A DNA stretch of 64,000 nt, from NCBI RefSeq assembly GCF_001983935.1, contig NZ_CP017641.1, forward strand, positions 3,658,001 to 3,722,000. Reading direction: 5' to 3'. Shown here piece by piece: positions 1 to 64,000 of this stretch. Below the pieces are notes generated by a model. It was not told where the DNA came from. It saw only the letters and a list, made by a program, of their open reading frames with translations, and did not search any database. The position numbers were made by a program, and so were the translations under genes. Position 1 is the first letter of the stretch; every line of letters begins with the position of its first letter. The stretch is from Fuerstiella marisgermanici (GTDB lineage: Bacteria; Planctomycetota; Planctomycetia; Planctomycetales; Planctomycetaceae).

Positions 1-89
1 TGTTCGGCGACATACAACAGGCGGCTAAGTGCTTCGGTGTGGGCGGGGCTTTCGAAATTCCATGTCGCTCCCGGTGTCTGGCCGAACAT
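1..89 (-). CDS. 5' end of a protein cut by the window edge (possibly ExeA-like AAA ATPase)
   Basis: Reading the minus strand from an ATG at 89 gives 29 open codons to the window edge, beginning MFGQTPGATWNF and continuing with SPAHTEALSRLLYVAE. A good Shine-Dalgarno (GGAG, 6 bases before the ATG) supports the start, and the gene is divergent from purM. The SPAH-x-EAL-x-RLLY pattern resembles the segment just before the Walker A motif in ExeA/GspA-like AAA ATPases. That is inference from a short fragment. Only the N-terminus is visible, so the product is not firmly identified. Confidence 0.5.
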   Translation of the reverse strand, partial: MFGQTPGATWNFESPAHTEALSRLLYVAE

Positions 90-317
90 TCCTGTCTCCG
101 ATATCGTTGGTGGGCAAGTCGAGTCGATACAATCGGACTTATCGGCAGAGTAGGCAGATTTCGAACAGGGAATCGATCCGATTGTCCGCCGGAACCAAGA
201 TCGAAAATAACCGTTGGCGGGACAGGGGCGTCGTTCGCTTCAGGAATCGGCAGAATCTGCGACAATGAATCGCCCGAAACCGCTATATAAATTCCAGTCC
301 ATTGCCTTGAATCATCC
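90..317. other. Divergent intergenic region upstream of purM
   Basis: These 228 bases lie between the minus-strand partial gene and purM and should hold both promoters. Short open frames exist on the plus strand, but they are rich in Arg and Ser, have no family resemblance and no ribosome binding site, so I do not call them. I see no riboswitch or clear -35/-10 pair. Confidence 0.4.
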
Positions 318-1376
318 ATGACTGAACTGAACTATCAATCTGCCGGCGTTGACCTGGAACTTTACGAAAAGGCCATGCAGAAACTGCCAGGCCTCATGCA
401 GCGAACGCGGACTCCCGGCGTAATGGATCTGCCAGGCGGGTTCGCTGGACTGTTCCGACTTTCGGCAGAAAGAAAATGGACCGACCCCGTGCTGGTTTCA
501 GGCACGGACGGCGTCGGTACGAAGATCAAACTCGCAATCATGATGCAGCAGTTTGACACCATCGGCATCGACCTGGTGGCAATGTGTGTCAACGACTGCC
601 TGTGCCTGGGAGCGACGCCGCTGTTGTTTCTGGATTACATTGCGATGGGCAAGGACAACCCCATCCTGCTGGAGCAACTGGTCACCGGAGTCAGCGACGG
701 TTGCGTACGAGCGGGCGCCGCGTTGCTGGGTGGCGAAACAGCCATCATGCCGGATCTGTACGCTGACGGCGATTTCGATATGGCTGGCTTCTGCGTGGGG
801 GCTGCTGATCGAGCGGAACTTGTGAACGGCAAAGAACGCATCGTGGCGGGCGACGTGCTGATCGGCATTCCTTCGTCCGGTTTTCACAGCAACGGATACA
901 GTCTTATCCGCAAGGCCGTGTTCGAACACGCGGGCCTTTCCGTCGAAGACAAGATTGCAGAACTGGACTGCACGGTCGGCGAAGCGTTGCTGCGGCCAAC
1001 TCGCATTTACGCAGAAACTCTAACAGCGCTGCAGACGTCTGTCGGCAACCAGGCGATGCATGGGATCGCTCATATTACCGGCGGCGGCCTGTGCGAGAAC
1101 TTCGAACGCATCATGCCGTCTGGTTTGACGGCGAAGTTTCAGCGTTCGGCTTTGAAAGTGCCCGCGCTGTTTTCGTGGCTGCAGGGGCTGGGCAACATTG
1201 TGGACGCCGAAATGTGGCGAGTGTTCAACATGGGCATCGGCATGGTTATCGCCGTACCGCCGGAACACGTCGATGCCGCCGTCAGTGCATGTTCAACGGA
1301 CGCCTATCCGGCAACGGTGATTGGCAGCGTCGAAGAAACCGATTCAGGCGACGCCGGAAGTGCGTCGCTGGTTTAA
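318..1376 (+). CDS. purM: Phosphoribosylformylglycinamidine cyclo-ligase (AIR synthetase)
   Basis: PurM makes aminoimidazole ribonucleotide from FGAM and ATP, the fifth step of purine synthesis, in the cytosol. The 352-residue product is of normal family length. It has the signature GTDGVGTK (residues 62-69) and GGETA (138-142), both part of the ATP/phosphate-binding AIRS fold, followed by the AIRS C-terminal half with an ITGGG segment. The ATG at 318 gives the full conserved N-terminus; no strong ribosome binding site is visible before it. It is the first gene of a plus-strand run that continues 18 bases later with a universal stress protein. No other pur gene lies in the window. Confidence 0.95.
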   Translation: MTELNYQSAGVDLELYEKAMQKLPGLMQRTRTPGVMDLPGGFAGLFRLSAERKWTDPVLVSGTDGVGTKIKLAIMMQQFDTIGIDLVAMCVNDCLCLGATPLLFLDYIAMGKDNPILLEQLVTGVSDGCVRAGAALLGGETAIMPDLYADGDFDMAGFCVGAADRAELVNGKERIVAGDVLIGIPSSGFHSNGYSLIRKAVFEHAGLSVEDKIAELDCTVGEALLRPTRIYAETLTALQTSVGNQAMHGIAHITGGGLCENFERIMPSGLTAKFQRSALKVPALFSWLQGLGNIVDAEMWRVFNMGIGMVIAVPPEHVDAAVSACSTDAYPATVIGSVEETDSGDAGSASLV

Positions 1377-1394
1377 ATAAAGCGGGAGCTCATC

Positions 1395-1838
1395 ATGAGT
1401 TGGGAAACGACAAAGCCGGTCATCGTACCAATCGATTTTTCAGGCATGTCTGTGGACGCCATCAAAACGGCGCTGCGGCTGGCGGCTGATCCGAAGTCGG
1501 TGCACGTACTGCACGTCGTTCCGGTTCTGGACCAGATTGGTGCGGGCATGGTCGGCTGGGCGTTGCCAACCGATGAAGAACGCAATTCGTCGGTGCAGGA
1601 GCACTTCCGTGAATTTCTGGCAGAGCACGGCTTCACGCACCTTCGTGAGATCATTTTACAAGGCCAGCCCGGTGAGGAAATTGCTGAATATGCGGCAAAG
1701 GTTGAGGCTGGAGTGATTGTGATTCCGTCTCACGGCTATCATGGGGTCAAGCGGCTGCTGCTGGGGTCTGTGGCCGAAAAAGTGGTGCGGCTCGCCACGT
1801 GTCCCGTGTTCATTTTGCGTCGCGACGACGCTGAATAA
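1395..1838 (+). CDS. Universal stress protein (UspA family)
   Basis: This is a single-domain UspA protein of 147 residues, the usual length. It starts with the family's beta strand and Asp (KPVIVPIDFS). Near the C-terminus it has the ATP-binding pattern G-x2-G-x9-G-S in GYHGVKRLLLGSVAEKV, followed by ATCPVFILR. Presence of this glycine motif suggests the ATP-binding subclass. A GGGAG ribosome binding site precedes the ATG. The 18-base gap after purM suggests co-transcription, but the function has no obvious link to purine synthesis. The specific stress is unknown. Confidence 0.9.
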   Translation: MSWETTKPVIVPIDFSGMSVDAIKTALRLAADPKSVHVLHVVPVLDQIGAGMVGWALPTDEERNSSVQEHFREFLAEHGFTHLREIILQGQPGEEIAEYAAKVEAGVIVIPSHGYHGVKRLLLGSVAEKVVRLATCPVFILRRDDAE

Positions 1839-1958
1839 AGTTACTTGCACGATCCGCTTTTCTCACGCTGTCGTCCACGGTACATTGGAAGATCAATCTC
1901 GGTCAGCACGATCCCGCGGACTCACCTGCCTTCGAATCCTCCCACTGGAAAATCTCTG

Positions 1959-2872
<914 letters not shown>

Positions 2873-2876
<4 letters not shown>

Positions 2877-3553
2877 ACAGTATCGTGCCCGATTCATCAA
2901 CGACTGCCGCTATCGAACTTCTTAACAAGTCTTTGCACCGCCACAAGGTGGGGCTCGCCGACGAACATGCGGCGAAGCTGGCCGAATACTGCGACCTGTT
3001 GTGGGAATGGAACGCTCAGCTGAACCTGACTCGGCACACAGATTTCGAACAATTCGTAACTCGCGACTTGATCGATTCGTTGCGACTGGCCAGTCACATT
3101 CCTGAAGAGCAATCCGTGCTGGACGTTGGAGCGGGCGGCGGCGTGCCGGGCGTTGTGCTGGCGATTACGCGTCCGGACCTGAATGTTTCGATGGCCGAAT
3201 CGGTCGGCAAGAAGGCGAAGGCTCTGAAAGACATCTGTCGCAAGTTGAGGCTGTCCGTCCCTGTCCATGCGGCGCGAGCTGAAGACGTGCTGAAGAAGCA
3301 TCATTACGACGTGCTGACGCTTCGAGCCGTAGCGCCGCTTAGAAAGATTCTGTTCTGGTTTCAGCGGCACACGACGGCGTTCGGTTCGATCCTCGCGATC
3401 AAAGGGCCTCGCTGGGTGGCAGAACGCGACGAGGCTGACAAGGAAGGACTGTTGGCAGGAGTCGACCTGGACGTCATCGACGAATATCCAACGCCCGGCC
3501 ACGACAACAATAGCGTGATCCTGAGTATCCGTTACCAGCGGCCGGTTGCGTAA
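2873..3553 (+). CDS. rsmG: 16S rRNA (guanine527-N7)-methyltransferase
   Basis: RsmG (GidB) methylates G527 of 16S rRNA with SAM. The 226-residue protein shows the Rossmann motif I as [17 protein letters not shown], preceded by the family's [12 protein letters not shown] segment and a DLIDSLRL block. It starts with GTG at 2873, overlapping the TGA of the TIM-barrel gene by 4 bases, which suggests translational coupling. tsaD follows after 2 bases. Pairing of rsmG with a tRNA modification gene fits a translation-related stretch. Confidence 0.93.
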
Positions 3554-3555
3554 CG

Positions 3556-4584
3556 ATGCGTCGACTTCTCGCGATCGAATCTTCGTGCGACGAAACGTCC
3601 GCCGCAGTGGTGGCGGAAGACCAGTCGGTGCTGTCCAATGTCGTCGCGTCGCAGTTTGAACTGCATCAGGAATTCGGCGGCGTCGTCCCGGAGATTGCAT
3701 CTCGAGCTCACGTGCGTCGCATTCTGCCAGTCATCGAACAGGCACTGCAACAAGCTGACTGTGCACTTGCCGACATTGCTGCCGTGGCTGTGACTTCTGA
3801 ACCGGGGCTGGTCGGTTCGCTGCTGGTGGGGCTCACAGCCGCCAAGACACTCGCTATGAGCCTCAACGTGCCGCTCGTAGCGGTCAATCATATTGACGCT
3901 CACATTTATGCGTGCGGCATGGGGCAGAAATCGTCTGCGTTCCCCTGCATTGGTTTCGTCGTCAGCGGCGGGCACACCAATCTGTATGAATGCCATTCCG
4001 CGACGGACTGTCGACTGGTTGCTGGCACGACTGACGACGCCGCCGGTGAAGCGTTCGACAAGGTAGCTCGCGTGTTAAATCTGCCGTACCCCGGCGGACC
4101 GTCGATTCAAAAGGCGGCCGAGCAGGGCGACCCAACTGCCTACAAACTGCCACGCCCGATGATGCGAGCGGATAAGCTGAACTTCAGTTTCAGCGGATTA
4201 AAAACGGCGGTCCTGTATGCGGCTCGCGGAGTACCCGGGCCCGACCAATTGAGCGAAACGCCTCCCGAATGCGTGGCCGATTTGGCGGCTTCATTTCAGC
4301 AGGCGGTGGTGGATGTCTTGGTATTCAAGTGCAAAATCGCGCTACGAAAATCGGGCCACCGCCGTTTGTGCGTCGGCGGCGGGGTGGCGGCGAATCGACT
4401 ATTCCGCGAACAGATTGCGGAGATGTGTCGCCGTCAAAGTGTTGAGCTACTGATTGCTCCACCGGAACTATGCACGGACAACGCCGCCATGGCTGCGATT
4501 GCGTGGGAGTATCTCGATCAGGGACGCACGGCGAACCTGGACGTGGACGTTCTACCTGGATTGGTTCGGCCCAAACGCAAATGA
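3556..4584 (+). CDS. tsaD: tRNA N6-adenosine threonylcarbamoyltransferase
   Basis: TsaD transfers threonylcarbamoyl to A37 of ANN-decoding tRNAs. The 342-residue protein has the N-terminal [16 protein letters not shown] signature, the metal-binding histidine pair in NHIDAHIYA, and the ASKH-fold C-terminal segment [12 protein letters not shown]. Length is normal. It follows rsmG by 2 bases and is the last gene of the plus-strand run. The next gene is convergent, and a repeat element lies between them. No tsaB, tsaC or tsaE is in the window. Confidence 0.95.
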
Positions 4585-4629
4585 CCGTGGCGTACCCACG
4601 CCTCCCGCTTCAGAGATCTTGCGGTTCCG

Positions 4630-4808
4630 AATAAAGGCCCCGCATTGGTACCTCTCCCAGGCGAAGCCGTTGGGGGAGGTCGGACAAGCGAAGCAATGTC
4701 CGGGAGGGGGGCACGCGCGGGTATGCATGTTCCACGCAGCCCTCCCCCGATCTTGCTTTGCTCGATCGAGCCCTCCCACAATAAATTGCGGGAGGGGTTG
4801 GAGCGACA
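4630..4808 (+). repeat. RPT1 interspersed hairpin repeat, copy A
   Basis: A G/C-tract-rich element in the gap between the convergent tsaD and LarA-like genes. It consists of successive hairpins: CCTCTCCC pairing with GGGGGAGG around AGGCGAAGCC; GGACA with TGTCC around AGCGAAGC; and CCCTCCC with GGGAGGG around CACAATAAATTGC. Two near-identical relatives are at 10088-10286 (opposite strand) and 40241-40433. Copy A has diverged most in the middle. Position at the 3' ends of both neighbours suggests a termination or mRNA-end role, which is inference. Confidence 0.85.
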
Positions 4809-4846
4809 GTGAATTCGTATCCCGCGCGTTGGGAAGGTGAATTGTC

Positions 4847-6103
4847 TCACACGTCCGACATTTGCCCGGCCGCATTCACTGGGAAATCGTACGGATCGCC
4901 CACGAATTCCAACCGATCACTTGCTTCCACGAGTGGAAAGTACGCTTCGGATATTCGGGCGTGAGTCAGATGCAACGTGTCGGAAATCTGCAGCACCTTG
5001 GCATCCTTAGGAGCACTCATCCCGATCGTTTGCAGTGCCGTTTCCACGGCCAGAGCGTCTGTCGGCAGAGTGATTGGAATCATGGCCGCTTCCGGATGGT
5101 TGGCGGTCACGCAGTTCACCCGCGTCTTGTCGTGATCGACCTGGTCCACGCAACGTTGAGTCGTATATTCTGCCATGCCGATGCCGGTGGCGTTGCCGTG
5201 ACTTTCCTCGGTCAGTGAACGTATCAAAATGCGCAGGCAGTTGACCGAATCATCTTTCGTGGCCGCGTGGTCATTAAACTTTCGCCCGACCACGTTTGCG
5301 TCCATGCCTGAGCCACTGATGTTCTTGCCGATGCGATCGACGATTAGTAAGTCGGCATAATCGAATGGCAGTCGTGGCAGCCAATCGCATGCCTGCTTCA
5401 AAAGTTCGGGTTCACGGCCTGCAAACGCAGCCGGAGCCACCGCTTCGATCATCGCCGTCTCATCGATGGCGTTCTCCAAAATTGCCAGGCCACCCACCAC
5501 GCTGCATTCATGAAGGACTCGTGCAGCGATTGAATCTATCATCTCAGGAAAACTATGACTCATAATTCCCTGATGGTAGACCTTCGCACCGTGATGCTTG
5601 CCCAGCCCGATTAGCATCATCTTGTGCAAGCCGGATTCGATTGGGCCCACAAATCGCGTGTGCGGCTTGATGCGATTGACCACCAACACGTGGTCTGCTT
5701 CGTAAGCAAACCTGTCGAAGTGGACAGGGATTCCGAAGCTGGTTTCGGCTACGACGACCGTGTCCATTGTTGCTTTGATGGGCGCTTCGACAGATTGTTC
5801 CGTCACGCCCAGGCCAGCCAGCACTTCGAGCTGGCCTTTCACCGTGCCGCCGCCGTGGCTGCCCATCGCCGGGACGATAAACGGAGCAGCGCCGATCGAC
5901 TTCAGATACCGAACGGTTTCACGAATGATCATCGCTATATTGGCAATGCCACGACTGCCGGCGGTCACGGCAACCGTCTGGTCAGGCTTGATGATGCTGC
6001 TTAGCGACAGACCAGCCAACTGCTGATGCACGGTTTCGGCAATGTTCTCCACCTTCGGCGCATCAAAGCGTTGGCGGACGTCGCACATGCGGGGAAGCTG
6101 CAT
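4847..6103 (-). CDS. LarA-like (DUF2088) lactate racemase-domain protein
   Basis: A 418-residue protein, close to the usual LarA length. It has the N-terminal glycine-rich block (TAGSRGIANIAMII, then PAMGSHGGG) and the central NRIKPHTRF and ESGLHKMMLIGLGKHHGA segments with conserved His and Lys residues. LarA racemases use a nickel-pincer nucleotide made by LarB, LarC and LarE; none of these is in the window, so the reaction may be carried out on a different 2-hydroxy acid or depend on genes elsewhere. It starts 2 bases after the stop of the pterin dehydratase gene, so the two are probably co-transcribed. Substrate unknown. Confidence 0.8.
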   Translation of the reverse strand: MQLPRMCDVRQRFDAPKVENIAETVHQQLAGLSLSSIIKPDQTVAVTAGSRGIANIAMIIRETVRYLKSIGAAPFIVPAMGSHGGGTVKGQLEVLAGLGVTEQSVEAPIKATMDTVVVAETSFGIPVHFDRFAYEADHVLVVNRIKPHTRFVGPIESGLHKMMLIGLGKHHGAKVYHQGIMSHSFPEMIDSIAARVLHECSVVGGLAILENAIDETAMIEAVAPAAFAGREPELLKQACDWLPRLPFDYADLLIVDRIGKNISGSGMDANVVGRKFNDHAATKDDSVNCLRILIRSLTEESHGNATGIGMAEYTTQRCVDQVDHDKTRVNCVTANHPEAAMIPITLPTDALAVETALQTIGMSAPKDAKVLQISDTLHLTHARISEAYFPLVEASDRLEFVGDPYDFPVNAAGQMSDV

Positions 6104-6105
6104 CG

Positions 6106-6471
6106 TTAGGATTTCTCTTCGATCGGCAGGGCGTCGATTTTCGCGGCAAGGATGAAATCGTTAAGCGACAATCCATCGATGGCGTGAGTCCAGATATCAA
6201 TTGTCACGTTTCGGTAGCCGACCAGATGCAAATCCGGATGGTGACCTTCGGCTTCTGCCAGTTCAGTCACATGTTTGAAGAATTCCATCCCCGCGACGAA
6301 GTTCTTCACGGTCCACGACTTGGTGATGCGATCGGGCTCTGACAGGATCTTCCAGCCGTCCACTTCCTGGTTTTGTCGCGCGGCTTCTTCGGGTGTCAGC
6401 TTCGGCACGCCTCCTTCGCACGGCACGCATTTGACGGTTCGCAATTGTTCTTTGGTGGATACTTCGGTCAT
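6106..6471 (-). CDS. phhB: 4a-hydroxytetrahydrobiopterin dehydratase (pterin carbinolamine dehydratase)
   Basis: A 121-residue PCD/DCoH protein that dehydrates 4a-hydroxytetrahydropterin to recycle the cofactor of aromatic amino acid hydroxylases. The signature is EGHHPDLHLVGY followed by WTHAIDGLSLND, matching the family's catalytic His residues and the spaced Asp. The ATG at 6471 has a strong GGAGG 8 bases upstream; the longer frame to 6567 lacks one and is rich in Arg, so I reject it. An extra N-terminal stretch (residues 1-25) contains VKCVPCEGG, a feature common in plant and bacterial homologues. No phenylalanine hydroxylase is in the window, so it could also act in molybdopterin or other pterin metabolism. 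Confidence 0.9.
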   Translation of the reverse strand: MTEVSTKEQLRTVKCVPCEGGVPKLTPEEAARQNQEVDGWKILSEPDRITKSWTVKNFVAGMEFFKHVTELAEAEGHHPDLHLVGYRNVTIDIWTHAIDGLSLNDFILAAKIDALPIEEKS

Positions 6472-6700
6472 TGTGATTACCTCCTTACCTGTGCGGCCAC
6501 TGCAAAATTGCAGCGCCGGAAAACGGTCGCGGTCTCGGCTCTGTCGCGTAGTTTGAAATTTGCCCATGCCCCGGAACTCGTGAGCCGCAAGACGCTAGCC
6601 GCCAGTTTTTCGTCCGAACGACATCTGCAACGGAGCGGGAAGAGCAACGTGGCGCGATCGCGTACGAGCTATGTTAAGGGCGGACAGATCATCTGACCAG

Positions 6701-7486
6701 TCATTCCGCTGGAGGTGGAACGCCCAGAGACTTGCCGCCGTCGATGGCGATGCAGGTGCCGGAAATCATGCGAGCACCATCGCTGCAGAGATACGCGATC
6801 GATTCAGCAACTTCCTCCGGGCTAATCATGCGGTCCCACGCTCTGGCCAAAGGGCTGGCTGCAATGAGTTCGCGGACCACGGCTTGGCGATCCGGTCGAT
6901 CCGCGAAGTTTTCTTCGATCATATTGGTTCGTTCGACAGGGCCCGGGCACACGGCGTTGACTCGAACTTTATCCTTCGAATGACACAACGCCAGACTCTT
7001 AGTCAGCCCGGCAAGCGCCATCTTGCTGATGGAATAGACGGGGTCATGACTGCGGGGCAGCAGTCCCGCGTTACTGGCAACGTTGACGATGCTGCCGCCG
7101 GTCGGTTGTGTCACCATATGAGCGATCGCTGACTTGCAGCCGAAAAACGCGGCTTTCAAATTCGTGTCCACGACGCGTTGCCAGTCGTCTTCGGAGACGT
7201 TCTCGATCTGAGCCACAAGGCCTACGCCGGCGTTGTTGACCAGTGCATCGATTTGCCCGGTCTCTTGAACCGCGGCATCAATCAGTTGATTGATATCCGC
7301 CACTTGCCGGACGTCGCAAAGTGAAGTCTCAACGCCTGCCGCCCGCAGAGTCTGTTTGGCCTCATGTGAATAGTGAACATCGCCCGCGAACACGCGATTT
7401 CCGAGTCTGGCAAAGTGCAAAGCCGTCGTCAGCCCGATACCGCTGCCTGCTCCCGTGATGACGGTTGTCTTAGGTTGGTCAGTCAT
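6701..7486 (-). CDS. SDR family oxidoreductase
   Basis: A 261-residue classical short-chain dehydrogenase. It has the cofactor motif TGAGSGIG near the N-terminus, NNAG in strand 4, the catalytic Ser region NVASNAG with Tyr-x3-Lys in YSISK, and the usual C-terminal IDGGKS. An Asp after strand 2 (FAGDVHY) suggests NAD preference, by family rule. It lies on the same strand as phhB but 229 bases upstream of it, so co-transcription is possible but unproven. The substrate cannot be told from sequence. Confidence 0.9.
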   Translation of the reverse strand: MTDQPKTTVITGAGSGIGLTTALHFARLGNRVFAGDVHYSHEAKQTLRAAGVETSLCDVRQVADINQLIDAAVQETGQIDALVNNAGVGLVAQIENVSEDDWQRVVDTNLKAAFFGCKSAIAHMVTQPTGGSIVNVASNAGLLPRSHDPVYSISKMALAGLTKSLALCHSKDKVRVNAVCPGPVERTNMIEENFADRPDRQAVVRELIAASPLARAWDRMISPEEVAESIAYLCSDGARMISGTCIAIDGGKSLGVPPPAE

Positions 7487-7635
7487 TCCCGCAGTTTAGT
7501 CACGCAAGCAAATCTGGCAAAACGTCCTCACGCACGCCGTCACGAACTGAACTCAGGGCCGCATTTGGCTTCAACGGTGCGTCGTTGCCGACGGTGGGTT
7601 GCTAAATGGCCAATCGTTCCCGTAGTCTTCCGTCG

Positions 7636-9948
7636 ATGCTGCAGTTTTTTCTGAATCCGGTCATGCTTGCCGGGCTGGCCGGAGTCGGTCTGCCCGTGGT
7701 CGCGCATTTGTTGAGTCGTCGGAAGTACGACGTCGTTCAATGGGGGGCGATGCAGTTTCTTAACCCCAGTCGGAAGACTCGGCGCAAGCTTAAGCTGGAA
7801 GAGCTGCTGTTACTGCTCATTCGCATGTCGGCAATCGCACTCTTGGCCTTCGCGGCGTCACGGCCGTGGATCAGCAGCGGGTTTCTGACGGGCTACCGTT
7901 CTGCCGGTTCGCGCGACGTCGTCTTTGTGATCGACGGATCGAATTCTATGAGTCGCAGCGACGGGTTGACGAACCTGCATCAGAAAGCCATTCGCCGAGC
8001 CAACGAATTTCTGGCGACTTTGCGACCAGGAGACACGGTCGCCGTGATTGACGCTCGTGACCAGCCGATTCCGATCGTAAAATCGCCGCTGCAAAATCAC
8101 GATGTGGTGCGTGAGAAACTGAAGTCGATACCGCCGCCCGCTGGCGCTGGTGATTTGCAGCGCGCGTGCGAAGAAGCCGTTGGAATTCTGGGCCGATGCA
8201 GCAATGGGGCTCGTGAGATCATTGTATTCTCCGACCGTCAACGCAGCGGCTGGTCACCTTCGGATAATGCTTCGTGGGAACGCTTTGAAGACGTCTTGAA
8301 CTTTCCGTCAGTGCGGCCGGATTTGTGGGTAGTTGACGTCAGCAGCGGGCTGGGAGCGATCCGCAACAACGTGTCGCTGGGGCGTATTAAGGTGTCTCGC
8401 GATCTGACCGTGCCCAACTTTCCGGTCAGTTTTCAGGTGCCGGTGCGAAACTCCGGCAGCGAAGCGGTTAATGTGCCGCTGCAGATTTTGACCAACGGTC
8501 AACGAGTCGCCAATCTGGACGCGACCGTGTCCGTGCCGCCTCAATCAGAAACTGTGTTCAGCCGCTCAATTAGTTTTACGGGTGCCGGCACGAACATCGT
8601 CTCGATAAAACTGTCGCTGCCCGAAGATCCGGTCGCGGCGGACAACGCCACTCACGCTGCGGTTCAGGTCACGTCGGCCGTGCCTGTGCTGCTGGTGGAA
8701 AATTCTGACAGTCTGAACAGGTCGAACTGGAATACCTTTTTCGCGTCGTTGGCGTTGACCAGTCCGGACAATAAGTCCCCATGGATTGTGGCGAAAACGG
8801 TGAAAGCCAATGACCTGACGGCGGCGGACCTGCAGTCGGTGGCGGCCGTGGTGCTGGCCGATGTCACAGAGTTGCCGGAAGGCCTGCCGCATCAGCTACT
8901 CGACTTCGCAACTCGGGGCAATGGCGTATTTCTATGCCTTGGCCGCGACACATCGCCAGAAAGCTTTCAAAAGCTGTACGCCGCACCCGGGCTGCTTCCG
9001 ACAGTTCGGCTCACGCGAATGAAGACGGCCGATCCAGACGCTGCAACGCCCGCGACTGTCGCGCCGTACAGTCTGGAAAGTGAATGGCTAAATCGTTTTC
9101 GAGAGCGCAAAGGGGCCAGTCTGCTGAAGGCCATCTTTCGCCAATGGTGGCTGGTAGAAACCGGCGTGACCACTGCGGACGACGACTCCGACAGCGAAGC
9201 CGGCGACAATGCTTCGACAATTCCCGACCGCGGATTAAGCAGTCTGCAGGAGTTAATCGATCCACCTGTCACGGTCGCTCAACTGAACACCGGCGACCCT
9301 TTGCTGTTGCAGGCAGCCTGTGGGCGAGGCAGCGTGCTGCTGATGACAAGCAACATTAACACGTCCATGAACAACCTGCCCACCACGCCCGACTACGTTC
9401 CCTTTCTACATGAGGCGTTGTTCCAGATGGCAGCGTCGCGTGTGCAGCGGAATGTCCGGTTCGGTCAGCCGCTCATTGCGACGGTACCTAACGAGGACGC
9501 ACCATCCGATGCAACAACACGTGACGAGCCCCGTTTGTCGTTCGCCACACCGTACGATGAGTCGCTGGAAGCAGAGCTTCGGCCCGACAACCAGGACTGG
9601 ATTGCGTCGCTGCCCGCCACGCGGTTCCCTGGCGTTTACGAATTACATGAAACGGACAAGCCGGAAGGCGAGCCGCTGGATGCCTTCGTTATTAACTACG
9701 ATCACGAAGAAGACAACCCGGAAGAATTGACGGCTGATGATCGAGCCCGCCTGATTGTCAACGACCGCATGACATTCGTCGATTCCCTGGACCAGCTTCA
9801 AAAACAAATGTACGGTAACGAATCGCGCAGCGAACTATGGGCGTGGCTGCTGTGGCTGTTCCTCGGCCTGCTGCTGGTCGAAATCTGGATGACGCGCCGA
9901 CTGGTCATGAATGGCCATGCGGGGCGGGACGGCCCGCCAGCCGATTAG
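7636..9948 (+). CDS. BatA/VWA-domain membrane protein
   Basis: A 770-residue protein. The N-terminal BatA (aerotolerance) domain has a first membrane segment (FFLNPVMLAGLAGVGLPVVAHLL), the RKYDVVQWGAMQFL block and a second hydrophobic stretch. A von Willebrand A domain follows, with a MIDAS motif DGSNSMS around residue 100. A long periplasmic region of Ig-like/GATase-like character comes next, and a C-terminal membrane helix (LLWLFLGLLLVEIW) ends it. ATG 7636 is preferred over 7606 because it begins the membrane segment. Such proteins usually sit with MoxR and DUF58 genes; here they are absent. The last codons and stop lie inside an interspersed repeat (see 9931-9987). Confidence 0.85.
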   Translation: MLQFFLNPVMLAGLAGVGLPVVAHLLSRRKYDVVQWGAMQFLNPSRKTRRKLKLEELLLLLIRMSAIALLAFAASRPWISSGFLTGYRSAGSRDVVFVIDGSNSMSRSDGLTNLHQKAIRRANEFLATLRPGDTVAVIDARDQPIPIVKSPLQNHDVVREKLKSIPPPAGAGDLQRACEEAVGILGRCSNGAREIIVFSDRQRSGWSPSDNASWERFEDVLNFPSVRPDLWVVDVSSGLGAIRNNVSLGRIKVSRDLTVPNFPVSFQVPVRNSGSEAVNVPLQILTNGQRVANLDATVSVPPQSETVFSRSISFTGAGTNIVSIKLSLPEDPVAADNATHAAVQVTSAVPVLLVENSDSLNRSNWNTFFASLALTSPDNKSPWIVAKTVKANDLTAADLQSVAAVVLADVTELPEGLPHQLLDFATRGNGVFLCLGRDTSPESFQKLYAAPGLLPTVRLTRMKTADPDAATPATVAPYSLESEWLNRFRERKGASLLKAIFRQWWLVETGVTTADDDSDSEAGDNASTIPDRGLSSLQELIDPPVTVAQLNTGDPLLLQAACGRGSVLLMTSNINTSMNNLPTTPDYVPFLHEALFQMAASRVQRNVRFGQPLIATVPNEDAPSDATTRDEPRLSFATPYDESLEAELRPDNQDWIASLPATRFPGVYELHETDKPEGEPLDAFVINYDHEEDNPEELTADDRARLIVNDRMTFVDSLDQLQKQMYGNESRSELWAWLLWLFLGLLLVEIWMTRRLVMNGHAGRDGPPAD

Positions 9949-9987
9949 AGCTTACGCTCCGAATGGCAGACGGCGTTCCCGTTGGTC
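9931..9987 (+). repeat. RPT3 interspersed repeat, overlapping the stop of the VWA gene
   Basis: The segment beginning GGCCCGCCAGCCGATT matches 30517-30570 exactly over its first 16 bases, and continues with ACGCTCCGAAT and GTTCCCGTTGG in both places. In this copy the first 18 bases encode the last residues (GPPAD) and the TAG of the VWA protein. In the other copy the same bases lie outside any gene I call. Confidence 0.7.
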
Positions 9988-10087
9988 ACTTACCGTTCCA
10001 TTGAAGTATCTTGCGGGCTTGGACAACGGCAGCCGGTCGTGCGACATCAAGCCGATTCAATCGCAACAAGGACAAACCGGCGGCGCT

Positions 10088-10286
10088 GCCGCTTCAACCC
10101 CTCCCGCAATTTATTGTGGGAGGGGTCGATCGAGCGAAGCAAGATCGGGGGAGGGTCGGATACGGAACGTGATTGGTATGCTCGACCACAACAGCGCATG
10201 GCCCCCTCCCGGACATCGCTTCGCTTGTCCGACCTCCCCCAACGGCTTCGCCTGGGAGAGGTAAAACGCAAGGCCTTCGTTCAGGA
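10088..10286 (-). repeat. RPT1 interspersed hairpin repeat, copy B
   Basis: This is the reverse complement of the RPT1 unit and very like copy C at 40241-40433 over the whole length, including a non-hairpin middle part (GTGATTGGTATGCTCGA) and the tail TAAAACGCAAGGCCTT. It contains the hairpin CCCCTCCCGCAATTTATTGT closed by GGGAGGGG. It sits about 140 bases after the VWA stop. Open frames across it are by-products of the repeat. Confidence 0.88.
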
Positions 10287-10806
10287 ACCGCACAATCACT
10301 TCAAGGGGGCCGTCTGCGTTGAACACAGTTGGGGCGGCCTGAGCTAGCAAGGGAAACCCTGGGGCTTCGCTCGTACCGAATCACCTGTCCGTTGTGAATT
10401 GATGTGTGCCATTGGCTCCACCCATTGTCTTCCACGGCAAAGAAGTACGGGCAGCTGCTCATATGGGCCGAAAACCATCAGCCAACCGCGATTGTCGGCA
10501 AACAGGCACGCGGTGGCGGGGCGTCGGGACCATGTCGTTCTGACGGCTTGTGGTCACAGATAACCACGGTCTCTAACGGACAAACAACCACGATCCATGA
10601 CTTTGAGTTCAACGGTGGGCCGACTATCCTGTCAGGCAATCGTCGTGGCAAGCGGGACTGTGCCTGACAATAGCTGCTTGTTCGATATCTTTGCCCAGCA
10701 AAGGATTGAAGCCAATCCGGAGCGGTGGCATTGTTGCGAATCTGTCTTCTACGCAAACCACCTCAAGCCTGTTTCGCCATTTCGTATTCCGCATCCTTAA
10801 ACCTGA
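10287..10806. other. Gene-poor stretch upstream of the VOC gene
   Basis: About 520 bases with no gene I can support. The only clear structure is a hairpin at 10630-10669 (listed separately). Open frames on both strands (for example 10404-10667) lack a ribosome site and family resemblance. The promoter of the VOC gene should be in the last part; no clear -35/-10 pair was seen. Confidence 0.4.
10630..10669. repeat. Perfect 9-bp inverted repeat (hairpin)
   Basis: TGTCAGGCA at 10630-10638 pairs perfectly with TGCCTGACA at 10661-10669 around a 22-base loop. It lies in the gene-poor gap before the VOC gene. There is no T-run on either side, so it is not a standard terminator. It may be another palindromic repeat family, but only one copy is in the window. 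Confidence 0.6.
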
Positions 10807-11322
<516 letters not shown>

Positions 11323-11420
11323 TTACTTTGGACTAAAACCAGTGGGTCGCCATGACTTGCGCTGTGGTCACCCAAACCGCCACTTGAAGACCTTCTCTCC
11401 GGATGGAAAGAAGATCCGTT

Positions 11421-11453
11421 CTGTCCCTGCCAATCAGTAGGGACAGCGTTTTT
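11421..11453 (+). terminator. Rho-independent terminator after the VOC gene
   Basis: CTGTCCCT at 11421-11428 pairs with AGGGACAG at 11439-11446 around a 10-base loop, followed by CGTTTTT. It lies between the VOC gene and the convergent minus-strand surface protein gene. Confidence 0.75.
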
Positions 11454-11485
11454 GCTGATTAATCCCCAAGCTTCACCGTGTCCAG

Positions 11486-12442
11486 CTATTCAAAATTGTG
11501 GAAATTGGACCACGACCAGAGAAAGTCGACATACGACCTCCACGTGTCTCTTCCGGTTCCGCCGTTGAAGTAGTGGCGTCCAGCGACATTGTGCGAGAAG
11601 AAAAGGTAATCATCGCCGGTGCCAAGGGTGGCATATAACAGATCGGTGACATGGTTATTTGGTAAGGACACATCGTCGTCACCGGTACCGCCGTAAACGA
11701 ACACGTCGTCGGCATCGCTGCTGGCGACCTTGCCGCTATCATCGCCCGAACCCAGATCCATTTTAATGTTGTCGGCGACGTCAACTCCGTCCACGACGAC
11801 CGTGTCATCCCCGGCATCGCCGTCGATGATCAAATCGTCTCCAATGGCACTGTCGCCAATCCAGATGGTGTCGTCATTTTCCCCGCCCGCGATGGTGACG
11901 CGCGCCTGAGTGGTGACTTCGTCAACTGTAATGTCGTCGTTTGAGTACTCACCCGCAATATACAGATCGCGAGCTGTGGTCTGGCTCACGTCGATCGTAT
12001 CGCTGCCGTGGCCGCCGTATGTGTTCAGTTGGCGAGCAACATCCGTCGACAAAATTGTGAGCGTGTCATTGCCCGTACCCAGATCGATGTTTAGGTCACT
12101 GTGGCTGTAGTTCTCGAGATTCAGGTTGCGAATTGTGACCTTGTCGTGGCCTCGTTTCATATCAATGTTCACGTCGTCGCGGACTGTGAATGTTGCTGAT
12201 GAACCGCCGTTGACGGTTGTTCCGTTCAGGCCTGTCACTCGAATTCGGTCGACGCCGATTTCTTCGACGTTGATCTCGTTGGACGAATCGTCGCCGGTAA
12301 TGATCAGGTCCCGGCTGTCGGAGGCACTCAACGCGGCGGCCACATCGCCAGCTAGCAGCTGCCGGGTTTCCAAACTCTGAACGCTGCTTTGGGGAGCTTG
12401 AGCTGCCTGTCGTCGTCGATTTCTGCGAAACATCTTGAGCAT
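11486..12442 (-). CDS. Gly/Asp-repeat (RTX-like) surface protein with planctomycete N-terminal motif
   Basis: A 318-residue acidic protein made of about eight degenerate repeats with G-x-G-x-D-D or GDDTI cores, such as GSGDDSG, GGTGDDDV and GTGDDYLF, as in calcium-binding RTX/parallel beta-roll proteins. The N-terminus is basic (MFRRNRRRQ) and then has SVQSLETRQLLAGD, which resembles the LEPR-XLL motif found at the start of many large planctomycete surface or secreted proteins. There is no ordinary signal peptide. ATG 12442 has AAAGG upstream; the frame extends further to 12496, without support. Likely exported and calcium-binding (inference). It is convergent with the VOC gene. Confidence 0.75.
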   Translation of the reverse strand: MLKMFRRNRRRQAAQAPQSSVQSLETRQLLAGDVAAALSASDSRDLIITGDDSSNEINVEEIGVDRIRVTGLNGTTVNGGSSATFTVRDDVNIDMKRGHDKVTIRNLNLENYSHSDLNIDLGTGNDTLTILSTDVARQLNTYGGHGSDTIDVSQTTARDLYIAGEYSNDDITVDEVTTQARVTIAGGENDDTIWIGDSAIGDDLIIDGDAGDDTVVVDGVDVADNIKMDLGSGDDSGKVASSDADDVFVYGGTGDDDVSLPNNHVTDLLYATLGTGDDYLFFSHNVAGRHYFNGGTGRDTWRSYVDFLWSWSNFHNFE

Positions 12443-12732
12443 TGATCTGGTACCTTTTTCGTGGAAGTAGGGGAAAGTCGAGTCGATGACTTCCACAGCG
12501 AAGATTGCTCAGGCGTGTTACAGAGATTTTCAGATGATAGGCCGAACTGAGGCGAAGACATTTCGATTCGTAGTCCGCACTCAAATCGTCGAGCCCGCTG
12601 GAGACATTGGACATCGTCCGTAGTCAGCTGGCGTTTTGTGCGATATAACTGTTTGCAGCAACGCCCGCGTCTGGAGCAGGGGCAAGCAATCGGACAATCC
12701 GCCCGCAATTTTTGACACCGACAGAAAACACG

Positions 12733-13209
12733 ATGAAGGACATCCCGACTTTATTGAGCGAGTACAAGGCTGGGGCTGAGTTGCTGACTGCAAAGGTAGG
12801 TTCACTGCCCGACGACGTGGTGGACAAAGTGCCGGTGCCAGGCAAGTGGTCGATTCGACAGGTGGTCTGTCACATCGCCGACTTCGAAATTGTGGCGGCC
12901 GACCGCATGAAGCGGATTCTTTCTGACGACAATCCGACGCTGCTGGATGGCGATCCGGATCTGTTTGTTGATGCGTTGCAGTACGGTCATCGCCAGATGG
13001 AAAGCGAATTGAACCTGATCTCCGCGATTCGAACATCGGTGGCTCAGATCCTGTCTGCCTGCGATGTTGAGGTCTTTCAGCGGACCGGCGTGCATTCGAC
13101 AGACGGCCCGATGACGCTGGAGACTGTGTTGGAACGCAGCGTGAACCATATTCCTCATCATTTGGCGTTCATCGATGAGAAACTCGCGGCGCTCGCGAGG
13201 CTGCCGTAG
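12733..13209 (+). CDS. DinB family protein
   Basis: A 158-residue four-helix-bundle protein of the DinB/YfiT superfamily. The likely metal-binding histidines are in WSIRQVVCHIADFE and in the C-terminal VNHIPHHLAFID. DinB proteins include thiol transferases and many of unknown function. The frame extends to a TTG at 12712, but the ATG at 12733 starts the first helix (MKDIPTLLSEYKAG). It stands between a minus-strand surface protein and the PhyH dioxygenase gene with a 114-base gap; no functional link is evident. Confidence 0.8.
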   Translation: MKDIPTLLSEYKAGAELLTAKVGSLPDDVVDKVPVPGKWSIRQVVCHIADFEIVAADRMKRILSDDNPTLLDGDPDLFVDALQYGHRQMESELNLISAIRTSVAQILSACDVEVFQRTGVHSTDGPMTLETVLERSVNHIPHHLAFIDEKLAALARLP

Positions 13210-13323
13210 TTTTCGCTTGAAGAATCCTCGCTTGGTGACAGAATTCCAAGGTGGCCGGTGCTTTCACCGCGCAAACCCGGCGGCGTATCGGCCGCTCCAA
13301 AATATAAACTTCGAACGCCTCTC

Positions 13324-14103
13324 ATGCTAACAACGGAACAACGGCCGCAGAGCTTCACAGCGGAAGACGTCGCGGCGTTTGAACGTGATGGCTTTCTCAT
13401 TCAGCGTGGACTCGTCCCGGATTCCTACGTCCGCACGATTCTGGAAGTCACTCGGCGAGACGCGGCCGCTCACTACGGCGATATCGAATACGAAGCAGAC
13501 GTGCAGTATCCCGGCGCACCTGAATCTTTGGACGATGAAGGTGGGCGCACCATTCGGCGACTGCAGCAGGCATTCAGTCGTGACCCGGTGTTTTCGCGGC
13601 TGGTGAAGGAACCTTTCCTGCTAAATCGGCTACAGCAATTGCTGGGGCCGCAGGTGGTGATGCCGCTGGCTCATCACAATTGCATCATGACCAAGCATCC
13701 GCGTTACAGCAGCGACACCGGTTGGCATCGTGATATCCGCTACTGGTCGTTCCGTGATTCCAATCTTGTGAACGCATGGTTGGCGCTGGGCGAGGAGACA
13801 TTGGCGAACGGCTGTCTGAGATTGCTGCCCGGAAGTCACAACATGGATCTGCAACGCGAACAATTGGATGACGCGTTGTTCTTTCGCGAAGATCTGCCAC
13901 AAAACCAATCGCTGCTGAACGCCGCCGTGACGGCCGAACTGCAGGCAGGCGACGTTGTGTTCTTTCACGCTCGATGCTTTCACGCGGCAACTCGCAACCA
14001 TTCAGACGCCACAAAGTATTCGGCCGTGTTTACGTTTCGGTCGCTGGACAACGCTCCGATTCCCGGCACTCGATCGGCTCAATTGCCCGAACTGCTCTTG
14101 TGA
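13324..14103 (+). CDS. Phytanoyl-CoA dioxygenase (PhyH) family protein
   Basis: A 259-residue Fe(II)/2-oxoglutarate-dependent oxygenase. It shows the metal motif His-x-Asp in TGWHRDIRYWS, a second histidine in VVFFHARCFHAATRNHS, and a likely 2-oxoglutarate-binding Arg in AVFTFRS. GCLRLLPGSHNMD is a typical PhyH block. ATG 13324 is preferred over the upstream GTG at 13258, whose extension is low-complexity. Bacterial PhyH proteins hydroxylate a range of small molecules, and the substrate is unknown. The lipase gene begins 12 bases after its stop, so the two are likely co-transcribed. Confidence 0.85.
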   Translation: MLTTEQRPQSFTAEDVAAFERDGFLIQRGLVPDSYVRTILEVTRRDAAAHYGDIEYEADVQYPGAPESLDDEGGRTIRRLQQAFSRDPVFSRLVKEPFLLNRLQQLLGPQVVMPLAHHNCIMTKHPRYSSDTGWHRDIRYWSFRDSNLVNAWLALGEETLANGCLRLLPGSHNMDLQREQLDDALFFREDLPQNQSLLNAAVTAELQAGDVVFFHARCFHAATRNHSDATKYSAVFTFRSLDNAPIPGTRSAQLPELLL

Positions 14104-14115
14104 AAGCCGCAGCGC

Positions 14116-15216
14116 ATGTCGAAGCGATTCGAAGTTCCCGTTGACATCACAACTGCAGGCGGCAGACTTTCTTCAGCAACGGCGAACACGTGGCGACTGG
14201 GCGCCTTCGCCTGCGTGGTGTTCCTGTCCTGTTCGGAAATTCCGGTTATGTCTGACGAACAGAAACCTGCCGTTCCGCCATCAGACGTTGTACAACCGAC
14301 TGCTGAGCCCCAATCATCAGGTTCAACTTATCCGGGCGGCATATTCACGATGGGCGGTCGCCAACTGTGGGGCGACGTTGCGTTTTTCCGAGGCTGGCGG
14401 ATTCAGCACAACGTTCTGACCGGCCGCTACCGATTGCTGGACGCCGCTGACTTTCGCCACGAAAGCGGTTCGCTGGCAGAATGCGAGCACAAGCTAAAGA
14501 CGATCCGAAACGAACTGAACCTGCCAGACATGGATGGCAACGCTGTGCTGCTGATCCACGGAATTGGCCGTTCGTCAAAGTGCTTTTCGGGAATGGCAAA
14601 GTCACTGCGAAACGACGGTTATGTGGTGGTGCCGTTCGAATATCCCAGCACGCGAGTTTCTATTCCGACGTCGGCCGACTATCTGCGTAGCGTGGTTCAG
14701 TCGTTAGAAGGTATCGATCGGATCGACGTCGTGTGCCATTCGATGGGAGGTCTGTTGCTGCGGACGTATCTGTCGCAGCACAAAGCGCCCCGCTTTCGTC
14801 GAGCGGTGTTGCTGGGCGTGCCAAACAACGGCGCGGAAATGGCCGACATGCTGAAAAACAATCCGTTGTTCAAAGCGGTTCTGGGCCCCGCCGGGCAGCA
14901 GCTCGTCACCGATGATGAGGGATTAATTCGGCAACTGCCGTCGCCTGACTTCGAATTCGGAGTCGTCGCTGGCGGCCGCAATGGGCCGAAGGGCTACAAC
15001 CCTTTATTGCCTGGCGATAACGACAGCACGGTGACCGTCGCCAGCACGCGACTTTCCGGCGCCACCGATTTTCTGTTGCTGCCAGTCATTCATTCCTTCC
15101 TAATGACCGACGCTCGCAGCATCGCGGCCACTCGCCATTTCCTGAAACACGGCACGTTCGTCGCCGACCGACCGGCTCAACCAATTACTGGTGAAGGCGT
15201 TGAGGTCGTCGAGTAG
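14116..15216 (+). CDS. Alpha/beta hydrolase, lipase-like, membrane- or lipid-anchored
   Basis: A 366-residue protein. A hydrophobic stretch around residues 28-40 (LGAFACVVFLSC) ends in a Cys and may be a lipoprotein or anchor signal. The hydrolase core has the oxyanion region LLIHGIGRSSK and the nucleophile elbow CHSMGG, followed by LLGVPNNGAEMAD, as in triacylglycerol lipases and PGAP1-like enzymes. The catalytic His is probably in LLLPVIHSFLM and the Asp in GDNDSTV. It lies 12 bases downstream of the PhyH gene and is convergent with the AsmA-like gene (9 bases apart). Substrate unknown. Confidence 0.8.
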   Translation: MSKRFEVPVDITTAGGRLSSATANTWRLGAFACVVFLSCSEIPVMSDEQKPAVPPSDVVQPTAEPQSSGSTYPGGIFTMGGRQLWGDVAFFRGWRIQHNVLTGRYRLLDAADFRHESGSLAECEHKLKTIRNELNLPDMDGNAVLLIHGIGRSSKCFSGMAKSLRNDGYVVVPFEYPSTRVSIPTSADYLRSVVQSLEGIDRIDVVCHSMGGLLLRTYLSQHKAPRFRRAVLLGVPNNGAEMADMLKNNPLFKAVLGPAGQQLVTDDEGLIRQLPSPDFEFGVVAGGRNGPKGYNPLLPGDNDSTVTVASTRLSGATDFLLLPVIHSFLMTDARSIAATRHFLKHGTFVADRPAQPITGEGVEVVE

Positions 15217-15225
15217 CCAGCTTCA

Positions 15226-18200
15226 CTACCGAAGTTTGTCCAGCAGCCGGTTCAGGCCGCGATCAAGTTGTTTGTTGATTGTTTCGTCGATTTGCTGGCG
15301 GCCGAAGTTTTGCAGTAGGCCCTGCGTGTTCAGCACGGGCCGACCGATCGTGCCGCCGACCGGAATCTTGATGCTGCGGCCGCGTTCGTCCGCGGTGCTG
15401 CGTTCCAGCGGCACGTCCAGTTCCAGCTGAATCTGTTTGTTCAGCCCGACGCTCCCGCTGCTGGTCATGCGATAGTCGGCCATCTGTATTTCCAGCCCCT
15501 GATGAGTCACCATGCCATTGTTCAACACAACCGTGACCTCCTGAGCTGGCAGTTCCAACCGCTGTCCGGCCGCATTCGTTTGTCCGGCCAGCTGCAAAAC
15601 CTGCAGCAACGGTCCGAGCGATGAGCCAGGGCTGGCACTTGCATTTTGAATGGTCAACACGCCTTGCACCGTCGATTGATTGGGTTGGTCAACGAAGTAG
15701 TGGAAGCGTTGGATGCGAGCGGACAGCGTCCCTTCGAGCGATGCTGCATCGGTCATCATGGGAGCCACATAGCCCAGCCATTCGCCGCACAGTTCCGGCG
15801 TCACCGCCAAATTTTGAACTCGGCTGCCAGACGCCAGCTGAATGACGCCGCGATTCAGATCCCATTGCGGCATCACATCCAGCTCGCCACTGCCAAGCGA
15901 ACAATGAATCGGTTCGGCTCGCAACAGGCCTTCCTTCAACTGGGAACGAACCTCACCCGGCCCCAGCGCCAGTCCATAAAGTCGACCGCCGCTGAATGGA
16001 ATGCGGCCCGCCAGTTCGAAGGGCCGGATAAGCGAATCGGATGAAACGTCTGATTGTCCCGTCTGCCGAACCACTTCCGCCGTCGTCCACAGTATCGGCG
16101 AACCTCGCAACAGTATCGTTTCACGACCACTGCCAAGCAGTTGAATACTGTCAGACATGTCGCCCAGAATCGTTTGGCTTAGCACGGACAAATCGTACTG
16201 CGTGTCGGCGTCCAGATTCGTGACCAGCACACCGTTAGGTGCGCTTACGGCACCCGTCACTCGGGCGTCCAGTCCGGGAATCTGAACAGTGCTGCTTTCC
16301 ACCAGAAACGCGCCGGTCGTTGCATCGGCCGTAAGATTTGCGGTGAGACGCCCGTCGTTGATTTCAAGATATCCGTCTGTACTGCGGCTGCCGGCAATTG
16401 GTGTGACGGCGGCTTTCAGTGCGAAGCGCTGTCCGGTGATCGCCTGCAGTTCTGCCACGATGTTGGAATCTGATGACAGCCACCATGCGTCGTGCCATGG
16501 AGTGACCAGTGTCTTCACGGCGGCGGATGCTCCCCGCACCGACAGATCACCTTCCAACATTTCGAGAATCGGCATCGCAGGCCGCAGCTTCAGTTCGCGG
16601 CTGGTGACTTGAAGTTCGTTGGATTGCAGCGTCGTTCCTGAAAGACGAATTGCGTCTCCGACGTACTGCAGTCTTGTTTTTACGGTCACGTCGCCGGTGA
16701 TGTTCGGCTGAGGAATGTCCAAAACCGGCTTCAACTGATTCCACAACTCAAGCGGTTTCACAACGCCATCAATCGCGTAGCCACTGTCTTCCGGAATGAC
16801 GTTGACGGTGCCGAACGTGCCGGAAAGCATCGCTCGGCCAACATCCATTCGGTTTGGCCCGACATGACCAAGGGCGTCCAGCCGCACAGACGAATCGACC
16901 TGAATAGGGCGGCCGTCCTTTGTAGCTTTGATTGGTGACGTTTGGGTGACCAGTTCCCAGCGGAAGCCGCCTGGCTTCTGCAGCAGATCTATTTGCTTGC
17001 CGGACTTCACGACGTCCGATTGCACTCGACACAGAACTCGCACTTCCGCTGAAGCGATGTCGACGCCATCGTCGACGTGCAGTGTCTTCGGCAGCATCGC
17101 GGCCAATGCGGCGACGTTCAGTCGAGCCTGCACGGTAACTTTTCCGGTTGCAGCAGCGGCAGCTTGGTTAACGATCGACTGGTCGGAAGACGAACGTTCT
17201 GCGGCCGCGTCCTGCAATGTTCGCACGGCGTCGGGTTGAGCCAGCCTAACTTCGCCATCACCGGAAGCGTCCAACAAGGCGGACGCGACGTTCAGGCCGT
17301 TAATCAGAATACCGTCTTCGGCAATTGCACACGCTCCCTGAATCGTGACGTCTTTCAACGCGATTGATTCGCCGGCGGCCCACTGGTTTGACCGCCAGCG
17401 GATGTCGCGGCCCTGCAACCACGTGCGGCCCCCGAAACCAGACCCGTCGCTGGAATCGGTCATCAGTCCGTCAAGCCGGCACGAAACTGTTCCATCCCAG
17501 CGAGTACCCGGCATCAGGCGCTGCAGCAGCGGTTCGATTTTTGACAACTCAAGACCATGAGCTTCCACCAGGCAGCGTTGGCCGGATTCTGTTGCGGGCT
17601 GAATGTCGATCTTGATGGCCGCCTCAGCGTTGCGGGAATTCAGATCTGCGACTTCAGCTTCCGTAAACGGCATGAGAGGTTGGTCGCTAACGATATCGTC
17701 CAGTGCGGCGGCGATTCGCGGATTGACGCTGGTCGTGGGTCGGTGGCTTGCGGCGATGGCGCCGTTGGAATCTCCCGTCCGCAATGATGCGGCAAGAGCG
17801 ATCTCCGGCAAACCGACCTTCGCCTGTTTTGTGGAAACGCGACCGTTGATGCCGTCGATGCTGGCCGTTGCCAATTCAACGCCGCCCGCCTGCAGGCCGC
17901 TCGGCAGCAAACGAACTTTTCCGTCTTCGACATTCAGAACGATGGGAAACGAGTCGCCGCTGGAGCTTTCACTCTCACCAAACAGTTCGGCGATCGTTTG
18001 TTCAACATTGGTGACGCCATCGGTCACTCGCAGATTGACGACCGGCCGCTGCAATGTGACTTCCATGCCACGCCCCATCGACAATGCCAGTTTCCACAAA
18101 GGTTGCTGGATGGATACGGAATCGATCGTGACCAACGCCGTTGCGTCCGCGTTTTCATCCGCCGCCTGCGTGAGATCCCGGACGGTGACTCCGGTGAGTT

Positions 18201-18423
18201 TCACCGGGCTCCACCAATGAGTCGTGATGGACTCAAATGCGACGGCCTGTTTGAGTTCTGGGTTCACGAAACCAAGGATGGACTTGTGTTGCCCGGACCA
18301 TGTGAGCAGCGACGGTGCCAGAGCCACCAGCCCGATCGCCAGAAGCGGCCATTTCAGCCGCTTACCGCCGCGCGCGTTGGGGGGAGTTTCGTCGATTTGC
18401 TGTTTTGCGTCGCTTTTTGGCAT
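15226..18423 (-). CDS. AsmA-like / DUF748-type envelope protein
   Basis: A 1065-residue protein with one N-terminal membrane segment (KWPLLAIGLVALAPSLLTW, about residues 24-42) followed by a long beta-rich, low-cysteine periplasmic region. The pattern of repeated domains (for example FESITTHWWSPVKLTGVTV near the N-terminus, and PVGGTIGRPVLNTQGLL near the C-terminus) is that of AsmA/TamB-like proteins, which bridge inner and outer membrane and carry lipid. It ends in a basic amphipathic tail. It is divergent from kdsD and the LptC/OstA-like gene across a 393-base gap, consistent with a shared role in outer membrane build-up. The family assignment rests on architecture, not a short motif. Confidence 0.7.
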   Translation of the reverse strand: MPKSDAKQQIDETPPNARGGKRLKWPLLAIGLVALAPSLLTWSGQHKSILGFVNPELKQAVAFESITTHWWSPVKLTGVTVRDLTQAADENADATALVTIDSVSIQQPLWKLALSMGRGMEVTLQRPVVNLRVTDGVTNVEQTIAELFGESESSSGDSFPIVLNVEDGKVRLLPSGLQAGGVELATASIDGINGRVSTKQAKVGLPEIALAASLRTGDSNGAIAASHRPTTSVNPRIAAALDDIVSDQPLMPFTEAEVADLNSRNAEAAIKIDIQPATESGQRCLVEAHGLELSKIEPLLQRLMPGTRWDGTVSCRLDGLMTDSSDGSGFGGRTWLQGRDIRWRSNQWAAGESIALKDVTIQGACAIAEDGILINGLNVASALLDASGDGEVRLAQPDAVRTLQDAAAERSSSDQSIVNQAAAAATGKVTVQARLNVAALAAMLPKTLHVDDGVDIASAEVRVLCRVQSDVVKSGKQIDLLQKPGGFRWELVTQTSPIKATKDGRPIQVDSSVRLDALGHVGPNRMDVGRAMLSGTFGTVNVIPEDSGYAIDGVVKPLELWNQLKPVLDIPQPNITGDVTVKTRLQYVGDAIRLSGTTLQSNELQVTSRELKLRPAMPILEMLEGDLSVRGASAAVKTLVTPWHDAWWLSSDSNIVAELQAITGQRFALKAAVTPIAGSRSTDGYLEINDGRLTANLTADATTGAFLVESSTVQIPGLDARVTGAVSAPNGVLVTNLDADTQYDLSVLSQTILGDMSDSIQLLGSGRETILLRGSPILWTTAEVVRQTGQSDVSSDSLIRPFELAGRIPFSGGRLYGLALGPGEVRSQLKEGLLRAEPIHCSLGSGELDVMPQWDLNRGVIQLASGSRVQNLAVTPELCGEWLGYVAPMMTDAASLEGTLSARIQRFHYFVDQPNQSTVQGVLTIQNASASPGSSLGPLLQVLQLAGQTNAAGQRLELPAQEVTVVLNNGMVTHQGLEIQMADYRMTSSGSVGLNKQIQLELDVPLERSTADERGRSIKIPVGGTIGRPVLNTQGLLQNFGRQQIDETINKQLDRGLNRLLDKLR

Positions 18424-18816
18424 CCGATTTCACCTGTCAGAGTCACGTGCGTACCCATCAAAGAGATCGGCAGTTTTGGCGGCGTGGGTCAAACACGGTC
18501 CAGCGGTCTTCGTGCAATTTCAGACCGGCGGCCGGTTGCGATTGGTCGTATCGATCACGGAATAACGGGCGGCCAAACTGTGGCGGCTGTATCGATTGCG
18601 GACCAAAACACGAGTTCCGACTAAGCTACATTCCACGATTGACCGCGTTACCGCACTAAGTCGTTTCCTGTGAATGCGTTACAGCTTTTCACGGACGCGT
18701 TTTCGCTGTTGACGCAAATCTGTGTTCGGACGTACCATTTGCTGTGCTCTGCCGTCCATGAAGGACTTACTCGCAGCACACGAACACATTCCAGGCAGCA
18801 GAATCAAGGATGATTT
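18424..18816. other. Divergent promoter region between the AsmA-like gene and kdsD
   Basis: A 393-base gap with no credible gene. It should hold start sites for both envelope transcripts. A possible sigma-70 promoter for kdsD is at 18709-18738 (listed separately). Plus-strand frames here are antisense extensions with no ribosome site. Confidence 0.5.
18709..18738 (+). promoter_or_regulatory. Candidate sigma-70 promoter for kdsD
   Basis: TTGACG (18709-18714) and TACCAT (18733-18738) are separated by 18 bases, about 80 bases before the kdsD ATG. The -35 matches 5 of 6 consensus bases and the -10 matches 4 of 6. The ATG itself has AAGGA 6 bases upstream. Confidence 0.35.
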
Positions 18817-19887
18817 ATGCCTTCATCGGCACACGACCGGCCGGACGTCATTCCGCTCAGCCATCTGGAACAGCTTCGCGATGCCGAAGCAATTCTACGG
18901 CAGGAAGCGGACGCGTTGCATGAAGTCGCTGGCTCAATCACGACCACGTTTTCCGACGCGGTGAGGCTGATTCAACACGCACCGGGCAGCGTCATTGTGA
19001 CGGGTGTCGGCAAGGCTGGGTTAATCGGCCAGAAGATCGTCGCCACGATGGCCAGCACGGGCACGCGCGCGTATTTTCTGCATCCAACCGAAGCGGTCCA
19101 CGGAGACCTGGGCTGCGTCGGCAAAGGCGATGTGGTGCTGGCGTTGTCAAACAGCGGCGGGTCCGAAGAAGTGCTGCGACTGTTGCCCGTGCTGAAGCGG
19201 TTGCAGGTGCCAGTCGTCGCGATCACACGAGATCTCAACAACGGTCTGGCTCGCAGCGCAGACGTGGTGATTTCGCTTGGTCGTCATACCGAAGCTGGTG
19301 AGCTACGACTGGCACCCAGCGTTAGTACAACCGTCATGCTGGCTTTAGGCGATGCTTTAGCGTTGGTGTTGAGCAAAGCGAAGGGCTTTACGGAAAACGA
19401 TTTCGCGATCTTTCATCCGGCGGGAAGTTTGGGCCGAAAGCTTCAACCGGTCAGTGAAATCATGCGCAGCGGCGACGACTTTCGCGTGGCCTGTGAAACG
19501 GAAACCGTGCGCGACGTTCTTGTGGAACTAAGCCGCCCCGGCCGCCGAACGGGTGCTGTTGTGCTGACCGACCATCAGGGACGCCTGTCCGGAATCTTCA
19601 CCGATAGTGACCTGGCTCGCCTGTTCGAAAAACGGCGCGAGCATTTAGTTGACGGTCCGATGTCTGCTGTCATGACGGCTCGACCCACAACGACGGTTCC
19701 TGACACACTTCTGCCTGACGCCGTCCAATTGATGTCGCAGCGAAAGATCAGCGAACTGCCGGTGGTCGACGAAGACGGAATGCCCCTGGGCCTGATCGAC
19801 ATCACTGACATCATCGACTGCGGCATCGCCATCGACACGGACTTTGGTTCGTCGAGCGATTCATCCAACGTGGCCCAGAGTGCGTAG
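18817..19887 (+). CDS. kdsD: KpsF/GutQ family sugar-phosphate isomerase (arabinose-5-phosphate isomerase)
   Basis: KdsD converts ribulose-5-phosphate to arabinose-5-phosphate, the first step towards Kdo for LPS. The 356-residue protein has an N-terminal SIS domain (VIVTGVGKAGLIGQKI; ALSNSGGSEEVL; FHPAGSLGRKL) and two C-terminal CBS domains (from about residue 205), the standard KpsF layout. ATG 18817 has an AAGGA site. The LptC/OstA-like gene starts 7 bases after its stop; in proteobacteria kdsD is also found upstream of lptC and lptA. This supports a Kdo-containing outer membrane glycolipid. Confidence 0.92.
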   Translation: MPSSAHDRPDVIPLSHLEQLRDAEAILRQEADALHEVAGSITTTFSDAVRLIQHAPGSVIVTGVGKAGLIGQKIVATMASTGTRAYFLHPTEAVHGDLGCVGKGDVVLALSNSGGSEEVLRLLPVLKRLQVPVVAITRDLNNGLARSADVVISLGRHTEAGELRLAPSVSTTVMLALGDALALVLSKAKGFTENDFAIFHPAGSLGRKLQPVSEIMRSGDDFRVACETETVRDVLVELSRPGRRTGAVVLTDHQGRLSGIFTDSDLARLFEKRREHLVDGPMSAVMTARPTTTVPDTLLPDAVQLMSQRKISELPVVDEDGMPLGLIDITDIIDCGIAIDTDFGSSSDSSNVAQSA

Positions 19888-19894
19888 CCTGAGC

Positions 19895-22800
19895 ATGAGT
19901 ATCTACAACTCGCAACGCCGATTCTTTCTGAGCGCGGCTGTCGCCGTCGGCTTTGCGGGACTGTACCTGCTGTTTCGTGCGGCAACGGCGCCGTACCTGG
20001 AAGTGGAACGTGAGCGGATGGAGGTTGTTGCGTCTCCGGTGGAGATGGAATCGATCTCAGCAGACGCTCGCGACGAAGCGACAAAATACTTCCCAGCCCA
20101 CTCGTGGGTCGCAGAATCCGGCAAGCACTTTCGAGATGCCGGACGCTACCTGTTCTGCAAGGACTTTGAGTTATCGGATGACCGACATTCGGTTGTTGTG
20201 CGTCCGGTTGCGATTCTGTGGCGAGCGGACAAAGACGATGTGCCGCTGACGATCGTCGCCGACAAAGCTCGACTAACAAGCGACACTCGATTCAGTGTGG
20301 AAGGTGGCGGGCTGGGCCGGATCACTGGTGGTGCGCTGTCCGGCAATGTGCAGATCCGAGGCCCACGAGGACTGGAGATCAAAGGCGGCACGTTTCAGCT
20401 TCATGAAAAGCCGATGCATCTTTCGACGGGTGAGCAGGTCAGCTTTCGGTTCGACGGACACCACGGGTTCGCGACCAGCGGCGTCGACATTTACATGAAT
20501 GGCACCAGCACCGATATCGAAACGCTGTCGGATCTCAGCAAAATCCATCTACTGGGTCGAGTTCGCTGCAACCTTGTCTTGCGGGGGCGACGGCCCAGCG
20601 ACGCGACTCAGGAATTGCACATCAATGCAGCTCGCGGATTCGTTTTCGACGTTCCCATGAAGACCGGAACATTCAGCGGGCGGTCCATCACCGGTGGCAG
20701 CTCGTCGTCCGGAACGGACGCTCAAAAACGCCCCCTCGTGCGCACCGAAGAAGTCTGGGTGAAACGCATCGGACCGGACGGCGCTGTCGACGAATTGATC
20801 TGTCCGGAACTGATGCTGAAGTTTCGCAATGAATACGATTCGCACACCGGCGAAGCCATCGCAGACACGTTAACGCTTGAGCACCTTCAGGCGTGGGGGC
20901 CTCGCGTCGAGATTTACTCACCCGAGCGACAGCTACAGATTCTGGCCAACGACGTCCGGTATTCCGTCGACAATCGGCAGATTGACATTCGCAATCGAAA
21001 CAATGACGGCGGCAACAAACAAAAGTACGTAATTCTGCAACAGGGAAGCACGGCAAAGGCAAACGCGAAGTCAACGAAACCGACCGGGACGGCCAAGCTG
21101 GTCGTGCCTCATTTACGCATGCTGCACACTCATGACGGCGACGTGCAACGCATCGAATGCAACGGCGCTGGCATTCTCCGCGGTACTCGAGTGGCCGCAA
21201 ACACGACCGATAAGGATGGTGGCAAGGATGGAAAAGTCCCCGACGCCGACGACCAACCGACTGAATTTGGAGCTCGCTGGGGCGAATCTCTGACGCTGCA
21301 AATCTCGCCCGATCAGATCACCCAGGATCTCATTTTGAAGGGTGGCGCCACCGTCGCAGAAATCAATCGCAAGGTTAGCCTGACCGCGGTCACCATCGCC
21401 ATGAAACTGTTCAGCGATGCGAAGGCACCGGTCGTTGCGATTCCAATTGTCGCGGGCTCAGAAGCGAAAAAAGAAAAGCCAACCGATCAACCGTTTATGC
21501 AGAGTCTACGGCCGGAGCGACTAACGGCTACAGGCAACGTTGTGATCAAATCGCCGGAAGGTGAAGGCCGATTACGTCAACAAATGGAGATGAAGTTTAA
21601 AGACGTAACTCCATCCGGCGAGGTTCAGACCGTCTCCGCCACCGAAGTCATTCAAGAGTCTGCAGCGTCGAAGGACAAAGCACCGACGGCTGATAAATTC
21701 TCCTTCGTTTCCGATTCGGCAGCGGCCGTGGTGCGACTGGATTCGTCCAGAAAAAGTCGCGGGATCCCGCCTTACACCGTCTGGCTGAATGGCGAAGTCG
21801 AGGTCGTCCGGAAATCAGGTGAGAGCAAAAACGATTTCACGGCGACTGGCAACCAGTTGCGAGTGGAAAGCACGACACCGCACGACCGGACGCTGCGGCT
21901 GTTCGGAGACCCGGCGCGCGTTGTCCGCGAAACGGGAAACATGCAGGGGGCTCGCATCGAACTGGATCTTGACGAAAATGATGGCCACGCCGAAATCCCG
22001 AGCAGCGGCAGCATTCGATTTGTCACGTCCAAAGGATTCGACGGCAGTGATCTGCCTGAACCCACGCCGATCGTGATCTACTGGAGTGACCGAGCGACGT
22101 TCAAAAAGCGGTCCGCCGATTTTCTTGGCAAAACACGCGTGGTGATGTCTGACGGGAAGACACAGGACGTCGAACTGCAGTGCATGGGCTTGACCGTTCA
22201 CTTTTCGAAGGACGTGTCCCTGGGACCGGAAGAAGATGGGGCGTTCGCAGCCGTCGTTTCGTCAACGTCAAACGCAAAGGAAGAAGAGAACCCGATTGAA
22301 CGCATTGAGTGCCACAACAAAGTGGAAGTAAACGTCGACGATTACGAAGGCGGCAGCGTAGTTGGGCGGCACAAGGCCCTGTTCGCCGACCTGAAAGTGA
22401 ACCTTCAAACAGGTGACTTTCACGCTCTTGGCTGGGGCTACCTTCAGTCGGTGTCGCCGGATAAAGATGGCAGCCTTCAGGGTTCGTCACCTGCAGCCGC
22501 GCGAGCCAACACGCCGTCACAGACGCGAGACACCGCGTTTGTGTTCCTGAAGGCCGAGTTCGTCGGCAGCATTTCGGGCAACATCGACCGCCGCGAAGCG
22601 ACGCTGTCTGACCACGTTGTTGCACTGATGTCGCCGGTTCGCCGTGTGGACGAACAGCCGAATCTTGAAGCGATCCCGACGGAAGAACTGCCAGAACGAG
22701 CGGGCATTCTTCGCGGTGATACGATTACGTTCGGAGCGATCTGGGGCAAGGGTGACAGGGCCACGTCGTTTTCCATGGACTGCCGCAAAAACGCCAGTCT

Positions 22801-23020
22801 GGAATCACGTAGCCTCGCCGCCAGCGCGGACGTGATCACTTACGACCATTCCAAAGAACAGTTCATCATTCGCGCAGACGGCCAGAACAAGGTGGATGTG
22901 AATCACCGAACCGGGCGTGCGGGCCGGTTCAATCGCGTGTCCGGCAGCCGCTTCGAATACTACCGCCAAACCGACCACCTCGAAGCCGACAAAATCGGTG
23001 GCCTCAACCTCACCCAATAG
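19895..23020 (+). CDS. Giant LptC/OstA-like LPS export protein
   Basis: A 1041-residue protein with an N-terminal signal-anchor (FFLSAAVAVGFAGLYLLFRA). A long beta-rich periplasmic region follows, with repeated OstA/LptA-like strands such as LSGNVQIRGPRGLEIKGGTF, ATGNVVIKSPEGEGRL and VELNVDDYEGGSVVG-type blocks. E. coli LptC and LptA are each under 200 residues, so this would be a large fused or expanded version of the periplasmic bridge. The start at 19895 begins the anchor; a GTG in frame at 19844 would overlap kdsD. Seven bases separate it from kdsD, so co-transcription is very likely. Family assignment is by pattern plus context. An RPT2 repeat begins 3 bases after the stop. Confidence 0.7.
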   Translation: MSIYNSQRRFFLSAAVAVGFAGLYLLFRAATAPYLEVERERMEVVASPVEMESISADARDEATKYFPAHSWVAESGKHFRDAGRYLFCKDFELSDDRHSVVVRPVAILWRADKDDVPLTIVADKARLTSDTRFSVEGGGLGRITGGALSGNVQIRGPRGLEIKGGTFQLHEKPMHLSTGEQVSFRFDGHHGFATSGVDIYMNGTSTDIETLSDLSKIHLLGRVRCNLVLRGRRPSDATQELHINAARGFVFDVPMKTGTFSGRSITGGSSSSGTDAQKRPLVRTEEVWVKRIGPDGAVDELICPELMLKFRNEYDSHTGEAIADTLTLEHLQAWGPRVEIYSPERQLQILANDVRYSVDNRQIDIRNRNNDGGNKQKYVILQQGSTAKANAKSTKPTGTAKLVVPHLRMLHTHDGDVQRIECNGAGILRGTRVAANTTDKDGGKDGKVPDADDQPTEFGARWGESLTLQISPDQITQDLILKGGATVAEINRKVSLTAVTIAMKLFSDAKAPVVAIPIVAGSEAKKEKPTDQPFMQSLRPERLTATGNVVIKSPEGEGRLRQQMEMKFKDVTPSGEVQTVSATEVIQESAASKDKAPTADKFSFVSDSAAAVVRLDSSRKSRGIPPYTVWLNGEVEVVRKSGESKNDFTATGNQLRVESTTPHDRTLRLFGDPARVVRETGNMQGARIELDLDENDGHAEIPSSGSIRFVTSKGFDGSDLPEPTPIVIYWSDRATFKKRSADFLGKTRVVMSDGKTQDVELQCMGLTVHFSKDVSLGPEEDGAFAAVVSSTSNAKEEENPIERIECHNKVEVNVDDYEGGSVVGRHKALFADLKVNLQTGDFHALGWGYLQSVSPDKDGSLQGSSPAAARANTPSQTRDTAFVFLKAEFVGSISGNIDRREATLSDHVVALMSPVRRVDEQPNLEAIPTEELPERAGILRGDTITFGAIWGKGDRATSFSMDCRKNASLESRSLAASADVITYDHSKEQFIIRADGQNKVDVNHRTGRAGRFNRVSGSRFEYYRQTDHLEADKIGGLNLTQ

Positions 23021-23023
23021 CCG

Positions 23024-23120
23024 TGTCGGTACGCACCGACGGGCGACTGGCGTGGCAGGCGGGTAAGCAGGACGAAGGCTGAAGCGCCGGCGGTGGTCAC
23101 AGTGGTCGCTGGGTGTGGTG
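23024..23120 (+). repeat. RPT2 repeat anchored at the stop of the LptC/OstA-like gene
   Basis: The element starts 3 bases after the TAG with the hairpin GTCGGTACGCACCGAC, continues through TGGCGTGG, and ends with the conserved block CTGAAGCGCCGGCGGTG and TGGTCGCTGGG. It aligns along its length with the reverse complements of 30571-30664 and 40547-40640. The hairpin end faces the stop codon in all three copies. Confidence 0.85.
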
Positions 23121-23172
23121 AGTGACGAACGCGAACGAGTTGGCTTATGCGGAGCGGCGGATCGAAGTTGAG

Positions 23173-24171
23173 CTACTTGACGGGGCCGTCCGCCGACTGA
23201 GCCATCCCAGCTTTCTTCCACGCGATGATGCTGTCCAGAATGTCATCCAGCGGCATTGTGGGACGTTGGCCGATTGTTTCCAGCAGGCGATTTGTGTTGG
23301 GCACTCGCCGCTGAACGTCTTCAAAATCGTCACCGTAGGCTTCGCCATAAGGAACAAAACGGATGTCAACCTTGGGGTCGACCTTTGCAATCACTCGCTG
23401 TGCCAATTCCAGAATCGACACTGCCTGATCGCTGCCGATGTTGAAGACTCGACCTTCCGCACCGTCTTCTTCGACCAATGCATGCACGCACTTGACGACT
23501 TCGTTGACGTGGCCGAAACAACGCACCTGCGAACCATCGTCATAAACCGTCACCGTGCCGCCGTTGAGAGCCGCTTCGACAAACCGAGGCACGACCATCC
23601 CGTAATTGCCAACCTGTCTGGGGCCGACCACGTTGAAGAAACGGCCGATCGTGACACCGAGGCCATACTTCTGAAAGTAAGCCAGCGCGAGGAATTCGTC
23701 GATCGCTTTTGAACAACCATAAGCCCAGCGCGGTCGGCTGGTCGGGCCCAAATGCAGGTCGTCGTCTTCGACCCACGCATCGCCCGGATGCTTGCCGTAA
23801 ACTTCACTCGTGGACGCCAGAAAGAACTTCTTCACGTTTCCGGACGCCGCGAATCGGAGAAGCTGTTCGGTGGGATAGATATTGGTCTCGATGGTGCGCA
23901 CCGGGTCGTCGGCGACCAGTTTCACGCCAACGGCAGCCGCCAGGTGGTAAATGATTTCGACACCGTGAACAACTTCCCCCAGCAACACGGAATCAGTAAT
24001 GGACCCCGTGCGAATCGTCAGGTTGGGATGATCGCAGACTGCGTCCAAATTGACGGCTCGACCAGTACTGAGGTTGTCCAGTACGACGACGTGATGACCA
24101 GCCTCCAGCAATCGTTCTGTGAGGTGACTTCCAATAAACCCGGCTCCGCCGGTGACAAGGCATTTCGCCAT
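23173..24171 (-). CDS. NAD-dependent epimerase/dehydratase
   Basis: A 332-residue extended SDR. It has the Rossmann motif [11 protein letters not shown], an Asp after strand 2 for NAD binding ([11 protein letters not shown]), a Ser-Thr block in [10 protein letters not shown] and the catalytic YGCSK. The sequence resembles bacterial UDP-glucose 4-epimerase and UDP-glucuronate decarboxylase-like enzymes ([10 protein letters not shown]). The exact sugar cannot be fixed. It would supply nucleotide sugars for surface polysaccharide, in keeping with the nearby envelope genes. It is convergent with the LptC/OstA-like gene, with an RPT2 copy between. Confidence 0.88.
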
Positions 24172-24695
24172 GAAACGTGCTTTCGTTGTGCGATTGGTCG
24201 TGGTGCGGCCGCCAAAGCGTCTTCACACCCATTTTATGAGGTGGCTGTGCTGAACTGTTGCGTGACTTTGGCGAGTCCTACGTTGAAAAACCACACTCCG
24301 GCAGAAGTTTCTACGCCATTCACGGCGGAAACGTGGCAGACAAACGTTTCATTCTGTTAACACGGCGGTTAACAAACTGTTTCACCTTTGGGCGCTATCG
24401 CTGGCAAGCCTTGAGCCTGCATTCTGGCGAGTCCTCGTCCGAGTTCGCCAATCCCGTGATTTTTTGCTGGTCGACAGCGTCTCGTGGCCCAATGTGGCAT
24501 TCCGGTTAGGGCAGTGGCACGGGTTGTGCTGGTTAGGACCTTTCGTCGCAGCAGACGCGATCATGCGGAAGGATTTGGTTTTGAGGGCCTAGTGCCTAAG
24601 GGCCATGCTGTCCGATCGATTGAGCCCGGTGGAAGGGCGTGGTCCGGAACGAAACCGGATCTGCATGGTCGCCGACGGTTTGTGGCGAGAGAGTA
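24172..24695 (+). ncRNA. Possible structured small RNA region ending in a strong terminator
   Basis: No protein gene is supported between two minus-strand genes here. Yet a 15-bp plus-strand terminator hairpin follows directly at 24696-24733. Upstream of it are several local hairpins, such as TGGCGA/TCGCCA (about 24433-24459) and TCCGG-AACGAAA-CCGGA (about 24642-24658). I could not match the stretch to RNase P, tmRNA, SRP or 6S RNA. The 5' end is unknown, so the boundaries given are those of the gap. Confidence 0.25.
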
Positions 24696-24733
24696 CGAAA
24701 GCTCGGCTTTTCTGAAAGCCGAGCTTTCGTTTT
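24696..24733 (+). terminator. Strong intrinsic terminator hairpin, plus orientation
   Basis: CGAAAGCTCGGCTTT (24696-24710) and AAAGCCGAGCTTTCG (24715-24729) form a perfect 15-bp stem with a 4-base loop, followed by TTTT. On the minus strand the hairpin is followed by TACTCTC, so the T-run favours plus-strand termination, though it may also stop the DHH transcript that ends at 24752. Confidence 0.8.
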
Positions 24734-24751
24734 GCGCGCTGCGAAGTGCGA

Positions 24752-25843
24752 TTACAAAACTTTCCCGGTCAGGCTGCCGACGATCTCTTTGCGTGAAATC
24801 AGCCGCGTCCCGCGTTTGCGATTGACCTTGCACGCCTTCAGCCAGCGTTCGCGCAGTTCGTCTTCCAGCTTCCCGGCGAAGTTGCGTTTGCTGATGTTGC
24901 TCACCTTCCCGCCCGCTCGATGAATGTGGCCGCCGCCAAAACCAAGTCCGTGCAGAGTTGCCTGGACCAATTCAGCCGCGCTATCCAATTCGTTTTCTGT
25001 GCGAACGGAACACAACAGATCATCGGCGATCGCCGCGCCGCAAAAGACCTGCTCAACACCTTCGCACCGAATCAGCAGGTCCGCCACTTCACCCACGATC
25101 TCCTGCCCTTCGGCTCGAGGCAGCAAGCAGAAAGCGGACTGGTCGTACAGAAACGTGTTTTGCAGCGCCAGCACCAGGTCTGCGAAGTAGCCACGGGGCA
25201 ACGGAGCGCTTTCGATTGCTGCCAGCCATTCCGGGTTGGCAAATCGGGTGAGCCACAGGATGACAGATCGGTCTTCGCGCGTGTGGCGAAATTCATTCCC
25301 GCAGGTTTCAGTTCGAATCGCGTACAGCAACGCCGTTGCCAGTCGTTCGCCGGGTTCAAGTTTCTGTTCGCGCAGGTAACCTGATGTCATGGTGGCGGAT
25401 GCAGCCATCCGCGGGCGAATATCAACAAATGGAATGTCAGGTTTGGAACCCGTCTGATGATGATCGATCACGGCCACGGTTCGCACATTGGGGCTGGTCA
25501 GCAAATGACCAGCGACCTGCAGACCGCAGTCGACCAAAATTGCGGCAGTGCGTTCCTGAGGCTGGAACTGCTGCATAAGTTCAATCGGCGGTTGAAGCAG
25601 ATTCATCATGTGACGATTTTCTGCACGCAGAATGTCGCCTCCTCCGATGAGTCTCGGCTGACGATCCAGCGATTTCCGTATCAGGCGGCAGACGGCCCAG
25701 CCGGCCGAAACAGCATCCGGGTCCGGGTTGTCGTGCGTGACGACGGCGATATGTTCGTAGTCCTTCACAACGTTCAGAAGTTGATCGGATCGAGTTTGCC
25801 TGGGTAAGGCCATGTTGGAAGTCACTTTCGCACTGGCAATCAC
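24752..25843 (-). CDS. DHH family phosphoesterase (NrnA-like nanoRNase/pAp phosphatase)
   Basis: A 363-residue protein with the DHH catalytic motifs: THDNPDPDAVSAGWA near the N-terminus, a conserved Asp in ILVDCGLQ, VIDHHQTG, and the C-terminal DHHA1 motif GGGHIHRAGG. Related proteins degrade very short RNAs, pAp or cyclic dinucleotide products using Mn2+. The GTG at 25843 overlaps the upstream gene's TGA by 4 bases (GTGA), suggesting coupling; an ATG at 25813 is an alternative start. The C-terminal tail is Lys/Arg-rich, and about 30 residues follow DHHA1. Confidence 0.85.
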   Translation of the reverse strand: MIASAKVTSNMALPRQTRSDQLLNVVKDYEHIAVVTHDNPDPDAVSAGWAVCRLIRKSLDRQPRLIGGGDILRAENRHMMNLLQPPIELMQQFQPQERTAAILVDCGLQVAGHLLTSPNVRTVAVIDHHQTGSKPDIPFVDIRPRMAASATMTSGYLREQKLEPGERLATALLYAIRTETCGNEFRHTREDRSVILWLTRFANPEWLAAIESAPLPRGYFADLVLALQNTFLYDQSAFCLLPRAEGQEIVGEVADLLIRCEGVEQVFCGAAIADDLLCSVRTENELDSAAELVQATLHGLGFGGGHIHRAGGKVSNISKRNFAGKLEDELRERWLKACKVNRKRGTRLISRKEIVGSLTGKVL

Positions 25844-27234
25844 GCACCAGCGCCGGTTCCGTTTTGATTGTCGTTAAAATCCTGCGCTGCGGGACTGTCA
25901 TCCAGCGTGACTCGGATACGTTCTGCGCGAGCTCCCTTCACGTCGAGAACTTCGGCCATAGCACCATCAAGCTGAATGCGGTCGCCCGATTCCAGAATCT
26001 CACCGTGCCGATTCATGAGTAAGCCGGAGAACGTGTCGACGTCGTCGTCCGATCGATACAGGTTCAGGACTTTTTCAACCACGTCAATCGGCGTGCCGCC
26101 CTGCACGATGTACTGGCCTGGTCCGTCAGGAACGATTTCAGGCGTCTCCAGATCAAACTCATCCTGCACCGGGCCGACAATTTGTTCCAGCACGTTTTCC
26201 AGTGTCACGATGCCGATGATGTTGCTGTATTCGTCCGCCACGAAAGCCATGTGTTGCCGAGTGCCCTGAAAATGTCGCAGCAATTTGCTGATCGGCATAT
26301 TTTCCGGCACCGTCTTGGGTGGGCGAGCCAACGATTTTAGATCGAAGTCGTCATCGTCCTTCTGTCCGATCAGATTCTTGATGTGGACAACGCCGACCAC
26401 GGTGTCCAGTGATCCGTCGCACAAAGGAAACCGCGTATGTCGCGACCGGCGAGCCTGGTCCAGACATTCTGGCAACGTTTGGTCAAACGTGAAGAATTCC
26501 ACATCAGCGCGCGGGACCATGACGCGACGGCAAATGGTGTCGTCGAATTCGAACACGGCATCGATCAGACGTTGTTCGCTATGAGTCACATCGCCATGAA
26601 TTCGGGCTTCTCGCAGAAGCGCACGGATTTCGTCTTCGCTGTGCGGCGCTTCGTGCCCAGCCCCCTCCACACCCAGACGTTTCAAAATTAGGGTCGTAGC
26701 CGCGTTCAGACTAATTAAAAGTGGATAAGACATGACGTAGAAAAACTTCATCGGCACTGCGCACCACAGAACCATTTGTTCTGGTCGACGGATCGCAAAG
26801 ATCTTCGGAGCCTGCTCGCCAATCACCAGATGCAGGCCGGTGATGAATGTGAACGCGATTGCGAATCCGATTGTGTGCAAAACGGCTTCGGATTCGACGC
26901 CGGCGTACTTTAGAACCGGCTGCACCAAATGAGAAAACGCGGGCTCACCTACCCAGCCCAGTGCCAGCGACGCCATGGTGATGCCCAACTGACATGCCGA
27001 AAGAGAATCTTCCAGGCGGTCGGCCAGCCATTTGGCGGTGCCGGAAAACGGCTTGCGCTGTCGCACCAGTTCTTCAATCTGGCTGCCGCGCACCTTTACC
27101 AGAGCGAACTCGGCGGCGACGAAAAAGCCATTCAACGCCACCAGAAAAATGGCGAGGGCCAACATCAGGACATTGGAAAACGCAGACGCCGACTCAATTT
27201 CGGCAATCCAAACGGACATTGAAAATTCGCTCAC
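25840..27234 (-). CDS. CNNM/CorC (hemolysin C-like) family membrane protein
   Basis: A 464-residue protein with an N-terminal DUF21/CNNM domain of several membrane helices (LMLALAIFLVALNGFFVAAEFALV is the first). A pair of CBS domains follows (about 215-335; RRVMVPRADV marks the start), then a CorC_HlyC domain at the C-terminus (about 350-440). The family is linked to Mg2+ or Co2+ efflux and divalent cation homeostasis, not haemolysis. It starts with GTG at 27234, or with ATG at 27219. It is coupled to the DHH gene by a 4-base overlap. Confidence 0.9.
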   Translation of the reverse strand: MSEFSMSVWIAEIESASAFSNVLMLALAIFLVALNGFFVAAEFALVKVRGSQIEELVRQRKPFSGTAKWLADRLEDSLSACQLGITMASLALGWVGEPAFSHLVQPVLKYAGVESEAVLHTIGFAIAFTFITGLHLVIGEQAPKIFAIRRPEQMVLWCAVPMKFFYVMSYPLLISLNAATTLILKRLGVEGAGHEAPHSEDEIRALLREARIHGDVTHSEQRLIDAVFEFDDTICRRVMVPRADVEFFTFDQTLPECLDQARRSRHTRFPLCDGSLDTVVGVVHIKNLIGQKDDDDFDLKSLARPPKTVPENMPISKLLRHFQGTRQHMAFVADEYSNIIGIVTLENVLEQIVGPVQDEFDLETPEIVPDGPGQYIVQGGTPIDVVEKVLNLYRSDDDVDTFSGLLMNRHGEILESGDRIQLDGAMAEVLDVKGARAERIRVTLDDSPAAQDFNDNQNGTGAGA

Positions 27235-27414
27235 GAAGGGGACGAGAATCGAGCCAAATTATGGCCTCAGCCCCTATAGCGTAGCAAACCAGGTCAGCTG
27301 GCGTGACGCTGGCGACGGCAAAAGCCCGATCTTTACGGCACAACTGGCTCGGGCGATGGCGAATTGGAGTCGCAGCCGATTTGGGCGATTCTGGTGCGAC
27401 GCGAATCAAGCGTG

Positions 27415-28275
27415 TTATCTTTGGACGTGAAAATCCATCACTCGCGGTGCGTCGAGGATCGGCTTTAGGATCTCAACGAATGCTTCGTGTGCCGGGTGAG
27501 GCAGGTAGACGGCTCGCCCTTCTTCAGAATCAAAGCTGACCATAAATGCGTGTGTGAAGCCGGCGGCATGCGTTTCCGGGCTGTTGTTCTTGCCCCATTC
27601 GAAAGCTTTGATCGTGTCGATTTTCGAAGGCAACGCGGCGAACCCTTCCTCTACTTTCTGGATATCCTCTTCTGAAGCATCGTCTTTAAAACGGAAGAAG
27701 ACGGCGTGCTTCAACTCCTTGTCCAGCTTTGGCTGATCAGCTTTGCCCCAGTAGTCGATCACAAAAACTTTGTCCATGTGGGGCCGCAGCACGTCGCCGA
27801 ACGCCTTGTGATCTTCATGCGGAAGATAAGCGGCTCGACCAGCTTCATCTTTGAATGTCAGCAAAAAACAATGGGTGAAGCCATCGTTCAGGCCTTCCGG
27901 GCTGTTGTTAGTGCCCCATTGAAAGTCAGTGATCTCGCTGATCTTCGAAGGTAATTCCCGAAACGCATCGACAACGCCTGCGATGTCGTCCTCGCTGCTG
28001 TCTTCCTTAAACGAAAAGAAAACCGCGTGCCGCAAAGCCTTGCCTTCTGGTGCAGGAGGATACTGGGGACTATCTGCTGGCTGCATGTCGGCTTTTTCAT
28101 CGGCAGAAGATGGAAGATCTTCAGTGGCAGGACTGTCTGCAACGGTCGATTCGCTGGAAGCGTCGCCTCCATCAGCACACCCAACCGGAAGCACTAAAAT
28201 GGCGGCTGAAAAAGCCAGTGACAGTGGCAACAAACGAAGTAGCCGCGTGCAAGCGGACGACGGGACAATGCTCAT
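27415..28275 (-). CDS. Secreted protein with two tandem Dabb (stress-responsive barrel) domains
   Basis: A 286-residue protein. An N-terminal export signal (LLRLLPLSLAFSAAILVLPVGC) ends in a Cys, so it is probably a lipoprotein. An acidic linker (about 34-78) is followed by two copies of the Dabb alpha/beta barrel domain: about 82-178 (LRHAVFFSFKEDSSEDDI) and about 188-285 (LKHAVFFRFKDDASEEDI). Both share the W-G-x-N-N-S-P-E block and the LPHxxH-x-AF motif. Dabb domains usually dimerise, so the tandem copy may fold on itself. Function in bacteria is mostly unknown. AGGAG precedes the ATG. Confidence 0.88.
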   Translation of the reverse strand: MSIVPSSACTRLLRLLPLSLAFSAAILVLPVGCADGGDASSESTVADSPATEDLPSSADEKADMQPADSPQYPPAPEGKALRHAVFFSFKEDSSEDDIAGVVDAFRELPSKISEITDFQWGTNNSPEGLNDGFTHCFLLTFKDEAGRAAYLPHEDHKAFGDVLRPHMDKVFVIDYWGKADQPKLDKELKHAVFFRFKDDASEEDIQKVEEGFAALPSKIDTIKAFEWGKNNSPETHAAGFTHAFMVSFDSEEGRAVYLPHPAHEAFVEILKPILDAPRVMDFHVQR

Positions 28276-28364
28276 TGAAAGACGCTCCTGAAAGGAAAAG
28301 TCACAATATGGCAGCCCGGAAGGAGACCGTCAACCGGCGTCCACTGCGCGATGTCTGTGTGCGC

Positions 28365-29153
28365 CTATTTTTCAGCAACCTGGCTTTCCAACACCCATGG
28401 CGGAGTCTGACTCCAGCGGACGTTGAGAATCTTTCCGCTGCTGCTGATTTGAGCGATTCCGCGATAGAAGTCCTGAGCGCTTGTCTCGGCCGGCTGCTGG
28501 TACAACACAGACTGCGCCCCTGTTGCTTTGTCGCGGCTGACCCAAACCGTTTTGGCCCGCAAGCTGCCTGCTCCGTGATCCGGGGAAGAATTCGATGACG
28601 TGTCCTCACCTTCGTAGTCGCGCAACCGTTGCTCCAGCAATTCGCGCTCGAGGAACGGCGAGTATTCAAGCTTCGGCGTTGCGTTATTTCTGTCTCGCTT
28701 CTCAAAAGGCGGGGCGGCATTGATCTCCAGCGCCGCATTGTGCCGTCGGCGCGGGATTTCCGGCATCATGTCGATGACGATTTCTTTGTAATGAATTCCG
28801 CAGTTGCCAAGACACGGGATGTGGTAGATGCGATACCCGTACATCTGGCGAAACCGGTGATAATACTCCCGCTGAACTTCCGGCGACTGACGCATGTACC
28901 ACCGCAGGTAGGGCTTCACTGTCGAGTTGTACTGGCGATCGAATCGGTAATCGAACGGTTCTTCGACCTGTGCATTGCTCGGCAGGCTAACTCCGGTGTA
29001 CGGCACAGCGATCGCGGAATCAGAGTGACTTGAGTACCCAGAAGTGATGCTTCCAGTTGGCAGCATGCCCCCGTAATCCTGTCCACTTACGGGAAGGCAC
29101 GCCGCCAATAAAACGAGGCTGGCTAGATACGAAACCGGAAACAGTCTAAGCAT
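28365..29153 (-). CDS. Secreted hypothetical protein
   Basis: A 262-residue protein with a clear signal peptide (LASLVLLAACLPVSG) and a GGAG ribosome site 7 bases before the ATG at 29153. The mature part has a Tyr/Arg-rich middle (YLRWYMRQSPEVQREYYHRF) with two cysteines in HIPCLGNCGIHYKE. A charged region and a C-terminal beta-type segment with WVSRDKATGAQSVLYQ follow. I do not recognise a family; proteins like this seem to be planctomycete-specific (inference). It lies 89 bases downstream of nothing obvious and is probably its own transcription unit or part of the minus-strand run. Confidence 0.6.
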   Translation of the reverse strand: MLRLFPVSYLASLVLLAACLPVSGQDYGGMLPTGSITSGYSSHSDSAIAVPYTGVSLPSNAQVEEPFDYRFDRQYNSTVKPYLRWYMRQSPEVQREYYHRFRQMYGYRIYHIPCLGNCGIHYKEIVIDMMPEIPRRRHNAALEINAAPPFEKRDRNNATPKLEYSPFLERELLEQRLRDYEGEDTSSNSSPDHGAGSLRAKTVWVSRDKATGAQSVLYQQPAETSAQDFYRGIAQISSSGKILNVRWSQTPPWVLESQVAEK

Positions 29154-29302
29154 GAGGTCACTCCGTAAAGTCGCAGGGATGCAGTGCCTTTCGCTCGACA
29201 GATAGCTTCACCTGTCCGAGTACTCGGCAGCCCGCTACCGCAAATGGTAGTTCGCAGCACTCCTCCCAATCAACCCAAACCTTCAAATCCTCACAAACGC
29301 CA

Positions 29303-30418
29303 TTATTTAACATCTTCGGAAAGAATGTCTTCTGCTGCCGCTCGGTCAATGAAATTCATCACCAGGGGCTGTGACAGGTCCTTCTGAGACTGCTGCCACG
29401 TCGCATAAAACCCGTCTGTAGTCGCCAGAACGTCAACATAACGGCTGCATCCTGTGCCGAATGGGCTAATGAACAGCGGCAAGAGATTGGACAAACGTTC
29501 AGCAGACGAAACTTCGTCACCCGTATACCACGCGGCACCCCCGATTTCTTCGCAGCTATAGCCTCGCGGTCGAGCAACCGCTGCCGCGTGTTCATCAATC
29601 GGCCGCAGGCATTCGCCGCCGCAATAGAACAGCAGGTGGTGATCCTGATCCGCAAACAGGCCGACTCGTGGCAACTTCAGCACACTGGTGCCGCGAGTCA
29701 TCGCCACATCCCACGTGGTCCCACGCGGAAAAATGGAATGCTGAGGCGTCGTGACCTTCGATGTTCCGTTGGGAAGATCGACGACGCCTGTGTTGGAACT
29801 GGACCAATTGAATGGATGGCTGCAATAACCCAGGCGGTCGCCTTTTGACGTCGTCCAGAAAAACGGATCTTTGACGTGCAGATGTTCCGGACAGTCGCTG
29901 GAAAATGCTGGTACGACTGCAGCGTTTGGAAGTTCTTCAATGGATGAAGCGCAGAGGACGTCGATTGTCCAGACCCCAGCACCGGGTTTCAGAAAGCTAC
30001 TGATGGGCTCCGGGTAAGGCACGCCGATTTTTTCTGTCGATACGTACAACTCAACGCCATCGTCCGTAAATCGCAGGCAGCTTCCTTCAATCGAAAGCAC
30101 GTCCCCCACGGGACTGTTCAATGCGGCCTTGTCCCACGAAACCACTTTTTCGAACGTCGCGCCCTTGTCGGTGGAACGGAAAATAGCCAGCTCCAGGCCG
30201 CGTGTGCCTGACGCAATTCCGGTGCGTGAATCGCCCGCATTGCGATACCGCCCGACGACATACAAGTCTCCGTTAGGCGACTCAACCATGTTTCCGCCAC
30301 CGAACCAAAATCCGGATTCCGGCTTCTGAGGTGCGACAATGACGCGAGCGGCGTGTTGGCCGATCAGCTTGTTGCAAAAGCTAAGGAGACGTTTGTGCTT
30401 GAGCGTTTCAGGCGACAT
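29303..30418 (-). CDS. BNR/sialidase-like beta-propeller protein
   Basis: A 371-residue protein with one clear Asp-box (FRSTDKGATFE) and repeated beta-propeller-like blades, such as GNMVESPNGDLYVVGRYRN and LYVSTEKIGVPYP. GGNMVESPNGDLYVVG resembles the start of glycosidase propellers (sialidase or GH43/GH32-like). No signal peptide is visible, so cytoplasmic action is possible. The ATG at 30418 is preferred because the frame upstream to 30541 runs into the RPT3 repeat and has no family support. Substrate unknown. Confidence 0.65.
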   Translation of the reverse strand: MSPETLKHKRLLSFCNKLIGQHAARVIVAPQKPESGFWFGGGNMVESPNGDLYVVGRYRNAGDSRTGIASGTRGLELAIFRSTDKGATFEKVVSWDKAALNSPVGDVLSIEGSCLRFTDDGVELYVSTEKIGVPYPEPISSFLKPGAGVWTIDVLCASSIEELPNAAVVPAFSSDCPEHLHVKDPFFWTTSKGDRLGYCSHPFNWSSSNTGVVDLPNGTSKVTTPQHSIFPRGTTWDVAMTRGTSVLKLPRVGLFADQDHHLLFYCGGECLRPIDEHAAAVARPRGYSCEEIGGAAWYTGDEVSSAERLSNLLPLFISPFGTGCSRYVDVLATTDGFYATWQQSQKDLSQPLVMNFIDRAAAEDILSEDVK

Positions 30419-30516
30419 GTGAAGTTCGTGTGGTCGAGGGACGGAACGAGAAATTTGACGAATTCGTAATGTTTCTTGTACCGGAACACGACGCGCCTGC
30501 CAAGGATCAGCGGAAT

Positions 30517-30570
30517 GGCCCGCCAGCCGATTGAAGATCACGCTCCGAATTGAAGCGGAGTTCCCGTTGG
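30517..30570 (+). repeat. RPT3 repeat, second copy
   Basis: GGCCCGCCAGCCGATT (30517-30532) is identical to 9931-9946, and ACGCTCCGAAT plus GTTCCCGTTGG follow as there. This copy contains a small hairpin CTCCG-AATTGAAG-CGGAG. It directly joins the RPT2 copy at 30571-30664, forming a composite of about 150 bases upstream of the BNR protein gene and downstream of metG. Confidence 0.7.
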
Positions 30571-30664
30571 CCCCTCACCCAGCGACCAGCGTAAGCACCG
30601 CCGGCGCTGCAGCCACCATCCCGCTCAACCGCTCACCACGACAACTGCCCCCGGTGCATACCGG
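30571..30664 (-). repeat. RPT2 repeat anchored at the metG stop codon
   Basis: Reading from the metG stop (minus strand), the element starts at once with CCGGTATGCACCGG, then GTCGTGG, GCAGCGCCGGCGGTG and TGGTCGCTGGGTG. The hairpin end touches the stop codon with no gap. It aligns with 23024-23120 and 40547-40640. Confidence 0.85.
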
Positions 30665-32737
30665 CTAGTGGACGCGTTGGCCGGGGACGGAGCCTTCGTC
30701 GGGGCTGAGAAGGAAGACTTCTTTGCCGCCGCCACCGCTGGCGCAGACCATGCCTTCACTCAGGCCGAACTTCATTTGGCGCGGCTTCAGGTTGGCGACG
30801 CAAACCACCAGTCGGCCGACCAGCGACTCCGGTTCGTAGGCGGCTTTGATGCCTGCAAAGACGTTGCGAGTTTCTCCGCCGCCGAGTGACAGCGTCAGCT
30901 GAAGCAGCTTGTTAGCTCCTTCGACGTGTCCGGCTTCGATGATCCGAGCGACTCGAAGATCGACTTTCACGAAATCGTCGATTGTGCATTCGTCCGTCAT
31001 GGGCTCTTTTTCCAGAGCGTCGCCGCTGTCTTTCCATGTGTCGGCGGCGTGGAACTTAGAGCCAGCCGCATCTGCGGCTGCACCGGCATCGGCGGCGTTG
31101 TCTTCTTTGCTGTCTTCAATCATTGCGTTGACCTGTTTCTCCTCAATACGTTTCATCAGGTGTTGAAATTTGCTGACCGGCGTTCCCGTCAGCGGAGTTT
31201 GACTTTCGTCCCAGTGTTCGATGGGCTTGTTCAGAAGTTCGCCCGTTTGCTTTGCCAGTTCCGGCAGTACGGGAGACAGGTAGACGACGATCTGTCGAAA
31301 CAGGTTCAACGCGACGGTGCAGATGTCGCGAAGTTCGTCGGCTTTGTCTGGATCCTTGCGAAGCACCCACGGCTCTTTGTCTTCGACATACTTGTTGGCC
31401 TTGTCTGCCAGCAGCATGATCTCACGAGTGGCTGCGTTGTAGTTGCAGTCCTCGTACAGGCTGGCGATGTGTTCACCTTTTGCGGCCGCTTCTGCGAACA
31501 GGCCGCCGTCGTCCGGGTAGGTTTCGCTAAGGTTCGATTCGGCAACGAACTTTGCCGACCGGGACGCGAGGTTGACGACCTTGCCCACCAGATCTGAATT
31601 CACCTTCGACACAAACTCTTCAAGGTTCAGGTCGATGTCGTCGAGGCCAGAACCGAGCTTGCTGGCGTAGTAGTATCGCAGCACGCCGGGCGGGAGGTGC
31701 TTGGCGTAAGTCGACGCCATAACAAACGTGCCACGCGACTTGCTCATTTTTTCGCCAGCCACCGTCAGGAAGCCGTGAATGCGAACTTTTTCAGGAAGAT
31801 TAAAGCCAGCAGTCTTTAGTAGTCCGGGCCAGAAGAGTGTATGAAAGTACGTAATGTCTTTGCCGATAAAGTGGTGGACCTCTGTGTTAGCACTCTTCCA
31901 CCACGCGTCAAAGTTCTCGCCGTTGGCGTCGCACCATTGTTTGGTAGATCCAAGGTATCCGATGGGAGCGTCAAACCAAACGTACCATGAGTGTCCGGGA
32001 AAGCCTGGAACTTCGAAGCCAAAGTATTTGGGCGGTCGAGTCACGTCCCAGTCTCTGAGCTCGCCAGAGAGAAATTGGCCCTTAATGTAGTTGGCAACTT
32101 CCGGTTCAAGGTGTTTTCCACTGGCTACCCATTCATTGAGAAATGGGTGGAGTTTCTCCAATTGGATGAACTTATGCGGTGCCGTCCTCATCACAGGTTC
32201 TGAACCTGAGAGAGTGCTATAAGGCTCAAGCAATTCTTCGGGTGCATAAGTGGCCATGCATTTTTCGCAAGCGTCACCGTACTGGTCGATGGCTCCACAT
32301 TCAGGGCATTTTCCTTTAACGAATCGGTCTGCAAGAAATGTCTCTGCTTCTGTATCGTATAGCTGGTCTACGTCCCGCTCTGTAACGAGACCTGCGTTAT
32401 TGACTGACTCCCAGAAGATGCCGCACATTTCACGATTTTCATCGCTGTTGGTGCTGCCATAGTTGTCGAATTCGACATGGAAGGTGGCGAAGTCGCGGAT
32501 ATGAGCGTCTCGCATATCCGCGATGACTTCTTCTTCGCTACGGCCTTCGTTGCGGGCGCGGATCATGATGGCCGTGCCGTGAGTATCGTCGGCGCAGACA
32601 TACACACATTGGTGGCCGCGCAGTTTCTGAAAACGCACCCAGATGTCGGTCTGGATGTATTCGACAAGATGCCCGATATGAATATGCCCATTGGCATATG
32701 GCAAAGCGGATGTGACAAGAATGCGACGTTGAGTCAT
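30665..32737 (-). CDS. metG: Methionyl-tRNA synthetase
   Basis: A 690-residue class I synthetase that charges tRNA-Met. It has the HIGH signature in [20 protein letters not shown] in [11 protein letters not shown], and a zinc knuckle [17 protein letters not shown] typical of the E. coli-like group. The C-terminal EMAP/tRBD domain ([17 protein letters not shown], about 590-690) gives tRNA binding and dimerisation. A linker rich in Ala and Asp (about 540-570) joins it. Length is normal. It lies upstream of the BNR gene and downstream of gatB on the same strand, a translation-related pair 153 bases apart. Confidence 0.96.
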
Positions 32738-32890
32738 AAAGCTGATTTACTGCCAGGTGCGGGAGTTCGTTGCGCGAATTGGACCGAACCGCTGCGCGTT
32801 GGTCAACAGGCGTCGGGGACAACATTCACAGACGCCACGAATTCACCACGGTTCGGAAAGTTTGCAGCAGATCTGGCGGACGCGACGATC

Positions 32891-34381
32891 TCACTTTTGA
32901 ATCATGCTGATCAACATTTCACGCACCGTTTTTGGATCCGCGCCACTGACCTGCTTCATCACCATGCCCATGATGGGGCCAATCGCCTGCAGTTTTCCTG
33001 CTTTAACGTCTTCCACAGCGTCCGGGCGAGCCGCTATGGCAGACTGAATGGCCGCTTCCAGAGCTCCGGTGTCTCGCACGATTTCACGCTCAGCCGCCAG
33101 CGTTTCCACATCGCTTGCAGATATTGCCTGGCCGTCAGCCGCTCGTTCTTTCAGCAGGGCGTACACGTCCCGAGCACTCTTATTGGTCAATCGCTCGTCC
33201 GTGATCCACTTCAGGAGCGCGCCGAGGATTTCGGCGGTAATCGGGAATTCGCTAAGCCCGGATTCGCTGGCGTTGAGGTCTCGCAGCACGTCCTGAGTCA
33301 CCCAGTTAGCAGCAATCTTGCCGTCGCCGCACGTTGAGGCCACGGATTCGAAGTATGCGGTCAGTTCCGGCCCCTGGCCCAGAATCACGGACGCGTCGTA
33401 TTCCGAAAGGCCGAGGTCCGACTGAAAGCGATCTCGCTTTTTGGCAGGCGTTTCAGGAAGCGCTTCGCGGACGGCGTCAATTTCCGTCTGAGTCAACACG
33501 ACCGGCACGAGGTCCGGGTCAGGGAAATACCGGTAGTCGGAAGAGTCTTCCTTCTCGCGCTGAGCAAACGTGACGTTGCGTTCGGCATCCCAGCCCCGAG
33601 TCACCTTGGGGGCGTCGTCGATGGTGCGGCCTGTTTTTTCGAAGTCCTTTTTCTGACGTTTGGCTTCATATTCGATCGCCAGTTCAACGTTGCGAAAGCT
33701 GTTCATGTTTTTCAGCTCGACAATCGGCGTTGCCGTCACGCTGCCGTCGTCGTTGTGAAAATGCAGATTAACGTTGGCGTCGCACCGCAACGATCCTTCC
33801 TGCATATTGCAGTCGGAAACGTCGATAAACAGCAGCAGAGTTCGGAGGTCTTCCAGATACCGACGTGCTTCTGACGCTGTCCGCAAATCCGGTTCACTGA
33901 CGATTTCCAGCAGAGGTGTTCCCGTGCGATTCAGGTCGACACAGCTGTCACCACCGCGACCGCTTTCGTCGTGGATATTCTTGCCGGCGTCTTCTTCCAG
34001 GTGGGCTCGCGTAATACCAATGCGTCGCGGAGGTTTGCCGTCTTCGTCGTTGGCGATTTCCAACCATCCATTTTCGCTGAAAGGCAGGTCGAACTGACTG
34101 ATCTGATACGCCTTCGGCAAATCCGGATAGTAATACTGCTTTCGATCCCATTTCGTGAACAGCGGAATGTGGCAATTCAACGCCAGCCCGGTCTTCAGCG
34201 AAAGATCGAACGCCGTGCGATTCATCACCGGCAGCGCTCCGGGAAGACCAAGACAAACAGGACAGGTTTGCGTGTTCGGATGGTCCGGATTGAATTCGTT
34301 GGCGCAACCGCAGAACAGTTTTGACTGCGTCTTAAGCTGCGTGTGAACTTCGAGGCCGATGATGGTCGTGAACTTGGACAT
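32891..34381 (-). CDS. gatB: Aspartyl/glutamyl-tRNA amidotransferase subunit B
   Basis: GatB is the tRNA-binding subunit of GatCAB, which converts Glu-tRNA-Gln or Asp-tRNA-Asn to the amide form. The 496-residue protein opens with [21 protein letters not shown], has [14 protein letters not shown] with the cysteine pair, [13 protein letters not shown] and the C-terminal YqeY-like tail ([15 protein letters not shown]). Length is normal. gatA and gatC are not in the window. It is upstream of metG on the minus strand. Confidence 0.96.
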
Positions 34382-34461
34382 GGACGCGGTGACGTGTTCG
34401 GGGATTCAGGGTGTGGGGAATGAGACCGCAGTTCTCCGCAGTCAAGAACTGGCTGGCGAGG

Positions 34462-35190
34462 CTACTCTGCGTTGTCGATCAGCGGCGCGGTGTTGGATTC
34501 GTTGGCGAGTCCTGGCGGAAGTTCCATGATGCGGATGTTGCGGAAGTGGATTTCCTTGCCCTCAGATTCCAGGCAAAGGTAACCCTTTCTGACGGAGGCT
34601 TCTCGAATGCCGTTCACGAACTTTCCATTGACCGACAGCTTCACCGTGCCGTCGACGGCAACCACAACATATTTGTTCCATTCGCCATGCCCTTTGCAGC
34701 GAAGTTCCAGAGACTTGCTGCGGGTGCCGCGTGGGTTGTCCGGAATAGTCGTCATGCCTCCCGCGCCAAACAATTCGCCCGACACATAGGCGATTGGTGG
34801 CAATGTGCCATCCGCTTTTTTGTGCTGGTTAACCCAGTCAAGATCCAGCATCTGAACTTCCATGCCCATCGGCAGCCGGTTTCCACTGGGCTTGGCGTCA
34901 CTCCACAGAAACACACCCGAATTACCGCCGGGTTCCATGTGCCGCCATTCGATTTCCAGAATGAAGTTTTCGTACTGTTTGTCGGATCGCATCACGCCGA
35001 TCGGCTGTCCCTGACAAACCAACAGACCATCTTTCACAGACCAATTGCCTGGCTTGGTGTTCACATCGATCCAGCCGGTCAGGTCTTTGCCATTGAACAG
35101 CGGCTTGAAGGCCAGTTCCTGAGCGGATGCGGTCAAGCTGTGTGCTGTCAGGAGAGTGCCGATGATGAAAAGAGATTGAAGGTGCTTCAT
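34462..35190 (-). CDS. Secreted DUF1080 (3-keto-disaccharide hydrolase) protein
   Basis: A 242-residue protein with a signal peptide ([17 protein letters not shown]). The DUF1080 concanavalin A-like domain shows [37 protein letters not shown] and a C-terminal [11 protein letters not shown]. The family includes 3-keto-glucoside hydrolases and is highly expanded in planctomycetes. ATG 35190 has AAAGGCGG upstream; the frame to 35217 adds nine residues before the signal. It starts 71 bases downstream of the GcvH-like gene, with a hairpin between. Confidence 0.88.
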
Positions 35191-35236
35191 TGGTCCGCCT
35201 TTGCTTGATAAGTACACGGCCGCCTGGCTTTGTCGA

Positions 35237-35259
35237 AAGCGGCAAAAAAACTGCCGCTT
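35237..35259 (-). terminator. Hairpin between the GcvH-like and DUF1080 genes
   Basis: On the minus strand, AAGCGGCA and TGCCGCTT pair around a loop GTTTTTT (35237-35259), one base after the GcvH stop. The T-run is in the loop, not after the stem, so it is an imperfect terminator; it may instead protect the 3' end of the upstream message. Confidence 0.4.
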
Positions 35260-35260
35260 G

Positions 35261-35713
35261 CTAATTCATTTGTCCCTTGATTGTTCGCTGAGTCTCGTCC
35301 CATCCGTCTTCCAGCACTTTGACGTATTCTTCCGGAGTCAAAAGCGGCTCCATCGTTTTCAACAAATACAGCCAGCCGTCGCCGTAGTTGTCGGCGTTGA
35401 TGCCTGCCGGGTCGTTAAGTAGTGCTTCGTTAAATTCGAGGATCTCACCAGCGCACGGAGTGTACATGCTTGAGACCGCTTTCGCACTTTCGACTTCGCC
35501 GATCTCCTGCCGATCTTTCACTGTGGTTCCCGGATCGATTGTCCATTCCAGAAAATAGACATCCTGCAGCAGGCGCACGGAATACGACGTGAAACCGACT
35601 TTAAACACGTTCGGTTCCGTCTGCTGCAGCCACATGTGCCGTGCGCAGTACTGGCGATCTGTGGGGATGATGGCCTTGAACTGGCCCATCATAAAAGATA
35701 AGGGTTCCGACAT
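35261..35713 (-). CDS. GcvH-like lipoyl-domain protein
   Basis: A 150-residue H-protein fold. The lipoyl-lysine region is [14 protein letters not shown] (Lys 78), preceded by the strand [21 protein letters not shown] and followed by [19 protein letters not shown], as in GcvH. An extended C-terminal helix (about 124-150) goes beyond the usual GcvH of about 128 residues. gcvT and gcvP are not in the window, so it may belong to the glycine cleavage system encoded elsewhere, or be one of the stand-alone H-like lipoyl carriers. The ATG at 35713 is preferred: the longer frame to 35863 runs antisense into the Nudix gene. It is divergent from that gene with a 59-base gap. Confidence 0.85.
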
Positions 35714-35772
35714 GCGGCGTACGGTAGCCGACTTTTCCAGCCTGAGGAAGTGAACCGAAAGTTTATCACGCC

Positions 35773-36321
35773 GTGAACCATTCAACGCCAATTGAAGACG
35801 CCTGGAAATTCTGTCCCATGTGCGCGGCAGCTCGTTCCGCCGAGCAGGGGAACCCGTTTTCATGCGCCGCCTGCGGCTACACTCATTACTTCAGCCCGTT
35901 CACAGCCGTCGGTGCTTTGATTGTGGATGAACAGGAGCAAATGCTGTTCATCGTGCGTGGCAAAGATCCGGGCAAAGGGAAACTCGGCCTTCCCGGCGGA
36001 TTCGTGGATGCCGGCGAAATGGCCGAACAAGCTCTTGTGCGCGAAATTCGCGAAGAGGTCGGTCTGGAAATTGTCCGCTACGAATTTCTGGCGTCGTTTC
36101 CCAATAGCTACGCGTTCTCCGGAGTTATCTGCCCGGTGACGGATTTGTTCTTCGTGGCTCACGTCGCATCGCTCAGCAATTTTCAACTGCAGGAGGGCGA
36201 AATCGACGACTGGAAGCTGCTCCCCGTCGCCAACGTCGGCCCGCAGGATCTGGCGTTCGATACTCATTGGAAGGCGATCCAGGCCTATGCGGGGCAACGC
36301 AATGGCGAGCCGAGGACGTAA
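35773..36321 (+). CDS. Zinc-ribbon Nudix hydrolase
   Basis: A 182-residue protein. A zinc ribbon at the N-terminus (C14-x2-C17 and C31-x2-C34) is followed by a Nudix domain with the full box GX5EX7REUXEEXGU at about residues 76-98 (GFVDAGEMAEQALVREIREE). The layout, zinc ribbon then Nudix, recalls NADH pyrophosphatase (NudC) and ADP-ribose pyrophosphatase-like enzymes; the substrate is not fixed. It begins with GTG at 35773 and is divergent from the GcvH-like gene, so the two may share a 59-base promoter region. Confidence 0.88.
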   Translation: MNHSTPIEDAWKFCPMCAAARSAEQGNPFSCAACGYTHYFSPFTAVGALIVDEQEQMLFIVRGKDPGKGKLGLPGGFVDAGEMAEQALVREIREEVGLEIVRYEFLASFPNSYAFSGVICPVTDLFFVAHVASLSNFQLQEGEIDDWKLLPVANVGPQDLAFDTHWKAIQAYAGQRNGEPRT

Positions 36322-36487
36322 TTGCTCTGGTTTGTGCGTCCAACTAACCGGACGACTTGAGTCCACGTCCTGATCTCTGAATGTACCCTTTCCCGCATTT
36401 CCGCCGTACGCTTGAAGTCAATCAGAGGCTTGCGATGATCTTGCCGGTTTGAAACTTCCCCATCATTCGTGTGAAGGCGAATCCGAT

Positions 36488-38701
36488 ATGAATCGCTTAC
36501 TGTTGATCGTAATACTCTTCACTGCGACGGCCACATCGCGTGACCTCATTGCGACTGAAACTTCGGCGCAGGCCAAACAGCCGAACATCGTCGTGATTTT
36601 CTGCGACGATCTCGGCTACGGAGACCTCGGCTGCTTCGGGCATCCCACCATCGCGACGCCGAATCTTGATCGCATGGCGGCAGAAGGACAGAAGTGGACG
36701 GAATTCTACGTGGCCGCCTGCGTGTGTACGCCCAGTCGAGCGGCCCTGCAAACGGGACGGTACCCGATTCGCAACGGCATGTGTTCCGACAAGCGGCGAG
36801 TTCTGTTTCCGGATTCGCAAGGCGGACTTCCGGCCCGGGAAGTGACGATCGGTCGCATGTTGCAGCAGCACGGCTACGCGACTCATGCGGTTGGCAAGTG
36901 GCACTTGGGCCACCTGCCTCAGTACCTTCCCACCAGCCACGGCTACGATTCGTACTTTGGCATTCCGTATTCCAACGACATGGACGCCGTGAAGAATACT
37001 CCCAAAGGTCGAGCTCGCTTCAACAATCCGAAGACCGAATACTTCAACGTACCACTGATGCGCGGTGAGGAAATTGTCGAACGTCCGGCCGACCAGCACA
37101 CCATTACAAAACGGTTTACCGAAGAGGCCGTGAAGCTGATTCGCAACCGCGCCGACAAACCGTTTTTCATCTACCTCGCGCACAACCTGCCTCACGTGCC
37201 ACTGTTTGTGTCGAAGGATTTCACGGACGTCAGCCGCCGAGGCCTTTACGGCGACGTAATCGAAGAAATCGACTGGTCCGTAGGACAGGTCCTTAACGCG
37301 CTGCGTGAAGAGAAGCTGGACGAAGACACCTTAGTCGTGTTTACGTCTGACAACGGCCCATGGAAAACCTTCAAACAACAGGGTGGATCGGCCGGGCTGC
37401 TGCGAGACGGAAAAGGATCAACGTGGGAAGGCGGCATGCGCGAACCTACAATCTTCTGGTGGCCGAAAAAGATCAAACCTGCTGTCGTGATGGACCCGGG
37501 CAGCACCCTGGACTTGTTGCCAACGTTTGCTACCGTCACCGGAGCCGCCAGGCCGACCGATCGCACGCTGGACGGCTTCGATCTTTCGCCCGTGCTGTTT
37601 GAAGGTAAAAAGAGTCCTCGCGAAAACATGTTCTACTATCACGGTGAAGAATGTTTTGCTGTGCGAATGGGACAGTATAAGGCTCACTTCAAAACCAAGA
37701 CGTCGTACGTCGGCCAGAAAGCGGCTAAGGTCCACGACCCACCGCTGCTGTACCATCTGGGACATGATCCCAGCGAAGAATACGACATCGCCAAAGACCA
37801 TCCGGACGTCATCGACGCCATTCGAAAACTAAAAGCAGAGCACGAAGCGTCGATCGAACCGTGTGAGAACCAACTGACGCGAAAAACGGCCGCCGTCAGC
37901 AAGCAAATGGATCTGTTGATCGTCGCCGGGCAGTCCAACGCCGTCGGGTTCAATGCCAGGCCCAGTGACCTGCCAGCCGATGCTGCCGACAAAGAAATTC
38001 TGTTCTGGTGGAAATGTGGCGACCCACCGCCTGACCAGCACGATACTCACAGCAACCAGACATGGACCCATCTTCAGCCACAGCCATTGGGCGATCCGAT
38101 TACACCGCGAACTGGCCGGCAGTATGGAAATTTTGCTCAACCGGAAGGCGGCTTCGGCCCGGAGATCGGGCTGGCTCGCACGCTGATCGCCAAAGAAAAA
38201 ACGCCGCTGGCCGTACTGAAGGTTGCCTTCAGCGGCACTGGCATGAGGACCGACTGGAACCATGCCGATCCTGGCGATAGTGGCGCGTGCTATCGGGCTC
38301 TACTGTCCGAATTTAAGGCGGCCATTGCCGCGGCCAAACGAAACGGCATCGAACTGAAACCTCGCGCGCTGGTGTGGGTCCAGGGAGAAAGCGACGCAAA
38401 CGCCGAAGACGGTCCGAAATACGCGCATCGTCTGGGATCAATGATCGGCCAGCTTCGCACAGACATCAATGCGCCAGAAATGCAGGCGCTGATCGCGGTG
38501 AACACCCAGTTCAGCCAGGGCACAAACAAGTTCATGCCAATGATTGTCGAACAACAACGATTGCTGGCCAAACGGGACCCGTTGCGCCACTACGTTGATA
38601 CGTCTAAAGCCACGATCGCAAATTCAGCCCACTACGATTCTGCGGGGACACTGGCCGTAGGCCGGATGTTTGCGGAGCGGCTGCTAAGTCTGACTCCGTA
38701 A
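36488..38701 (+). CDS. Secreted sulfatase fused to a sialate O-acetylesterase (SASA) domain
   Basis: A 737-residue exported protein. After a signal peptide (LLLIVILFTATATS), residues about 32-460 are an arylsulfatase domain: metal Asp pair D40-D41, formylglycine site C80-T-P-S-R, VGKWHLGH, and LVVFTSDNGPW. From about residue 474 a separate SASA/DUF303 acetylesterase domain begins with LLIVAGQSNAVG (GQSN nucleophile block) and has WVQGESDA and HYDSAG, the catalytic His region. One protein could thus remove sulfate and acetyl groups from the same polysaccharide. ATG 36488 begins the signal. A dedicated sulfatase-maturing enzyme is not in the window. Confidence 0.9.
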   Translation: MNRLLLIVILFTATATSRDLIATETSAQAKQPNIVVIFCDDLGYGDLGCFGHPTIATPNLDRMAAEGQKWTEFYVAACVCTPSRAALQTGRYPIRNGMCSDKRRVLFPDSQGGLPAREVTIGRMLQQHGYATHAVGKWHLGHLPQYLPTSHGYDSYFGIPYSNDMDAVKNTPKGRARFNNPKTEYFNVPLMRGEEIVERPADQHTITKRFTEEAVKLIRNRADKPFFIYLAHNLPHVPLFVSKDFTDVSRRGLYGDVIEEIDWSVGQVLNALREEKLDEDTLVVFTSDNGPWKTFKQQGGSAGLLRDGKGSTWEGGMREPTIFWWPKKIKPAVVMDPGSTLDLLPTFATVTGAARPTDRTLDGFDLSPVLFEGKKSPRENMFYYHGEECFAVRMGQYKAHFKTKTSYVGQKAAKVHDPPLLYHLGHDPSEEYDIAKDHPDVIDAIRKLKAEHEASIEPCENQLTRKTAAVSKQMDLLIVAGQSNAVGFNARPSDLPADAADKEILFWWKCGDPPPDQHDTHSNQTWTHLQPQPLGDPITPRTGRQYGNFAQPEGGFGPEIGLARTLIAKEKTPLAVLKVAFSGTGMRTDWNHADPGDSGACYRALLSEFKAAIAAAKRNGIELKPRALVWVQGESDANAEDGPKYAHRLGSMIGQLRTDINAPEMQALIAVNTQFSQGTNKFMPMIVEQQRLLAKRDPLRHYVDTSKATIANSAHYDSAGTLAVGRMFAERLLSLTP

Positions 38702-38816
38702 ATGAATGAGCCGCAGTTGTTCCACGCATGCTTCGGTCCAAAGCCGAATTCTGAAACAGTTGTCCCTCCCCAAATTATCCGCAAGAAATTGCCTACCGTT
38801 CCTCGAAAGTCATCTC

Positions 38817-40187
38817 ATGCTTCGCCGCCTTTTTTTGACCGGATCGACCGTCCTGCTGATCGCTCTGAACTCACTCCCCGTGCTGGCTCAGGGGAATCGA
38901 GTGCTCGAACAGATTCCCAATTTGAAATCGCTGCCCGATGCGACCGCCGAGCTGCAAGCCAAAATTAACGAAGGCAGTGGGGATCTAATTCTCGGCGCCG
39001 ACAAGCAGTACCGCATCACTGCGCCGCTGGTTTTCGACCTGCTAAAGCTGGGTGCCGTAAAGATTTCGGCGAAGGGCGGAGCAACTCTTGTGATGGACGG
39101 TCCCGGTCCGGCATTGAAAATTTTGGGCGGCCATGAAGGCACAGCTTCGCCACAAAGTTTCAAACCGACCACGTGGAATGAACGCATGCCCGTGATTTCC
39201 GATATTGAAATTCTAGGAGTTCATCCCGAAGCCGATGGTATCGAACTGCAACGCACGGTGGCGGCGACCATTAGTCGCGTTTCCATTCGCTGGTGCCGAC
39301 ATGGCATTCATCTTGTCGACCGCAATCGCAACGTGGCAATCGACACCTGCCATCTCTATGAGAACTCAGGCGTGGGCGTTTTTCTTGACGACGTCAACCT
39401 GCACCAGATCAACGTTGGTAACTCACATATCTCATACAACCGCCAGGGCGGAATTGTGGTGCGAGACGGCAATGTGCGTAACCTGCAGGTCAGCGGCTGT
39501 GACATCGAAGGCAACATGCCCGGCGACGAAACGCCGACGCAGACTGCCAATATTCTGATCGACGTGTCGACGTCACCGGGCGACCGGACGAAATCGATTG
39601 CTGAAATTTCCATTACCGGCTGCACGATTCAGCATTCAGCCAACTATTCCAAAGTGGAAGGAAAAACAAACGCTCCCGGCGGCGCCAACATTCGCCTCGC
39701 TGGCAAAGAGATCTACCCGATCGATTCGGTCACAATCAGCGGCAATGTTCTCAGCGATACCACAACCAACATCGATATCAACTACGCACTTGATGTCGCC
39801 ATCAACGCCAACAACTTCTTCGCGCCGAAGCCAGCGAATTTGACCGTGAAGAATTCTCGTCGAATCAACGTAACGGGAAACACACTGAATCCTCGCCAGT
39901 TCAAACGTCCCGGCACGATTCATTTTCAGGATTGCGACGATTGTGTTTTGTCGAGTAACACCGTGCATGCCTTTGACACAGACAAGGGTGCCGTCATTAT
40001 TGAAGGCTGTTCCGGGATGCTGCTGAACGCTCTGAATTTCAGTGACTGCGGCTCCGGTCTCTTGTTGAAGAATTCGTCTGACATCACCGTCACCAACTGC
40101 CGCATGTCTCGCACCGCTGGCTGGCAGTTCAAAGTCGACAACAGCGAGGATGGCTTGATTCAATCCGGCAATTCCTTCGCCAACTGA
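38817..40187 (+). CDS. Secreted right-handed parallel beta-helix protein
   Basis: A 456-residue protein with a signal peptide (LFLTGSTVLLIALNSLPVLA). A pectin-lyase-like beta-helix then follows, with many repeating N-x-I/V and G-N-x-I/L coils, such as LQVSGCDIEGNMPG, VTISGNVLSDTTTNIDI and INVTGNTLNPRQF. The early block LVFDLLKLGAVKISAKGGATLVMDGPGPALKI is the cap of GH28/PL-like proteins. Catalytic residues cannot be assigned. The ATG at 38817 starts the signal. It follows the sulfatase-SASA gene by 115 bases, and both likely act on extracellular polysaccharide. Confidence 0.85.
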   Translation: MLRRLFLTGSTVLLIALNSLPVLAQGNRVLEQIPNLKSLPDATAELQAKINEGSGDLILGADKQYRITAPLVFDLLKLGAVKISAKGGATLVMDGPGPALKILGGHEGTASPQSFKPTTWNERMPVISDIEILGVHPEADGIELQRTVAATISRVSIRWCRHGIHLVDRNRNVAIDTCHLYENSGVGVFLDDVNLHQINVGNSHISYNRQGGIVVRDGNVRNLQVSGCDIEGNMPGDETPTQTANILIDVSTSPGDRTKSIAEISITGCTIQHSANYSKVEGKTNAPGGANIRLAGKEIYPIDSVTISGNVLSDTTTNIDINYALDVAINANNFFAPKPANLTVKNSRRINVTGNTLNPRQFKRPGTIHFQDCDDCVLSSNTVHAFDTDKGAVIIEGCSGMLLNALNFSDCGSGLLLKNSSDITVTNCRMSRTAGWQFKVDNSEDGLIQSGNSFAN

Positions 40188-40240
40188 TCCCATCGCCGGC
40201 CTTGGCGACCACTGCGCCTAGAGACATCGCCCGGCTTTTG

Positions 40241-40433
40241 AACAAAGGCCTTGCGTTTTACCTCTCCCAGGCGAAGCCGTTGGGGGAGGTCGGACAAGCG
40301 AAGCGATGTCCGGGAGGGGGCACGCGCTGTTGCAGTCGAGCATACCAATCACGTGCCGCGCACGGCCCTCCCCCGATCTTGCTTCGCTCGATCGACCCCT
40401 CCCACAATGAATTGCGGGAGGGGTTGAAGCGAC
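40241..40433 (+). repeat. RPT1 interspersed hairpin repeat, copy C
   Basis: Same order of hairpins as copy A and near-identical to the reverse complement of copy B, including the end bases (AACAAAGGCCTTGCGTTTTA and GTTGAAGCGACGG). Tips carry GGCGAAGCC, AGCGAAGC and GCTTCGC. It lies between the beta-helix gene and an RPT2 copy at the end of trkA. Confidence 0.88.
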
Positions 40434-40546
40434 GGAGTGGCCATTTCCAAAGCCGCACAATCTTTGCGCCCGTCACGGGCTCAACCGGCACATCGGGTTT
40501 CCTGAACGTCACCCACACCCCAAGCCAACCACCCGGCGAATCACCC

Positions 40547-40640
40547 CGCCCCTCCCAGCGACCACCGGGAGCACCGCCGGCGCTTCAGCTTCCCCATCGT
40601 CACCCGCCCACCACGCCAACCGCCGGCCGGTGCATACCGG
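40547..40640 (-). repeat. RPT2 repeat anchored at the trkA stop codon
   Basis: One base after the trkA stop (minus strand) the element starts with CCGGTATGCACCGG, then TTGGCGTGG, GCTGAAGCGCCGGCGGTG and TGGTCGCTGGGAG. It aligns with 23024-23120 almost without gaps. It lies about 110 bases from RPT1 copy C, so two repeat families fill this convergent gap. Confidence 0.85.
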
Positions 40641-40641
40641 C

Positions 40642-43280
<2,639 letters not shown>

Positions 43281-45071
43281 ATGCGAAGAACATTGTTGAT
43301 CGGATTGATTTTTCTGCTTTCCACCACGTTACATCCGGTGGAAACAGTGGCCGTTTCGCAGGACGGCAGCGATTCAGAAAGCGAACAATCGTCCGTGTGG
43401 TTAAGGCACACGCTGTCGCTGAAGCCGGCCGACGCAATAACTTCGACGACCGAATTGCTGGTCGATGCGTCGACTGGCGCGGTCACGGTGTACTTTAACG
43501 GGCAACGACTGGTTCGAGGACGTGCGGCCGATAAGAAGGCGTGGAGTTTCGACGTCAACCCGCTGGTCAGAAACGGCACCAACAGCGTGGCCATTTCAAT
43601 TTCCGCACCGAAGGCGGAAAAACCGAAGCTCGCAGTCCAACTGACACCTCACAAGGGGCAGCCCCAGAAGCTGACGAACTGGAAAGCCACGTCCGATGTG
43701 CCTCCCGTCGGTTGGCAGCAAACCGACTTCAACGACCGCGACTGGAAACCGGCCGATAAGTCGCTGCTTGAGAAAACAGAATTCGGCGAAATCGCCTACG
43801 CCTCATGGACGCCAACCGGCGGTCCCACTCGATTTGCCGACGGCCGATTCCGCTGCCGCGACGGCGATCACGTGGTGCTGATTGGCGGAACGTTTATTGA
43901 GCGAGCTCAACAATACGGACACCTGGAATGTGCTCTGAATCCGAATCCGGCAGCGAAAGTGACGTTTCGGAATCTGGGGTGGAGTGGTGATACTGCTTTC
44001 GCAGAATCGCGAGGCATTTTTGATACGCCCGCAAAGGGCTACGAACGGCTGATCGAACACGTCCGTGCCGAAGACCCGTCGGTGATCCTGGTGTGTTACG
44101 GACAGAACGAAGCGATGAGCGTTCCGGTTGAAGCGTCGGCGGCGTCTGAAGTTTCGAAGTTCGAACAGCAGATTCAAAAGCTGCACGCTGACCTACAGAC
44201 GACGGGCGCCGAAATCGTGTTCCTCACACCTCACCCGTTTGTCCGCATGCCCGAACCGCTGCCCGATGCGACGGTTTGGACTAGCCGTCTGAAGCAGTTT
44301 ACGTCGCCCGCACGAAAGCTCGGCGACACCGTCCACACCATCGACCTGTTCACTGATTTTGTGGACGAGATGGCGAACGCGGATTCTGTTCTACATCCCA
44401 GTCACCAGGCCATGCCGGACGCCGACCAGCATCCGGAACTGATCGTCGCTCGCAACAGCGTTTGGACCGACAACGGAATGCACTGGAATGACGCCGGCTA
44501 TCTTGCGGCAGCTCAGGTAGTCAGCGAACGATTGACGGGCCGGAAACCTCAATCGCCCAGTATCAACGTCGACCTGGCAGCGAAGTCCGCTGAATGCGTC
44601 GCCGGGAAGCTCCGCAACGTCACGTGGAATTCTTCGCCCAATGTCATCCTGCAGTGCGAGGTCCGCCGCGATTTGGTGTCGCCGTTTCCGATGAAGGTCG
44701 CGGTTATTGGTGGGGCTGATTTGCGAGTTGAACTTACCGCTGCAGACGATCACGAGGCTCACGCGTTACGATCCGTGAATCTGCTTCCCGAATTGAGTCG
44801 GGACAAGCGAGAATTCGTTGGCACAATTCCGGCGGAATACCGGGAACTGGCTGAGTTGACCGTTCAGAAAAACGAACTCTACTTCCATCGTTGGCGGCCC
44901 CAAAATATCACGTACCTGTTCGGTTTCCGCAAACACGAACAGGGCAACAATGCCAGCGAGATTGCGATGTTCGATCCATTGATTCAGGAACTGGAAGCAA
45001 AGATCTTTGAAGCTCGCGAACCGAAGTGGCAGACGGTGACGATCCGCACAAAGGAGACGGTTGAGAAATAG
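43281..45071 (+). CDS. Secreted SGNH-fold protein (GDSL-like), block I lacking the usual Ser
   Basis: A 596-residue exported protein. A signal peptide (LLIGLIFLLSTTLHPVETVA) is followed by a galactose-binding-like beta sandwich (about 60-190) and then an SGNH domain. Block I reads GGTFIERAQ (about 202), where GDSL enzymes have Gly-Asp-Ser. Block II is NLGWSGDT (about 231), block III YGQNEA (about 273) and block V DNGMHWND (about 397). The Ser nucleophile of block I therefore seems missing, as in a known planctomycete subgroup with NTLIER in this place. The next gene is a heme-binding dehydrogenase, a frequent partner. Activity unknown. Confidence 0.85.
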   Translation: MRRTLLIGLIFLLSTTLHPVETVAVSQDGSDSESEQSSVWLRHTLSLKPADAITSTTELLVDASTGAVTVYFNGQRLVRGRAADKKAWSFDVNPLVRNGTNSVAISISAPKAEKPKLAVQLTPHKGQPQKLTNWKATSDVPPVGWQQTDFNDRDWKPADKSLLEKTEFGEIAYASWTPTGGPTRFADGRFRCRDGDHVVLIGGTFIERAQQYGHLECALNPNPAAKVTFRNLGWSGDTAFAESRGIFDTPAKGYERLIEHVRAEDPSVILVCYGQNEAMSVPVEASAASEVSKFEQQIQKLHADLQTTGAEIVFLTPHPFVRMPEPLPDATVWTSRLKQFTSPARKLGDTVHTIDLFTDFVDEMANADSVLHPSHQAMPDADQHPELIVARNSVWTDNGMHWNDAGYLAAAQVVSERLTGRKPQSPSINVDLAAKSAECVAGKLRNVTWNSSPNVILQCEVRRDLVSPFPMKVAVIGGADLRVELTAADDHEAHALRSVNLLPELSRDKREFVGTIPAEYRELAELTVQKNELYFHRWRPQNITYLFGFRKHEQGNNASEIAMFDPLIQELEAKIFEAREPKWQTVTIRTKETVEK

Positions 45072-45211
45072 TGACAACGAACCGGGCGGCGTGTCGCTTC
45101 AGAATGACAACGCCGCTCAGTCACGTCTCCGTTTTTCGTCTGCACGCGTTTCGAAGGAGTCGCAGTGCCCCCTGCCCGAGCTACTGGCCCGAATTTCCTA
45201 CCTAAATACAC

Positions 45212-48200
45212 ATGCCTAAAATGACCATACCTTTCCATCAACGAATTCGTCTTCTGGCCATCGTCGCGGCGATCTGCACCGTTGCTCCCACAACGTTCGC
45301 TCAACGCGATCTCAAAGACATTCCCATTCCTGATCCGGAACTGGAACGAGCCACCTTCAAGGTGCCGGACGGTTTTGAAATCAGCCTGTTTGCGGCCGAT
45401 CCCAAGATCGCCAAGCCGATTCAAATGAACTTTGACGAAGCCGGACGGCTATGGATCGTCAGCTCCGAAGTCTACCCGCACATTGAACCCGGCGCGAAAC
45501 CTTCGGATCGAGTTGTCGTGTTGGAAGATCGCGACCACGACGGCGTGTCGGATGAAACTCATGTTTTTGCGGAAGGTCTGTTAATCCCCACCGGCATCGC
45601 GCCAGGCGACGGCGGCGCATACGTGGCCAACAGCACTCAGCTTTTGCACTTCGCCGATACCGACGACGACCTAAAGGCCGATTCGAAACGCATCGTCCTG
45701 TCCGGCTTCGGCACGGAAGACACGCATCACATTTTGCACACGCTGCGGTGGGGGCCGGATGGCTATCTGTATTTCAATCAGTCGATTTACATCCACAGCC
45801 ACATCGAAACACCATGGGGCGTGCGACGACTGAACGCCGGCGGCATTTGGCAGTTCCGTCCGGAAACGCTGGAGCTCGGTGTGTTCATGCGCGGACTCGT
45901 CAACACCTGGGGACACCACTTCGACCGCTTTGGCCAGTCGTTCGCGACCGACGGCGCGGGGGGCGAGGGCATCAACTACATCGTGCCGGGGGCTTACTAC
46001 TTCACCGCCGCCAACGCACCTCAGATTTTGCACGGTCTGAACCCCGGCAGCCCCAAGCACTGCGGCCTGGAGATTGTCGAAACGCCGATGCTGCCGCCCG
46101 ATTGGCAGGGCAGCGCGATTACAAACGACTTTCGCGGTCATCGAGTCTGCCGGTTCAATCTGTCAGAAGATCGATCGGGGTTCGTGTCGCGAGAACAGCA
46201 GGAAGTCGTGTGGTCGGACCACGTAGCCTTCCGTCCGATCGATGTGAAGTTGGGGCCGGATGGAGCGATCTATATCGCCGATTGGTACAACCCGATCATC
46301 CAACACGGCGAAGTCGACTTCCGCGACGAACGCCGCGACCACACTCACGGTCGCATTTGGCGAGTCACTTGGAAGGGGGCTCCGAAGCGTGAGTGGAATG
46401 ACCTGCGTGGTCTGAAGACGACTGAGCTGCTGGAACTGTTGAAGAGCGACGATAATTTTCAGCGTCAAGCGGCGAAACAGCTTTTGCGGCAGCGAGGCGA
46501 TTCGATCCTGCCGGAGCTGGAAACATGGACGGCGGGAATTCCCAACGAACCGGCCACCGAACAGCTTCGGCTTGAGGCGTTGTGGTGTTATCAGAGTCTG
46601 CGAAGTATTCAACCGGAATTGCTTCAGCAGTTGCTGAGTGCCGAAGATCACAAGGTGCGCGCAGCAGCCGTGCGAGTGCTAAGTCACTGGAAGTATCCGC
46701 TGGCGTCGACCGCAAAAGACTGGTTGCAGAGAGCGGTAAACGACACTCATCCACGCGTTCGCCTTGAAGGTGTGCGAGCCACTTCATTTTCCCCGAACGC
46801 CGATTCTGAACTTGCCCGAGCGACGCGTGATTCCGGCGACGCTGCTGCACAAGCTAAGAAGCTGGCGGCGGATGTATCAAAGATTGAAGTCGCTCTGCAG
46901 GCAACCGACCACGCGAGCGACACATTTTTGGACTACGCCATCTGGCTGACTTCGCGCGAACTGTCGTCCCAATGGTTGCCGTCATTTGAAGCTGGCGAAA
47001 TCGATTTCGGCGGCAATGTATCGCATCTGCTGGCCGCCTTTTCAGCAGTCGGCAAGGGGGCTCCGGTCGACTTCCTGCTGACGCGATTGTATTCGCCGCA
47101 AACAACAGACGCACAGCGTCAACAAGCCACGCAGTTGGTCGCGGCGTCAGGCAGCGCTGAACAGGTTGCCCAAATGGTAGCGTTGGCGATCACGAAGAAC
47201 GATCCTCAGGCCATTCAGGCCGCGTTGAATCAAACCAGCGGCCGCAAATTGCAGGTTCCGCTGGAAGACAACGCTGTCACCGCTGTACTTAGCAGCAGCA
47301 ACAAACCGTTGCGGCAGGTCGGACTCAAGGCAGTCGGACAGTGGAAAGTCGCCAACCATATTCCGCTGCTTACCGACGTGGCTACACAGAAGGACGGCGA
47401 ACTGGCAGACCGCATGGCCGCCCTTGACGGGCTGGCGCTTAGCCGCGCCGGAAAAGCTCGCAACGTGCTGGAGGCCACGGCGAACGATACGACGGCTCCG
47501 ATGCAGTTGCGGAAGCACGCCAGCGCAATGTTGACGGGGTTCCAGCCTAAAACGGCAGCGACCGTAGTAGCAAAGCTGTTGCCGCAGATGTCGGTGGAGG
47601 ATCACCCGGAAGATTTGATGCGCAGTTTCCTTGCCGTCAAACAAGGCGACGCCGTGCTGGCGGAGGCACTGGCGAACACAGAACTGGACACGGATGTCGC
47701 TCGTGAGATGTTGCGAGTCGTTCGTGAGTCCGGGCGAGCTTCAGCAGCGTTGGAGGCCGCGTTGCGGACGGCCGGAAAGATCACCAGCCGCAAGTCACTT
47801 TCTGCCGAAGAACGCGCGGCTCTGCTGGAACTGGCGAAGACCGAAGTCACGGCGGCTGAGGGAGAAAAAATCTATCGGAACGAAAAGCTCGGCTGCCTGA
47901 AGTGCCACGCAATCGGCGGAGCGGGCGGTAAAGTCGGGCCGGATATGGTGAGTCTCGGCGGTAGCGCTCAACCGGACTACCTTCTGGAATCACTACTTGA
48001 CCCGAATGCGAAGGTGAAGGAAAACTACCACACCATTGTGGTCGTAACGCTGGCGGGCAAGCTGCTGTCCGGCGTGCAGGTGAAGCAGTCCGATAAGGAA
48101 GTGGTCATCCGCAACGCGGAGGACAAGCTGATCACGATTCCGCGTGCAGAAATCGATGAGATTGCTCCGGGGCTATCGTTAATGCCTGAAGGCCAGGTCG

Positions 48201-48736
48201 ATGCTCTGACCGACCGCGAAGTTGCGTCGCTGGTGAGGTTCCTTTCGGAACTCGGCCGAACGCCGGACTTCACCATCAGCCGCCGCCAGTTGGCTCGCAC
48301 CTGGACCGTGATGAATGCCACAGACGAAGCCGCCTTCCGCCTTCGACGCACCAGCTACTCAATGGCCGCAACCGATGATCCGGCGTTTACGTGGAAGAAT
48401 CAATACAGCACGGTGGCTGGTTCGCTGCCGTTGAATGACATTCCGGTTGTGTCGGTTAAAAATCGCTCGGCGGCAGGAGTGCGTGGCGTCGGTTTCACTC
48501 GTTGCGTGCTGGAAGCAGAAACGCCGGGCACTGTTGTTCTCAAGTTCAACACCGTGGATGGCTTAAAGCTGCGGCTCAACGAAGTACCGGTAGGCTTGTT
48601 TGAGACAGTGACGCTCGACGTTACCGCCGGCCAGCACCGCCTGACGTTCAACGTCGACAAGACCGAACGCGACGCACCGCTGGAAGTGGAGATTGTGCCA
48701 GACGGCACGACGGCGGTCGCCAGGTTTCTGGACTAG
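45212..48736 (+). CDS. PVC-type heme-binding membrane-bound dehydrogenase with HEAT repeats
   Basis: A 1174-residue exported protein. After a signal peptide it has an NHL/PQQ-like beta-propeller (FEISLFAADPKIAKPIQMNFDEAGRLW, about 40-400) and alpha-helical HEAT-like repeats (about 400-860). A class I cytochrome c domain follows with heme motif C895-LK-C898-H899, and a C-terminal beta sandwich (about 1085-1174) resembling a carbohydrate-binding or PA14-type module ends it. The family is restricted to Planctomycetes and Verrucomicrobia and is thought to oxidise sugars with transfer to heme. It sits 140 bases after the SGNH gene. Its stop codon lies in one arm of a 16-bp inverted repeat. Confidence 0.9.
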   Translation: MPKMTIPFHQRIRLLAIVAAICTVAPTTFAQRDLKDIPIPDPELERATFKVPDGFEISLFAADPKIAKPIQMNFDEAGRLWIVSSEVYPHIEPGAKPSDRVVVLEDRDHDGVSDETHVFAEGLLIPTGIAPGDGGAYVANSTQLLHFADTDDDLKADSKRIVLSGFGTEDTHHILHTLRWGPDGYLYFNQSIYIHSHIETPWGVRRLNAGGIWQFRPETLELGVFMRGLVNTWGHHFDRFGQSFATDGAGGEGINYIVPGAYYFTAANAPQILHGLNPGSPKHCGLEIVETPMLPPDWQGSAITNDFRGHRVCRFNLSEDRSGFVSREQQEVVWSDHVAFRPIDVKLGPDGAIYIADWYNPIIQHGEVDFRDERRDHTHGRIWRVTWKGAPKREWNDLRGLKTTELLELLKSDDNFQRQAAKQLLRQRGDSILPELETWTAGIPNEPATEQLRLEALWCYQSLRSIQPELLQQLLSAEDHKVRAAAVRVLSHWKYPLASTAKDWLQRAVNDTHPRVRLEGVRATSFSPNADSELARATRDSGDAAAQAKKLAADVSKIEVALQATDHASDTFLDYAIWLTSRELSSQWLPSFEAGEIDFGGNVSHLLAAFSAVGKGAPVDFLLTRLYSPQTTDAQRQQATQLVAASGSAEQVAQMVALAITKNDPQAIQAALNQTSGRKLQVPLEDNAVTAVLSSSNKPLRQVGLKAVGQWKVANHIPLLTDVATQKDGELADRMAALDGLALSRAGKARNVLEATANDTTAPMQLRKHASAMLTGFQPKTAATVVAKLLPQMSVEDHPEDLMRSFLAVKQGDAVLAEALANTELDTDVAREMLRVVRESGRASAALEAALRTAGKITSRKSLSAEERAALLELAKTEVTAAEGEKIYRNEKLGCLKCHAIGGAGGKVGPDMVSLGGSAQPDYLLESLLDPNAKVKENYHTIVVVTLAGKLLSGVQVKQSDKEVVIRNAEDKLITIPRAEIDEIAPGLSLMPEGQVDALTDREVASLVRFLSELGRTPDFTISRRQLARTWTVMNATDEAAFRLRRTSYSMAATDDPAFTWKNQYSTVAGSLPLNDIPVVSVKNRSAAGVRGVGFTRCVLEAETPGTVVLKFNTVDGLKLRLNEVPVGLFETVTLDVTAGQHRLTFNVDKTERDAPLEVEIVPDGTTAVARFLD

Positions 48737-48869
48737 CTGGACAGCGCCGCCTTTGGTCATTGGGCCGTGTTTTGGCTAACCCGATGCGTAAGCGAGGGAT
48801 TCGTCGCAACTCGATCCCTCGCTTACACTTCGGGTTAACATTCGCACCAACATGGCGCTGTCCAGCTAG
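48733..48869. repeat. Nested inverted repeat at the end of the dehydrogenase gene
   Basis: Outer arms CTAGCTGGACAGCGCC (48733-48748) and its perfect complement (48854-48869) flank an inner hairpin. The inner stem is TAACCCGA and GTAAGCGAGGGAT paired with ATCCCTCGCTTAC and TCGGGTTA (48777-48837). The gene's TAG lies in the left arm. It may be a terminator or a small mobile element; no T-run is present. Confidence 0.8.
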
Positions 48870-49154
48870 ACATCAGTCGATGAGCACATTCTCGCTGGGC
48901 GACAGCTTTCGAGGCACTCGTGCACAGAACCGCTGACTCAGAAGCGACATGAAAAGCTGACGGTGGATGCACGGCGTACTGCGACACGCGAAGTGACCCA
49001 GACCGATTTCTACTATTGCCGTGCGGAAGCAGTTTGCGATCGGCCAGCGTCCGGATGCCACGCAAAGAAACCTTTGCAGCGGCAAGCTGGCAATCACGCC
49101 AGCATGATGTCGGCTGCGGTTGCACAAGGCGAATGATCCTGCCCGCTGTGCTCC
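48870..49154 (-). pseudogene. Possible gene remnant before the FecR/LamG gene
   Basis: On the minus strand a frame ends with LSPSENVLID and a TGA at 48873, only 3 bases from the outer arm of the inverted repeat. It has no ATG start or ribosome site I trust (a TTG at 49127 only) and no family I recognise. It may be a decayed 3' end of a gene or chance. Otherwise I see nothing in this stretch. Confidence 0.15.
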
Positions 49155-50774
49155 TCATTTGCGACCGGTGCCCAAGGCGTAATGCCTGGCGGCCTCTGCG
49201 GGAGTCAGGCTGCGACGATAGACGGCAAATTCGTCCAAAGCGCCGGAATACTGCCGATCAGTGACCGTGGTCCTCAATTCGCCCAGCAAGAGCTGAAACG
49301 TTCCCCCTCCATGCATTTCGGAAGACTGCACGCGTTGCGCCAGTTGACCGTTGTAGTAGAGTTCCAGCGAATCCGAATTCTTGACCGCAACAACGTGCTG
49401 CCATTGATGCGGAACGCAGACACCAGCGGAAAAAACATTCTTCCCAAATTCGTAGTTCCTCTCCGGCGGGCTGCGATGTAGAAAACGCAACGCGCCGGGT
49501 TCATGGATCATGAAAGTGTCCGTCACAATTTCGATGACATTCAAATGCAGGCTCGCGTTGGTATCACTTTCCGGATAGATCCCGACTGCCGTCGCATGAG
49601 CGAGATCATCCGGCCTCATCCAGAATTCGATACTGAAAGGCCCCTCATTCAATCCTGCAATCCCTTCGCTCAGCGACAGGAAGCGGGAGGAATCTGATCG
49701 AATAAAGGACACATGTCCATTTGCAACCCGGATACTGTCCGAAGCAGTGTCTGAGGCCTGAAGAACTGCGGACCATCGGTCACCGACTTCGTTGCGAATC
49801 GTGCCACCATCTGCCTCTTCGAAACGCCAGTAAATCAGCGGTTCGCCTTCGTGAATTGCATTTACGTACTCGTCGCTGATTGGCAACGGAATTTCGGCCG
49901 ACGGGCGGATGCGGGGAGTCTCTTCGCTGGAACGTGGCATCTCCGTCAGCACCTTCAGTTCAGAGTCCACTCGAACGGTTCTTAGGTCATTCACTCGCTG
50001 GCTGACCAAAGTGTTCCCGTCGTCGCCAAGCAACGAAAGTTCGACTTCACCATTAAGCACGGCCACTTCCGACGTCCCGGTGTCGTTGATCCTGACGCCG
50101 AACTCTGTCCCGAGGTCTACAATGGCCGCACCAGGTGCATTCAAAACAAACCCTCTTGCTCGATCGGGAACGTGAGCCGTGACCTGTCCGGATAGCAGAG
50201 TTGCAGCATCCTTGGATTCGATGCGGAGTTGCCCAGGGCCAAGCAGCCCCACCACCGCTCCGCTCATGAACTCCAGCTGAGTGTATCCTGTCTTCAGCGT
50301 CACGATGCCCGGTTTGAGTCGCCTGCCGGTGATCAATTCCGGATTGTCTTCGGCTTCAGCAATGACGATGACCGCAGCATCCGGATGCACCACCGCCGGC
50401 CCCTGGTCCATGGCAAAGGGATCTTTGATGACATCCGTCTGAGCAGGTGGCTCGGGATCTGTTTGTCCGATCGGCATCTCTACCGGAGGTCCCGGCAAGA
50501 AGAGATTTCGAGCGAATAACATGAGCACACACGCAACCACAGCGCTGCATAATATTGCTAACGTTCGCCACTGAGATGCGCGCGAGTTTTTCGCAGTGAT
50601 CGAGTTGGGTGGCAATTCGCAGCATTCGTCGTAAAGGCACGCCTCCATGTCTGCCAGACGGACGTAATGCCTCCGAAAGTCTTCATCCGAGCACAGTCGT
50701 TCGTTGAATTCTGCAAATTCGTCCGCTGACAACCTGTCGTCGAGATATCGACGAATCAAATCACCTTCAATCAT
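49155..50774 (-). CDS. FecR-domain/LamG membrane protein (anti-sigma-like)
   Basis: A 539-residue protein. The N-terminus is a helical anti-sigma-like region (IRRYLDDRLSADEFAEFNERL) followed by one membrane helix (about 71-91, LAILCSAVVACVLMLFA). A FecR domain follows (about 165-255; GFVLNAPGAAIVDLGTEFGV), then a C-terminal LamG/concanavalin A-like domain (about 320-530). This layout is typical of planctomycete FecR proteins partnered with ECF sigma factors. ATG 50774 has GAGG just before it; the TTG at 50792 is an alternative. The sigma gene ends 48 bases upstream, so they form one unit. It probably senses an outside ligand and controls the sigma factor (inference). Confidence 0.87.
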   Translation of the reverse strand: MIEGDLIRRYLDDRLSADEFAEFNERLCSDEDFRRHYVRLADMEACLYDECCELPPNSITAKNSRASQWRTLAILCSAVVACVLMLFARNLFLPGPPVEMPIGQTDPEPPAQTDVIKDPFAMDQGPAVVHPDAAVIVIAEAEDNPELITGRRLKPGIVTLKTGYTQLEFMSGAVVGLLGPGQLRIESKDAATLLSGQVTAHVPDRARGFVLNAPGAAIVDLGTEFGVRINDTGTSEVAVLNGEVELSLLGDDGNTLVSQRVNDLRTVRVDSELKVLTEMPRSSEETPRIRPSAEIPLPISDEYVNAIHEGEPLIYWRFEEADGGTIRNEVGDRWSAVLQASDTASDSIRVANGHVSFIRSDSSRFLSLSEGIAGLNEGPFSIEFWMRPDDLAHATAVGIYPESDTNASLHLNVIEIVTDTFMIHEPGALRFLHRSPPERNYEFGKNVFSAGVCVPHQWQHVVAVKNSDSLELYYNGQLAQRVQSSEMHGGGTFQLLLGELRTTVTDRQYSGALDEFAVYRRSLTPAEAARHYALGTGRK

Positions 50775-50822
50775 TTTCCTCGGCTCGCTCAAGCGATTCT
50801 TCCCTGTCGTTTTAGTTCTGTG

Positions 50823-51341
50823 TTACTGACTGTTCGATACCATTTTTCGTTCAACACACGTAGCGATCGAATCGCGAATTCTGTCGAGTCGCCTGTACAA
50901 AGTCTTGACGGTCCGACCGGTCTCTACAGCCAGTGACTTGATCGTAGAGGAATCGCTGTAACGTCTTGTTATTAACATCCGGTCTTTGTTCGGCAGTTGC
51001 TCAAGGCACCCCTGAAGTGCCATCTGCCGATGCTGAAGTTCTGAAGCAAGTTCATCATGGGTCTGTTCGATAGCTGACAACACCTCGTCGCTGAATATGA
51101 AACGACTGCGTGCCTGGTGCTTTCGAAAATTCAGCACCTCGAAATATGCGAAGCGAATGGCCCACGGCACGAATTCGCGATTGCGGTCGAAATCACTGAA
51201 TTTTTCCCACAACGTCGCGGCAGTCTGCTGCAGAATTTCTTCCACACAATCGCGTCGAGGAACAAACGTCGCGATGTATCGACGCAGTTCTCGATCGTGA
51301 CGCACCAACAGTCTGGCGAACTCGTTTCCTGGATCGGTCAT
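50823..51341 (-). CDS. ECF-type RNA polymerase sigma factor
   Basis: A 172-residue sigma-70 family protein with region 2 (LLVRHDRELRRYIATFVPRR through VPWAIRFAYFEVLNFRKHQ) and region 4 (LPNKDRMLITRRYSDSSTIKSLAVETG). It resembles the Rhodopirellula/Verrucomicrobium ECF group, which pairs with FecR-like proteins. The FecR/LamG gene follows 48 bases downstream on the minus strand. It is divergent from a DUF1559/PSCyt/DUF1501 cluster across a 274-base region, making that cluster the likely target (inference). Confidence 0.92.
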   Translation of the reverse strand: MTDPGNEFARLLVRHDRELRRYIATFVPRRDCVEEILQQTAATLWEKFSDFDRNREFVPWAIRFAYFEVLNFRKHQARSRFIFSDEVLSAIEQTHDELASELQHRQMALQGCLEQLPNKDRMLITRRYSDSSTIKSLAVETGRTVKTLYRRLDRIRDSIATCVERKMVSNSQ

Positions 51342-51615
51342 GAAATCGTAACAGGCCGGAGAAAAACGCTAAACGTCCTTTAAGAAGAGGGAGCCGTCTG
51401 ACGTGCGAAACGGATTAATCTAAGAGGGATCTCCACCAAGGTCACGAATTCCCCATCAAAAGTGCCATCGTTTCGCCTGAAATCCAACAGTGGCGGGAAA
51501 CTTCATGAAAATTTCATGAGTGTGAAGAAATTCGGAGGGGAATCGGCCTTTTCGCGGAGAAGTACAACGTCAGATACCGAGTTTCCTATTTCTATTCGGG
51601 TTTTGGAGTTGTCTC
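51342..51615. promoter_or_regulatory. Divergent region between sigma factor and DUF1559 genes
   Basis: A 274-base gap that must contain promoters for both sides. A GGAG ribosome site precedes the DUF1559 ATG by 9 bases. I see no obvious sigma-70 motif; an ECF-type promoter recognised by the neighbouring sigma factor is possible but cannot be defined without other members. Confidence 0.3.
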
Positions 51616-52653
51616 ATGAAGAGGTCTGCACGAGGGTTTACCCTGATCGAACTACTGGTCGTGATCGCCATTATAGCAATCTTAATCGCATTATTGCTGC
51701 CGGCGGTGCAGCAAGCACGGGAGGCGGCCCGCCGCACCCAGTGCAAAAACAACCTGAAGCAGCTTGGTTTGGCGCTTCACAATTATCACGACGTTTACAA
51801 TCAGTTTGCTCCCGGTGCAGTCCATTCTCAGGTGCCCCGATCCAACGGCGGCACAAGTTTCGGCCCCAGCTTCTATTGTGCTCTGTTGCCATATGTTGAG
51901 CAGGGCCCTCTATATCAATCGCTTGACCTGAGTTCAGGCCGTTCTCCCGGTTACATCGGTGAAGCGGGGGGCACGGCCATTTCTTCCGGTGCCAGAAATA
52001 AGCCCCTTGTGTTGTCTGCCGGCCCCATGACCTTTATGCGGTGTCCGTCGTCAGCAGGACCGGTTAACGAAAACAACGCGGGTGTCAGAGCTCCGTTTGC
52101 TCATTATGCAGGTATTGGTGGCGCCGTGGATATGACGTCGTTTAACGAAACTCGCATCTACAATGACGGCACCCTTGGCCTGATTTCCGGCGGAGGCATG
52201 ATGGTGGCCAACAAAGGGATGAAGATGCGAGACTGTACTGATGGAACCAGCAATACGATGCATCTGGGGGAAATGTCTGGACGGCTCAAACGGCTGGACG
52301 GCACCTTTTCATGGGTCTCCCCATCCGGAACCACGCACGGCTGGATTATGGGAACACGGGCAGCGGGGACTCCGCCGAATCTTGATCCGGGCGGAACCGC
52401 TCAGGGTGATCAACGTTGTTTCAACATGGTAACCATCCGCTACAGCCCGAATCAGGAATTGTTTGCCAATCAGTTGTTTCCCGGAATGGGCAGCAATCAA
52501 GGAGCGAACAATCCACTGAATTCAATGCATACAGGAGGCGTTCAGATTCTTCTGGCGGATGGTTCCGTCCGATTCATCTCCGAAAACATGAATCTCGAAA
52601 CACTGAAGCAGCTGTCCACACGAGACGACGGCCAGGTTGTTGGCGAATTCTAA
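51616..52653 (+). CDS. DUF1559 prepilin-like protein
   Basis: A 345-residue protein with a type IV prepilin-like N-terminus: [20 protein letters not shown], with cleavage before Phe and Glu at +5, so it is processed and placed in the membrane by a prepilin peptidase. The DUF1559 body follows ([20 protein letters not shown] and [12 protein letters not shown]). The C-terminal H-x9-DG motif is [16 protein letters not shown]. The family is massively expanded in planctomycetes; its role is unknown, perhaps surface fibres or secretion. A terminator at 52703-52751 follows. Confidence 0.93.
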
Positions 52654-52702
52654 GCACGCCTTCACCTTCGTTGATCAAATCCATGTTTGCCAACCGCTGC
52701 GA

Positions 52703-52751
52703 CAGCGTCCATTCGGTCTTCTGACTGCCGTGGACGCTGCCGGCTTTTTTT
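52703..52751 (+). terminator. Intrinsic terminator after DUF1559
   Basis: CAGCGTCCA (52703-52711) pairs with TGGACGCTG (52731-52739), followed after CCGGC by seven Ts (52745-52751). It separates DUF1559 from the lipoprotein gene, allowing partial read-through control. Confidence 0.7.
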
Positions 52752-52833
52752 GGTCAGCACGCAGCACATTGCGCATGTTGATGAAAATGTGTCGTCGCCA
52801 ATCACACTGAACTCTGATATTGGAATAGTCCTG

Positions 52834-53292
52834 ATGAAAATTTGCTTAAGAACGATTGCTGCACTGTTTGGTATTCTCTCGTTTGCTGCTGGTTGTGGAG
52901 GCACTGATTTTGGTGACATCGGAGCCATAACAGGGAACGTGACCTTCCAGGGTGAGAAGATTGCTCCGGAAACCAAGGTGATCTTTATGCAAATGGATAA
53001 GGGGTATGCTGGATTTGGATTCACAGACGATGAAGGAAACTATTCAATTGAATGGCACCGTGAGGGTACCAAATTTGACGGCATGCCAGTGGGAACCTAC
53101 AAGGTTCTTGTGAAGCCTCCAGGTATGATTGACATCGAAGAGCTTAGCGCAGACGAAATGCTGGACGGTGCCGATTCGAAGATTGCCGAAACCAAGCCAG
53201 CGTTTGATCCCAAATACACCGAAACTGCCACCAGTGGCATCGAGTTCACAATCAAGGCTGGTGAGAACACATGTGATATTGCTCTGGACTAG
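52834..53292 (+). CDS. Small lipoprotein with transthyretin/carboxypeptidase-regulatory-like domain
   Basis: A 152-residue protein with a lipoprotein signal (TIAALFGILSFAAGC, Cys 21). A beta-sandwich domain follows: ITGNVTFQGEKIAPETKVIF, GFGFTDDEGNYSIEW, MPVGTYKVLVKPP, ending in beta strands (GIEFTIKAGENTCDIAL). This is the transthyretin-like fold seen in many planctomycete lipoproteins encoded next to DUF1559. ATG 52834 begins the signal; the longer frame to 52687 overlaps the terminator. It lies between DUF1559 and the PSCyt gene (105-base gap). Confidence 0.82.
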   Translation: MKICLRTIAALFGILSFAAGCGGTDFGDIGAITGNVTFQGEKIAPETKVIFMQMDKGYAGFGFTDDEGNYSIEWHREGTKFDGMPVGTYKVLVKPPGMIDIEELSADEMLDGADSKIAETKPAFDPKYTETATSGIEFTIKAGENTCDIALD

Positions 53293-53397
53293 TTTTGAAG
53301 CCTGATCCGCCACTGACCGCCTATCGCACATAAGTGGAAGGCGTCGGCTGGTATCTGCTGCGTAAGTCCTGAGTTTGACATTATTGAGGTTTATTTC

Positions 53398-55770
53398 ATG
53401 ATTTTTTCCATGCGGCGATTCGGTCGCGCATGCTTCCATGGATCGCTGCTGTTGTTCGCGTTGAGTCTGGTCCCAGCTGAAATTGCAGCACAGCAGCTAA
53501 GCTATAACCGCGACGTACGCCCCATCCTTGCCGAGAACTGTTTCTCGTGTCATGGCTTTGATCATGCAACACGTGAAGCAGGCTTACGTCTTGATACTCG
53601 TGAAGGAGCTGTGGCAGCGCTGGAATCCGGGAACATCGGAGTTGTTCCCGGCAAGCCAGACGACAGCGAACTGGTCAGGCGAATCCTGAGTGACGACGAC
53701 GATTTGCTCATGCCGCCTCCCCACTCAGGAAAGCATCTTTCGCCAGAACAGAAGAACATCCTGATCGAATGGATTGCTCAGGAGGCAAACTACCAGCCTC
53801 ACTGGGCATTCATTCCTCCTCAGAAAGTGGAACCGCCTGCTGCAGACTCAGACGTAACATCGATCAAGAATCCCATTGATGCGTTCATTCAGGAACGTCT
53901 ACAGCGTGAGGGGCTGTCACCGTCGCCATTGGCTGACCCGATGACTTTGATTCGTCGCCTGAGTCTGGACTTAACCGGATTGCCTCCGACCGTACCGGAG
54001 GTTGATGACTTCGCTGCGGCTTTTGATGCCAACCCGGACCTCGCTTACAGTCAGCTGACCGAACGCCTGCTACAGTCTGCCGCGTATGGTGAACGCTGGG
54101 GGCGATGGTGGCTCGACCAGGCTCGCTACGCCGACAGCAATGGGTACTCGATTGATGCTCCAAGGAGCATCTGGAAATATCGAGACTGGGTTGTTGACTC
54201 GCTGAACCAGGATCTTCCATTCGACCGCTTTACCGTTGAGCAGCTGGCGGGCGATCTGCTGCCGAATGCTGCTGTCCCGCAACTGGTGGCAACGGGATTT
54301 CATCGCAATACGCAGATCAATCAGGAAGGCGGTATTGATCCCGAGCAATATCGGATCGACAGTGTCTTTGATCGTGTCGCAACCACCGGCACCGTCTGGC
54401 TGGGATTGTCCATCGGATGCGCTCAGTGCCATGATCACAAGTTCGATCCGATTACGCAGCGGGAGTACTATCAGTTCTTCGCGTTCCTGAACAATCAGGA
54501 TGAACCGAGCTTAACCGTTTACGATCCTGAAATTGATGTCGCTGCTTTGAGGAAGGAGCGAAAACAGCTGCAGTCCGCACTTCGCACAAGAGTGGATGGG
54601 GCCTCCGACCAATTAGATGCCTGGGAATCGCAGTTGGGGCCAGATGAAAGGAAAGCGCTGTCGAAAGATATTCAGAAAGCCTTGAGTACTAAAAAGGCAA
54701 AACGAAACACAAAGCAACTGCTGCAGTTGTTCGGTCTAGGTCCGGGGCAGGCTGATCAGGAATTTCTGAGCCAGCAACAGCGGCTGGCCGAAATTGAGCG
54801 GGCCCTTGCGTCAGGCGTTTCGACTTTAGTAATGAAGGAACGAACAGAACCTCGCAAAACAACCGTCTTTATCAAAGGTGATTTCACTCGCCCTGCTGAA
54901 GAAGTGACCAGCGGCACCCCTGCCGTCCTGCCGGCACTATCAACCGACAGCGACCGAGCAACTCGCCTGGATCTTGCGAACTGGATCGTTTCGGCAGAGA
55001 ACCCACTGACTGCTCGAGTGATTGTGAACCGTGTCTGGCAGCAGTACTTCGGGCGCGGTCTGGTGGAAACCGAAAACGACTTCGGACTACAGGGAACAAC
55101 GCCGTCACACCCAGAACTGCTTGACTGGCTGGCCGTGAATTTTGTCGAGCAGGGGTGGAGCCTGAAGGCTTTGCATCGCACGATTGTGACATCGCACACC
55201 TACCAGCAGTCATCGCGAACACGAAGCGATCTGCAGGCGAAGGACCCCGACAATATTTTGCTGGCTCGCCAGCGTCGTTTGCGGCTGGATGCTGAAATCG
55301 TGCGCGATGTGGCCCTGTCTGTCAGCGGCCTGCTGTCTCGAAAAATGGGCGGCCCGCCCGTGTACCCGCCAATTCCCGAAGGAGTAATGGGGCAGGGGCA
55401 GGTCAAGCGTTCATGGACGGTAAGTGTCGGCGAAGACCGTTATCGCCGAGGTCTCTACACGTTTGTTTACCGAGCGACGCCGCCACCATCACTCAGTGTG
55501 TTCGATGCCCCGGATGGGCTGAGTACGTGCACTCGACGCAACCGCAGCAATACACCTTTGCAGGCCTTGACACTGATGAACGACGCGAACTTTTTTGAGT
55601 TCGCAAAATCGCTTGCTGATGTCATCCAGCGTGACGGCATCGAGACTGCTTTTCGACGCTGCACGTCCCGATTTCCTCGGCAGGAAGAACGGAAAGTTCT
55701 TGAGGGCCTTTCTCCACTCAACGCTGCTCGAACGCTTCTGAATCTGGATGAAACCTACACTCGTGAGTAG
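53398..55770 (+). CDS. Planctomycete cytochrome c / DUF1549 / DUF1553 protein
   Basis: A 790-residue exported protein. After a signal peptide (SLLLFALSLVPAEIAA) comes the PSCyt1 domain with heme motif CFSCH (residues 48-52). DUF1549 follows (about 155-365; LIRRLSLDLTGLPPT and QLAGDLLPNA), with a second CxxCH-type site CAQCHDHKFDPI. DUF1553 forms the C-terminal part (about 520-760; RLDLANWIVSAENPLTARVIVNRVWQ in pieces). The role is unknown; the family is always paired with DUF1501. DUF1501 starts 12 bases later. GAGG precedes the ATG. Confidence 0.93.
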   Translation: MIFSMRRFGRACFHGSLLLFALSLVPAEIAAQQLSYNRDVRPILAENCFSCHGFDHATREAGLRLDTREGAVAALESGNIGVVPGKPDDSELVRRILSDDDDLLMPPPHSGKHLSPEQKNILIEWIAQEANYQPHWAFIPPQKVEPPAADSDVTSIKNPIDAFIQERLQREGLSPSPLADPMTLIRRLSLDLTGLPPTVPEVDDFAAAFDANPDLAYSQLTERLLQSAAYGERWGRWWLDQARYADSNGYSIDAPRSIWKYRDWVVDSLNQDLPFDRFTVEQLAGDLLPNAAVPQLVATGFHRNTQINQEGGIDPEQYRIDSVFDRVATTGTVWLGLSIGCAQCHDHKFDPITQREYYQFFAFLNNQDEPSLTVYDPEIDVAALRKERKQLQSALRTRVDGASDQLDAWESQLGPDERKALSKDIQKALSTKKAKRNTKQLLQLFGLGPGQADQEFLSQQQRLAEIERALASGVSTLVMKERTEPRKTTVFIKGDFTRPAEEVTSGTPAVLPALSTDSDRATRLDLANWIVSAENPLTARVIVNRVWQQYFGRGLVETENDFGLQGTTPSHPELLDWLAVNFVEQGWSLKALHRTIVTSHTYQQSSRTRSDLQAKDPDNILLARQRRLRLDAEIVRDVALSVSGLLSRKMGGPPVYPPIPEGVMGQGQVKRSWTVSVGEDRYRRGLYTFVYRATPPPSLSVFDAPDGLSTCTRRNRSNTPLQALTLMNDANFFEFAKSLADVIQRDGIETAFRRCTSRFPRQEERKVLEGLSPLNAARTLLNLDETYTRE

Positions 55771-55782
55771 CGGAAGTTTGCT

Positions 55783-57231
55783 ATGAATAACGCCTATCAA
55801 TTGCAGGAACGAACACGTCGTCACTTTTTTCGTGATTGCGGCATCGGTGTCGGAGCCATGGCGCTTGGAGATCTGCTGCACGGTCAGCCGCAATCGTTTG
55901 CTCAACCTTCCGCCACTGGACCTTTGGATCCAAAGGTGGCTCACTTTCCAGCTAAAGCAAAGCGAGTCATCTTTCTGTTTATGGCAGGCGGGCCGTCGCA
56001 GCTGGACATGTTCGACCACAAGCCGATGCTGACGGAGTTAAACGGGCAACCGATGCCCCAAAGCTATCTGGAGGGCAAACGCTTTGCCTTCATGAACAGC
56101 AGCCACCGAACGAACCTGCTGGGGACAAAGCGTAAGTTTCAACAGTATGGCGACTCCGGCGCATGGTGCAGCGACTTATTGCCACACACCGCCGGTATCG
56201 TGGACAAGCTGACATTTCTTCACACCTGCAAGACTGATCTCTTCAACCACGCCCCGGCGAAGATTTTCATGAACACAGGCACAGGGCAGTTTGGACGCCC
56301 CAGTCTTGGCGCTTGGTTGACCTATGGCCTGGGCAGTGAGTGCGACAACCTGCCTGGCTTCGTCGTGCTGCAAAGCGGACCTCGTGGTCCCCGCGGAGGA
56401 GCCGTGCTGTGGGGAAGCGGAATGCTACCCACCACATATCAGGGGGTTCCGTTGCGCAATCAGGGCGAACCAATATTAAACCTGACAACTCCTGCGGGCG
56501 TCGAAGACAGCCAGCAGCTTGAGGTCCTGGATGCCGTCAGAAAATTGAATTCGCAACGGCTGGCTGATACCGGCGACGAAGAAATTGCAACTCGCATCAA
56601 CGCCTACGAAATGGCCTACCGGATGCAATCAAGCGCTCCGGAGCTGATGGATACCAACGGCGAAACTCCTGATACGCTGGCGATGTACGGAATCAAGGAT
56701 CCGAATGAACCGAGCTTCGCCAGAAACTGTTTGCTGGCACGGCGGCTTGTCGAACGAGGCGTTCGGTTCATTCAGTTGTATCACACCAACTGGGATCATC
56801 ACGGAGGTGCCACAGAAAACCTTGAAACGCATCTGCCAATGATTTGCCGCGACATCGACCAGCCATGTGCAGGCCTGATTCGCGATCTTGAACAGCGAGG
56901 TTTGCTGAAGGACACGATCGTAGTCTGGGGCGGTGAATTCGGGCGGACGCCGATGGGTGAGGTTCGTGAATCCACAGGCCGGAATCATCACATTGATGCA
57001 TTCACTATGTGGTTCGCCGGCGGTGGCTTTAAGCCAGGCACGTCTTTTGGCGAAACCGATGAATTTGGTTTCGGCCCCGTCGGCGAATCGACCCACGTTC
57101 GCGACATCCATGCAACGCTGCTGCATCAACTGGGAATCGACCACGAACGCCTGAGTTTCCGAACACAAGGTCTGGACCTGCGCCTGACGGGCGTGCTTCC
57201 CGCGCGGGTGATTCATGAAATCGTGGGCTGA
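55783..57231 (+). CDS. DUF1501 (sulfatase-like) protein
   Basis: A 482-residue protein of the alkaline-phosphatase-like DUF1501 family. The N-terminus RTRRHFFRDCGIGVGAMALG is a twin-arginine-like export signal. Core blocks are FLFMAGGPSQLDMFDHKP, WCSDLLPHTAGIVDK, TIVVWGGEFGRTPMGE and NHHIDAFTMWFAGGGFKPG. The family pairs with DUF1549/DUF1553 throughout the PVC group; substrate unknown. It is 12 bases after the cytochrome gene, so co-transcribed. The stretch after the stop holds a gene fragment and the IS element. Confidence 0.93.
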   Translation: MNNAYQLQERTRRHFFRDCGIGVGAMALGDLLHGQPQSFAQPSATGPLDPKVAHFPAKAKRVIFLFMAGGPSQLDMFDHKPMLTELNGQPMPQSYLEGKRFAFMNSSHRTNLLGTKRKFQQYGDSGAWCSDLLPHTAGIVDKLTFLHTCKTDLFNHAPAKIFMNTGTGQFGRPSLGAWLTYGLGSECDNLPGFVVLQSGPRGPRGGAVLWGSGMLPTTYQGVPLRNQGEPILNLTTPAGVEDSQQLEVLDAVRKLNSQRLADTGDEEIATRINAYEMAYRMQSSAPELMDTNGETPDTLAMYGIKDPNEPSFARNCLLARRLVERGVRFIQLYHTNWDHHGGATENLETHLPMICRDIDQPCAGLIRDLEQRGLLKDTIVVWGGEFGRTPMGEVRESTGRNHHIDAFTMWFAGGGFKPGTSFGETDEFGFGPVGESTHVRDIHATLLHQLGIDHERLSFRTQGLDLRLTGVLPARVIHEIVG

Positions 57232-57247
57232 GTGCCCGTGAAATTCT

Positions 57248-57401
57248 TCAGGCAAAGACATTTTTTGCTGCCGACACGACCGGCCAACCAAAACTTAGTT
57301 GCAGGGCCGATTCGATCTGCAGACCGCGATCGCGCAGCATCTTTACATCGCAGGCAATCAGCTCAGGAAAACGGTGCAGCGCCTGCGGAGTGACGTTTTG
57401 A
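57248..57401 (-). pseudogene. 3' fragment of a gene cut by the IS element
   Basis: On the minus strand a frame runs out of the IS end and continues QNVTPQALHRFPELIACD, VKMLRDRGLQIESALQLSFG and WPVVSAAKNVFA to a TGA at 57248. It has no start of its own outside the IS. The balanced composition suggests a real C-terminus. A possible 5' part lies beyond the other IS end. Confidence 0.4.
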
Positions 57402-59460
57402 CCTAACCCAACTTCCCCAACTGGAGTCACGAAGGCAGTGTTTTGTGGGGTGAGCGGCCAGAAGTTTCCACTACATTTGCTTTTGGATTATTTTTGAGGG
57501 CAGTTTGAGGCTCAGCTTTTCCAGAAGAATCTGCTGATGGTCGGAGGGCTTTGACACGCAGCGGGTGCGGATCTCCGGGCCGGTGCGAGTGGGCAGGACG
57601 ACGTCCATCGAACGGATCTCCGACAGCTCCGCAAGCACACGGCGCGGTTCGTCGCCCAGCCCTGCTTTGCTGCACAGCTGGCCGAGCGTCTTCCACAACA
57701 CATACGCCAGAAAACACACGAAGATGTGTGCCAGAACACGGTCCTCCTTCTGATGCCAGATCGGGCGGATCGAAAGATCGCTTTTGTGGATTCGGAACGC
57801 GGCTTCCGCTTCGGTCAGTTGGATGTACGCCTTCCAAAGTTCTTCGTCGGACCAGTCGCTGACATTCGTTCGCAGCAGATAGCATCCGGAACTCAGAGTC
57901 GCCCAGTCACGCGTAGCTTCGATCTTTGACCATTCGATGCGTGCGGCCCCGTCATCTGTCTTCGTGACTTTCACGTCGAAGAGCTTTGCCGCTCGAGTGT
58001 TCTTTCCGAGCAGCCGGCCGATCTCACGTTCGACCTTCATCGGGTCGCGTTTCTGTTTATCGCACCGCGCCGTCATGCGGATGAGCGACTCTTCGATCTT
58101 CTTTTCGAAGCGCTGTGTGATCGCTTCTTCCTTCTTTGATCGATCGCGACTGCGACACAGGATGAATGTCTCCGGCGATGTGTTGCAGTCTTCCGATTCA
58201 TCCGGATCGTCGCTGCCGGGCCACGGCACGACCTTGACTTCCAGGCCATCGCGAATGCTGGTCCAGTCTTCCTTCAGCAGCTCGTGTTCAAACTTCTTCA
58301 GCATCGATTTGGGAGTGCCGACGATGTAGCGTCGACCGCCTTCGCGCAGGAATTCGATGTTGTCTTCCGACACCATGCCGCGATCCATGACCCAGATGCG
58401 ATCGCTTTTCCCGTAGCGTGCTTCCATCGTTTCGACGATGTGTTCCACGGTAGTAACGTCGGCCGTATTGCCGGCAAACACCTTGTATCCCAGCGGCATT
58501 CCGCATCGAGACACCACCAGCCCGATGCAGACCTGCTTGCAGTCGCTGCGGTTATCGCGCGAATAGCCACGCTGAGCCAGCGGATTGCGTTCGGCCTGAC
58601 CTTCGAAGTAAGTGCTGGTGACGTCATACATCAGCAGGTCGTATTCGAGATCGAACAGATGGCCAAGGCGATTCTTCAGATGCGTTTCCAATGCGTCCTT
58701 GTGCGGCAGCAGCTGATCGAGTGTGCGGTACAGCCGATTATCGTTCACACGTTCTTCGCTCACGCCGAGCAGATCCCGCAGTGCCGTTTTCGGATACCAT
58801 TGTTCGGCGGTGAAGAGTTCGCTGGCAGGTTCGAGCAGCCGCGCAATGATCAGAATCAGCGAACTCACATCCCAGCCGACCAGTTCACGACCTTCAGGGA
58901 TCGCGTTGCTCAGGAACGTATCCAGTTGCAGCGTGCGAATCAGGTGCAGAGCCATCCACGGCCCGCCGAACTGTCGCAGGTTTTCCACACGAACTCCGGC
59001 GGCGTTGACTTCGACCCATCGCGGAGTCACGGCAGACGCATCATCATCGAACTCGAATCGCATCTGTCGACTGAGCGGTTGTGACTGATCAGCGGTGACA
59101 CCGGGTGCAACCTCATCGCTACCGGCCAAAACTTCCGCCGCCTGATGGACGCCCAGTCGACCGGCTTCGTCAAGCTTCCCCAGCCACGCGACCACCCGCT
59201 GCCGCGGCCCACTGGCCGAGCGATACGATTCGACCAGCGCCCAGTAGGCGTGGCGACGACCGTTTTTGATTCGATGGCATTGGCGAATGAACATGATCGC
59301 AAATGCTACCGATCGATCTCTGACCGGCCAGATCAGAGGTCGTCACTACATCGTGTTTCAGATTTCAAACGCTGGACTTTCGGAAAATCGATAACAAAAA
59401 CACGCCGAATAAATTCTCTGCAACCACATTTTGTGCGGCTGCTGGGGAAGTTGGGCTAAG
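57402..59460 (-). mobile_element. IS1634-type insertion sequence, 2059 bp
   Basis: Terminal inverted repeats CCTAACCCAACTTCCCCAAC (57402-57421) and GCTGGGGAAGTTGGGCTAAG (59441-59460) match at 17 of 20 positions and flank one transposase gene. I found no clear target-site duplication, so the exact ends could be off by a few bases or the copy may have rearranged. Confidence 0.85.
57471..59294 (-). CDS. IS1634 family DDE transposase
   Basis: A 607-residue transposase. The N-terminal region ([29 protein letters not shown]) is typical of IS1634. The DDE core shows [14 protein letters not shown] (first Asp), [18 protein letters not shown] (second Asp) and the C-terminal [13 protein letters not shown]-x-RPIWHQ (Glu in the Y/R-E-K-type block). 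The frame is intact with no stop or shift, so the copy could be active. ATG at 59294 lies about 165 bases inside the right end. Confidence 0.92.
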
Positions 59461-59640
59461 CGATAGCTTCCGCATTCTTACACCGTAAGTCGGACGGCAG
59501 TCTATGCGGGGAGACATGCAACTGTGGCCGTCCCGCCAAGCGAGCCAAACCGCGGGCGCAGGGAGTCAGCAACCGGCGGAGTAAGTTGCTCAGCCATGCG
59601 ATCTCTTGCTCCGACACGGGATGATCTTCCGTGACTCTCC
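59461..59640 (-). pseudogene. Possible 5' part of the IS-interrupted gene
   Basis: The minus strand is open in one frame from about 59640 towards the IS: EDHPVSEQEIAWLSNLLRRL and later HRLPSDLRCKNAEAI, running into the IS. A start codon is not clear (GTG within PVSE is possible). If joined to the fragment at 57248-57401 it would make a protein of about 100 residues. The join cannot be proved here. Confidence 0.25.
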
Positions 59641-59735
59641 GTCAGGAGCGACATGGTCCAAACAGCTCAGGACCTGAGACTATTCGCTTCGAAAAACGCA
59701 TCGCTATCCAGCCAGGCAGGGGTAGTAGCGACGTG

Positions 59736-60740
59736 TCACACGCGTGCTTGCTGAACGTCGCCAAGATCGGCGAGGGCCTGATCGCGGTTCTGGATCGCAG
59801 TTTCGATGGCAGAGATTGAGACGTCGTCGAGGTTGCGATCGCCAGCCACAGCCGTCTGCACAATCTGCTCCGGGCGACGTGCTCCCACAATCGCGGACGT
59901 CAGTTCCGGGCGACGCAAAACCCACGCGATGGAGAGTTCCGGCATCGTCCACCCTAAACCATCAGCGATGGCGGAAAGCGATTCCACGAACTGCAGATTG
60001 ATTTCTAGTTGAGGCGACTGAAAACGAGGATCACGACTGCGGTGATCTTTATCAGAAAGCTGGGCGACTCGTTCTTTCGTGAACGTTCCTGTCAGCAATC
60101 CTTTTCCCATCGGGCTGTAGCAGATTACGCCAATCTTCTGTTCGCCGCAGTACGGAAGAATGTCCGCTTCGACATCTCGTGCGATCATACTGTACGGTGG
60201 CTGCAGCGACGCAACCGGATGAATGGCCTGAAGTGTCTTCAGTTGATCAACGCTGTGATTGGACACGCCGATGTGCCGCACCTTGCCCTGCTGCTTTAAG
60301 TCGACCAGCGTTTGCCAGCCTTCTTCGATTTCTTCGTTAGGTTCCGGCCAATGCATCTGGTACAGATCGATGCAGTCAATGTCCAACCGCTGCAGGCTGG
60401 CTTCGCATTCTGCAATCACGCTGGCCCGCTTCAGGCACTTACCAATCGTTCCGTCGCCTTCGTCAGTCCGGCCGCACTTGGTGGCGATGATCGGTCGTCG
60501 GTCGGCGGGGATCAGCTTCAGTGCTTTGCCGACGAGTTCTTCGCTGCGGCCAAGTCCATAAACAGCGGCTGTGTCGATCCAGTTCACCCCGACGCCGACC
60601 GCTTTGACAATCGTGTCCAACGCTTCCTGTTCGTCCTGATCACCCCACCCAAACTGCCAATCACCCCCGCCAATCGCCCATGTGCCAAGGCCAATAACGC
60701 TGAGATTAAGATCACTATTGCCGAGTTTTCGAAACTGCAT
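59736..60740 (-). CDS. Aldo/keto reductase
   Basis: A 334-residue NADP-dependent aldo/keto reductase (TIM barrel). The tetrad is in NWIDTAAVYGLGRSEELVG (Asp, Tyr), IATKCGR (Lys) and YQMHWPEP (His). The C-terminus has cofactor-binding AIVGARRPEQI. LGTWAIGGGDWQFGWG at the start is typical of the AKR11/YhdN-like group. Substrate not evident. It lies between the IS element and a large hairpin. Confidence 0.92.
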   Translation of the reverse strand: MQFRKLGNSDLNLSVIGLGTWAIGGGDWQFGWGDQDEQEALDTIVKAVGVGVNWIDTAAVYGLGRSEELVGKALKLIPADRRPIIATKCGRTDEGDGTIGKCLKRASVIAECEASLQRLDIDCIDLYQMHWPEPNEEIEEGWQTLVDLKQQGKVRHIGVSNHSVDQLKTLQAIHPVASLQPPYSMIARDVEADILPYCGEQKIGVICYSPMGKGLLTGTFTKERVAQLSDKDHRSRDPRFQSPQLEINLQFVESLSAIADGLGWTMPELSIAWVLRRPELTSAIVGARRPEQIVQTAVAGDRNLDDVSISAIETAIQNRDQALADLGDVQQARV

Positions 60741-60834
60741 GACGGGTGATTGACCAAATTTGAAGGTGATCGAAGACTGTCACGCTCGTCGCGCAACAGC
60801 ACAAGGCTTGAATACGCCTCGTTACGACGTGACA

Positions 60835-60893
60835 CCAGCCGCTCTGGTGCCAGCCACGGCTGATTAAGACCGTGGCCAGCTCAAAGCGGCTGG
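60835..60893. repeat. Nested hairpin between the Gfo/Idh and aldo/keto reductase genes
   Basis: CCAGCCGCT (60835-60843) pairs with AGCGGCTGG (60885-60893). Inside it CCACGG (60854-60859) pairs with CCGTGG (60870-60875). It lies 43 bases after the stop of the oxidoreductase gene on the minus strand. Lack of a T-run makes it a stem-loop or repeat rather than a clear terminator. Confidence 0.65.
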
Positions 60894-60936
60894 AAAATTG
60901 TAAGCCACATGTTGCGGCTGAAATGTGACCGAAGGT

Positions 60937-62250
60937 CTATACCGTCGGTTCCCAACCTGGTTCGTATTCTCGCTTCCATAGTTTCATGGCTTCATCGTTG
61001 TTAAGGATGTGGCCGTTGGCGGGGTCGCAGTCCAGTGAATCGCCGGTTCGGTGAGCGATGTTTCCGAGATGACACAGCAGCGTGCTCTTGTGGCCTTCTT
61101 CAATCTCGGCGTTCAGCATCGTCGGATCGTCCGCTCGGATCGCATCCACGAAGTTCTGGATATGGAAGGAGTCCGAACGGGTGCCGGGGACGTTTTTGAT
61201 TTCCTTCGCCCTTTGATCGTAGACCTTGTAGCCCCAGTCTGTGATTTCCAGACTGCCTTCTTCGCCATGGAACGTGCAGCCGAAGCTGCTACCGTCCATG
61301 CCGTGGCGATTGCAGCTGAGAGCTTCCCAGATGCATTGTTTTTCGCCTTCGAACTGGAACGAAACAACGTGCGTGTCGGCTGTTTCCTGGTCGTCGTCAA
61401 AACGGTAGCGACCGCCGGACGAAACAACTCGAGTGGGATAGTCGGCCTGCAGGCCCCAGCGAGCCAGGTCGAGCGAATGAACGCCGTTGTTGCCCAGTTC
61501 TCCGTTGCCATAGTGCCAGAACCAGTGCCAGTTGTAAGGCAGTTTGTTAGACGTGTACGGCTGACGCGGAGCGGGCCCCTGCCACAATTCGTAGTCCATG
61601 TTTGGTGGAACTTCAGCCGGCGTTCCGTGTCCGATGGGACCTCGCAGGTTGGCGTACCAACTTCGGCTGTAATACACGCGACCGATGCCGCCATCGTGAA
61701 GCAGTTTGATGGCTTCCTGAATCTCTTTGCCACTGCGTCGCTGGCTGCCCATTTGAACGCACTTTTTGTTCTTGCGAGCCGCCTTGATGGCCATTTCGCC
61801 TTCCCACGGATTGTGGCTGCATGGCTTTTCGACGTAGCAGTGCTTGCCTGCGTTACAGGCCATGATGGCTGCTGGCGCGTGCCAGTGATTTGGGGCCGCA
61901 CACACAAGAGCGTCGACGTCTGGGTCATCCAGAATGTCTTTGAAGTTGCCGGTCGTTGCAAAGTCGTAATCGACCAACTTGTCCATCCGCTTGGCAGCAG
62001 CGGCCAGTCGGTTCGTGTCGGTTTCGCAAAGGTACTTCACTTCGACGTTCGGCGTTTCCGCAAATGTGGTCGCCAGCGACATACCTCGACTTAGCCCCAT
62101 GACGCCCACGACGACTTTGTCCTGCGCACTGCGAGGGCCTGCCGCTCGCGATGGTGCTGCAGCACCGATGGCCGTTAACGCGGCTCCGGAAGCCGCCACA
62201 AAACTTCGGCGAGAGACAGACGAAGGTTGATCGTTCTGATTTTCGGACAT
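60937..62250 (-). CDS. Tat-exported Gfo/Idh/MocA family oxidoreductase
   Basis: A 437-residue protein. A twin-arginine signal (SRRSFVAASGAALTAIGAAA) is followed by a Rossmann domain (VVVGVMGLSRGMSLATTF), the EKPCSHN block with its catalytic Lys, and a C-terminal substrate domain with NNGVHSLDLARWGL. Exported Gfo/Idh proteins are abundant in planctomycetes and take a tightly bound NAD with them; they are linked to glycoside oxidation or hydrolysis. AAGGA lies 8 bases before the ATG. Substrate unknown. The selenoprotein gene ends 70 bases upstream. Confidence 0.92.
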   Translation of the reverse strand: MSENQNDQPSSVSRRSFVAASGAALTAIGAAAPSRAAGPRSAQDKVVVGVMGLSRGMSLATTFAETPNVEVKYLCETDTNRLAAAAKRMDKLVDYDFATTGNFKDILDDPDVDALVCAAPNHWHAPAAIMACNAGKHCYVEKPCSHNPWEGEMAIKAARKNKKCVQMGSQRRSGKEIQEAIKLLHDGGIGRVYYSRSWYANLRGPIGHGTPAEVPPNMDYELWQGPAPRQPYTSNKLPYNWHWFWHYGNGELGNNGVHSLDLARWGLQADYPTRVVSSGGRYRFDDDQETADTHVVSFQFEGEKQCIWEALSCNRHGMDGSSFGCTFHGEEGSLEITDWGYKVYDQRAKEIKNVPGTRSDSFHIQNFVDAIRADDPTMLNAEIEEGHKSTLLCHLGNIAHRTGDSLDCDPANGHILNNDEAMKLWKREYEPGWEPTV

Positions 62251-62319
62251 GTAGATATTCCTTAGGGCAGGAGAGTTGCAGGAGGGAAATAATTCGGGCA
62301 GAAGGATGATGAAGGTGCA

Positions 62320-62532
62320 CTACAGCTGAGTCAGGATTTCTTCATCCGTGGGAAACCGGTGAGTTTTTTGCTTGCTGAAAATCAGGCGGCCGTCGACTTC
62401 GACGTCAAACACACCACCTTTGCTCTTCACAAGTTCAGCATCGACGCCATTCTTGTTCTTGATCGCAGCCGCCAGACTGGTGGCTTGGGGCGTGTAATTT
62501 CACATCACGCAGTAGGTGATCCTGATCTTCAT
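62320..62532 (-). CDS. SelW-like (Rdx family) selenoprotein, UGA read as Sec
   Basis: Reading through one in-frame TGA (62500-62502) gives a 70-residue protein that matches the Rdx/SelW thioredoxin-like family from end to end. It starts MKIRITYCVMU (Cys 8, Sec 11: the CxxU redox motif), then NYTPQATSLAAAI, GGVFDVEVDGRLIFSK and the C-terminal FPTDEEILTQL before TAG. A GGAG ribosome site is 6 bases before the ATG. In Cys homologues the UGA position is the second Cys of CxxC. A hairpin after the UGA (62467-62485) fits a bacterial SECIS. An ordinary gene caller would miss it because of the stop and a 293-residue antisense frame. It probably acts in redox control; Sec machinery is not in the window. 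Confidence 0.82.
62467..62485 (-). promoter_or_regulatory. Candidate bacterial SECIS hairpin
   Basis: On the minus strand, 14 bases after the UGA, AGCC pairs with GGCT and, past an A/C mismatch, CCA pairs with TGG around the loop GTC. The first loop base is a G, 23 bases from the UGA. This position and loop G fit the known bacterial SECIS rule, but the stem is short. Confidence 0.5.
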
Positions 62533-62569
62533 TGTAAACTCCGTGGTGCAGGTTTCGTCGGCCAACCAT

Positions 62570-62596
62570 ATTATGCGCTCGCGAAACGGAAGGCAA
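62570..62596 (-). promoter_or_regulatory. Candidate promoter for the selenoprotein gene
   Basis: On the minus strand CATAAT (62570-62575) matches 5 of 6 bases of the -10 consensus, with TTGCCT (62591-62596) 15 bases upstream. It is 38 bases before the start codon. The spacing is shorter than ideal. Confidence 0.3.
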
Positions 62597-62737
62597 CCGG
62601 CGGGCGATGGTCAGCCTGGGCAATTTGCACGATGAATCGTCTGCAGCAGTTTTCCTTATGCCGGTCCACTGAAATCGGCGATGACTGCCGACATTTATCA
62701 GCCAATTCTGCAAATTGTGACGAGGCAATTTCGCGCA

Positions 62738-62775
62738 CGAAAAAGTCCCACGCGCCGAGGTCGGAGCGTGGGACT
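62738..62775 (-). terminator. Rho-independent terminator after the metal-binding protein gene
   Basis: On the minus strand AGTCCCACGC (62766-62775) pairs perfectly with GCGTGGGACT (62744-62753), followed by TTTTT-like bases (62739-62743). It ends the 62800-63270 transcript and separates it from the selenoprotein gene, which therefore needs its own promoter. Confidence 0.85.
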
Positions 62776-62799
62776 ACTAAGGGGCGTCTGTCAGCCGAA

Positions 62800-63270
62800 T
62801 TACTCCGCCTTTTTCTCTTTCACTTCATAACCCTTTTTGAATGCATCTTCGCTGAAGACCAGTTCAAGCTGTTCGTCGCCTTCGGCACCCGCAACCTTGG
62901 CTTTGCATTTGCCGCAGCAGAAGCCGACTTTGACGCCAGCGACCTTCACATTTTGTTCCGCGTTAACGGATCCACCAGACAGCGGGCACTTCACCTGCTT
63001 TGCCTGCTTGGTCTGGATCAGTTGATGATTCGCTTTCGTCGCAAACTTCTTGCTGTCCTTTTCCATGGCGGCTTTGCACTTGCCGCAGCAAACGTAGACG
63101 TTGGCCTTCTTGTAGCTGACGGTTTTTGCGTCAGCAATTTTGATTTCTTTGCCGGCGACCGGACACTTCACTGTGGTGACTTTTTCTGCTGCTTCTTCGG
63201 CGTTGCCAACAGAAACGATGGCAACCATCGCGGCCAGTAGTACAGAAGCTGCTGTTGTGAAAGACTTCAT
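62800..63270 (-). CDS. Secreted protein with two TRASH/YHS-like metal-binding repeats
   Basis: A 156-residue exported protein. After a signal peptide (AASVLLAAMVAIVSVGNA) there are two similar cysteine modules. The first has CPVAGKEI (Cys 36) and YVCCGKCKAAM (Cys 61, 62, 65); the second has CPLSGGSV (Cys 95) and GFCCGKCKAKV (Cys 118, 119, 122). The C-P-x2-G then C-C-G-x-C pattern resembles TRASH/YHS metal-binding domains linked to copper and other heavy metals. The protein is Lys-rich. AAAGGA precedes the ATG. It is encoded next to another Cys-rich secreted protein, suggesting metal homeostasis (inference). Confidence 0.75.
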   Translation of the reverse strand: MKSFTTAASVLLAAMVAIVSVGNAEEAAEKVTTVKCPVAGKEIKIADAKTVSYKKANVYVCCGKCKAAMEKDSKKFATKANHQLIQTKQAKQVKCPLSGGSVNAEQNVKVAGVKVGFCCGKCKAKVAGAEGDEQLELVFSEDAFKKGYEVKEKKAE

Positions 63271-63407
63271 AAATGTTTCCTTTAACGATTCGATTGTGTG
63301 GTGTGTGATTTGGAAATCTGAAAGTTCAGATCTGCGCGAGGGTATTCGCAGGCCGAAGCCTCGGCCTGGTGTTTGCGCATGCGTGAGTGTTGCAGTGTTG
63401 CCGGAGT

Positions 63408-63854
63408 TTAAATCCGCCAGACACTGGTCACGGTGCGCGTCGGCGGCGGCCGCCGGACCGTTCCAGGCGAATGCGATCGCTGTGGTTGCTCACACAAGTC
63501 CAGTGAGTACACGTGTGCCGCAGCTGCGTTTTTGCATTGCGCCGAATCGAGCGACACGGTCTGAGCCGTCACAATGGCATTCTGCCGATGTAGGGTCCGG
63601 CAGTGGCACGGTGTGCTCGTTGGTTGATCGGGTTCGGATTCCGATCTGACAGCTGCGACATCAGCGCAGCACGACGGCTTTGATGAAGATGTTCCGCAGC
63701 AGCTGGGACCTGGCTCTTTCTGGCGAATGTTCTTTCCACTCGCCTGGCTGCAACACGAGGTCGGTCCTTTGCAGCAACAGTTCCCCAATGCCGCATTGGG
63801 GATCAACATCCCCAGCGTCATACAGAAAACCAGTATGTTGCGGCTCCAGTTCAC
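63408..63854 (-). CDS. Cysteine-rich secreted protein
   Basis: A 148-residue protein if started at the GTG at 63854, which begins a good signal peptide (NWSRNILVFCMTLGMLIPNAALG). The mature part opens with NCCCKGPTSCCSQ and later has SCCGTSSSKPSCC and CHCR, about 16 cysteines in all, mostly in the first half. The frame extends upstream to a TTG at 63944, which I consider less likely. No enzyme family is recognised. The Cys clusters suggest metal or metalloid binding. It is 137 bases upstream of the TRASH-like gene on the same strand. Confidence 0.55.
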   Translation of the reverse strand: MNWSRNILVFCMTLGMLIPNAALGNCCCKGPTSCCSQASGKNIRQKEPGPSCCGTSSSKPSCCADVAAVRSESEPDQPTSTPCHCRTLHRQNAIVTAQTVSLDSAQCKNAAAAHVYSLDLCEQPQRSHSPGTVRRPPPTRTVTSVWRI

Positions 63855-63946
63855 GTGTGGCACACTTTCGGCAGCGTTAGACGATGCGTTCGAGAACCAC
63901 GAATTGTACGGACATTTCACTGGTTTGGGAAGATGAGTCCCCAAAA

Positions 63947-64000
63947 CTAAGCAAACACGTTCTGCAGCGGAGTGCCTTCATGAGCAATGTGGAAGGGACG
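63947..64000 (-). CDS. 3' end of a gene running off the right edge
   Basis: The minus strand reads RPFHIAHEGTPLQNVFA and TAG at 63947-63949, open from the window edge. The tail resembles the C-terminus of DUF1501-type proteins (Arg-Pro, then G-x-P and a final hydrophobic-Ala), but 17 residues are too few for a firm call. Confidence 0.45.
   Translation of the reverse strand, partial: RPFHIAHEGTPLQNVFA

Follow-up and report, generated by a model that had tools for sequence, protein, structure and literature searches.

A SelW-like gene with an in-frame UGA codon in Fuerstiella marisgermanici and its homologues in the Planctomycetia

The UGA-interrupted reading frame and its protein family

In the window, i.e., the whole 64,000-nt stretch of the Fuerstiella marisgermanici genome analysed here (NZ_CP017641.1, positions 3,658,001 to 3,722,000), the minus strand at 62320..62532 carries a coding sequence for a SelW-like protein of the Rdx family, 70 amino acids long and followed by a TAG stop, when TGA is translated as selenocysteine (Sec or U). 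The frame starts with the ATG at 62532-62530 and its TAG stop ends at 62320; codon 11 is an in-frame TGA (62500..62502, minus strand) that places Sec in a CVMU (CxxU) redox motif, and a Shine-Dalgarno-like GGAG site (62539..62542, minus strand) is located 6 nt 5' of the ATG. The product translated with TGA as U is MKIRITYCVMUNYTPQATSLAAAIKNKNGVDAELVKSKGGVFDVEVDGRLIFSKQKTHRFPTDEEILTQL*. The initial annotation, which was made from the sequence alone, had the coordinates, strand, and reading of this frame right (TGA at 62502-62500), and the GGAG site (62542-62539) is present as it described. Standard ORF calling would stop the gene after 10 residues, so that the protein is easily missed, as is the organism's dependence on selenium. 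When gene neighbourhoods were compared, no gene was seen to be conserved next to selW. Elsewhere on the minus strand of the window there are a 156-aa protein (62800-63270) with a signal-like N-terminus and two CP...CCGKCK motif repeats, which matched no Pfam family and gave weak NCBIfam matches below cut-off, and a 607-aa IS4-type (DDE_Tnp_1) transposase (57471-59294).

Profile searches against the SelT/SelW/SelH families, in which C was put in place of U, gave full-length matches above the curated cut-offs: 64.6 bits to Pfam Rdx (PF10262, residues 2-69, cut-off 22.6), 92.4 bits to NCBIfam NF041051 SelTWH (full length, cut-off 88), and 56.2 bits to TIGR02174 (full-length match to residue 69, cut-off 34.2). 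By these scores the agreement with the Rdx family on both sides of the TGA, pointed out in the initial annotation, is far beyond chance. In an AlphaFold2 model (pLDDT 94.8, pTM 0.81) the protein adopts a thioredoxin-like fold with the order beta-alpha-beta-beta-beta-alpha, the C8-V-M-U11 motif being placed after the first beta-strand (residues 3-8). The best PDB matches in Foldseek are the SelW-related structures 2fa8, 2obk, and 2ojl (TM 0.88-0.93); mouse SelW (2npb) gave a TM of 0.74, and thioredoxins scored lower than the best SelW-related matches. The Cys-type Rdx proteins Atu0228 (2fa8) and SAV_2001 (3dex) share the fold (TM 0.88-0.92) and align at C8, but they contain CxxC instead of CxxU and a longer C-terminus. 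In the alignments to 2ljk and Atu0228 the TGA lines up with the Cys of their CxxC, and the second Cys of Atu0228 occupies the Sec position of the Fuerstiella protein; the earlier placement of the UGA at the second redox Cys of CxxC homologues is thus an exact match. The NF041051 model (SelTWH_Campy) is named for members from Campylobacterota, whereas the present protein is from a planctomycete.

The CxxU motif alone means little, since a control by motif alone turned up 159 frames in the window that bridge a TGA and carry a redox-like motif; a scan of the window for other recoded TGA codons by motif plus hairpin likewise gave 159 frames and was set aside as too unspecific. It is homology, conservation, and coding constraint that carry the selenoprotein case, not the motif itself. 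TGA is one base away from the Cys codons, and a sequencing error in a true TGC or TGT codon, or a fortuitous chance frame, might be invoked for the interruption; with the same TGA in independently sequenced genomes and family scores far over cut-off, the probability of such an artefact is negligible.

Conservation of the UGA codon and the downstream hairpin

TGA is found at the Sec codon in all homologous loci from named genomes (23/23), which belong to Planctomycetota, Thermodesulfobacteriota/Deltaproteobacteria, Gammaproteobacteria, Krumholzibacteriia, Raymondbacteria, and others (titles of metagenome-assembled genomes, or MAGs, as deposited); the closest named relatives are Fuerstiella MAGs. 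The in-frame UGA is thus conserved at the redox position. The 57 codons 3' of the TGA were compared between the window and 12 relatives: read in the proposed frame they gave a pN/pS of 0.19-0.47, whereas the two alternative frames gave about 0.8-1.9 and 1.2-2.9; the value 5' of the TGA rests on nine codons only and is too noisy for use. Past the TGA, constraint at the protein level is confined to the proposed frame, a pattern that would not be expected if translation normally ended after ten residues.

A rival reading takes the locus for a pseudogene in decay, derived from a CxxC Rdx protein in which TGC or TGT was changed to TGA by a nonsense mutation. The TGA does lie in frame, and the class does have Cys-containing Rdx proteins. 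Against this, the TGA is conserved in the 23/23 loci and in about 112 homologues across phyla, the downstream frame is intact and under purifying selection in the 12 comparisons, and a covarying hairpin follows the TGA. The initial annotation had asked whether close relatives show TGA/TGC variation and frame decay; among the relatives the TGA is conserved and the frame preserved, with no decay. The pseudogene reading was rejected on TGA conservation and pN/pS, and we regard it as extremely improbable.

The hairpin, a bSECIS-type element located by RNA folding and covariation at 62467..62485 (minus strand), has the form GCC-A-CCA / GUC loop / UGG-C-GGC with the loop G at 62477. According to the bSECIS model (PMC13188914), the loop has 3-9 nt with a G in the first two positions and lies 16-37 nt from the UGA, and the minimum free energy is at most -7.5. 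In the window the loop is GUC, opening with its G at 22 nt from the UGA, and the hairpin has -11.5 kcal/mol, which agrees with the model, though weakly in a single sequence. Taken alone, the window's sequence folds with no exceptional stability (z -0.17 for the 71 nt spanning the UGA), and the hairpin contains an A-C mismatch; moreover, loop-G hairpins at a suitable distance often arise by chance, being present in 57 of the 159 TGA-bridged frames in the window (about a third). For these reasons only the comparative evidence was counted. In most homologues the hairpin starts about 15 nt past the UGA and its loop, GUC or GUU, opens 22 nt past it. Across 37 ungapped sequences, 85.8% of cells are paired in the 8-pair helix, and five pairs have changed on both sides; covariation scores 0.357, compared with a shuffle mean of 0.149 and no more than 0.123 when the helix is slid. 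RNAalifold independently picked four of its inner pairs. Compensatory changes maintain the hairpin, which conforms to the published bSECIS model. Rfam gave only sub-threshold noise of eukaryotic or archaeal snoRNA type at the locus. The UGA-interrupted small redox gene is almost certainly an intact selenoprotein gene.

Selenocysteine machinery and proposed mechanism

The window lies on the single contig (C1) of a genome of 8.92 Mb with a completeness score of 100%. This genome has one copy of selA (505.8 bits, cut-off 267.9) and, over cut-off, one copy each of selB (336.2 bits, cut-off 242.25), selD (263.2 bits, cut-off 125), and tRNA-Sec (79.7 bits, cut-off 47), the last called by ARAGORN as Sec with anticodon TCA. 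The absence of these genes had been named in the initial annotation as the main objection to its own reading; all four are present. The selD match covers the C-terminal portion of a 760-residue frame (near C1:1587774-1590000), directly downstream of selA, whose N-terminal half resembles an NADH-dehydrogenase-like flavoprotein; the active site of this SelD has Cys, not Sec.

The inserted residue cannot be named from sequence alone, which leaves room for a suppressor tRNA that reads UGA as another amino acid, e.g., Cys or Trp. This is very improbable: tRNA-Sec is the only tRNA with a UCA anticodon among the candidates examined, selA, selB, and selD are present, the occurrence of the gene follows the Sec machinery, and a bSECIS-type hairpin is present.

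A second likely user of the machinery lies elsewhere in the genome. An AhpC/TSA search found one match with an in-frame TGA (6135121-6135423), within a 181-residue frame on the minus strand (C1:6135438-6134896, TGA at 6135315) that has an HLGULPC (UxxC) site, scores 168.2 bits against the NCBIfam SelL-related redox protein model (cut-off 120), and is followed about 25 nt past the UGA by a stem-loop, UGACGC-AGUU-GCGUCA. This frame is likely a second selenoprotein, SelL-related with UxxC, and SelW is therefore probably not the sole user of the Sec machinery. Among the fdhA homologues of the genome only one short weak match has an in-frame TGA, a UGSC family search of the genome gave no match (its control likewise matched nowhere), and a lone CMD match with TGA was discarded as an apparently spurious frame.

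From what is established for the SelW family, the probable mechanism is the formation of a selenenylsulfide at the CxxU redox centre. We propose that SelB with Sec-tRNA(Sec) would be recruited by the hairpin just 3' of the UGA and that selenocysteine would be inserted at position 11 during translation. By analogy with established knowledge of the SelW family, the Cys8-x-x-Sec11 pair may cycle between selenol/thiol and selenenyl-sulfide forms, and the motif suggests that the product acts as a small thiol-disulfide oxidoreductase. We thus consider it very probable that the locus is a functional SelW-like selenoprotein gene of the Fuerstiella type, with hairpin/SelB-directed Sec at position 11 and a 70-residue thioredoxin-fold redox product.

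Known SelW-like proteins and distribution in Planctomycetia

SelW-like proteins ranked first in abundance among the selenoprotein families of the Sargasso Sea data (48 genes, bacterial SECIS elements shown), and their function was stated as unclear (PMC1088965); they are nearly without Cys forms in Sec-using bacteria (PMC1794560) and account for 11.3% of marine selenoprotein genes (PMC9402790). The Fuerstiella gene shares with these bacterial SelW-like genes (PMC1088965, PMC1794560, PMC9402790) the Rdx family, CxxU, UGA with downstream bSECIS, occurrence in marine bacteria, and the near-constant retention of Sec in Sec-decoding hosts; only the host lineage differs, the Fuerstiella gene being a short, stand-alone 70-aa form. 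The word "hidden" in the initial annotation is relative, since NCBIfam models already recognise the protein above cut-off and the family is among the most abundant of marine bacterial selenoproteins (PMC1088965, PMC9402790). Its remark that selenoproteins are little described in Planctomycetes is only partly true: a 2016 paper on Porphyra-associated planctomycetes describes Sec machinery and several selenoproteins (PMC4807772). The planctomycetes P1 (8.5 Mb genome) and P2 of that paper likewise have selA, selB, selD, and tRNA-Sec, with the Sec genes not all together, and SelW is absent from the main text (PMC4807772). Since the family is long known and planctomycete selenoproteins have been reported, the novelty of the Fuerstiella gene is modest; it extends a known family and leaves the understanding of Sec decoding unchanged.

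A SelW-like match was found in 121 of 297 Planctomycetia genomes, and at least one TGA form in 112 of 297. Of those 112, selA is present in 107, tRNA-Sec in 96, and one or both in 110, the two exceptions, with neither found, being drafts (G145 and G157); among genomes without a TGA form, selA or tRNA-Sec occurs in 53/185 (Fisher p 2e-37, not a strict probability because the genomes are related; lists compiled by hand from search outputs). This class-wide count makes the small Sec protein common in Planctomycetia, its occurrence following the Sec machinery, and the SelW-like family proves to be nearly always selenium-containing there. Even among members of the genus SelW is not always present: one congeneric genome (G249) has no SelW match though it keeps selA and tRNA-Sec. 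Tentatively, and at less than even odds, the short SelW-like lineage of Planctomycetia might be obligately Sec, present in more than a third of the sampled species with no Cys version of that lineage among the matches examined, and one of the main reasons why the class keeps its Sec machinery.

Stop-free matches of the CxxC type (G171, G195, G215, G246, G065, and G287 among those examined) belong mostly to a different, lower-identity subfamily, and the match in G030 is partial and does not cover the motif. In G294 (C172:17795-18001) the Sec codon is GGA (Gly), giving CSVG with no TGA, which would reflect either an error in the sequence or the loss of the redox residue. The same genome still has selA and tRNA-Sec.
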